From Kofleriaceae bacterium (GTDB taxonomy: Bacteria; Myxococcota_A; Polyangia; Haliangiales; Haliangiaceae): DNA of 33,720 nucleotides. The notes beneath the pieces were generated by a model. That model searched no databases. It was not told where the DNA came from and saw only the letters and a list, made by a program, of their open reading frames with translations. Shown here piece after piece: positions 1 through 33,720 of the stretch (position 1 is the stretch's first letter; each line of letters begins with the position of its first letter). The stretch lies in NCBI GenBank assembly GCA_018058095.1, contig JAGPCO010000083.1, positions 1 to 33,720 on the forward strand. Reading direction: 5' to 3'. The position numbers were made by a program, and so were the translations under genes.

Positions 1-118
1 CTGCGACAACCAGACACCTGCACGACAACCGAAACCGAGGGATGGGCCTGTGCCGAATCGCCGCGAAAACGGCAAGAGGGCACGGGTCTGCGCTTGACCA
101 CTAGGCCACTACATAGTC

Positions 119-178
119 GGGCACGGGAGCAGGGCACGGAGAAACGCCGCTGCGCGGCGTTTTTCCGTGCCCTGCTAG
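119..178 (-). repeat. Intergenic hairpin repeat, copy R1
   Basis: A near-perfect hairpin lies immediately after serC. Bases 128-140 pair with 164-176 (13 bp), 141/163 is a G-U pair, and 142-150 pair with 154-162 (9 bp); the loop read on the minus strand is GCA. The element starts with CTAGCAG, whose TAG is the serC stop codon, and ends with one GTGCCC hexamer at 119-124. The same order of parts is seen at 3921-4003 and 14180-14264. There is no U-run after the stem, so it is not a textbook intrinsic terminator, but so strong a stem could still end or protect the transcript. Confidence 0.75.
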
Positions 179-1266
179 CCGCGGCCGTGCTCGACGTCGG
201 CCAGGGTCTGCACCAGCAGCTCGACGCCGGCGCGCGGGAACGCGTTGTAGATGCTGGCGCGCAGGCCGCCGACCGAGCGGTGGCCCTGCAGGCCGACCAG
301 GCCGCGCGCCTCGGCCAGCGCCAGCGCACGCGCCTCGACGGCGGCGTCGCGGCCGCGGAAGGTCACGTTCATGAGCGACCGGCTGCCCGGCCGGGCGTGG
401 GCCGAGAAGGCCTGGCTGTGATCGAGGAAGTCGTACAGCAGCGCGGCCTTGGCCTGGTTGGCCGCGGCCATCGCCGTCAGCCCACCGGCGGCCTCGATCC
501 ACGCCAGCACCTCGGCGATGACGAACACGCCGAAGGTGTTGGGCGTGTTGTACAGCGAGCGCTCGCGCACGTAGGTGCGGTACTGCAGCAGCGGCGCCAG
601 CTCGGCCCGCCCTCGCTCCGCGAAGTCGCGCCGCACGATGACCAGCGTGATGCCGGCCGGGCCCAGGTTCTTCTGCGCGCCGGCGAAGATCAGGTCGTGA
701 GCGGCGACGTCGATCGGCCGGCTGAACAGATCACTCGAGGCGTCACACACCAGCGGCACGCCGGCCGGCGGCACCGGCGGCGCCGCCCACTCGGTGCCGT
801 AGATCGTGTTGTTGCTGGTGTAGTAGGCGTAGGCCGGTGCGGCGGACCACGTCTGCGTGCCGGGGATGGACCGGAACCCGTCGCCGCTGGCGTCACACGC
901 CACGTGCACCGAGCCGACCCGGCGCGCCTCGTCGATGGCCTTGCCGGTCCACACCCCGGTGTGGCAGTAGTCCGCCGTCGCCCCGGCCGGCAGGAACGAC
1001 ATCGGCACCATGTGGAAGTGAGCTGACGCCGTGCCGGTGACGAAACACACCGTGTGGCTGTCGGGGATGGACGCCAGCCGGCGCGCGCTGGCCTCGGCCC
1101 GGGCCAGCACCGCCTCGAACTCGCGGCCGCGGTGGCTGTGCTCGAGGATGCCGATGCCCGAGCCATCGAGATCCCAGATCGCACCCTGGACGCGCCGCAG
1201 CACCTCCTCGGGCAGCATGGCTGGCCCCGAGGACAGGTTGAATCGACGTCCGCTGCTGTGCCCCAT
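175..1266 (-). CDS. serC: Phosphoserine aminotransferase SerC
   Basis: A PLP-dependent class V aminotransferase that converts 3-phosphohydroxypyruvate plus glutamate to phosphoserine in cytoplasmic serine synthesis; in some bacteria it also serves pyridoxal phosphate synthesis. The 363 residues match the usual length of about 360. The N-terminus has the family signature FNLSSGPAMLPEEV, and the PLP lysine is K199 in GAQKNLGPAG. ATG 1266 is chosen because GAGGAG lies 8-9 nt upstream; a start at 1293 would put that Shine-Dalgarno inside the gene. It sits 43 nt after a small conserved gene on the same strand, so the two are probably co-transcribed. The TAG stop is provided by hairpin repeat R1. 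No serA or serB is in view. Identification is secure; only the start is inferred. Confidence 0.95.
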   Translation of the reverse strand: MGHSSGRRFNLSSGPAMLPEEVLRRVQGAIWDLDGSGIGILEHSHRGREFEAVLARAEASARRLASIPDSHTVCFVTGTASAHFHMVPMSFLPAGATADYCHTGVWTGKAIDEARRVGSVHVACDASGDGFRSIPGTQTWSAAPAYAYYTSNNTIYGTEWAAPPVPPAGVPLVCDASSDLFSRPIDVAAHDLIFAGAQKNLGPAGITLVIVRRDFAERGRAELAPLLQYRTYVRERSLYNTPNTFGVFVIAEVLAWIEAAGGLTAMAAANQAKAALLYDFLDHSQAFSAHARPGSRSLMNVTFRGRDAAVEARALALAEARGLVGLQGHRSVGGLRASIYNAFPRAGVELLVQTLADVEHGRG

Positions 1267-1309
1267 CACGTCGCGCTCCTCGTCGCCCCCCACCTCGCGT
1301 CGCGAGGTG

Positions 1310-1552
1310 CTACCGACCTTCCTCGTGGAACCAGACCGTGATGGAGATGCAGTGGAAGGCCTCGTCGCTCGACTGGGTCACGGTGATCTCGGTGACCTTG
1401 TGCTGCGCGTGCGCGCGCATCCAGCCGGTGACCTTCTCGCCGAGGGCGTCGCGCTCGGCGAACATGGTCGCCGAGAAGATCTTGACCCCGTTGGTCTTGA
1501 GGTCCGGACGGAAGATCAACGTGCCGCTCGAGGTGCTGCCTAGCGCTGCCAT
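1310..1552 (-). CDS. Small conserved protein of unknown function, upstream of serC
   Basis: An 80-residue soluble protein without signal peptide or membrane segment. Its centre reads ...VKIFSATMFAERDALGEKVTGWM... and its end has TQSSDEAFHCISITVWF. I recall similar short proteins from other delta-proteobacteria but know no function. Alternating hydrophobic residues at both ends suggest a small alpha/beta fold. ATG 1552 is preceded by a -10-like TAGCGT (1562-1567) only 9 nt upstream and a -35-like TTGTCG (1586-1591) with an 18-nt spacer, so the message would be nearly leaderless. It is probably the first gene of an operon with serC, which follows after 43 nt. Third-position GC agrees with real coding; function is unassigned. 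Confidence 0.8.
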   Translation of the reverse strand: MAALGSTSSGTLIFRPDLKTNGVKIFSATMFAERDALGEKVTGWMRAHAQHKVTEITVTQSSDEAFHCISITVWFHEEGR

Positions 1553-1561
1553 GGGGCGCGG

Positions 1562-1591
1562 ACGCTAGCACGTGGGTCGACGCACCGACAA
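1562..1591 (-). promoter_or_regulatory. Candidate promoter of the small gene-serC operon
   Basis: Minus strand: TTGTCG (1591-1586), 18-nt spacer, TAGCGT (1567-1562), then 9 nt to ATG 1552. The predicted transcript start is within 2-3 nt of the ATG. Read from sequence only. Confidence 0.5.
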
Positions 1592-1646
1592 TTTCCGACT
1601 CGTTCAAACCGGTCGTCCGCGTCAGAACGCGGTTGTTACATCGACA

Positions 1647-2903
<1,257 letters not shown>

Positions 2904-2917
2904 TCAGGTCGGCCCGA

Positions 2918-3856
2918 TCACATGCGGAGGGTGGCGAAGAAGGTCAGGAAGCGATCCTCGTAGAACTGGCGCTCTTCGGTCGGGGGCGTGAGGTCGAGGA
3001 ACTTGAACTCGGCGCCGAGGTCGAGCCGCTGGTTGGGCGAGAAGATGACCTGCGCGGTGGCTGGCACCACGAAGTTCTCGGGCCGGAAGTCGAACTTCGG
3101 CACGATGAGCTGGGCCCGGACGATGACCGACACCGCCTCGATCGGGTTGGTGACGATGCCGATGGCCGGGGCGAAGGTCGGCTTGTCGTTGAACAGCAGC
3201 TGGAAGAAGGTCTCCAGCGCGGTGATGCCGATCTCCGGCCGCGCCGCGTAGCGGAACGGGAAGCCGATGTCGACCGCCGGGGTCATGTCGCCCGCACCCT
3301 GCTCGAGGGTCATCGGGTCGATCACCGCGGCCCGGTTGAGGCTGAAGGCGGCGCGGAAGTCGATGAAGTCGTACGCCAGCGCGGCCTCGATGCCGGCCGC
3401 GAACGACAGCTGCTTGAAGTTGTACGCGCTGCCGAACGTGCCCTGCAGCTCGACGTGGTCCTTGAGGCCGTAGCGGGCCTCGAGCAGCACGCCGACGCTC
3501 TCGAACGCGGTCTCCGAGCTGATGTCGAAGCCGATGCCGGCCTTGAGCTCGGTCACCTTCTCGGTCATCGTCAGCGGGCGGAACAGCTCGCGCCGGGGGT
3601 ACGACTTGAGGGTGAACAGGCCGCCGGCGGTGACCGGCGGCTGATCCTCGTCCTCCTCCTCCTCGTCGCCCTCGTCGTCGCCGCCACCCTCGTCGTCGTC
3701 CTCGTCCTCGTCCTCGTCTTCGTCCTCGTCCTCGTCCTCGTCGTCCGCCCAGGCGACCGAGGCGCACGGCGGCGCCACGAGGGTCGCGCTGGCGGCAGCC
3801 CCGGCCAGCGCCAGGACGAGCAGGCGACGTAGGTCGATCCCCATTGGTTTGGCCAT
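2918..3856 (-). CDS. Predicted outer-membrane beta-barrel protein with acidic N-terminal tract
   Basis: 312 residues. A basic start and hydrophobic stretch form a signal peptide (about 1-37, ending ...SVAWA). It is followed by an almost unbroken Asp/Glu run with a few Gly (38-71), then about 240 residues of alternating strands such as VELQGTFGSAYNF and VSVIVRAQLIVPKFDF, typical of a porin-like barrel. I recognise no named family. The acidic tract would lie in the periplasm or at the barrel mouth and could bind Ca2+ or other cations; this is inference. ATG 3856 is preceded by GAGAGGGG at about 6 nt; an in-frame ATG at 3844 is the alternative. The Ser/Thr kinase gene follows 14 nt after the stop. 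Confidence 0.8.
   Translation of the reverse strand: MAKPMGIDLRRLLVLALAGAAASATLVAPPCASVAWADDEDEDEDEDEDEDEDDDEGGGDDEGDEEEEDEDQPPVTAGGLFTLKSYPRRELFRPLTMTEKVTELKAGIGFDISSETAFESVGVLLEARYGLKDHVELQGTFGSAYNFKQLSFAAGIEAALAYDFIDFRAAFSLNRAAVIDPMTLEQGAGDMTPAVDIGFPFRYAARPEIGITALETFFQLLFNDKPTFAPAIGIVTNPIEAVSVIVRAQLIVPKFDFRPENFVVPATAQVIFSPNQRLDLGAEFKFLDLTPPTEERQFYEDRFLTFFATLRM
3635..3745 (-). repeat. Coding Asp/Glu microsatellite
   Basis: Runs of a GTCCTC-type hexamer (plus strand) encode alternating Asp-Glu residues 38-71 of the outer-membrane protein. A pure hexamer tract like this can change copy number by slippage without shifting the frame, so its length may vary between strains. Confidence 0.7.
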
Positions 3857-3920
3857 GCTAGCCCCTCTCGGCGGCGTGGGGCAAGCGCACGCCAGGGTGA
3901 AGGTGGGGCGCGCCAGAGGA

Positions 3921-4003
3921 CTAGCAGGTTGCTGAGAGACGCCGCGCAGCGGCGTTTCTCGCGCCCTGTTTCCGTGCCCGTGCCCGTGCCCGTGCCCGTG
4001 CCC
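3921..4003 (+). repeat. Intergenic hairpin/hexamer repeat, copy R2
   Basis: In plus orientation: CTAGCAG head, then a hairpin with 3934-3945 pairing to 3949-3960 (one G-U pair) around a GCA loop, then five exact GTGCCC hexamers at 3974-4003. It lies in the 314-bp gap between the H1-like gene and the outer-membrane protein gene, both on the minus strand. Apart from this repeat and the hairpin at 4055-4114, I see nothing else in the gap. Confidence 0.75.
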
Positions 4004-4054
4004 GATCGCGCGGGCGGTGCCGGCCGCGACCGCCAGCCCGGGCACGGCCCGAAA

Positions 4055-4114
4055 CGGAAGAAGCGGCCAGCGCCGGCGTCGGACGAATCCGACGAGGCGT
4101 GGCCGCTTCTTCCG
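4055..4114 (-). terminator. Strong hairpin, possible terminator of the H1-like gene
   Basis: Bases 4055-4069 pair perfectly with 4100-4114 (15 bp), and an inner stem (CGTCGGA with TCCGACG) closes a CGAA loop. It lies 56 nt beyond the stop of the minus-strand H1-like gene. On that strand it is followed only by TTTC, so termination would rest on the stem rather than a long U-tract. It may work in both directions. Confidence 0.55.
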
Positions 4115-4170
4115 GCGAACTCCGACGTCCGACCGCGTGGGTCGGGGACCGCCGGGGATCGCGGCGCGGG

Positions 4171-4512
4171 TTAGCGCTTCTTCTTGGCAGCCTTCTTGGC
4201 CGGCTTCTTGGCCGCCTTCTTCGGGGCGGCCTTCTTCTTGGCAGCCGCCTTCTTCGGGGCCGCCTTCTTGGCCGCCTTCTTCCGCTTCGAGCCGCCGACC
4301 TGGCGCTTGCTGCGCGCGACGTCGCCGTCCTTGTCGAGGAAGTAGATGTACTTGGTGTAGTCCATCTCGACGCCAGCCGCGGCGACCTTGGTCGCCTTGC
4401 CCTTGGCCTGGCCCGGCTTCTTCCGGGGCACGCCCCAGACGTCACCGTTCTTGATGTAGTACATGAGGTCGTTGTCGCGCTTCACACCGGTCTTAGCGAT
4501 CTTCTCAGCCAT
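4171..4512 (-). CDS. Histone-H1-like, Lys/Ala-tailed DNA-binding protein
   Basis: 113 residues. The first 70 form a small compact domain (...NDLMYYIKNGDVWGVPRKK..., ...MDYTKYIYFLDKDGDVARS...) that I cannot assign to a named family. The last 40 are almost only Lys, Ala and Pro in repeats of the AAKKA/PKKAA kind, as in eukaryotic H1 and bacterial H1-like proteins. That tail would be disordered, strongly basic and bind DNA or RNA without sequence preference, so a nucleoid-associated role is likely but inferred. ATG 4512 has GGGAGGG about 8 nt upstream; the open frame reaches further up but without coding character. The upstream 295 bp carries many copies of a CCGACGG-type motif that may be its control region. 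Confidence 0.85.
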   Translation of the reverse strand: MAEKIAKTGVKRDNDLMYYIKNGDVWGVPRKKPGQAKGKATKVAAAGVEMDYTKYIYFLDKDGDVARSKRQVGGSKRKKAAKKAAPKKAAAKKKAAPKKAAKKPAKKAAKKKR

Positions 4513-4575
4513 TTGTCGGACCCTCCCAAAGGGGTAGTGGTTTGCGCGGACCCTATCGAGGGGGTCTGACATTCG

Positions 4576-4820
4576 TTCTCCGACGGGGCGCCGACGGGGT
4601 GCTCCCACCCCCCCGTCGGAGAAAAAAATACGGCCCCGGTTCGAGCGCTTTCTCGACGGGGAAAGGCCTGTGGACAAGTGCCTCTCCGACGGAGCCGGCC
4701 CCGTGTCCAAGTCCTCGTCGAGAAAAGGGAAATCTCCGACGGAGGGAGGGGCGGATCAGCCCGTTTCCCGTCGACGATTTCGGCCCGGCCGGCGGCCCGG
4801 ACCGGGCTCACCGACGGGGC
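4576..4820. repeat. Cluster of CTCCGACGG-type motifs upstream of the H1-like gene
   Basis: Direct and inverted copies of a short motif near TCTCCGACGGRG occur at about 4578, 4590, 4611 (inverted), 4651, 4684, 4712 (inverted), 4733, 4767 (inverted) and 4810. The first pair forms a perfect 13-bp inverted repeat (4576-4588 with 4611-4623). The cluster fills the 295-bp gap and reaches the end of the methyltransferase gene. Spacing is irregular, so it is not a CRISPR. Multiple operator sites are possible; no regulator is identified. Confidence 0.5.
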
Positions 4821-5725
4821 GGACGATTTTTTTTTGCACGGTCGGCGACCGGGCCGCTGGCGGGCCGGCACACGAGCAGCTGGCTCTGCGCCGCCGCGGT
4901 CAGCTCGGCCCCCGCGAAGTCGCCGAATCGCTCCTCGACGCGCAGGCCGGCGTGGGCCACCAGGGCCTCGAGCTCGGCCGGGAAGAACTTCCGCTGTGAC
5001 AGCAGCACACAGCGCTCAGCCCCGGTGACCAGGTCGCGATCGAACAGGCGGATGGTCGCGATCTGGCCGATCGGATCGTACCGGTGGTTGGTCGAGTACT
5101 CGACCCGGTGGCCGGTGCGCGGGTCGGTGAAGCGGGTCCGGGCCCAGCGTCGGGTCGGGTCCCGCAGCAGCCAGGCCAGGTCGGGCACCTGCACGTCGAA
5201 GGCGAAGCGGCCGTCGTCGTCGAGGTGGGCCCCGACCCGGCGCAGGCAGGCGTCGACCTCGACCCGGGTGTAGAGGTGCTCGACGACGTTGAAGGCGGCG
5301 ATGACCAGCGGCGCGCGCACGCCGAGCTCGAAGTCGCGCAGGTCGGCGCTGACGACCTCGACCCGCGCCCGCACCATGCGGCTGGCGCGGTCGAGGCGGG
5401 CCCGCAGCCCGGCCAGCATGGCCGGAGCGCGGTCGACGGCGACGACGCGGAAGCCGGCCCGCGCCAGCGGCAGCGTGACCCGGCCGGTGCCGCAGCCGAG
5501 GTCGATCACCGTCGCGCCCGGCCGGGCCAGCCGGGTCGCCAGGGCCAGGTAGGCCCGCACGTCGTCCCGCCGGCGCCGGTACTCGAGGTCGTAGCGGAAG
5601 GCGTCGGCGTAGTGCTGCCACGATCCGGCGTCGACGGTGTCGTCGCCGTCGTCGCCGTCGTCACGCCCGGCCCGCGCCGTGCCGGCCGCGCCCGCGCCGG
5701 CCCGGCCTGCCGCCCGGCCCGCCAT
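4808..5725 (-). CDS. Class I SAM-dependent methyltransferase
   Basis: A 305-residue predicted cytoplasmic methyltransferase. The SAM-binding motif I is VIDLGCGTGRV at about 73-83, followed by an acidic strand end (VVAVDRAPAML) and the post-motif FNVVEHLYT, all standard for class I enzymes of the UbiE/Methyltransf_25 type. The substrate cannot be told. The first 35 residues are Ala/Gly/Asp-rich and probably disordered. ATG 5725 lies 1 nt after the TGA of pcnB (5729-5727), so translation is likely coupled; a frame open further upstream overlaps pcnB and has no family support. Two short Ala/Asp runs near the start are low-complexity. Identification of the fold is firm, the role is not. Confidence 0.88.
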   Translation of the reverse strand: MAGRAAGRAGAGAAGTARAGRDDGDDGDDTVDAGSWQHYADAFRYDLEYRRRRDDVRAYLALATRLARPGATVIDLGCGTGRVTLPLARAGFRVVAVDRAPAMLAGLRARLDRASRMVRARVEVVSADLRDFELGVRAPLVIAAFNVVEHLYTRVEVDACLRRVGAHLDDDGRFAFDVQVPDLAWLLRDPTRRWARTRFTDPRTGHRVEYSTNHRYDPIGQIATIRLFDRDLVTGAERCVLLSQRKFFPAELEALVAHAGLRVEERFGDFAGAELTAAAQSQLLVCRPASGPVADRAKKNRPPRR

Positions 5726-5726
5726 C

Positions 5727-7292
5727 TCAGGTCGCGGCGCCGTCGACCGCGCCGTCTTCGCGCCGGCGGCGCCGTCCGCCCCGGCGCCGGCGCCGGCGCT
5801 TGCGGCCGTCGCCGTCCTCGCCGTCCTCGCCGTCCGCGTCGTCATCACCGCCGCCGCCTGGGGTCAGGGTCATCGCCACCGGCTGGCCGCTGGTCAGCTC
5901 GGCCAGGAGCAGGGCGTCGGTGAAGAACTCGCGCCCGCCCATGAGCTCCGGCTTCTCACCGCGGGCCAGGGCGGCCTGGATCCGGCGCTGGGCCAGCAGC
6001 AGCTGGCGCAGGCGCTCGCTGTCGCGCCGGGTCACCCGCAGCTGCTCGATCATCGGCAGCGACCACCGGGTCACCACCTGCTGCACCTCGGCCGGCTTGC
6101 AGGTCGCGAGCGGGCCGAGCACGAACGGGCACAGCAGCGCGGCCAGCGCCACCGCGTTGGACGGGTCGGTCCCGGCCGCGACCGAGGCGTCGATGGCGCG
6201 CAGCACCTGCCAGGCCGCGGCCCGCTGCGGCGCCAGCGCCGGATCGCCCGGGTGTGACGGCACGACCGGCGCGGCGGTGGCCGCGCTGGCGCGGTGGGCC
6301 CGGTGCGGGCGGGCCGGCTGGTCGAGCCAGACCCGGCGCCAGGCCAGCTCCTCGGCGTCGAGCTCGCGCACCGGCTCGTCGTCGTCCGTCAACAGGGACG
6401 CGGCCAGCTCGGTGGTGTCGACCGGCGCGTCGTCGTGGGCCGGCAGGTCGTAGTCCTCGTCGTCGCCGGTGCCCTCGTCGTCGACCGGGGCGATGGCGAT
6501 CCGCCGCGCCGGCGGCGCTTCGTCGTCGGCCGGCAGGCGCAGCCGGGGCGAGCCGTCGCCCTGGAACAGCTCGGCCAGCTGGGGTGACAGCAGCGGCAGG
6601 AAGCCGGTCTCGACCAGCAGCTCCATCGACCGGTGGGCCGCGCCGCCGCGGACCAGGCGGTACACCTCCTCGAGCACGCGCGGCGGCGCCGCCTTGTGCA
6701 GCTCGTGCCGCCAGCGGATGAGCGCGCGGTAGGTCTGGGGCTCGATCTCGAGGTCGAGCCGGGCCGCGAACTTGATGGCCCGCAGCATGCGGACCGGGTC
6801 CTCCTGGAACCGCACCTCGGGATCCCCGATGGTCCGGATCTGGCGCCGCTCGAGGTCGCGCAGGCCGTCGACGTGGTCGATGACCCGCTCGGCCTCGACG
6901 TCGTAGAACAGGCCGTTGATGGTGAAGTCGCGCCGGCGCGCGTCGTCGGTCTCGGTCCCGAACACGTTGTCGCGGCGGATCAGCAGCTCGCCCTCGCCGC
7001 CCTCCTCCTCGTCGCGCGGGTTGGCGCGGAAGGTGGCGGTCTCGATGATCTTGTCGCCGAAGAACACCGTGGCCAGCCGGAACCGGCGGCCGATGATCCG
7101 GCAGTTGCGGAACAAGGACTTCACCTCGTTGGGCGTGGCGCTGGTGGCGACGTCGAAGTCCTTCGGCTTCTTCCCGAGCAGGAGATCGCGTACGCAGCCG
7201 CCGACCAGGTAGGCCTTGTGACCGCCCTTGGCCAGCTTGCGGACGACGCGATCGGCATCGGGGTCGATCGAGTCACGGTCCAGTTGTTTCAT
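5727..7292 (-). CDS. pcnB: Poly(A) polymerase / tRNA nucleotidyltransferase family protein, PcnB type
   Basis: 521 residues. The nucleotidyltransferase head has LVGGCVRDLLLGKKPKDFDVAT (G31-G32 and the metal-binding pair D45, D47), the RRDFTINGLFYD motif, and the RNA-binding segment QEDPVRMLRAIKFAARL. The layout is closer to poly(A) polymerase PcnB than to CCA-adding enzyme: the head fits, there is no HD domain, and the end is an Arg-run tail (RKRRRRRRGGRRRRR) as in other PcnB proteins. It would add 3' tails to RNAs and promote decay. A long acidic, low-complexity insert (about 270-360) separates the conserved region from a C-terminal helical part and seems peculiar to this lineage. ATG 7292 is the start nearest the conserved N-terminus; the Shine-Dalgarno is weak. 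The methyltransferase gene follows after 1 nt. Confidence 0.88.
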   Translation of the reverse strand: MKQLDRDSIDPDADRVVRKLAKGGHKAYLVGGCVRDLLLGKKPKDFDVATSATPNEVKSLFRNCRIIGRRFRLATVFFGDKIIETATFRANPRDEEEGGEGELLIRRDNVFGTETDDARRRDFTINGLFYDVEAERVIDHVDGLRDLERRQIRTIGDPEVRFQEDPVRMLRAIKFAARLDLEIEPQTYRALIRWRHELHKAAPPRVLEEVYRLVRGGAAHRSMELLVETGFLPLLSPQLAELFQGDGSPRLRLPADDEAPPARRIAIAPVDDEGTGDDEDYDLPAHDDAPVDTTELAASLLTDDDEPVRELDAEELAWRRVWLDQPARPHRAHRASAATAAPVVPSHPGDPALAPQRAAAWQVLRAIDASVAAGTDPSNAVALAALLCPFVLGPLATCKPAEVQQVVTRWSLPMIEQLRVTRRDSERLRQLLLAQRRIQAALARGEKPELMGGREFFTDALLLAELTSGQPVAMTLTPGGGGDDDADGEDGEDGDGRKRRRRRRGGRRRRREDGAVDGAAT

Positions 7293-7426
7293 AGGGCTAG
7301 GCGACCGGGGTAACACGCGGCGGGAGTGACGGGCAACTGGCGGGATGGCCTCATCGGCCAGCACGCCGGCCCCGGCGCCGGCCCGGCCGCCCCCACCCAT
7401 TGGGCGCAACCCGTTGAAAACCAGGC

Positions 7427-7456
7427 TTGACCTGGTCGCCAGCGGGCTGGGATCCT
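7427..7456 (+). promoter_or_regulatory. Candidate promoter of the kinase-TPR-lipoprotein operon
   Basis: TTGACC (7427-7432), 18-nt spacer, GATCCT (7451-7456), then 6 nt to GTG 7463. The -10 is weak, but its position matches other genes of the window. The TTG at 7427 that would open the longest frame is thus better read as the -35. Confidence 0.4.
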
Positions 7457-7462
7457 GCCGCC

Positions 7463-9601
7463 GTGCCCGGAGAGGAGGGGGTCCTCGGCAACGCGTCGAG
7501 CCGGTACGAGCTGCTGGCTCGTCTGGCGCAAGGCGGCATGGCCGAGATCTTCCTGGCCCGGGCCAACGGCATGGCCGGGTTCGAGCGCTTCGTCGTGCTC
7601 AAGCGCATCCGGCCCGAGCACGGCGAGGACCCGCGCTGGGTCGGCATGTTTCTCGACGAGGCCCGGCTGGCCGCGCAGCTGACCCACCCCAACATCGCCC
7701 AGGTGTTCGACCTCGGCGCCATCGGCGACTCGTACTTCTATACGATGGAGTACGTCCACGGCGTCGACGTGCTCGACCTGCAGCGCCGGTGCGGCGCCCT
7801 CGGCCAGCCGGTCCCGCTGCACATCGTCCTGGCCATCGCCCTCGGCGCGCTGTCGGGGCTGTCGTACGCGCACGACCGCCGCAGCGCCGATGGCCAGGCC
7901 CTCGGCATCGTCCACCGCGACGTGTCGCCGGCCAACCTGATGGTGACCTTCGAGGGCATCGTCAAGCTGCTCGACTTCGGCGTGGCCAAGGCGCGCTCGC
8001 GCACCACCAACACCGAGGTCGGCACCATCGTCGGCAAGGTCGCCTACCTGTCGCCCGAGCAGGTGCTGCGGCCGCAGGTCGACCGCCGCAGCGACCTGTT
8101 CTCGCTCGGCATCGTCCTGTACGAGCTGCTGACCCAGGTCCGGCCGTTCAAGCGGGCCAGCGACTACGAGACGCTGGGCGCCATCGTCAAGTTCGATCCG
8201 CCGTCGCCGCGCACGGTCAACCCGTCGGTGTCGGCCGCGCTCGACCGGGTGGTGATGAAGGCGCTGGCCAAGGACCCGAGCGACCGCTACGGCTCGGCCC
8301 AGGACATGATCGACGCGCTCGAGGCCATCGCCGACGACGAGCGCCTGCAGCTGGCGCCGCGCGAGCTCAAGCGCTTCATGCGCGACCTGTTCGGCACCCC
8401 GCCCGAGCCGTGGCGCGAGCTGCTCGCCGGCGAGGAGTCGATGCGCACCTTCGACGGCGAGATCGAGCTGATCGGGCCGCTCGACGAGTCGTCGCTGGCG
8501 GTGCCGCGCCCGGTCGACATCCGCGGCCTGCCGGCCGACGCCGAGGCCGACGCGGTGCCGCTGCTACCGCTGCCGCGCCTGGCCAACCGCGGCACCCCGG
8601 GCCTGTTCATCGCGCCGGTCGGCGGCGCCGGCGCGACCGGGCGGCCGGCCGACGACCTCGACGAGCAGGCCACGCCGATCGCCGCGTACAAGCCGGTGCC
8701 GCGCACGCCCAGCCCGGGCGAGGCCGCCCTGGTCGCGCCGCCGTCGTGGGCGCCGCCGCCGTCGGCGGTTCCGCCGCCGTCGGCACCGATCGCGGCCGTC
8801 AGCCCATCCGTCGCGGCGCCGTCGGCCGGGGCGCGGCCGCTGCCGCTGCCGGCGCCCGCACCGTCGGCGCCGGTGCCGTCCCCGCTGCCGCCGCCGGCGC
8901 GGTCGGGCCCGATGCCGGCGATGGCCGCCCCGGCGCGGTCGGGGCCGATGCCGGCGATGGCGCCGCCGGGGCGGTCGGGCCCGATGCCGGCGATGGCGCT
9001 GCCTGCGAGCGATCTGTCGGTCACCGACTGGCGACCGGACCAGGCGCTGCCGCCGGCGCCGGCGCCGGCGGTCTCGGCCAGCCCGTCGACGGCGATGCGG
9101 GTCATCGGCCTGCCCGGCCAGGCGACCGGCGGGCGCACCGGCCGGCCCGCGCGCTCGCTCGGCTGGTGGCTGGCGGTGGCGGCCCCGATCATCGCCGGGT
9201 CGATCGCCGCCACCGCCTGGCTGGTGCGCAGCCGGCGCCCGCGTCCGGCGTCGGCGCCGACGGTGAGCGCCCCGGTGGTGACGCCGATCGACGACCCGGC
9301 CGCGCCGCGCCCGCCGCTGACGTCGGCCGCGGTGGCCGTCACGCCGGTCGACGCCGCGGCGGCGCTCGTCGACGCCGCGGCGGCCCCCGTCGACGCCGCG
9401 GCGGCCCCCGTCGACGCCGCGCTCGCCCCGCCGGTCGACGCCGCGGCGGCCCCACCGGTCGGCGCCGCCGGGCCGCCACCCGACGCCGCGGCGGCGGCCA
9501 GCACCAGCCCTCGGCCAGATGCACGTCCGCGCGTCCGCCGGCCCCATCCCGTGGCACCCTCGGACCAGCCATGCGACGACCCGCTCGATTGCCAGCACTG
9601 A
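7463..9601 (+). CDS. Membrane-anchored Ser/Thr protein kinase, myxobacterial type
   Basis: 712 residues from GTG 7463. The kinase domain spans about 15-300: P-loop LAQGGMAEIF with the third Gly replaced (usual in this branch), ATP lysine K47 in VVLKRI, HRDVSPANLM (151-160, Ser in place of the usual Lys), DFG (171-173) and a YLSPEQ APE-type motif. A long Pro/Ala/Ser-rich linker follows, with three copies of an RSGPMPAM-containing 12-residue repeat. One membrane helix lies at about 565-590, then an Ala/Asp/Pro tail rich in VDAAAAP repeats. The kinase would face the cytoplasm and the tail the periplasm, perhaps as a sensor or anchor in peptidoglycan. GTG 7463 is preferred over TTG 7427 because TTGACC at 7427 looks like a -35. 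The gene overlaps the next by 31 nt. Confidence 0.92.
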   Translation: MPGEEGVLGNASSRYELLARLAQGGMAEIFLARANGMAGFERFVVLKRIRPEHGEDPRWVGMFLDEARLAAQLTHPNIAQVFDLGAIGDSYFYTMEYVHGVDVLDLQRRCGALGQPVPLHIVLAIALGALSGLSYAHDRRSADGQALGIVHRDVSPANLMVTFEGIVKLLDFGVAKARSRTTNTEVGTIVGKVAYLSPEQVLRPQVDRRSDLFSLGIVLYELLTQVRPFKRASDYETLGAIVKFDPPSPRTVNPSVSAALDRVVMKALAKDPSDRYGSAQDMIDALEAIADDERLQLAPRELKRFMRDLFGTPPEPWRELLAGEESMRTFDGEIELIGPLDESSLAVPRPVDIRGLPADAEADAVPLLPLPRLANRGTPGLFIAPVGGAGATGRPADDLDEQATPIAAYKPVPRTPSPGEAALVAPPSWAPPPSAVPPPSAPIAAVSPSVAAPSAGARPLPLPAPAPSAPVPSPLPPPARSGPMPAMAAPARSGPMPAMAPPGRSGPMPAMALPASDLSVTDWRPDQALPPAPAPAVSASPSTAMRVIGLPGQATGGRTGRPARSLGWWLAVAAPIIAGSIAATAWLVRSRRPRPASAPTVSAPVVTPIDDPAAPRPPLTSAAVAVTPVDAAAALVDAAAAPVDAAAAPVDAALAPPVDAAAAPPVGAAGPPPDAAAAASTSPRPDARPRVRRPHPVAPSDQPCDDPLDCQH
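8897..9004 (+). repeat. Three tandem 36-bp coding repeats in the kinase linker
   Basis: Units begin at 8897, 8933 and 8969 and encode x-RSGPMPAMA-x-P-type segments. Units 1 and 2 are nearly identical, which suggests recent in-frame duplication. Confidence 0.8.
9347..9457 (+). repeat. Tandem 21-24-bp repeats coding VDAAAAP
   Basis: Units begin at 9347, 9368, 9389, 9410 and 9434 with GTCGACGCCGCG. They code the periplasmic Ala/Asp/Pro tail of the kinase. The last units are 24 bp. In-frame length variation between strains is likely. Confidence 0.75.
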
Positions 9602-10566
9602 TCGCCGTGCTCGTGCTGGCGCCAGCCCTGGTGCCGGTGCCGGGCTTGCCGGGCCAGGTCCGCGCCGACGACGTCAGCGATGCGCGCGCCCTGTTCGAGC
9701 AGGCCCGCGGCCTGGCCAAGGCCGGCAACCACGCCGAGGCGTGCCCGCTGTTCGAGCGCAGCCTGGCGCTCGAGCCCGCGCTCGGCACCGAGCTCAACCT
9801 GGCGCTGTGCCTGGCCGCCACCGGCAAGCTGGTGGCCGCGGCGCGGATGTTCGAGGCGCTGGTCGACAAGACGACCGGGCCCGATCAGGCCAGGCGCCAC
9901 GACATCGCCGTGCAGGGCGCCGCCGCCCTGGCCAAGCGAATCCCGACGCTGCGCCTGCGCTGGGGCGAGGGCGTCGACGGCGCGCGCGTCGACGGCGAGC
10001 CGGCCGACGCGGAGGTCGTCATCCCCCTCGACCCGGGCCGCCACGTCATCGAGGCCGACGGCGCGGCCCGCCAGGTCATCGAGCTGGCCGAGGGTGAGGC
10101 GCGCGAGCTCGATCTGGTCGCGCGTGTGCCGGCCGCGGCCGCGCCCGGGCCGGCCACGGTGGCGGGAGCTCCATCCACGCGCTGGCCGTGGCTCGTCGGC
10201 GGCGCCGGCGCCGGCGCGCTGGCGGCCAGCGCGATCACCGGCCTGGTGGTGCTGCGCCGGCGCGAGGCCGGGCTCGACCGATGCGAGGACCAGGCCGGCC
10301 AGCTGGTGTGTGATCCGGCCGGCGCCGCGCTGCTCGACCGGGCCCGGACCTTCGGCCACGTCAGCACCGGCCTGTTCGTGGTCGGGGCCGGCCTGGTCGC
10401 CACCGCGGTGGTGCTGCGCCTGCGCGCGCGCCCGGCCCGGCCCGACCAGGCCCAGCGGGACGCCACGGCGCGGGGGGCGGCGGCGCGGCGGCGCGTGACC
10501 TCGGCCGGCCTGACCGGCTGGCTCGGGCCCGCCGGTGCGGGCGTGGCGGTGGGAGCGGCCTGGTGA
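9571..10566 (+). CDS. TPR-like envelope protein with signal peptide and two C-terminal membrane segments
   Basis: 331 residues. A signal peptide (about 1-30, ending ...GQVRA) is followed by helices with TPR spacing (ARALFEQARGLAKAGNHAEACPLFERSLALEP..., about 33-110), a PEGA-like beta domain (about 125-190; VDGEPADAEVVIPLDPGRHVIEADG), then two hydrophobic stretches (about 205-230 and 265-290). This layout is frequent in myxobacteria beside Ser/Thr kinase genes; the function is not known. ATG 9571 lies inside the last 31 nt of the kinase gene, and the stop overlaps the next GTG by 4 nt (GTGA), so the three genes form a coupled operon. The protein may be scaffold or substrate for the kinase's periplasmic tail; that is inference only. 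Confidence 0.85.
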   Translation: MRRPARLPALIAVLVLAPALVPVPGLPGQVRADDVSDARALFEQARGLAKAGNHAEACPLFERSLALEPALGTELNLALCLAATGKLVAAARMFEALVDKTTGPDQARRHDIAVQGAAALAKRIPTLRLRWGEGVDGARVDGEPADAEVVIPLDPGRHVIEADGAARQVIELAEGEARELDLVARVPAAAAPGPATVAGAPSTRWPWLVGGAGAGALAASAITGLVVLRRREAGLDRCEDQAGQLVCDPAGAALLDRARTFGHVSTGLFVVGAGLVATAVVLRLRARPARPDQAQRDATARGAAARRRVTSAGLTGWLGPAGAGVAVGAAW

Positions 10567-11828
10567 GGGCGGCCAGCCGGCGCGGGGTCGGGCTCATCGT
10601 CGCCACCGTGGCGGCGGCGCTGGCCGGGTGCGAGCTCCTCGTCGACGTGCCTCGGCCCGACGTGGTCGGTGACGCCGGCGCCAGCGTGGACGATGGCGGC
10701 GCCGGCGGCGGTGATGGCCCGGCCGCCACCTGCGCCCCGGACTGCGCCGGGCCGACGCCGTACTGCGACCTGGCCAGCACCACCTGCGTCGAGTGCCTCG
10801 AGGCGTCGCACTGCCCCGGCGAGCGCCCGGCCTGCCAGGCCGGGACCTGCCAGGGCTGCCTCGACGACACCACCTGCGGTCCGTCCGGCGTGTGCCTGCT
10901 CGACGGCAGCTGCGCCGCGCCGGCGCGGATCCGCCACGCCGCGCCGGCCGGGGTCGGCGCCGCCTGCACGGTCGACCAGCCGTGTGCGCTCGACGTCGCG
11001 GTGGCTGGGCTCGACGCCGTCACCGACGTGGTCAGGCTGCTGCCCGGCGACTACCCGCGTGTCGGCACGCTGGCGCCGACCGCCCCGGGGCTCATCGCCG
11101 GAGCCGGGGCGACGCTGCGGGCTCAGAGCGGTGGCGGCCTGTTCGCGGTGATCATGGCCGACGCCGTCGCCGTCAGCGTGACCGGCCTGGTCGTCGACGC
11201 CGCCGGCCACATCGGGGTCCAGTCCATGAACGGCGGCGCGCTGCGCCTGCACCGCGCCACCGTGCAGGGCGGCCTCCTCGGCGGCTACGCCGGCGCCTCC
11301 ACCCTCGAGCTGGTGCGGACGCGGGTGACCGCCAACACCGGCTACGGCGTGTTCGGGTCGGGCGCGATCGTGCGGATCGAGAACGCCGTGATCGATCGCA
11401 ACGGGAGCACGGGCGGCTTCCTGGCCGGGTTGACCCTGTCCGACGGCTCGACCGGCGTGGTCGAGCACTCGACCATCGCCGCCAACTCGGCCAGCGACGG
11501 CGCCGGCGGCCTGCGCTGCGCCGGCAGCCCCGGCGTGGTGATCCGCAGCAACGTGCTGTGGGGCAACTCCGGCGGCGGCATCGAGGCGTCGTGTGTGGTC
11601 ACGTTCGGCGTCGTCGACCCGGGCTACCCCGGCGCCGGCACCGCCGGGACCCAGGCCATCGACCCGCTGTTCGTCGACGCCAGCGCTGGCGACTTCCACC
11701 TGCAGGCCACCTCGCCGGCGCGCGGCCTGGCCGATCCGGCCTCGATCGTGGCGACCGATCTCGACGGCGAGGCCCGCCCGCGCCCGGCGCCCGGCCCGTC
11801 CGACGCCGGCGCCGACGAGGTGCCGTAG
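10563..11828 (+). CDS. Cys-rich lipoprotein with right-handed parallel beta-helix
   Basis: 421 residues. A lipoprotein signal peptide ends in lipobox LAGC (Cys about 22). Next comes an Asp/Gly-rich linker and a Cys-rich segment (about 57-118) with several C-x5-7-C pairs, then a beta-helix domain (about 125-400) with repeats such as TGLVVDAAG, IENAVIDRNG, VEHSTIAANS and VIRSNVLWGNS. The end, DPLFVDASAGDFHLQATSPARG, is the typical close of choice-of-anchor Q/polygalacturonase-like surface proteins. It would sit on the outer membrane, perhaps binding polysaccharide; no catalytic residues are obvious. GTG 10563 overlaps the previous stop (GTGA). It is the last gene of the operon. Confidence 0.88.
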   Translation: MRAASRRGVGLIVATVAAALAGCELLVDVPRPDVVGDAGASVDDGGAGGGDGPAATCAPDCAGPTPYCDLASTTCVECLEASHCPGERPACQAGTCQGCLDDTTCGPSGVCLLDGSCAAPARIRHAAPAGVGAACTVDQPCALDVAVAGLDAVTDVVRLLPGDYPRVGTLAPTAPGLIAGAGATLRAQSGGGLFAVIMADAVAVSVTGLVVDAAGHIGVQSMNGGALRLHRATVQGGLLGGYAGASTLELVRTRVTANTGYGVFGSGAIVRIENAVIDRNGSTGGFLAGLTLSDGSTGVVEHSTIAANSASDGAGGLRCAGSPGVVIRSNVLWGNSGGGIEASCVVTFGVVDPGYPGAGTAGTQAIDPLFVDASAGDFHLQATSPARGLADPASIVATDLDGEARPRPAPGPSDAGADEVP

Positions 11829-11867
11829 CCCGCACCCCGCGCGCGCCTCGCTCGTCGGTGAGCGCCG

Positions 11868-12209
11868 TCAGGCCTTCTTGACGAAGCAGGCCTTGAGCGC
11901 CATCGCCGAGCCGTCGATGCGGCAGTCGATCTCGTGGTCGCCGTCGACGAGGCGGATGTTCTTGACCTTGGTGCCCTGCTTGAGCACCTCGGACGAGCCG
12001 CGCAGCTTGAGATCCTTGATGAGGGTCACGCTGTCGCCGTCGGCCAGCACGTTGCCGACCGCGTCCTTGACCACCCGCGCCACCTCGGCCGGCTCGGCCT
12101 CGGCCACGTCATCACGCGGCCACTCGTGGCCGCACGTCGAGCACTCCAGGCGCGCGGCGTGGATCAGCACCTCTTCCATCGAACACACCGGGCAGGCGGG
12201 GGCAGCCAT
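11868..12209 (-). CDS. phnA: PhnA-like (YjdM) zinc-ribbon protein
   Basis: 113 residues, the usual length. N-terminal zinc ribbon with CPVC (6-9) and CSTC (23-26), then the conserved segment AVGNVLADGDSVTLIKDLKLRGSS and the C-terminal DGDHEIDCRIDGSAMALKACFVKKA. This is the PhnA/YjdM family, named from the E. coli phosphonate operon but not itself a C-P lyase part; the exact role is unknown. No other phn gene is nearby, so a link with phosphonates is not supported here. ATG 12209 is preceded by TATAGT 10 nt upstream. It converges with the beta-helix lipoprotein gene across 39 bp. Confidence 0.93.
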   Translation of the reverse strand: MAAPACPVCSMEEVLIHAARLECSTCGHEWPRDDVAEAEPAEVARVVKDAVGNVLADGDSVTLIKDLKLRGSSEVLKQGTKVKNIRLVDGDHEIDCRIDGSAMALKACFVKKA

Positions 12210-12219
12210 GATGGGGGCG

Positions 12220-12225
12220 ACTATA
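12220..12225 (-). promoter_or_regulatory. Candidate -10 element of the phnA-like gene
   Basis: TATAGT on the minus strand, 10 nt before ATG 12209. No good -35 is seen. The predicted leader is only a few nt. Confidence 0.45.
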
Positions 12226-12303
12226 GGTCGTGCCTGTGTTTTCGCGTTAGGGTCGAACGATGGATCGGCGCCGTCAACACCCGGCCGATGCCGAGGTGGC
12301 CGG

Positions 12304-14046
12304 TCACCCCGTGGAGCGGGGCAGGGCGCGTTCGATCAGCGCGAGGAGCTCGGCCGGCTCGAACGGCTTGGGCAAGAAGTGCAGGCCGTCGCGTAGCTCC
12401 TCGTCGACGGCGAACGAGCCGGGATCGAGGTAGCCGGAGCAGACGATGATCGGCTGGCTCGGCGCCTTGTCGCGGAAGGCGAGGATGGCCGGGCCGGACG
12501 GCCCGTCGAGCAGCATGCCGTCGGTCAGGAGCAGCGCGTAGTCGCCGCCGGCGATGCGCTCGAGCGCGTGCGCGACCGAGGCGGCGCTGTCGACCTCGAG
12601 GCCGTGCAGGCGGAGGACGCGCTCCATGGCCCGGCGCACGTCGACCTGGTCCTCCAGCAGCAGGATCCGTGGGCCCAGCCCCGGACCGGCGGCCACGGAC
12701 GGCCAGGCGACGTGCCCCGCCCCTGAGGTGGAGGTGACGGCGGCCGCGACCGGCGTGAAGGCGAGGCGGCAGGTGGTGCCCTGGCCCGGGCTGCTGTCGA
12801 CGTCGATGGTGCCGCCGCGGCGGGTGACCTGGGCCCACACCGTGGCCAGCCCGAGGCCGGTGCCGGCGTCGCCCTTGGTGGTGAAGAACGGCTCGAAGAT
12901 GCGGGCCCGCACGTCCGGCGGCATGCCGGTGCCGTCGTCGCGAACCTCGACGACGACGCGGTCGTCGGCGTGCCTGCACGTGAGCGCGATGCGGCCGCCG
13001 TCGGGCATGGCGTCGCGAGCGTTGAAGACCAGGTTGAGCACGATCTGGTCGAACTCGGCCGGGCCAAGCTCGATCGCCGGGGTCGGCGACAGCTCGGCGA
13101 CGACGCTGATGTTGGCGGGCAGGACCCGGCCGACCACCCCGGCGATCAGCTCGAGCCGGGTGCTCGGCCGGCAGGTCGCGGCGTCCTCGGGGTCGCTCCG
13201 GCCGAACACCAGCAGCTGGCGCGCGGTGGTGACGGCGCGGACGATGCCGGCGTCGAGCTCGGCGTGCAGCGCGGCCCGGTCCTCGTCGGTCTGGGCCGCG
13301 CGCAGCACGGCGGCCGTGCTGCGGATGACCACCAGCGCGTTGTTGAAGTCGTGGGCCACGCCGCCGGCGAGGCGGCCGATGGCCTCGAGCCGGTGCGCCG
13401 CCCCGGCGGCGCGCAGCGCCTGCTCGCGTTCGGCCTGGGCCGCGTGCTCGCGCGCCCGCGCCGACGCCTCGGCGGCGATCGCGCCGTGCATCGCGCGTTG
13501 CACGGCGGCGATGAGGGACGACAGCGCGGCCAGCACCAGCACGCTGGTGGCCGACATGCGCGCCCACTCGCCCGGCGCCGGCGCGAAGGTCGTCGGATGC
13601 AGCACGCCGGCGAAGGCGGCCACCGTGGCCGCGCCCAGCTCGAGCGTGAGCACGCCCAGGGTGATCAGCCGACCGCGGCGGTCGAGGAAGAACGACGCGG
13701 TCGTGGCCGCGGCCAGGAAAAGCAGGCCGGTGCCGATGATCGGGCCGAAGATGACGAGGGACAGGCCGGCGATGGCCGCGAACATCGCCACCACCACTCG
13801 GAGCTTGCTCTGGTGGGAGGTGCGCTGGGTCGACAGCGCGGCGGTGGCGCCGAGCACCGTGAACAGCTCGAGGCCGAGCCAGACCGAGCCGCGCCCGGCC
13901 CGGACCTCGACCACGACGATCCCGAGCATCAGCGGGATGGCCAGGTACGCGAGGATCGTGCGCACCACCACCAGCACGCGGCGCTCGATCACCGTCAGCG
14001 CGGCGTCGTGTTGCTCCGGCTCGATCGCGTCGGGTCTTGCCTCCAC
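12304..14046 (-). CDS. Hybrid sensor histidine kinase with C-terminal receiver
   Basis: 580 residues. Six membrane helices fill about 20-185, with hardly any periplasmic loop, so the signal is probably sensed in the membrane. A helical linker leads to HisKA with the H-box RLAGGVAHDFNNAL (phospho-acceptor H232), then HATPase_c with N-box VFNARDAMPDGG, G1 DDGTGM, F-box FEPFFTTK and G2 GTGLGL. A Ser/Gly/Pro linker joins a receiver domain (about 460-575): acidic pair E465-D466, phospho-acceptor D509 in LLLTDG, K560 in LPKP. The partner regulator is not nearby. Start: TATGAT at 14073-14068 should begin transcripts near 14061, giving either a leaderless GTG 14061 or, preferred, GTG 14046 behind GGAGGGG. 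This excludes longer frames. Confidence 0.93.
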   Translation of the reverse strand: MEARPDAIEPEQHDAALTVIERRVLVVVRTILAYLAIPLMLGIVVVEVRAGRGSVWLGLELFTVLGATAALSTQRTSHQSKLRVVVAMFAAIAGLSLVIFGPIIGTGLLFLAAATTASFFLDRRGRLITLGVLTLELGAATVAAFAGVLHPTTFAPAPGEWARMSATSVLVLAALSSLIAAVQRAMHGAIAAEASARAREHAAQAEREQALRAAGAAHRLEAIGRLAGGVAHDFNNALVVIRSTAAVLRAAQTDEDRAALHAELDAGIVRAVTTARQLLVFGRSDPEDAATCRPSTRLELIAGVVGRVLPANISVVAELSPTPAIELGPAEFDQIVLNLVFNARDAMPDGGRIALTCRHADDRVVVEVRDDGTGMPPDVRARIFEPFFTTKGDAGTGLGLATVWAQVTRRGGTIDVDSSPGQGTTCRLAFTPVAAAVTSTSGAGHVAWPSVAAGPGLGPRILLLEDQVDVRRAMERVLRLHGLEVDSAASVAHALERIAGGDYALLLTDGMLLDGPSGPAILAFRDKAPSQPIIVCSGYLDPGSFAVDEELRDGLHFLPKPFEPAELLALIERALPRSTG

Positions 14047-14067
14047 CTGGGTCCCCTCCACGTCGCG

Positions 14068-14096
14068 ATCATAGAGCGGCGCGGCCGGGCTGTCTC
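14068..14096 (-). promoter_or_regulatory. Candidate promoter of the hybrid histidine kinase gene
   Basis: Minus strand: GAGACA (14096-14091), 17-nt spacer, TATGAT (14073-14068). The transcript would start near 14061, at a GTG, 15 nt before the Shine-Dalgarno-supported GTG 14046. Confidence 0.55.
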
Positions 14097-14179
14097 GTTT
14101 CCTCGACCCGGGCGGGCTGATGGCGGCCTCACCCGCCGCCATGCTGGCTCGTCGCGCCGGAGCCTGACCGCTCAGATTC

Positions 14180-14264
14180 GGGCACGGGCACGGGCACGGG
14201 CACGGGCACGGGGCAGGTCGCGGCAAACGCGGCTGCGCCGCGTTGGTCAGCGTCCTGCTGCTAG
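14180..14264 (-). repeat. Intergenic hairpin/hexamer repeat, copy R3
   Basis: Read on the minus strand: CTAGCAG head, whose TAG is the stop of the HtrA-like gene; hairpin 14226-14233 with 14237-14244 (8 bp, loop GCA); then five exact GTGCCC hexamers (14209-14180). Same order of parts as copies R1 and R2. It fills most of the 214-bp gap to the histidine kinase gene. Confidence 0.75.
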
Positions 14265-16147
14265 TTCTGCTGCAGCCGGATCTCGGTCCAGGGGTCGTAG
14301 TAGTCGGGCGCGTCGGTGCCGAGCTGGAGCGCCCCGTCGCTGATGAGCAGGGCGTAGCCGCGCGCCACCACCACCACCGTGTAGCTGGCGCCACGGGGCA
14401 CCGGCTGCCGCAGGTGGACCTCGCCCAGCGCGTTGGAGCGGCCGAGGGCGATGACCGTCTCGTCGAGGTTGTTCATGTCGACCGCGCTGGCGCCGATGCC
14501 GGGCCGCAGCACCATCAGCTGCGCTCCGGCGACCGGGCTGCCGTTGGAGGCGTCGAGGATCTTGGTCGAGATACGCACGCCTTCGGTCGGGACCTCGATC
14601 GGCACCGGTTCGAGGTCGACCGAGGTGCGATCGGTCCTCGGCGTCCAGCCGGCGGTGGCCACGGCGAGGAGGCGGCTGGCCGCCGCCAGCGGCCGGACCA
14701 GGCCGACCTGGGTGGTCTCGACGGTGCCGCCGGCCGCGTTGACCTTGATCCGGAACGCGGTGGCGATGCCGATCAGCTCGCCCTGGTCGTCGACGACGGG
14801 CCCGCCCGAGTTGCCGTGGGTGATCGAGGCGTCGGTCTGGATGAAGTCGCGCCCGGCGCTGCCACCCTCGCCGGTGAAGCCCTCGACCAGGCCCTGGCGC
14901 AGGGTCAGGCCGCCGCCACCCACGTCGGGGTAACCCAGCACCCACAGCCGCTGGCCCTGGGTCACCTCGGCCTGCCGCGCCGGCGGCACCGTCGGCCAGA
15001 ACGCCCAGCGCCCGGCCTGCCACGGCCGGCCGTCGAGATCGGTGTCGCACTTGATGAGGGCGAGGTCGAGGTCGAGCTCGAGCTTGGAGCGGCGCGGATA
15101 ACCCGCGCACACCAGCCGGGGCTGGTCGTCGGGTCCGGCGTAGCGCGCGACCACGAACACCTGGTGCAGGTCGCCGTCCTTGTCGTGCAGCACGTGGTAG
15201 TTGGTCAGGATCGAGCCGTCGGGGCCGACGATGACGCCGGAGCCGCCGCCGCGCGCGCGCAGGCGGCCCTCGACCAGGTCGGCGACGATGACCATGACCG
15301 TCGACTGGAACGCGCTGCCGACCGCGGCCGGGAACACCGCGCGCGACAGGCGCCGGTCGAGCGGCAGCAGCGGCTGACCGGAGTGCGCCGCCAGCTGCAA
15401 CGAGGGCGCCACCACGCCCTCGATCGCCGCGATCTGGGCCCGGGTCCCGAAGAAGCTGACCGCGTACAGCTGGTCGCGGTCGACCGCGGTGTACTCGACG
15501 CCGTGGCCGATGCGCGGCACGTCGCCCTTCTCGGCCGCGTGCGCGAACTCGAACGCGGTGCGCAGCCACTCGTGGCCGCGGATCGTCCGCACCTCGTTGC
15601 GCACCGGCGCGTACAGCTCGCCCCACCGGGTCCGGCGGTCGAGCTCGCGCCCGGTGGCGACGTTGCTCCAGCCGGGCAACGGCTCGATCAGCACCTCGAG
15701 CCGGGCCTCGCTGTCGAGGGTGGAGGCGTAGCCGACGTGGAACACCGTGTCGTCGGCCGGCGGCGGCGGGCTGTCATCGTGGACCAGGCGCGGCGGGATC
15801 GCGGCGATGGGCTCGGCGCCGTGCCAGGCCTGGGTCCGGACGAAGCGCAGGCCGCGCTCGACGAACGCCGTCGTCGGCGGCTCGACCAGGCGGCGGTGCA
15901 GCCAGCCGGCGCCGAACACCAGCAGGCCGGCCAGCACGAGCACCAGGCCGTCGAGGCGCTGGTAGTGCACCTTGAACTCGGCGAAGTCGGTCCGGGCCCG
16001 GGCCCGCAGCTTGTCGATGGCCTGGGCCGCCACCGCCAACGTGGCCGGCCCGTCGTCGTCGTCGTCGTGCTCGCCGTCGTGCTCGCCGTCGCGGCCGGCC
16101 GGGCCGCCGCCGCCGGTCGGCGGCGGGGTGCTGGCGCGGCCGGTCAC
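14261..16147 (-). CDS. Membrane-anchored trypsin-like (HtrA/S1C-type) serine protease
   Basis: 628 residues from GTG 16147. An acidic cytoplasmic N-terminus (GEHDGEHDDDDD) is followed by one membrane helix (about 67-84), an extracytoplasmic domain of about 190 residues without a name, then a chymotrypsin-fold protease: H318 in ILTNYHVL, D361 in LDLALIKCD, S447 in GNSGGPVV. This is the full HtrA/DegP-type triad, but there is no PDZ domain. After 560 a beta-sandwich resembling carboxypeptidase-regulatory or transthyretin-like domains ends the protein. It would act in the periplasm. GTG 16147 overlaps the TGA of the PrsW-like gene (GTGA), so both are translated together. The stop lies in repeat R3. 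Confidence 0.9.
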   Translation of the reverse strand: MTGRASTPPPTGGGGPAGRDGEHDGEHDDDDDGPATLAVAAQAIDKLRARARTDFAEFKVHYQRLDGLVLVLAGLLVFGAGWLHRRLVEPPTTAFVERGLRFVRTQAWHGAEPIAAIPPRLVHDDSPPPPADDTVFHVGYASTLDSEARLEVLIEPLPGWSNVATGRELDRRTRWGELYAPVRNEVRTIRGHEWLRTAFEFAHAAEKGDVPRIGHGVEYTAVDRDQLYAVSFFGTRAQIAAIEGVVAPSLQLAAHSGQPLLPLDRRLSRAVFPAAVGSAFQSTVMVIVADLVEGRLRARGGGSGVIVGPDGSILTNYHVLHDKDGDLHQVFVVARYAGPDDQPRLVCAGYPRRSKLELDLDLALIKCDTDLDGRPWQAGRWAFWPTVPPARQAEVTQGQRLWVLGYPDVGGGGLTLRQGLVEGFTGEGGSAGRDFIQTDASITHGNSGGPVVDDQGELIGIATAFRIKVNAAGGTVETTQVGLVRPLAAASRLLAVATAGWTPRTDRTSVDLEPVPIEVPTEGVRISTKILDASNGSPVAGAQLMVLRPGIGASAVDMNNLDETVIALGRSNALGEVHLRQPVPRGASYTVVVVARGYALLISDGALQLGTDAPDYYDPWTEIRLQQN

Positions 16148-17094
16148 GGCGCCCCCCCTGCGGCCTGGTCGGGCCCGGGCGGGCGGGCCGGTCGGAACGG
16201 CGACAGCGCGACCAGGCGCCGGCTCACCAGCAGCAGGGCCGCGAACACCAGCGCGGCGGTGGTGGCGGCGAACGCCACCTTGGCCCACGGGGTGCGCGGC
16301 AGGACCTCGTCGAGGTACGCCTTGCCGACGGCGAACTGGCCGTTGAGGAGGGCGGCGCCGAGGAGGCCGACCATGACCAGGATGCCGCGGGTGGCGGCGC
16401 TGCGCCGGGTGAAGCGGGCGCGACCGAGCACGTAACCGAGCGCGCCGGCGAAGCTGGCGTGCGCCAGCGTGGTCACCACCGCGTCGGCGGCGCCGGTCGA
16501 CAGGTACACGCGCAGGCCCTGCCCGGTCAGGCGGTGGTAGTTCTCCCACAGCGCGAAGCCGGCTCCGACCGACATCATGTACACCACGCCGTCCATCGGC
16601 TCGTCGAACTCGGCCGAGGTGTAGACCGTGTAGCGGACCACGGCGTACTTGCACAGCTCCTGGGTCAGGCCGACCACGCCGACCAGGTAGACGATGCGGT
16701 CGAGGTCGAGCGCCTGCCCGTGCTGGGCCAGGGCCAGCGGCGGCGACGCCTGGGCGATGAGGAAGTCCGACAGCGGGGCGGCGATGAGCGCGCCCAAGAG
16801 CGACACCCCGGCCACGTAGTGCTTGGGCTCGGGCTCGAGCCGGTCGTGCACGTAGAAGAAGGCCAGCCACAACACGACCGGCACGGCGGCGACGACGAGC
16901 GCCAGCAGCGGCGACAGCGCGATCGGATCCTCCAGGCCGGCCACCAGCTCGATCAGCCAGGCCAGCACGACGAACCCGACCAGCCCGGCGATGAGCACGA
17001 ACTTGGTGCCGAGCAGCGCGCGCGCGCGCTCGATCGTCCAGCTGACCGGCATCGGCAGCAGCGTCGACGGTCGCTTGCGACGGGGCGGGTTCAC
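16144..17094 (-). CDS. prsW: PrsW-family intramembrane metalloprotease
   Basis: 316 residues, with eight or so hydrophobic helices. Family motifs are clear: TQELCK (144-149), FDEPMDGVVYMMSVGAGFALWEN (163-185) and an AHASFAGALGY helix with H212. PrsW proteins cleave membrane anti-sigma factors (RsiW in Bacillus) within the membrane. The first motif is normally EExxK; here it is Q145-E146-x2-K149, so one of the usual glutamates is Gln, which may alter activity. GTG 17094 has TAGAAT 7 nt upstream, so the message is probably leaderless; ATG 17052 is the alternative. The gene overlaps the HtrA-like protease gene by GTGA. No sigma or anti-sigma gene is in the window. Confidence 0.9.
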   Translation of the reverse strand: MNPPRRKRPSTLLPMPVSWTIERARALLGTKFVLIAGLVGFVVLAWLIELVAGLEDPIALSPLLALVVAAVPVVLWLAFFYVHDRLEPEPKHYVAGVSLLGALIAAPLSDFLIAQASPPLALAQHGQALDLDRIVYLVGVVGLTQELCKYAVVRYTVYTSAEFDEPMDGVVYMMSVGAGFALWENYHRLTGQGLRVYLSTGAADAVVTTLAHASFAGALGYVLGRARFTRRSAATRGILVMVGLLGAALLNGQFAVGKAYLDEVLPRTPWAKVAFAATTAALVFAALLLVSRRLVALSPFRPARPPGPDQAAGGAP

Positions 17095-17101
17095 CGGGGA
17101 A

Positions 17102-17107
17102 ATTCTA
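17102..17107 (-). promoter_or_regulatory. Candidate -10 element of the prsW-protease operon
   Basis: TAGAAT on the minus strand, 7 nt before GTG 17094, placing the transcript start on or next to the start codon. No clear -35. Confidence 0.45.
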
Positions 17108-17237
17108 CGACGGGCCTGGCGCCGGCGCGCGGTTTCTACACCCAGGGCCGGTCCGGTCCGGGCCCGGCCCGGACCTGTTATGTCGCGCCGGGTCCAGTCT
17201 GGGGCCCGGCGGCGTCGACGCGGCGCGACAAGGGGGC

Positions 17238-17243
17238 TACAGT
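17238..17243 (+). promoter_or_regulatory. Candidate -10 element of the HTH-EIIA gene
   Basis: TACAGT within GGCTACAGTCCG, 12 nt before ATG 17256. The same GGCTACAGTCCG 12-mer precedes ATG 20030. Confidence 0.4.
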
Positions 17244-17255
17244 CCGAGCGCCGGC

Positions 17256-18116
17256 ATGGGCAAGAAGCAAGAAGACGAACCGCTCCTCACCCTGCGCGAG
17301 CTGGCGGGGTACCTGCACCTCGACGAACAGACCGTGTTCAAGCTGGTCAGCAGCGGCAAGCTGCCCGGCGTCCAGATCGACCGGCAGTGGCGCTTCAAGC
17401 GCGGCGCCATCGACCTGTGGATCGAGAACCAGCTGGTCGGCGAGGACGAGAGCTTCGCCGACGTGCCCGACGGCATGAAGCTGCCGCTCGAGGACCTGCT
17501 GCCCGACCAGGCCATCATCCCCCAGCTGCGCGCCCGTACCCCGCTGTCGGTGATCGAGGAGCTGGCCGGGCGGGCCTACGCCAACGGCTGGCTCATCGAC
17601 AAGCCGTGGTTCGTCGGCGCGGTGGTCGAGCGCGAGACGCTGGCCTCGACGGCGATGGAGGGCGGCGTCGCCTTCCTGCACACCCGGGCCAAGGACCGCG
17701 GCAAGATCGGCCGCCCGTTCGTCATCGTCGGCCGGTCGTGGGAGGGCGTGCAGTTCGGCGCCCCCGACGGCAACCCGACCTACCTGTTCTTCCTGCTCGG
17801 CCTCAAGTACGACCGCCTGCACCTGCCCATCCTCGGCCGGCTGGCGCGCGCCCTGCGTAACCAGGCCACCATCGCTCGCCTGCGCTCGATCTCGTCGACC
17901 GATCAGGTCCGCGCCCTGCTCCTCAAGGAGGACGCCGCGGCCCGGGCCGGCCAGCTGGCGCCGGCCCCGCTGTCGATGGAGTTCAAGCCCAAGCTCGACC
18001 GGCAGATGCGCCTGCGCGCCATCCGCCGCCTGCAGCAGGCCCGCAAGGTCGAGGACGATCCCAAGCCGGCCCGCAAGCGGGCCAAGGCCAAGGCCGCGCC
18101 CAAGAAGGCCAAGTAG
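17256..18116 (+). CDS. Excisionase/MerR-like HTH fused to PTS EIIA (fructose/Ntr-type) domain
   Basis: 286 residues. An HTH_17-type DNA-binding domain (about 10-58; LTLRELAGYLHLDEQTVFKLVSSGKLPGVQI...WRFKRG) is joined to an EIIA domain of the fructose/nitrogen class (about 80-225). The phosphorylatable His of EIIA-Ntr (GVAIPH) is kept as H142 in GGVAFLHTRA. The end is a basic Lys/Ala/Arg tail (KRAKAKAAPKKAK) like histone H1. It therefore looks like a cytoplasmic DNA-binding protein whose activity follows the phosphorylation state of a PTS-Ntr chain. HTH-EIIA fusions occur in other delta-proteobacteria, but targets are unknown. ATG 17256 has TACAGT 12 nt upstream. It is divergent from prsW across 161 bp. 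Confidence 0.9.
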   Translation: MGKKQEDEPLLTLRELAGYLHLDEQTVFKLVSSGKLPGVQIDRQWRFKRGAIDLWIENQLVGEDESFADVPDGMKLPLEDLLPDQAIIPQLRARTPLSVIEELAGRAYANGWLIDKPWFVGAVVERETLASTAMEGGVAFLHTRAKDRGKIGRPFVIVGRSWEGVQFGAPDGNPTYLFFLLGLKYDRLHLPILGRLARALRNQATIARLRSISSTDQVRALLLKEDAAARAGQLAPAPLSMEFKPKLDRQMRLRAIRRLQQARKVEDDPKPARKRAKAKAAPKKAK

Positions 18117-18211
18117 GCCGGGACGCGGCCGGATCGGGCGTGGCCGCGGCCACGTGACCGCGGCCACGGCCGGCGGGGGGAAAAACGGCGCCGCGGGCCG
18201 GCTCGCCCGGG

Positions 18212-18220
18212 TGCTACGCT
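18212..18220 (+). promoter_or_regulatory. Candidate extended -10 element
   Basis: TGCTACGCT, with extended-type TG, 8 nt before GTG 18229. It decides the start of the following gene. Confidence 0.4.
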
Positions 18221-18228
18221 GGGAGGGC

Positions 18229-18846
18229 GTGTCCAGGCTGGCGCTGTACCGTGACGACTCGATGCGGCCACACCCGCGCAGCGAGGTGGTGGTCGAGGCC
18301 GACCGCCTCAGCGTGGTCGGCCCCGACGGGCGCGAGCGCCGGTTCCACCTGCACGGCAGCACGACCCTGGTCGTCGACGCCGCCGCCAGCCGCCGCTTCG
18401 TGCGCATGCTCATCGTCGAGCGCGCCGGCGAGCGGGCCACCCTCATCACCCCGCCCGAGCGCGGCGCCATCGCCCCGCGCGCGGTCCGCCTGCCCGAGGC
18501 CCCGGGCGACGCCTACGTGGTCGAGGCCGAGCACTGGGAGCCGCTGGTGGCCTGGCTGGCCGGCGGCGGTCGCCTGGCCGGCTGCTCGGTCGGCGAGCTG
18601 GCCCAGCTGACCACCATCGCCTCGCCGCACTTCGCCATCCTGCTCGGCGAGGTGCTGGCAGCCGCGGCGATGGAGCTGGTGTGGGAGGCGACCGGGCCGT
18701 GGCGCGGCGGCATCGACCTCGAGCACGCGCTGCGCCCGCTGGTCGACCTGGCCCGCCGATCGCCGCGTGCGGCCGACGCGCTGGTGGCCGCGCTGGCGGC
18801 GGTGGCGGGCGCTCGTGCCGGCCGCGCCGGCGCCGGCCACCGCTGA
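18229..18846 (+). CDS. Protein of unknown function
   Basis: 205 residues from GTG 18229; the frame is open from GTG 18154. I do not recognise a family. The N-terminal half (about 1-105) is rich in beta strands (SEVVVEADRLSVVG, FHLHGSTTLVVDAA, ATLITPPERGAI), the second half is helical (VGELAQLTTIASPHFAILLGEVLAAAAMELVW). There is no signal peptide or membrane helix. Codon use is strongly GC-ending, so coding is likely. GTG 18229 is chosen because TGCTACGCT lies 8 nt before it; the longer start would place that promoter-like site inside the gene. It converges with the next gene across 28 bp and follows the HTH-EIIA gene after 112 bp, so it may be regulated separately. Confidence 0.75.
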   Translation: MSRLALYRDDSMRPHPRSEVVVEADRLSVVGPDGRERRFHLHGSTTLVVDAAASRRFVRMLIVERAGERATLITPPERGAIAPRAVRLPEAPGDAYVVEAEHWEPLVAWLAGGGRLAGCSVGELAQLTTIASPHFAILLGEVLAAAAMELVWEATGPWRGGIDLEHALRPLVDLARRSPRAADALVAALAAVAGARAGRAGAGHR

Positions 18847-18874
18847 ACCGTGGTCGGGCCGGGCTCCGCCCTGG

Positions 18875-19540
18875 TCAGCGCAGGCGGAACTCGACGCCGA
18901 CGGCGACCACCAGGCCGAGCTGTGGCTCGGGCCCAAGGCCCCGCGACAGGTAGGCCAGGCCGGCCTCGCCGGTCGCCTCGGCGGCGATCGCCACCCCGCG
19001 GCCGACCCGGGCCCGCACCCCGGCGCCGACCACCAGCGGCACCGCCAGCCCGCTGACGTCGTCGTCGGCGAAGCGGACCAGGCGCAGGCCGAGCCCGACC
19101 CGGGCGTACGGCCAGAACCCGGCCTGGCCGCCGAGCCGGCGCCGCACCGTGGCGTCGAACCCGGCCGCCACCCCGGCCAGCAGGCCGTGGTCGCACACCA
19201 GCACGTCGGCGCGGTCGCGGAAGCAGGCCGGGCCACCGCCGCCGTAGGTGAAGCTGGCGGCGCCCTCGAACCAGTCGACCTCCGACAGCTGGTACAGGTA
19301 GTGGCCGTCGATGCGGAGCCCTCCCGGCGTGACCCGCCCGCCCGAGGCCAGGCCGACGCGGCCACCCAGCTCGCGCTCGGCCTGGGCCGGCTCCGTCGCC
19401 AGCGGCGACGGCTCGGGCGGCGGCGGCGGCGGCGTGGCCGACGGCTGGGCCGCGGCGGCGCGGGCGCCGAGCAGCAGCCCGGTCAGGGCCGCGGCGGCGC
19501 ACCGGCTGCGCGCGCCGGGCTGGCTCAGTCGCCGCGGCAC
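18875..19540 (-). CDS. Outer-membrane beta-barrel-like protein
   Basis: 221 residues. A signal peptide (about 1-35, ending ...ARAAAAQ) precedes a Pro-rich spacer and about 150 residues with repeated amphipathic strands (VGLASGGRVTPGGLRIDGHYLYQL, YARVGLGLRLVRFADD, VVGAGVRARVGRGVAI, LGLVVAVGVEFRLR). The terminal Phe/Leu/Arg strand fits an OmpA-like or OmpW-like barrel, but no named family is certain. Two Cys, in a loop (ACFRDRADVLVC), may form a disulfide. GTG 19540 is chosen: AGGTGATGGT just upstream is a good ribosome site, and it overlaps the end of the lipoprotein gene by 16 nt. The two are thus an operon of envelope proteins. Confidence 0.8.
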   Translation of the reverse strand: MPRRLSQPGARSRCAAAALTGLLLGARAAAAQPSATPPPPPPEPSPLATEPAQAERELGGRVGLASGGRVTPGGLRIDGHYLYQLSEVDWFEGAASFTYGGGGPACFRDRADVLVCDHGLLAGVAAGFDATVRRRLGGQAGFWPYARVGLGLRLVRFADDDVSGLAVPLVVGAGVRARVGRGVAIAAEATGEAGLAYLSRGLGPEPQLGLVVAVGVEFRLR

Positions 19541-19878
19541 ACCATCACCTGGCCACCGCTCGGGTGGGCGTCGCGGGCCTTGCAGGACCAGCCGGCGCCG
19601 AGAAAGGCGCACCCGGCGTCCCCGTCACAGGTGAGGAGGCAGATGCCCTCGTCCTGGTCGACGCAGCGGCTGTCACCCGGGCAGTCGGCGTCGCCGTCAC
19701 AGGCCACGGTGCAGAACCCGCCCGGGCTGTCGGCCGAGGGTGGCAGGCAGCGCTCGTCGCACTCGGCCGCGCGCTCGCAGCGGGCGCCGACCGCGCGCGA
19801 CACGTCGCTGCTGGCGCACCCGGCGGCGAGCAGGACGAACAACGAGGTCGCGGTGGCCCGCGCGCACCAGGCGCTCAT
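19525..19878 (-). CDS. Small Cys-rich lipoprotein
   Basis: 117 residues. Lipoprotein signal with lipobox LAAGC (Cys at about 21). The mature part has about ten Cys in pairs (CERAAECDERC, CTVACDGDADCPGDSRCV, CLLTCDGDAGC), a pattern common in myxobacterial surface lipoproteins and probably stabilised by disulfides. The D-G-D-A-D/G repeats might bind Ca2+. No function is known. ATG 19878 has TACCCT 6 nt upstream, again close to leaderless. It is the first gene of a pair with the overlapping beta-barrel gene and is divergent from the lipoprotein gene at 20030 across 151 bp. Confidence 0.8.
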   Translation of the reverse strand: MSAWCARATATSLFVLLAAGCASSDVSRAVGARCERAAECDERCLPPSADSPGGFCTVACDGDADCPGDSRCVDQDEGICLLTCDGDAGCAFLGAGWSCKARDAHPSGGQVMVCRGD

Positions 19879-19992
19879 GCCGGCAGGGTAGGGGTGGCGG
19901 CGGCGGCGGCGCCATATTTTTGACTCGAGTGCCGGGACGGACCACGCGGCCGGGCCGCCGCGGCCCGCCGCGCGCATCGGCAGCGTCCCCCC

Positions 19993-20021
19993 TTTGCGCC
20001 GGTGCGGGCTGTGGCTACAGT
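19993..20021 (+). promoter_or_regulatory. Candidate promoter of the lipoprotein gene at 20030
   Basis: TTTGCG (19993-19998), 17-nt spacer, TACAGT (20016-20021), then 8 nt to ATG 20030. The hexamers are imperfect. Confidence 0.4.
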
Positions 20022-20029
20022 CCGCCGCC

Positions 20030-20863
20030 ATGAAGGCAGCCCTGGCAGCGACGCTCCTCCTGGCCCTCGGCGCGTGCGGCAAGCCGCGCACCGCGGCCGC
20101 GACCCAGCCCACCCCGGCCGCGTTCGATCCGGCCGGCTCCGATCCGAAGGCGCTCGAGGTCGTCGACGCCGGCCTGGCCGCGCTCGGCGGTGGTGCAGCC
20201 GCGAGCGCCTGGGACGCGGTCAAGGAGCTGCGGTTCTCGGTCAAGTACACCCTCGACGGCACGCTCAAGGGCTGGTTCAAGCACGCCTGGGATCGCTGGA
20301 ACGGCCGCCACGCCTTCTTCCTGGCTGACCTCACCACCGACACCGGCAAGCCCGGCGAGCTCAAGTGGCGCGAGGTCCGGTACGACCTGTTCGACGCCGA
20401 GCGGCTGCCGTACGCGACCTACGGCGGGCGCGAGATCACCCGCGAGGACGCGGCGCAGCTGGCCAAGGCCGGGCGCGAGCGGCTGTCGGAGGAGGGCTAC
20501 CTCCTGACCATGATCTACAAGCTGCGCGACCCGGGGGTACACGTCGCCGACGCCGGCGAGGTCAAGGACCTGGCCGGCACCTGCCTGCCGTCGTGCCGGA
20601 CCGTCAAGGTCACGTTCGACCCGGGCGTCGGCAAGGACACCTGGTACGTCAACTACAACAGCGAGACCAAGCTGCCCGAGGCGATCGAGACCGAGCGCAA
20701 GGGCGGCCGCCTCGGCTACAAGCTGTCGGACTGGACCACCGCCGGTGGCCTGAAGTTCCCGACCAAGCTGACCAACCTCGGCCTGGCCGGCGAGATCTAC
20801 CTGTTCGAGGAGATCACCGCTGGCGCGCCCGAGGACATGACCTACCTGCGCCCGATCACCTGA
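20030..20863 (+). CDS. Predicted lipoprotein of unknown function, LolA/LppX-like layout
   Basis: 277 residues. Signal peptide with lipobox LGAC (Cys 16). The mature part begins with a helix (ALEVVDAGLAALGG...AWDAVKELRFS) followed by long strands (VKYTLDGTLKGWFKHAWDRWNG, WREVRYDLFD, TVKVTFDPG, DTWYVNYNSETKLPEAIETER, YKLSDWTTAGGLKFPTKLTN). This order of one helix and an antiparallel sheet with a DTWYVNYNSETKLPE-type turn recalls LolA/LppX lipid-carrying folds, but the match is by eye and weak. Two Cys (CLPSC) are in a loop. It would be attached to a membrane. Its last 8 bp overlap the end of the convergent NlpC/P60-like gene. Confidence 0.85.
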   Translation: MKAALAATLLLALGACGKPRTAAATQPTPAAFDPAGSDPKALEVVDAGLAALGGGAAASAWDAVKELRFSVKYTLDGTLKGWFKHAWDRWNGRHAFFLADLTTDTGKPGELKWREVRYDLFDAERLPYATYGGREITREDAAQLAKAGRERLSEEGYLLTMIYKLRDPGVHVADAGEVKDLAGTCLPSCRTVKVTFDPGVGKDTWYVNYNSETKLPEAIETERKGGRLGYKLSDWTTAGGLKFPTKLTNLGLAGEIYLFEEITAGAPEDMTYLRPIT

Positions 20864-22115
20864 GGCGCGGCGCGAGCACGCTCTGGGGCTCACACGCCTC
20901 GGTCCTGGTGCTGGTCGGGACCTGCGCGCCGCGCACCAGCCGCCGCCGCACCACCAGCCCGGCCGGCCCGGCGCTGACGGTGGCGCTACACGTCAGGCGG
21001 CGCTCCGGCGGGCTGTCGGGCTCCCAGTGTTCGCCGCCAGCGCTGGCGAGATCGGCCGGCGCGAACCAGGTGTCGAGCCAGCCGCCGGCGACGGTGCCGA
21101 CCTCGACCAGCCGGCCACGCCGCACCTGGTGCAGCGCGATGGCCGAGCCGGTGCGCGAGCCCATCGGGCTCGACCACCGCTGCTCGGTCCACACCTCGAG
21201 CCGGCCGTCGCCGCCGAGGTCGCTGGCCTCGAGCAGGGCCGGGAGCTCGGTGCCGCCGTAGCCGTCGACGCTGACCGCCAGGTCGCGCCGGGCCAGCGTG
21301 CGGCCGCGCCGGTCGAGCACGAGCAGGCGGGCGCCAGCGGGGAGTCCCAGCGCGCGATCGACCCGCTGCACCAGCGCGACCACGCCGCCCGCCGCCGCGC
21401 CGGCGGCGCCGGTGATCGCCCGGCAGGTCACCTCACCCGGCGACGCCACGAAGGCGGCGCCGGCGCGGCGGCGCAGCGTGGTGACGTTGCCGCAACCGGG
21501 GTGGTCGTCGAGGTCGACGCTGGCGAGCGCGTCGGTCGGCGCGCGTCGGGCGAAGCCGAAGGCGGCGATCCCCGATTGCGGGCGCGGGTGCAGGGCGCGC
21601 CGAGCGCGGCGGCGCTGGTTGTCGCTGACCCAGGCCACCTGCGCCGCGGCGTCGGCCCAGCCGTGGAACAGCATGACGTGGTCGGGCGCGCCGGTGGTGA
21701 ACACCAGGTCGCCGGCGCGCAGCGCGGCCGGATCGGCGATCCGCGTCCAGCCCTGGTCGGCCAGGTACCGGTCGAGGCTGAACGTCACCCGGGCCGGGTT
21801 GGACCACGGGCTGTCGGACAGGCGCTCGTCGGGGACGGTCATCCCGACCTGGGCCAGCGCGCTGGCGACGAAGGCGACACAGCCGTTGCGCAGCGTCTGG
21901 TGCCAGCCGCGCACGTCGGTGATGACCGCGCGGTAGCCGTCCTCGTGCGCGACCAGCGCCGCCGCCGCCAGGCCGACCGTCGGCGGGGCGGCCGGGGCGG
22001 TGCCGGTCGTGTCGGCCCGGATCGCGGCGGGCGCTGCCATCAGGATCGCGGCAAGCGTGGCGGTGGCCGCGAGGTGTCGTGGTTCGACGTCGTGGGCGAG
22101 GTGGGGGTGGGGCAT
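20856..22115 (-). CDS. Secreted NlpC/P60-like cysteine peptidase-type protein
   Basis: 419 residues from ATG 22115. A signal sequence lies near 15-40 (ATATLAAILMAAPAAIRA). The N-terminal half resembles NlpC/P60/CHAP amidases: NGCVAFVASALAQVGM provides a Cys-helix, and DHVMLFHGWAD provides a His after the AGDLVF strand, the usual order of Cys and His. Hydrolysis of peptidoglycan peptide bonds is a fair guess, unproven. The C-terminal half (after about 235) is beta-rich with DDHPGCGNVTTL, LLVLDRRGRTLARRDLAV and ASDLGGDGRLEVWTEQ, like FG-GAP/VCBS-type segments. The frame is open to 22340, but upstream residues lack signal character; no good ribosome site is visible, so the start is uncertain. 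Confidence 0.78.
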   Translation of the reverse strand: MPHPHLAHDVEPRHLAATATLAAILMAAPAAIRADTTGTAPAAPPTVGLAAAALVAHEDGYRAVITDVRGWHQTLRNGCVAFVASALAQVGMTVPDERLSDSPWSNPARVTFSLDRYLADQGWTRIADPAALRAGDLVFTTGAPDHVMLFHGWADAAAQVAWVSDNQRRRARRALHPRPQSGIAAFGFARRAPTDALASVDLDDHPGCGNVTTLRRRAGAAFVASPGEVTCRAITGAAGAAAGGVVALVQRVDRALGLPAGARLLVLDRRGRTLARRDLAVSVDGYGGTELPALLEASDLGGDGRLEVWTEQRWSSPMGSRTGSAIALHQVRRGRLVEVGTVAGGWLDTWFAPADLASAGGEHWEPDSPPERRLTCSATVSAGPAGLVVRRRLVRGAQVPTSTRTEACEPQSVLAPRLR

Positions 22116-22264
22116 GGCGAGGAGACGCGTCCGCCGTCGATCGATTGCAGCGGGCCCGCTGGCCTCCGCTGGCCGGGAGGGTGCGGCCGGCCGCGGCCCT
22201 GTCGCAGAGCTGGGCGCGTGCGGCGGCGATAGATCGGTCGCGATGGTCGTGCGTTGCCAGGCGG

Positions 22265-22852
22265 ATGCCCGTCGCCGTGACTGGATGGCCGCGCCTTCGT
22301 CGTCGCTGGTGGCTGGCCGGGGCCGGCCTGGCCGGCGCATTCGCCCTGGGCCTGCTGGTGGTCGGGGCCTCGGCGCCCGGGCCTGGCCCGGAGCCCGAAG
22401 CGGAGGTGATCACGTGCGTGCTCGCGCCGCCTCCCGCTCCGCCTCCGCCGGCGCCGCCGCCTCCACCGACACCCATCCGTGTGCTCGGGAGGATCACCTC
22501 GATCGGGTCGAGCCAGCCATGTGATCCAGCCGCTCCGTCCGCGGCGCTCGGCCCGGCCCACCACGCCCGGGTCGTGGTCGACGTCAGCGGCGACGCCTCG
22601 TTCCCGCCGTCCACCGGGATGGACCCGCGCGCCGCCCAGGTCCTGGTCCCGTGCCCGGAGCTGGCGCGGCCAGCGTTCCGCCTCGACAGTGGCCACGCCG
22701 GCCCGCTCCGGGTCGGTGGCACCTACGGCTGGAACGTGATCCCGCACCCCACCGGCCCGTGGCTGGCGACGAAGATCGACCCGAACTGGACCTGCCGCCT
22801 GCCGCATCCGCACCCGCGCGGCGGCCGCGCTCGGCGAGATCGAGCTGACTAG
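22265..22852 (+). CDS. Small membrane-anchored Pro-rich protein of unknown function
   Basis: 195 residues. One N-terminal membrane helix after basic residues (RLRRRWWLAGAGLAGAFALGLLVVG), then a Pro-rich linker (PPPAPPPPAPPPPP) and a soluble domain of about 120 residues with three or four Cys (SSQPCD, LVPCPE, NWTCRL) and a GGTYGWNV motif. The domain is probably outside the cytoplasm. I do not recognise it. The opposite strand has rival open frames, but this one shows a sensible protein order. ATG 22265 is the first good start before the helix. It is divergent from the NlpC/P60-like gene across 149 bp. The TAG stop lies in a CTAGCAG sequence followed by a hairpin (R5). Confidence 0.65.
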   Translation: MPVAVTGWPRLRRRWWLAGAGLAGAFALGLLVVGASAPGPGPEPEAEVITCVLAPPPAPPPPAPPPPPTPIRVLGRITSIGSSQPCDPAAPSAALGPAHHARVVVDVSGDASFPPSTGMDPRAAQVLVPCPELARPAFRLDSGHAGPLRVGGTYGWNVIPHPTGPWLATKIDPNWTCRLPHPHPRGGRARRDRAD

Positions 22853-22888
22853 CAGCCTGGTTGTTCAGCAGCCGGCTACGTGCCGGCT
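22849..22888. repeat. CTAGCAG element with hairpin between convergent genes (weak copy R5)
   Basis: CTAGCAG at 22849 contains the stop of the plus-strand gene. A 7-bp hairpin (22870-22876 with 22882-22888) holds the TAG stop of phoU. It has no GCA loop or hexamers, so kinship with R1-R3 is uncertain. It may act as a shared terminator. Confidence 0.45.
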
Positions 22889-23574
22889 GGTCCGAACCGG
22901 GCCTTGGAGTGCCGCACGTCGCGGCCCTCGACCTGGTAGATGACCATCTCCGCCAGGTTGGTGCCGTGGTCGGCGACGCGCTCGAGGAACTTGGCGCACG
23001 CCTGCAGGTGCACGCCGCGATCGATCGACTGCGGGTCGCGCACCATCTCGCGCTGCAGGTCCATGGTCAGCTCGCGGTACAGGTCGTCGACCTCCTGGTC
23101 GCGCCCGAACACCAGCCGGGCCCGCGCCGCGTCGCCGGCGATGAAGGCGTCGATGGCGTCGCGCACCATGCCCTGGCTGACCTCGCTCATCCGGCGCAGC
23201 CGGGTCGCGATGTGCACCGGCGGCGCCGCCGCCACCGCCAGCACGCGCTCGCCGATGTTGACCGCGAGGTCGCCGATGCGCTCGAGGTCGGTCACCATCT
23301 TCATGGCCAGCGTGATGGTGCGCAGGTCCGACGCCAGCGGCTGGCGCTTGGCCAGGAGGCGCAGGGCCTGCTCGTCGGTCTCGATCTCCAGCGCGTTGAC
23401 GGCGGCGTCGCGGCTGATGGTGGCGCGGGCCAGCTCGAGGTCGCCGTCGACCAGGGCCTGGGTCGCCTCGGCGATCATCTCCTCGACCATCCCGGCCATG
23501 CGCAGGAGCCCGTCCTTGAGCTCGCGCAGCTCGGCCTCGTACGCTCGATCGGTGTGGGCCTTGGCTCCGCTCAC
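22876..23574 (-). CDS. phoU: Phosphate signalling protein PhoU
   Basis: 232 residues, the normal length. Two similar three-helix halves are present, each with the metal-binding pattern: [20 protein letters not shown] in the first and [20 protein letters not shown] in the second (E/D-x3-D style). PhoU links the Pst phosphate transporter with the PhoR sensor and keeps the Pho regulon off when phosphate is plentiful. No pst or phoRB genes are in the window, so phoU stands apart from its usual operon here. GTG 23574 is preferred (just before [18 protein letters not shown]); GTG 23625 is possible. The stop lies inside the shared hairpin at 22870-22888. Confidence 0.94.
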
Positions 23575-23710
23575 TGGCGGATCATACGCAGCCTGAGCGC
23601 GCCGGTCACCCCGGACGTGTGTCACCGCGGCGCTTTTTCGGTGACGGCGCGGTGACGGGCCGGCCCAGGTGGCGGGCCGCGGCCGGCCCGGCCGCCTGGC
23701 GGCTGGTGGC

Positions 23711-26700
23711 CTACTGCACGATCAGCGGGCGGCGGAACACCTCGACCCACTGGTCGTCGCCAGGCTGGTCGATCACCCAGGTCGACACCACCAGGTCGGT
23801 CGCCGTGGTCGACGCGCTGGCGAAGAAGCCGTAGGCGCCGACGAAGGTCGCCTCGGCCCCGGCGATGGGCACCCGGTTCCAGGTGTTGTCGCCGGTCCGC
23901 TGCGCCAGCAGCAGCTCGTGGGTGGTGGCGTCCTGGTACACCACCCACGGCCCGGCCGCGGTGGCGATGAGGGTGGCGTCGTCGCCGACGAAGTGGAACT
24001 CCGGCTTGGGCAGGCCGTCCTCGTTCTGGCCGACGATGCGGTAGCCGTTGTCGATGGTCTCGACCTGGTTGTCGGTGACGTTGCGGTAGATGAGGTCGTC
24101 GCGGGTGGCGCTGACGTAGGCCAGGTGGACCTTGCCGGCGGTGTCGACGCCGACCGTGGGCGACCAGCCGGCGTCGTTGCCATCGCCGCTGCCGTCGATG
24201 ACCGTCGGGGTCGGGAAGGTGCCGGCCACGGTGTCGAACTTGGTCATCTTGAGATCGCCGTTCTGGCGGTCGTAGTAGACCAGGACCGGGACCTCCATCG
24301 CGTCGCGCGCCATGTCGACGAACAGGCCGAGCCCGCGCGGCAGCGGGAAGGCGTCGGGCTCGGGCAGCGCCGGCAGGGCCACGGTGTCGACCACCAGCAC
24401 GGTCCAGTCGGCCGGGCTGGCCGGGGTCGCGCTGGCGGCGAAGGCGTAGCGCACCTCGGCCCGCAGGTTGCCGCCCTGGTTGACGTGGGCCATGTAGCCG
24501 ATGGCCGGGCGGCCGTCGGCGCGCAGGCTGAGCGAGGTGTACATGCCGGTCACGGTGCCGCCGACCTCGACGTCACCGCCGCCGACGTCGACGTCGTGCT
24601 TCTGCCAGGTGCCGTCGGCGGCGCGGGTGGCGAAGCGCAGCGAGGCGTGCTCGCGGTCGAAGTAGCTGACCCGGGGCAGGCCGTCGCTGCCGACGGCGAT
24701 GCTGGTGTACATGCCGACGTCGTCGCCGGCCTGGTCGATGCCGCCGCGGATCATCGCGCCCGGCACCACCGGCGCCACGTCGGGCACGCCGTCGACCCAC
24801 TCCCAGGTGGTGTCGGCGATGCGGCCGTCGGCCAGCACGTGGGCCACCACCAGGTCGCCGTGCGACTGGGCGTAGGCCGAGACCCAGGTGTCGCCGGTGA
24901 GGGGCGAGGCGCCGATGTCGGAGTACGGGCCGATGCGCCCGGCCGGGATGTCGTCGGAGCAGATGCAGGTGTTGTCGATGCAGAAGCCGATGTCGCCGTC
25001 GGAGCAGAAGCCGACGCAGTCCTCGCTGATCTCGCAGGCGCGGGTGCCGGGGTCGTTGCCGCAGTCGCAGCCGGGCGTGAGCGAGGCGGCGACCGACAGG
25101 CCGAACCAGATCGCCAGGGTCGGCGCGACCCGGACCGCGCCGCGGGCGGCCTGACGGGCCAGGCGGGCCAGGGCCGGGCGGCGGCGCCGCACCAGCACCA
25201 GGCCGGCGGTCAGCATGGCCAGCAGCACGCCACCGCTGCTCGGGCTGGTGCCGGCGTCGCAGCTGCAGCCACCCGCGCCGGCCTGGCCGTGGAACGGCGA
25301 GACCCGGGCGATCTGCACGTTGCCGACCTCGTCGCGCACGAACACGGTCAGCTCGCCATCGGCGGCGCCGCCCATGAACGCCAGGGCCTGGGCCCGGGCC
25401 AGGCGACCGCGGCCGGTCTGCCAGGTGGTGGCCGGCTGGTCGGCGTCGGGCCCCGCGAACGCGAACTGCAGGTCCTCGCTGTCGGTCACGATGTCGGCCG
25501 CCGGCACCACCAGGTCGCCATCGACCCACGCGACCTTGGCCTCGTGCACCGCCGGGGCGACCGAGTCGATGATGACCGGGATGGAGATGACGTCGTCGGA
25601 CAGGGTGCGGTCGTCGCCGACGGCGCGCGACACCAGCTCGAGCTCGTACTTACCCTGCCAGGCGAAGGCCCGGTCGGCGATGGCCAGCTGGCCGGTCACC
25701 GAGGTCTGGAACGGGCGCCACAGGCCCTGGCCGAGCCGGTAGCTCCACTCCAGGGTCCGGCCGCCGGCGTCGTGGCTGTCGACGTCGATCAGCACGGTCG
25801 GCATCGCGCCGCCCTTGCCGAGCAGCGCGGCGCGGACGTCGGCCGGGGCCGGGGTGCGGATCTCGCGCAGGCTGGCCTGGCCGCGAGCACGACCGGGCGC
25901 CGGGCCGGCCCGGCGGTCGAGGCCGGTGATCATCTCGGCCAGCGCCGGGCGGGTCGGGTCGGACGCCAGGGTCCGCATCATCGCGCCCGGGGTCAGGCCG
26001 GCGAAGATGCCGAGGAAGTCGTCCTGGGCGGTGGTGACCTTGCCGATGCGCAGGTTGGTCAGGTCGAAGCCGGCGAAGGCCGGGACCTCGATCGGGTCGA
26101 GGCCGTTGGCCAGCAGCGGCAGCGCCAGGTCGAACACCGTCGGCAGGATGGCCTCGAGGTCGGCCGGGGTCTCGCGCACGAACTCGCTGTTGGACACCCG
26201 CAGCTGGATCTGGTCGGACGACAGGCCCATCAGCATCGGCGTCAGGGTCGGCGGCGACGCCGCGTTGTCGACCATCAGGTTGATGCCGACGTTGAGGGTG
26301 AGCGACAGCGTGAACAGGCGGGTGTAGCGCTCGTACAGGAACGCGTAGAAGTCGACCTCGAGGTTGCTGATGCCGAGGGTCAGGTTGGGCGCGGCGGCGG
26401 TGCCGTCACCGACGGTGAAGTCGACCGCGCGCTGGGGCCGCAGCACCAGCAGCAGCGGGTCGCGCCCGCCGTCGGAGCCGAGCTCGGCCGCCGACGGCAC
26501 CAGGATGCCGATGGTGCCGAGGTTGAGCTGATCGATCGTCGTGGTGCCGACGCCCATACACATGGCGCCGGAGGTCACCAGGTGGTGGCCGGCCAGGTCG
26601 AGCGTGGTCTCCGACATGCCGAAGGCCAGGTCGGTCGCCGCCGGGTCGGGCGCGCCGGAGAAGGCCCCGGCCGCGGCCAGGGTGAAGGTCGAGCGCGACG

Positions 26701-27703
26701 TGATGGGCAGGCTGGCCGGCGGCGCCGCGAAGTTGGGCGCCGGGATGGGCGGCACACACAGGCTGGGCTCGCTGTCGAGGTCGGTGGTGCGGGTGGCGAT
26801 GTCCTCGTCGGCGTTGAAGCCGGTGATGACACCCAGGGTCATGCCGCCGCCGCCGAGGTTGACGTAGCCGCCGGGCACCAGGCGGCCCTCCATCAGCGCC
26901 TCGGTGCCGGGCGATACGCCCTCGAGCATGGCGCCGACGTCGATCAGGCCCTCGATGCCGAGCGGGTCGGGCAGGAAGCCCTGGACCAGGTCGTTGAGGG
27001 TCGGGGTGAACAGGTCGATGATGAACTCACCGATGAAGCTGTCGAGCATGTCGATCACCAGATCGAGGATGTCGGACAGCACGCTGCAGCCGGAGAAGCT
27101 GGTGCCGGAGAAGTCGGTGTTGTTGATCTGCGCCAGCGTGATGGTCAGCTCGCCGTCGCTGCCGCGGATGCCGAGGTCGAGGTTGGCGTCGACGATGAGG
27201 TCGTTGGCGTTGATGCCGAGCGTGCACGAGAACGGGATGAACGCGATGTCACCGTTGAGGCGCGCCGCCGCGTTGATGTCGATCTGGACCCGGACGTTGA
27301 GCGTGTTGCTGTCGACCGGGGTGATCGCGAAGGTGTTGATGGCCGGCACCACGTTGCAGCCCGGGCTGGCGCCACACGAGCCGCCGCCGCCCTGGGCCGG
27401 GTTGGTCGAGGTGCAGTAGTCGAAGCCGAGGGCCGAGCCGCCGACGCCACCCTGGTTGACGCAGAAGCCGCCGCCGATGGCGTCGCGCAGCGTCGCCTCG
27501 ATGAGCTGGTTGACCCGGGTCATGCCGCTCGGGGTGACCCGGACCTGGGCGCCACCTTCGACCGTCTGGTCGGCTGGCAGCGCGCCTCCGGGCAAGGGCT
27601 GGCTGGCGCAACCGCAGCCGAGGCCGCCGTTGCCGCACGATCCCATGATGAAGACGAACAGCAGCGACAGCGCGAGATTCAAGCGACGCGAATTGGTGAA
27701 CAC
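23711..27703 (-). CDS. Giant two-part surface protein with internal MYXO-CTERM-like signal
   Basis: 1330 residues from GTG 27703, which has GGGGGAGG about 5 nt upstream. Part 1 (1-840) begins with a lipoprotein signal (lipobox IMGSC, Cys 23) and consists of long amphipathic strands and a helix pair, reminiscent of lipid-binding proteins but unassigned. It closes at about 808-840 with a MYXO-CTERM-like tripartite signal: CSC, a hydrophobic helix ([15 protein letters not shown]) and an RRRR cluster. Part 2 begins at once with a basic stretch and a second hydrophobic segment ([15 protein letters not shown]) ending in lipobox-like LTPGC (about 877), then a Cys-rich piece and a beta-propeller-like domain with recurring [19 protein letters not shown] units. 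It looks like two lipoproteins in one frame. The frame is open and GC-rich throughout. Confidence 0.88.
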
Positions 27704-27905
27704 GTGTCCTCCCCCGAGGCACCGCGGTGCGGCGACGGCTCGTCGACGCATAGTAGATGAAGGGCCCGCGGAAAGCCGAGCGCTTTTTAGTCGGCAGGCC
27801 CGCGAACACGCAAGGCTTTTCACGCGCTGCGTCGGAAAGTGTGGCGAATTCACGGCGGCCCACACGGCGGGGCCGGCGGCTCGCGGTGGAACTCGCGAGA
27901 TCCAC

Positions 27906-27935
27906 TTGACACGTTCCGACCCGGGCCGCTATGTA
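27906..27935 (+). promoter_or_regulatory. Near-consensus promoter of the tRNA pair
   Basis: TTGACA (27906-27911), an 18-nt spacer, TATGTA (27930-27935). The predicted start is near 27942, about 9 nt before tRNA-Arg. This is the closest match to a sigma-70 promoter in the window, as expected for stable RNA. The rest of the gap 27704-27905 shows only a TACTAT (27755-27750, minus strand) that could be the -10 of the large surface-protein gene. Confidence 0.8.
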
Positions 27936-27950
27936 CTGCGCCCACGAACC

Positions 27951-28024
27951 GGGTCCGTAGCTCAGTTGGATAGAGCGCCGGGCTTCGAACCCGTAGGTCG
28001 GGCGTTCGAGTCGCCCCGGACCCA
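27951..28024 (+). tRNA. tRNA-Arg (anticodon TCG)
   Basis: Full cloverleaf of 74 nt: acceptor GGGTCCG/CGGACCC, D-arm GCTC...GAGC, anticodon loop CTTCGAA with anticodon TCG (reads CGA), T-arm GGGCG-TTCGAGT-CGCCC, discriminator A. The outermost anticodon-stem pair is C-T, a mismatch. CCA is not encoded; it must be added after transcription. Probably transcribed with tRNA-Lys, 67 nt downstream. Confidence 0.95.
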
Positions 28025-28091
28025 CCCAGCGAACCCAGCACCCAGCACCCGCACCGAAGGCACTCAGCAGCGAATCACGCAGACAAATTTC

Positions 28092-28163
<72 letters not shown>

Positions 28164-28170
28164 CGACGAT

Positions 28171-28205
28171 GGCCCGCTGGTGACCCCAGCGGGCCTCGCG
28201 CTTTT
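28171..28205 (+). terminator. Intrinsic terminator after tRNA-Lys
   Basis: 10-bp stem GGCCCGCTGG with CCAGCGGGCC (28171-28194), then TCGCGC and TTTT (28202-28205). It ends the tRNA transcript and may also serve the convergent minus-strand lipoprotein gene. Confidence 0.75.
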
Positions 28206-28232
28206 CGGCTGCAGGCGGTGGGTGCGGCCCCG

Positions 28233-29171
28233 TCAGGGCATGTACCGAACGGTGATGCCCGGCCCGCCGCTCTGGTTGAACGGGTTCTGCGGCGCGTTCG
28301 ACGGCCCACGCCAGCCGCAGAAGCCGCCGCCGGTCAGGACCAGGCGCTGCCCGTTGCTGGTCAGGGTCGAGGTCCCTCGTCCGTTGTTGCCGCCGTTGCT
28401 GAACGTGGTGACCAGCGCAAACGGCGTCCCGCGCAGGTCGATCTCGGCGTCGGCGTAGCTCGAGCCGCTGGTGTTACACAGCATCGCCACGCCGAGCGGC
28501 ATGGCGGTGACCATGGGCCCGGTGTTGCTGTGGTTCAGCGAGCCGGTGCTGGTGGTGAAGCGCTGGTCGTTGATGTCGATGACCAGGCTGGCCGGATCGA
28601 GCCGGACCGCCATGTACCGGGTCACCACGTCGTCGCCGCTCGACGCCCCACCCGCCTCGTACTCGCCGAAGTTGCTGGCCGCCGGCACGGTCAGGTACTC
28701 GCGCGGCGAGACCGTGTCCATGTCGACACACGCCGCCGTCCACGGCTTGCCGGGATCCTGGCCGACGTACAGCGTGTAGTCCCCGTCGGGCGCGCCGGCG
28801 ATGCGGCTGGCGACCTCCTCGCAGGTGGCCGGCGCATAACACTCGAAGCTGCCCGGGGTGTTGGCGCAGTCCGCCGGGCAGGGGTCGCCCGCGGCGCACT
28901 CGTCGACGTCGGTGCAGGTCAGGCCGTCGCCGGTGAAGCCCGGGCTGCAGGCGCAGCGCGGGCCGGACTTGTCGATGGTGCAGGCGGCGTTGGGCGAGCA
29001 GGTCAGGTCGGCGCACTGCAGCGGGGCGGCGTCGACCATGACCACCGCGTCGGGCCGGCCCGGCGCGCCGTCCGCGCCACCGTCACGGCCCCCGCCATCG
29101 CCATCGCCCCCGCCACCCGCGGGCGTGAACGAGCAGGCGCCGAGCATCAGGAGCAGCGTGGCCGCGCGCAT
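28233..29171 (-). CDS. Lipoprotein with EGF-like repeats and a GON domain
   Basis: 312 residues. Lipobox LGAC (Cys 13), then a Gly/Asp-rich linker (14-50). Two EGF-like segments follow (about 53-111): CSPNAACTIDKSGPRCACSPGF and TDVDECAAGDPC...GSFEC, the latter with a Ca2+-binding DVDEC start. From about 117 the sequence matches the GON domain known from animal ADAMTS9/20: CEEVASRIAGAPDGDYTLYVG, PWTAACVDMDT, REYLTV...NFGEY, VVTRYMAVRLDPASLVIDINDQRF, GGGFCGWRGPSNAPQNPF. The protein is exposed at the cell surface; function unknown. ATG 29171 has GACAAT 6 nt upstream and TTGACG with an 18-nt spacer, so it is leaderless or nearly so. Domain assignment is by eye but strong. Confidence 0.9.
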   Translation of the reverse strand: MRAATLLLMLGACSFTPAGGGGDGDGGGRDGGADGAPGRPDAVVMVDAAPLQCADLTCSPNAACTIDKSGPRCACSPGFTGDGLTCTDVDECAAGDPCPADCANTPGSFECYAPATCEEVASRIAGAPDGDYTLYVGQDPGKPWTAACVDMDTVSPREYLTVPAASNFGEYEAGGASSGDDVVTRYMAVRLDPASLVIDINDQRFTTSTGSLNHSNTGPMVTAMPLGVAMLCNTSGSSYADAEIDLRGTPFALVTTFSNGGNNGRGTSTLTSNGQRLVLTGGGFCGWRGPSNAPQNPFNQSGGPGITVRYMP

Positions 29172-29177
29172 CACGCG

Positions 29178-29207
29178 ATTGTCGCTGCCGCGGCCGCGAC
29201 CCGTCAA
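29178..29207 (-). promoter_or_regulatory. Candidate promoter of the EGF-GON lipoprotein gene
   Basis: Minus strand: TTGACG (29207-29202), 18-nt spacer, GACAAT (29183-29178), 6 nt to ATG 29171. One of the best promoter matches to a protein gene in the window. Confidence 0.6.
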
Positions 29208-29291
29208 CCAGCCAGGCGCGGGCCGACCTCACGCTGGCCGGTCACAGCGACGTACATCCAGACCTGCGAGCGAGCCGGCCAGGCCGCACCT

Positions 29292-29768
29292 TCACTCCGG
29301 GACCAGCTGCAGCGAGACCCGGAAGTCGGCCGTGGTCGGGCCGTCGTCGTCCTTGGGGATCGCGAAGGTCCACCCCGCCATCAGGGCCTCGATGCAGGTG
29401 GTGACCACTCCGGGTAGCGCGTCGCTCTGGGCCCGGTTCGTCATCGCCTGGCCCGTCTCGTCGACCGTGAACGACAGGGTTACCCGGCCACGCGCGGTCG
29501 CATCCTTCGCCAGGTAGTCGAGGTAGCAGCTCTTCAACCCGGTCATGTACTCGGACGAGATCTTGGCCATCACGGTGTCGGGTGTGAGCGAGGTCTGGTC
29601 GAACGCCACCGTGTCGGGCGGGGGTGTCGTCGTCGTGGTGGTGGGTACCTCCGGCGACGGCGGCACCATCGCCTGGTCGGGCTGGCCCTGACGCGGGGCC
29701 GTGGCGGTGGGGCCGCAGCCGGTGCCGAGGGTGCACATGGCACCAAGGAGGAGGGTCCAAGGGTGCAT
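29292..29768 (-). CDS. Lipoprotein with AgmX/PglI C-terminal-type domain
   Basis: 158 residues. Lipoprotein signal with lipobox LGTGC (Cys 18), then a Thr/Pro-rich linker (about 20-60). The domain at about 70-158 matches the AgmX/PglI C-terminal pattern: MAKISSEYMTGLKSCYLDYLAKD...GRVTLSFTVDETGQA...VVTTCIEALMAGWTFAIPK. The two Cys of the pattern (KSCY, TTCI) are kept. In Myxococcus the domain occurs in gliding and other envelope proteins and is TonB-like in fold; the role here is unknown. ATG 29768 has TACGCT 6 nt upstream. It follows the ctaM-like gene by 35 nt and may be its last operon partner or separately transcribed. Confidence 0.85.
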   Translation of the reverse strand: MHPWTLLLGAMCTLGTGCGPTATAPRQGQPDQAMVPPSPEVPTTTTTTPPPDTVAFDQTSLTPDTVMAKISSEYMTGLKSCYLDYLAKDATARGRVTLSFTVDETGQAMTNRAQSDALPGVVTTCIEALMAGWTFAIPKDDDGPTTADFRVSLQLVPE

Positions 29769-29778
29769 GCGCCGAGCG

Positions 29779-29803
29779 TAGCAGGACGCTGACGTGCCCG
29801 TGC
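29779..29803 (+). repeat. Truncated intergenic repeat, copy R4
   Basis: TAGCAGGACGCTGAC, matching the head of R3, is joined directly to GTGCCCGTGC, with the hairpin missing. It seems to be a deletion form of the element and lies between the AgmX-type gene and the ctaM-like gene. Confidence 0.45.
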
Positions 29804-30241
29804 TCAGAGGCGCGGGCCGACCTGGTACAGCATCAGGTACACCACCACGCCGGTCACCGAGACGTACATCCACACCGGCCAGGCCCAGCGCACGACCCGG
29901 CGGTGCTCGGGCAGGCGACCGGCCCGGGCGTGCTGCAGCGCGCGCACCACCAGCGGCAGCAGCACCACCGCCAGCACCATGTGGCTGAACAGGATGACGA
30001 GGTAGAACACCTTGTCGGCGCCGGCGCCCGGATAGCGATGGGTGCCGGTGGTGGCGAAGCGGATCACGTACGACAGCAGGAACACCGCCGACACCACGGT
30101 GGCCGCGCTCATCAGGCGGCGGTGGCGGTCGCGGTTGCCGGCGCGGTCGCGCTTGATGAGCACGCCGCCGGTGATGATGAGCACCGCGCTGGTGGCGTTG
30201 AGGACGGCGTTGAGGGCCGGGTGCAGCTCGGACCAGGTCAT
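29804..30241 (-). CDS. ctaM: DUF420 / CtaM-like cytochrome oxidase assembly protein
   Basis: 145 residues with four membrane helices (about 13-30, 40-60, 75-98, 112-140). The sequence HPALNAVLNATSAVLIITGGVLIKRDR, an RHRRLM segment, VVSAVFLLSYVIRF and LVILFSHMVLAVVLLPLV are typical of DUF420, which includes Bacillus YozB/CtaM needed for cytochrome a-type oxidase. The conserved His residues (HPALN, RHRRLM, SHMVLA) may handle heme or copper. It lies 7 nt after ctaB and belongs to the ctaA-ctaB operon, which fits a role in oxidase assembly. ATG 30241 is the first start in frame with the conserved part. Confidence 0.88.
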   Translation of the reverse strand: MTWSELHPALNAVLNATSAVLIITGGVLIKRDRAGNRDRHRRLMSAATVVSAVFLLSYVIRFATTGTHRYPGAGADKVFYLVILFSHMVLAVVLLPLVVRALQHARAGRLPEHRRVVRWAWPVWMYVSVTGVVVYLMLYQVGPRL

Positions 30242-30248
30242 GACGCGC

Positions 30249-31127
30249 TCACAGGCGGCCGTCGAGGACCATGGCCACGAACAGCACCGGCAGGTACACC
30301 AGCGAGGCCAGGAACACGCCGCGGGCCCAGCGTGCGCCGCCGTGGCGGACGCTGGCCAGGCCCTGGCCGAGCACGAACGCACCCAGCACCGCCGCCACCA
30401 CCAGGTAGGGCGTGCCGGTCACGCCGACGACCGGCAGGGTCAGGCTGGCCGCGACCTGGACCACCAGGAACACGCCGATCTGCCAGCGGGTGGCGCGCTC
30501 GCCACGCTCGCCCGGCAGCGTCTTGAGGCCGGCCCGCTTGTACTCCTGCGTGCGGTACAGCGCGATGGCGTGGAAGTGAGGGATCTGCCAGAAGAACAGC
30601 ACCGCGAACACCGCCAGGCCCGCGGCGTCGATGGTGCCGGTCGCGGCCGACCAGCCCATCAGCACCGGCAGCGCGCCCGGCACCGCGCCGATCCAGGTGG
30701 CCCAGTGGGTGTGCTGCTTGAGCGGGGTGTACAGCAGCACGTAGCTGATGAGGGCGATGAGGCCGATCACCGCGGTCAGCGGGTGGACCGCGGCCAGCAC
30801 CGGCAACGAGGCCACGGCCAGCACCGCGCCGAACCCGAACGCGGTGGCGACCGGCATCCGACGCTGCGGCAGCGGCCGGTTCTTGGTGCGCGCCATCATG
30901 CAGTCGATGTCGCGCTCGAGCACCATGTTGAAGGTGTTGGCGGCGCCGACGATGAGGCCGGTCCCGAGCAACAGCAGCAGCAGGCCGCCGAGGTCGGGCC
31001 GGCCCGGCGCCAGCGACACCGCGCCAGCGGCGGTGAGCAGGGCCATGACCATGATGCTCGGCTTGACCAGGACGACCAGGTCGGCCAGCGGGCGGCTCGG
31101 CGCGGTGATGGCGGAGGCGGTCTTCAC
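30249..31127 (-). CDS. ctaB: Protoheme IX farnesyltransferase (heme O synthase) CtaB
   Basis: 292 residues, UbiA superfamily, about eight membrane helices. It joins farnesyl diphosphate to heme B to make heme O. The first Asp-rich site is [24 protein letters not shown] (about 64-87); the second region is [26 protein letters not shown]. Both match CtaB/CyoE enzymes. GTG 31127 overlaps the ctaA stop (GTGA at 31127-31124), so translation is coupled and the products can work in series: heme B to heme O (CtaB) to heme A (CtaA). The length and motifs are standard. Confidence 0.96.
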
Positions 31128-32104
31128 GACGACCCCACCAGCCCGAGGTGGCCCGGGCCAGGTTCGGGCGCGCTGGTGCTGGCGCCGGCGGCGCCTGCAC
31201 TGGCCTCGGCGCGGGCGCCGGTCAGGATCCAGGCCGACACCCACAGGCCCCACAGCGCGGCGGCGCCGGCGAAGTGGCCGACCGCGACCGGGACCGAGCG
31301 CACCGTCTGCACGGTGTAGATGCCGAGCGCGACCTGGGCGATGACGACGACCGGCGCCGCGAACATGTGCAGGCGCAGCAGCGACCACGAGCGGGCCGCC
31401 CGCAGCACGGCGATGGCCGCGCCGATGGTCACCCCGGCCACGACCAGGCCGAAGCCGCGATGCAGCATGTGCAGCTGCTGCACGCCGTTGGCCGGCAGCC
31501 AGGTGCCGTCGCGGGTGCACTCCGGCATACCCAGGCACACCAGCGCAGCGCCGTGGTGGCGGACCAGCGCGCCGAGCAGCAGCTGGACCATCACGGCGCC
31601 GACGGCGATGCCGATCCAGCGCCGGGCCGAGCCCAGCTGGTCGCGCCCGCGCTGGTGGTCGCGCAGCTCGATCACCGTCGGCGCGGGCCGAGCCCGGTAG
31701 GCCACGTACACCAGCGTCGCGAAGTAGCTCATGCCGAGCAGGAGGTGCGCGGTCGAAACGAACCACGGCAGCTTGTAGCCGACGGTGATCGCGCCGAGGC
31801 CGCCCTGGACCAGGACCATGGCCAGGGTCAACCAGGCCAGCCGGGTCAGCCCGAGCGGGCGGTGGCGCGGCCGCAGCAGCACGAAGGTGAGGATCAGCTG
31901 CAGGAAGCCGACGGTCATCGCCGCCAGCCGGTGGCCGTGCTCGTACAGCACACCACCGACCATGGGCGGGAACAGCTGGCCGTTGCACACCAGCGTCGGC
32001 TCCGGGCAGGCCAGGCTCGAGCCGGTCGGGTTGACGGTTCCGCCGATCACCAGCAGCGCGAAGGTCGACAGCGCGCAGGCGACGGCAAGACGACGGGGCA
32101 GCAT
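31124..32104 (-). CDS. ctaA: Heme A synthase CtaA (COX15 type)
   Basis: 326 residues with eight membrane helices in two similar four-helix halves. It oxidises heme O to heme A for aa3/caa3 oxidases. Conserved residues: E55-H56-x-H58-R59 (EHGHR) and HLLLG in the first half, HMLHRGFGL and GHFAG in the second as heme ligands; Cys pairs C33/C40 and CLGMPEC on outer loops, as in the Bacillus-type enzyme. ATG 32104 is chosen; GTG codons a few residues upstream are alternatives. It is the first gene of the ctaA-ctaB-ctaM operon. No cox subunit genes are in view. It is divergent from the Ser/Thr kinase gene across about 170 bp. Confidence 0.95.
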
Positions 32105-32255
32105 CGGGGCAGGCACGGTTACCACGTTTGCTGCCGGTCCCGAAAGGATCGGTGCGTGGCGCTTTGTCGCCGGCAAATCGAAGTGATCACGATGACTTGC
32201 CGTCTCTGCCCCAGCTGCGGCCACGGCCGCGGGGCGCGCCGACCGGCAGGCGACC

Positions 32256-32264
32256 TGTTACCAT
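32256..32264 (+). promoter_or_regulatory. Candidate extended -10 of the kinase locus
   Basis: TGTTACCAT, extended-type TG plus TACCAT, 12 nt before ATG 32277. It would make 32277 the first AUG on the transcript. Confidence 0.4.
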
Positions 32265-32276
32265 GCGGCGCCCTGC

Positions 32277-32327
32277 ATGAGCGCGTGGACGGACGACCTC
32301 ATGAGCGCGTGGGCCAAGACCGCATGA
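32277..32327 (+). CDS. Short leader ORF overlapping the kinase start
   Basis: 16 codons reading MSAWTDDLMSAWAKTA, too short for normal gene calling. It is two copies of the MSAW start of the kinase, in another frame, and its TGA overlaps the kinase ATG (ATGA). Its codons end in G or C in 14 of 15 positions, like real genes. It may be translated and couple into the kinase, or be a leftover of a 5' duplication. An even shorter frame (ATG 32263 to TGA 32280) overlaps it in the same way. Confidence 0.35.
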   Translation: MSAWTDDLMSAWAKTA

Positions 32328-33720
32328 GCGCCTGGACCGAGACCACGACGATCGGGACGCTGCGCAGCGAGGACGTCGCGCGGGCCGGCGTGGTGTTCCG
32401 GTACCAGCACTACCTGTACCGCACCACCGGCCGGGCCATCGCCCAGGGCGGCATGGGCGCGGTGGTCGAGCTCGAGCGCGTGCGCGACGGTCACGACGAG
32501 GCCGAGCGAGTGGTCGGCAAGACCTTCCACGCCCAGTACCTCAACCAGCTGCGCACCGACGACGTGACCCGGCGTGATCACCACGCCAACCTGGCGGCGA
32601 TGGCGCGGATCGCCGCGCTCGATCACCCCAACATCCTGCCGACCTACGTGTCGGCGCCGATCGCCGACAACTACCTGTTCGTCACCCCGCTGATGGGCGT
32701 GACGCTGCTGGAGGCGGTCAACAAGCACCGGCTGACGCCGCGGGCCCGGACCAAGCTGCTCATCCAGGCGCTCGACGGCCTGCAGCACATGCACGAGGCC
32801 CGGCTGCTGCACCGCGACTTCACGCTGCGCAACATCCTGCTCGACGACGGCGCTCACGTCGCCTACCTGTTCGACTTCGACCTGGCGGTGTCGCTCGACG
32901 ACGTCGGCCCGACCACCTACCGCACCTACTACAAGGGCCGGCTGTTCGGCTCGCCCGGCTGGTCGGTCGCGCCGGAGACGGTCGACCCATCGCTGCTCGA
33001 CTCGCCGCTGTCGATGTCGGTCGACGTCTACGCCATCGGCGGCGCGCTGCACGGCCTGTTCACCGACCAGCTGCTGTACGGGCCGGCCGACGATCTGTGG
33101 GCCCTGGTCAACCGCATCGGCGAGGGCGTCGTCCACGCCGGCGTCAGCACGGTGCACTACCCCGACAGCGTGCCGATGGTGCTGCGGCCGATCATCGAGG
33201 GCTGCCTCGAGCGCGACCCGGCGCTGCGCTACCGCGGGGTGGCGGCGGTGGTGGCCGACCTGCGCGCGGCGCTGCGTGACCTCGAGGACGACGAGAAGGC
33301 GCGTAGCCGGCGCTCGACCCGCGAGATCTCGGTGGTCAGCAAGGCCGAGCTGGTGGCCGAGGTGTCGGCCAAGGCGCCCGACCCGACCATCACCCCGGCG
33401 CTGATCGACCGGGCCGAGACCGCCGTCGCGTCGTGGGGCTACGTGCTCGAGCGCAGCCTGGGCCGGGTCAAGGGCCACCCGATCTTCCTCGCGCTGCCAC
33501 GGCCCGACCTGGTCGCCGCCGGCAAGTTCCCCGACGCCAACACCTTCCCCAAGCTGGTCACGGTGATCGACCTGACCCAGGTCGATCACCGTGACCAGCT
33601 TGGGGAAGGCGTTGGCGTCGGGGAACTTGCCGGCGCCGACCAGCCCCGAGCCGCAGCCCAGATCGAGCGCGCGACCGAACCGCGCCGCCCCGACCGCGGC
33701 CAGCGCCTCGGTCAGGAGGC
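32324..33720 (+). CDS. Ser/Thr kinase-like protein with DFD motif, 3' end disrupted
   Basis: The frame is open to the window end (465 codons), but only about 418 residues look authentic. Kinase domain about 25-320: P-loop AIAQGGMGAVV (38-48), lysine K66 in VVGKTF, HRDFTLRN (163-170; Asp165 and Asn170 kept, the usual Lys replaced), DFD (184-186) in place of DFG, and GSPGWSVAPE (209-218). A second domain (about 335-418), unknown to me, ends in GKFPDANTFPKLVTVIDL. At 33575 the frame enters an inverted copy of its own last 66 bp, so the rest is nonsense. ATG 32324 is preferred; an in-frame ATG at 32192 would add a Cys-rich stretch but with rare codons such as TTA. No membrane helix is seen. Confidence 0.82.
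   Translation, partial: MSAWTETTTIGTLRSEDVARAGVVFRYQHYLYRTTGRAIAQGGMGAVVELERVRDGHDEAERVVGKTFHAQYLNQLRTDDVTRRDHHANLAAMARIAALDHPNILPTYVSAPIADNYLFVTPLMGVTLLEAVNKHRLTPRARTKLLIQALDGLQHMHEARLLHRDFTLRNILLDDGAHVAYLFDFDLAVSLDDVGPTTYRTYYKGRLFGSPGWSVAPETVDPSLLDSPLSMSVDVYAIGGALHGLFTDQLLYGPADDLWALVNRIGEGVVHAGVSTVHYPDSVPMVLRPIIEGCLERDPALRYRGVAAVVADLRAALRDLEDDEKARSRRSTREISVVSKAELVAEVSAKAPDPTITPALIDRAETAVASWGYVLERSLGRVKGHPIFLALPRPDLVAAGKFPDANTFPKLVTVIDLTQVDHRDQLGEGVGVGELAGADQPRAAAQIERATEPRRPDRGQRLGQE
33509..33643. repeat. 66-bp near-perfect inverted repeat, probable junction
   Basis: Left arm 33509-33574 and right arm 33578-33643 are reverse complements except for two mismatches (33516/33636 and 33542/33610), separated by ACC. 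Both arms code the same frame of the kinase tail (LVxAGKFPDANxFPKLVTVIDL) on opposite strands. Beyond the arms the sequences differ. It may be an assembly or amplification chimera, or a real inverted duplication. Confidence 0.9.
33635..33720 (-). pseudogene. Fragment of a SAM-dependent methyltransferase gene
   Basis: Entering from beyond the window on the minus strand, 29 codons read ...LLTEALAAVGAARFGRALDLGCGSGLVG..., a textbook motif I (LDLGCGSG) of class I methyltransferases. At about 33643-33635 the frame passes into the kinase-tail copy of the inverted repeat and loses methyltransferase character. Only this fragment can be assigned. It is listed as broken because the join is out of context, which could equally be an assembly fault. 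Confidence 0.55.

Follow-up and report, generated by a model that had tools for sequence, protein, structure and literature searches.

One reading frame, two lipoprotein signals and an internal MYXO-CTERM-like signal: a candidate membrane polyprotein of Myxococcota

A 1330-residue protein of an uncultured Kofleriaceae bacterium joins two lipoprotein parts in what is very likely one conserved frame. An internal MYXO-CTERM-like signal and a second lipoprotein signal stand back to back at the junction. On the evidence of the sequence, we consider it probable that the product is a polyprotein that forms a membrane hairpin and gives rise to two lipid-anchored proteins through cuts by LspA and, probably, a myxosortase. 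This two-lipoprotein layout had been put forward in the preliminary description and was confirmed, with an N-terminal lipobox at Cys23, the internal signal at residues 811-842 and an LTPGC lipobox at Cys879; the same arrangement was recovered in 80 loci. The features are listed in coordinates of the window, by which we mean the whole stretch of DNA analysed (33,720 nucleotides).

27703 to 23711, minus strand: whole gene, 1330 aa, with a GTG start at 27703 and the stop included (open frame and translation).
27635 to 27703, minus strand: N-terminal lipoprotein signal peptide and lipobox LFVFIMGSC, residues 1-23, with Cys23 at 27635-27637 (sequence).
25985 to 27562, minus strand: predicted BPI/LBP/CETP-like double TULIP part, approximately residues 48-573 (AF2 model mac4475eb062b, mean pLDDT 58.4; Foldseek; VIA; family profile).
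25292 to 25897, minus strand: two probable Fn3-like domains, approximately residues 603-804 (VIA, model residues 582-783 against Fn3 tandems, Z about 7-8).
25178 to 25273, minus strand: internal MYXO-CTERM-like signal, residues 811-842, with G812-C813, helix 826-838 and R839-842 (TIGR03901 match).
25121 to 25189, minus strand: Arg cluster and basic linker, residues 839-861, n-region of the second signal peptide, predicted cytoplasmic (sequence; linker charge of homologues).
25067 to 25120, minus strand: second hydrophobic segment and lipobox LTPGC, residues 862-879, with Cys879 at 25067-25069 (pattern in homologues and chance control).
24929 to 25069, minus strand: Cys-rich segment following Cys879, residues 879-925 (sequence; several Cys invariant in A4).
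23714 to 24928, minus strand: predicted beta-propeller part, residues 926-1330 (AF2 model m800d4cd8e1e7, mean pLDDT 65).

The GTG start is preceded by an SD-like GGGGGAGG (27708-27715, spacing of approximately 5 nt), and a genome search of relatives returned full-length homologues without internal stops. An open frame of 1363 aa lies antisense to the gene on the plus strand (window 23669-27760); we regard it as an artefact of GC-rich DNA, its translation having none of the lipobox and MYXO-CTERM features of the minus-strand frame. A PhoU-like gene follows directly downstream on the same strand as the 1330-aa gene (window 22876-23625), and a PhoU-like homologue is also found downstream of four other family loci (L005, L011, L013, and L016). 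Just upstream, on the opposite strand, are genes for tRNA-Arg (tcg) and tRNA-Lys (ctt) (window 27951-28164). Searches of Pfam and PHROGs with the 1330-aa protein itself gave no match.

The internal signal was recognized with the NCBIfam model for MYXO-CTERM (TIGR03901, cut-off 20), which scores residues 811-842 at 16.8 bits in a scan of the whole protein and the same junction signal at 24.0 bits, above the cut-off, in a scan of genome frames; at E<=1 the model finds only 10 of 26 diverse family members. Because 488 residues follow R842, so that the signal is not at the extreme C-terminus, we class the protein as internal MYXO-CTERM-like and not as a canonical MYXO-CTERM protein. The elements of a second lipoprotein signal are all present beyond the Arg cluster: a basic n-region, a hydrophobic core (residues 862-878) and the lipobox Cys879. 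This signal sits inside the chain, and only in two split homologues (L046 and L122) is its counterpart at a translated N-terminus. Matches of NF058595 ('invert_tail') at the junction were discarded; they fall below the cut-off, and the model also matches in all 14 control genomes.

The search of relatives for the same junction that the preliminary description had called for was productive. A paralogue with the same layout is encoded at C64 of the same genome, and 48 of 56 genomes of relatives have a family match, many of them full length and free of internal stops. With a profile built from 26 diverse members the family was found in 175 of 377 genomes of the phylum; single-contig genomes are among these matches, with open frames of approximately 1300-1440 aa. 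Among the loci that we read, 80 from across Myxococcota have the fused in-frame junction, at identities down to about 26-30%, and the single-contig genomes with a fused junction include G224, G061, G136, and G198. All 80 fused loci have the Cys-helix-Arg signal, with a distance from Cys to Arg of 20-36 aa in 79 of them; the lipobox Cys lies 13-58 aa beyond the Arg cluster, and the lipobox itself was found by pattern in 78, the remaining two reading GAC and QAC. In the alignment of 26 diverse members (A1), G812 and C813 are invariant and the N-terminal Cys23 is nearly so.

As a control for chance we used a single strict SPII-like pattern, composed of basic residues, an uncharged hydrophobic core and a Cys. 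Sites of this kind occur at the junction in 74 of 79 proteins, compared with 11 elsewhere in 90,494 residues, and the same pattern finds a site near the N-terminus in 64 of the 79 homologues; by this measure of sequence, the second signal at the junction is more than a product of chance. The linker has a median net charge of +6 in 77 homologues, with acidic residues in seven of the 77, as the positive-inside rule would predict for a loop held in the cytoplasm, with a stop-transfer helix before it and a signal peptide after it. In codon-position differences across the junction in close pairs, the excess at third positions is weak, and for this reason we do not use the comparison as proof of translation. 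Two members deserve separate mention: one locus (L116, G081:C220:14500-25000) contains two fused family paralogues in tandem, and the fused member of another (L056, G038:C398, ORF 1177-7827) has approximately 880 extra residues ahead of its BPI-like part in a frame of 2217 aa from stop to stop, its host genome being without a strong myxosortase match.

Seven loci have a real stop codon just past the Arg cluster (L044, L045, L046, L108, L109, L122, and L124). In two of these, L046 and L122, the adjacent gene encodes the second half with its own lipoprotein signal peptide, starting MNARTCLVGALALTLAGVANPGC or MSKTRLALLAALAALAFGC: in L046 the first gene overlaps the second as TGATG and the second begins MNARTCLVGALALTLAGVANPGCSC, and in L122 a gap of a few tens of bases precedes the second gene, which begins MSKTRLALLAALAALAFGCDD. 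The second half was not seen just downstream in the other five, in the stretch read directly 3' of the first half, and two further loci that seemed to be split (L123 and L125) were left out, as they run into contig ends. The junction's two signals are, judging from their sequences, homologous to the real gene end and gene start of L046 and L122. On a quick tree of the first half, with a midpoint root that is not inferred, fused forms occur on either side of the root and the forms with a stop codon branch off at separate inner positions, with six changes of state including the two contig-end cases and about five without them. The pattern indicates that fused and split states interconvert, the gene having split or fused more than once in a tree where intact fusions prevail. 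Separate genes for the two halves, which the preliminary description had named as grounds for suspecting a sequencing or assembly error, thus do exist in a few genomes, and they reflect this repeated fission or fusion and not a sequencing error in the present gene.

The genome has the genes that processing would call for. It encodes one myxosortase-family protein, at C142, which scores 111.9 bits with the Mrt_core model (cut-off 100) but does not reach the cut-offs set for the MrtX, MrtP, and MrtC models, as well as LspA (PF01252, 126.2 bits) and Lgt (PF01790, 125.2 bits). Across 235 genomes, the family is present in 109 of the 175 that have a myxosortase core over the cut-off and in 4 of the 60 that do not (G038, G062, G124, and G199, in which no strong myxosortase match was found); the associated p of 3e-15 ignores shared ancestry, the genomes not being phylogenetically independent.

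We propose that a single translation product would enter the Sec pathway with its N-terminal lipoprotein signal peptide leading. Transfer would then halt at the internal MYXO-CTERM helix, the Arg-rich linker would stay in the cytoplasm, and the second hydrophobic segment would restart transfer as an internal type II signal peptide, which would make the junction a hairpin in the inner membrane; we consider this topology likely. Lipidation and a cut before Cys879, the work of Lgt and LspA, would release the C-terminal Cys-rich and beta-propeller part as an ordinary lipoprotein; with a further cut, by a myxosortase-family protease behind the MYXO-CTERM Cys813, the BPI-like/Fn3-like part would keep a lipid anchor. 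The outcome would be two lipoproteins in a fixed 1:1 ratio, most likely cooperating at the cell surface. The preliminary description had left the choice between a polyprotein and a fusion of neighboring genes. The polyprotein is the better supported reading because the junction is in frame phylum-wide, its signals match the ends and starts of the split relatives, and genes for a myxosortase-family protein, Lgt, and LspA are present; fusion is true as evolutionary history and does not compete with it, and the cuts themselves stay predictions. Documentation of LspA acting on an internal signal was not found in the searchable literature.

The most serious alternative, to which we give a modest share of the probability, is that no cut takes place and the two hydrophobic segments form a stable transmembrane hairpin; the product would then remain one protein of the inner membrane, with two parts in the periplasm. 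Both segments come out as helices in the AF2 models, with low pLDDT, and a hairpin is also the topology expected prior to cutting. However, a plain hairpin needs neither a conserved lipobox Cys nor an invariant G812-C813, and the split relatives have, at these ends, an ordinary sorting tag and an ordinary lipoprotein signal peptide. Slightly less probable again is a single cut, by LspA at the second signal, with the MYXO-CTERM part left uncut and the first half keeping its helix, or the reverse. The marginal TIGR03901 scores of many members would fit this, as would the very regular second lipobox and the proposal of Guo et al. that some uncleaved MYXO-CTERM protein surfaces without MrtX (PMC11980579); set against it are the invariance of G812-C813 in divergent members and the co-occurrence of the family with the myxosortase core.

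That the second half is translated from a GTG or ATG of its own within the linker, with the shared frame being incidental, we regard as most improbable. The GTG near the RRRR cluster to which the preliminary description had drawn attention is present, and some in-frame start codon occurs in 58 loci, as expected in GC-rich DNA rich in Val and Leu codons; however, an SD-like 4-mer was found in only six scored fused loci, at differing positions, so that no conserved SD-supported start emerges and the suggestion of a separate start did not hold up, and strict conservation of frame across 80 loci would be needless. Loss of a stop between two genes through an assembly or sequencing error, a notion that the existence of split homologues might encourage, is refuted as the source of the fused frame by the same in-frame junction in dozens of independent genomes and in the C64 paralogue, and we give it practically no weight.

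Folds were predicted for both parts of the putative polyprotein. For the first half, the four best Foldseek matches are BPI and LBP (E 6.2e-16 to 1.2e-13, including 1ewf at 6.2e-16 and 4m4d at 1.0e-13), and VIA yields Z 14.2 to BPI 1bp1 (rmsd 6.0, 419 aligned), 12.8 to CETP, and 11.9 to LBP, all with a model of low confidence (mean pLDDT 58.4). The sequence profile A1 on its own picks the BPI chain 1bp1 at E 0.0013; profile A3, of the nine closest sequences, matched no PDB chain, BPI being reached only with the wider A1. None of the Pfam TULIP families matched the 1330-aa protein, PF01273 included, for which one of the 26 members gave E 0.095. We accordingly speak of a BPI-like fold, predicted to consist of two tandem TULIP barrels, and, given that this protein has no PF01273 match, do not file it in the BPI/LBP/CETP family, with whose double TULIP proteins residues 48-573 share the predicted two-barrel fold. 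The known bacterial TULIPs are P47, OrfX2, YceB, DUF4403, DUF2140, and DUF2993 (PMC6791001), and all six were absent from the Pfam matches of the 26 members. Unlike these, the 1330-aa protein is predicted to be lipid-anchored, with Fn3-like domains and a sorting tag following the TULIP part, and has no Pfam TULIP match. The structural models point to a double TULIP surface lipoprotein family across much of the phylum, possibly an undescribed bacterial TULIP family. The domains following the TULIP part are probably two Fn3-like domains, a weak match of the model to a common arrangement.

The second half was anticipated in the preliminary description as a Cys-rich and beta-propeller-like part beyond the LTPGC, which agrees with the Cys-rich residues 879-925 and the predicted propeller fold of residues 926-1330. 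Its model is a beta-propeller, with VIA Z of 25-29.6 to PLL lectin and CylK propellers (about 26-27.5 for the PLL type); many propellers match, and therefore no function follows from the PLL and CylK matches. Binding of lipids or glycans at the surface would be a guess from the folds.

In this genome, nearly all of the 40 other MYXO-CTERM matches that we read end within about 20 aa of the stop (mostly 0-21 aa), and internal tags with a proper Cys are found among them at C105 and C199; a weak match at C116 (L102) has no Cys and was taken as chance. The C105 protein (L104, G000:C105:24626-27196) combines in one frame a phosphodiester glycosidase (NAGPA) part, MYXO-CTERM, a lipobox, SH3, and peptidase M23, and because the relatives found carry its halves as separate genes, it looks from sequence like a recent fusion. 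The C199 protein (L105, G000:C199:51290-53503) is composed of choice-of-anchor D repeats, MYXO-CTERM, a type I-like signal peptide, and a TraB-like/OmpA part, a layout resembling that of MXAN_5598 of Myxococcus xanthus, and its second signal peptide is kept in five further fused relatives of this type across the phylum (L153, L154, L158, L159, and L160). Every internal tag with a proper Cys seen in this genome is directly followed by a second signal peptide.

Guo, Haft and Wall (2025) demonstrated cleavage of MYXO-CTERM by MrtX, described internal MYXO-CTERM motifs as rare cases, named MXAN_5598 as a possible fusion with proposed processing of its first part, and cited internal tags of other sorting systems as functional; a second signal peptide is not mentioned for MXAN_5598 (PMC11980579). 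Like the protein described here, MXAN_5598 is encoded in a single frame in which an internal MYXO-CTERM stands between an N-terminal surface part and a second exported part, its processing being only proposed; it differs in that its second part is an outer membrane beta-barrel with OmpA, and the layout in its relatives has a type I-like signal, whereas in the present family the second signal is a type II lipobox and both parts are predicted lipoproteins. Canonical MYXO-CTERM proteins such as TraA, which is cut by MrtX, have in common with it the invariant Cys, the transmembrane helix, the Arg cluster, and a myxosortase-family gene; there, however, the tag ends the protein, unlike the signal discussed here with its long continuation beyond R842. 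An ArtA substrate of Haloferax volcanii reportedly has an internal tripartite tag (Abdul Halim and colleagues, 2017, cited by Guo et al.); it is similar in that a sorting tag works away from the C-terminus and different in being an unrelated protein handled by an archaeal enzyme, and we know of no report of a signal peptide following that tag. In viral envelope polyproteins, such as bunyavirus Gn/Gc, an anchor helix is followed by an internal signal peptide that is cut by signal peptidase; this is an analogy of mechanism only, the proteins being unrelated, the signal peptidase eukaryotic, and lipidation absent. Our literature search turned up no paper that describes an internal lipobox or a bacterial polyprotein made up of lipoproteins. 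MYXO-CTERM, the lipobox, and the internal tag, the last with one published precedent in MXAN_5598, are known; what appears to be new, as far as we have searched, is a tag and a second signal peptide placed back to back and conserved phylum-wide.

Sorting tags are taken to mark the end of a protein and signal peptides its beginning; a family that joins the two back to back throughout a phylum would constitute a clear bacterial membrane polyprotein. The family would also serve as a natural test of myxosortase and LspA on internal signals, with one chain, two cuts, and split relatives as controls. More tentatively, and at somewhat short of even odds, Myxococcota may employ a general polyprotein strategy in which an internal sorting tag and a second signal, of type II or type I, give two separately anchored surface proteins; here these would be a BPI/LBP-like lipid-binding protein and a propeller made in fixed proportion, in a family present in nearly half of the sampled phylum. 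The predicted folds point, in a phylum known for predation and outer membrane exchange, to an undescribed bacterial surface lipoprotein of the BPI/LBP-like kind.
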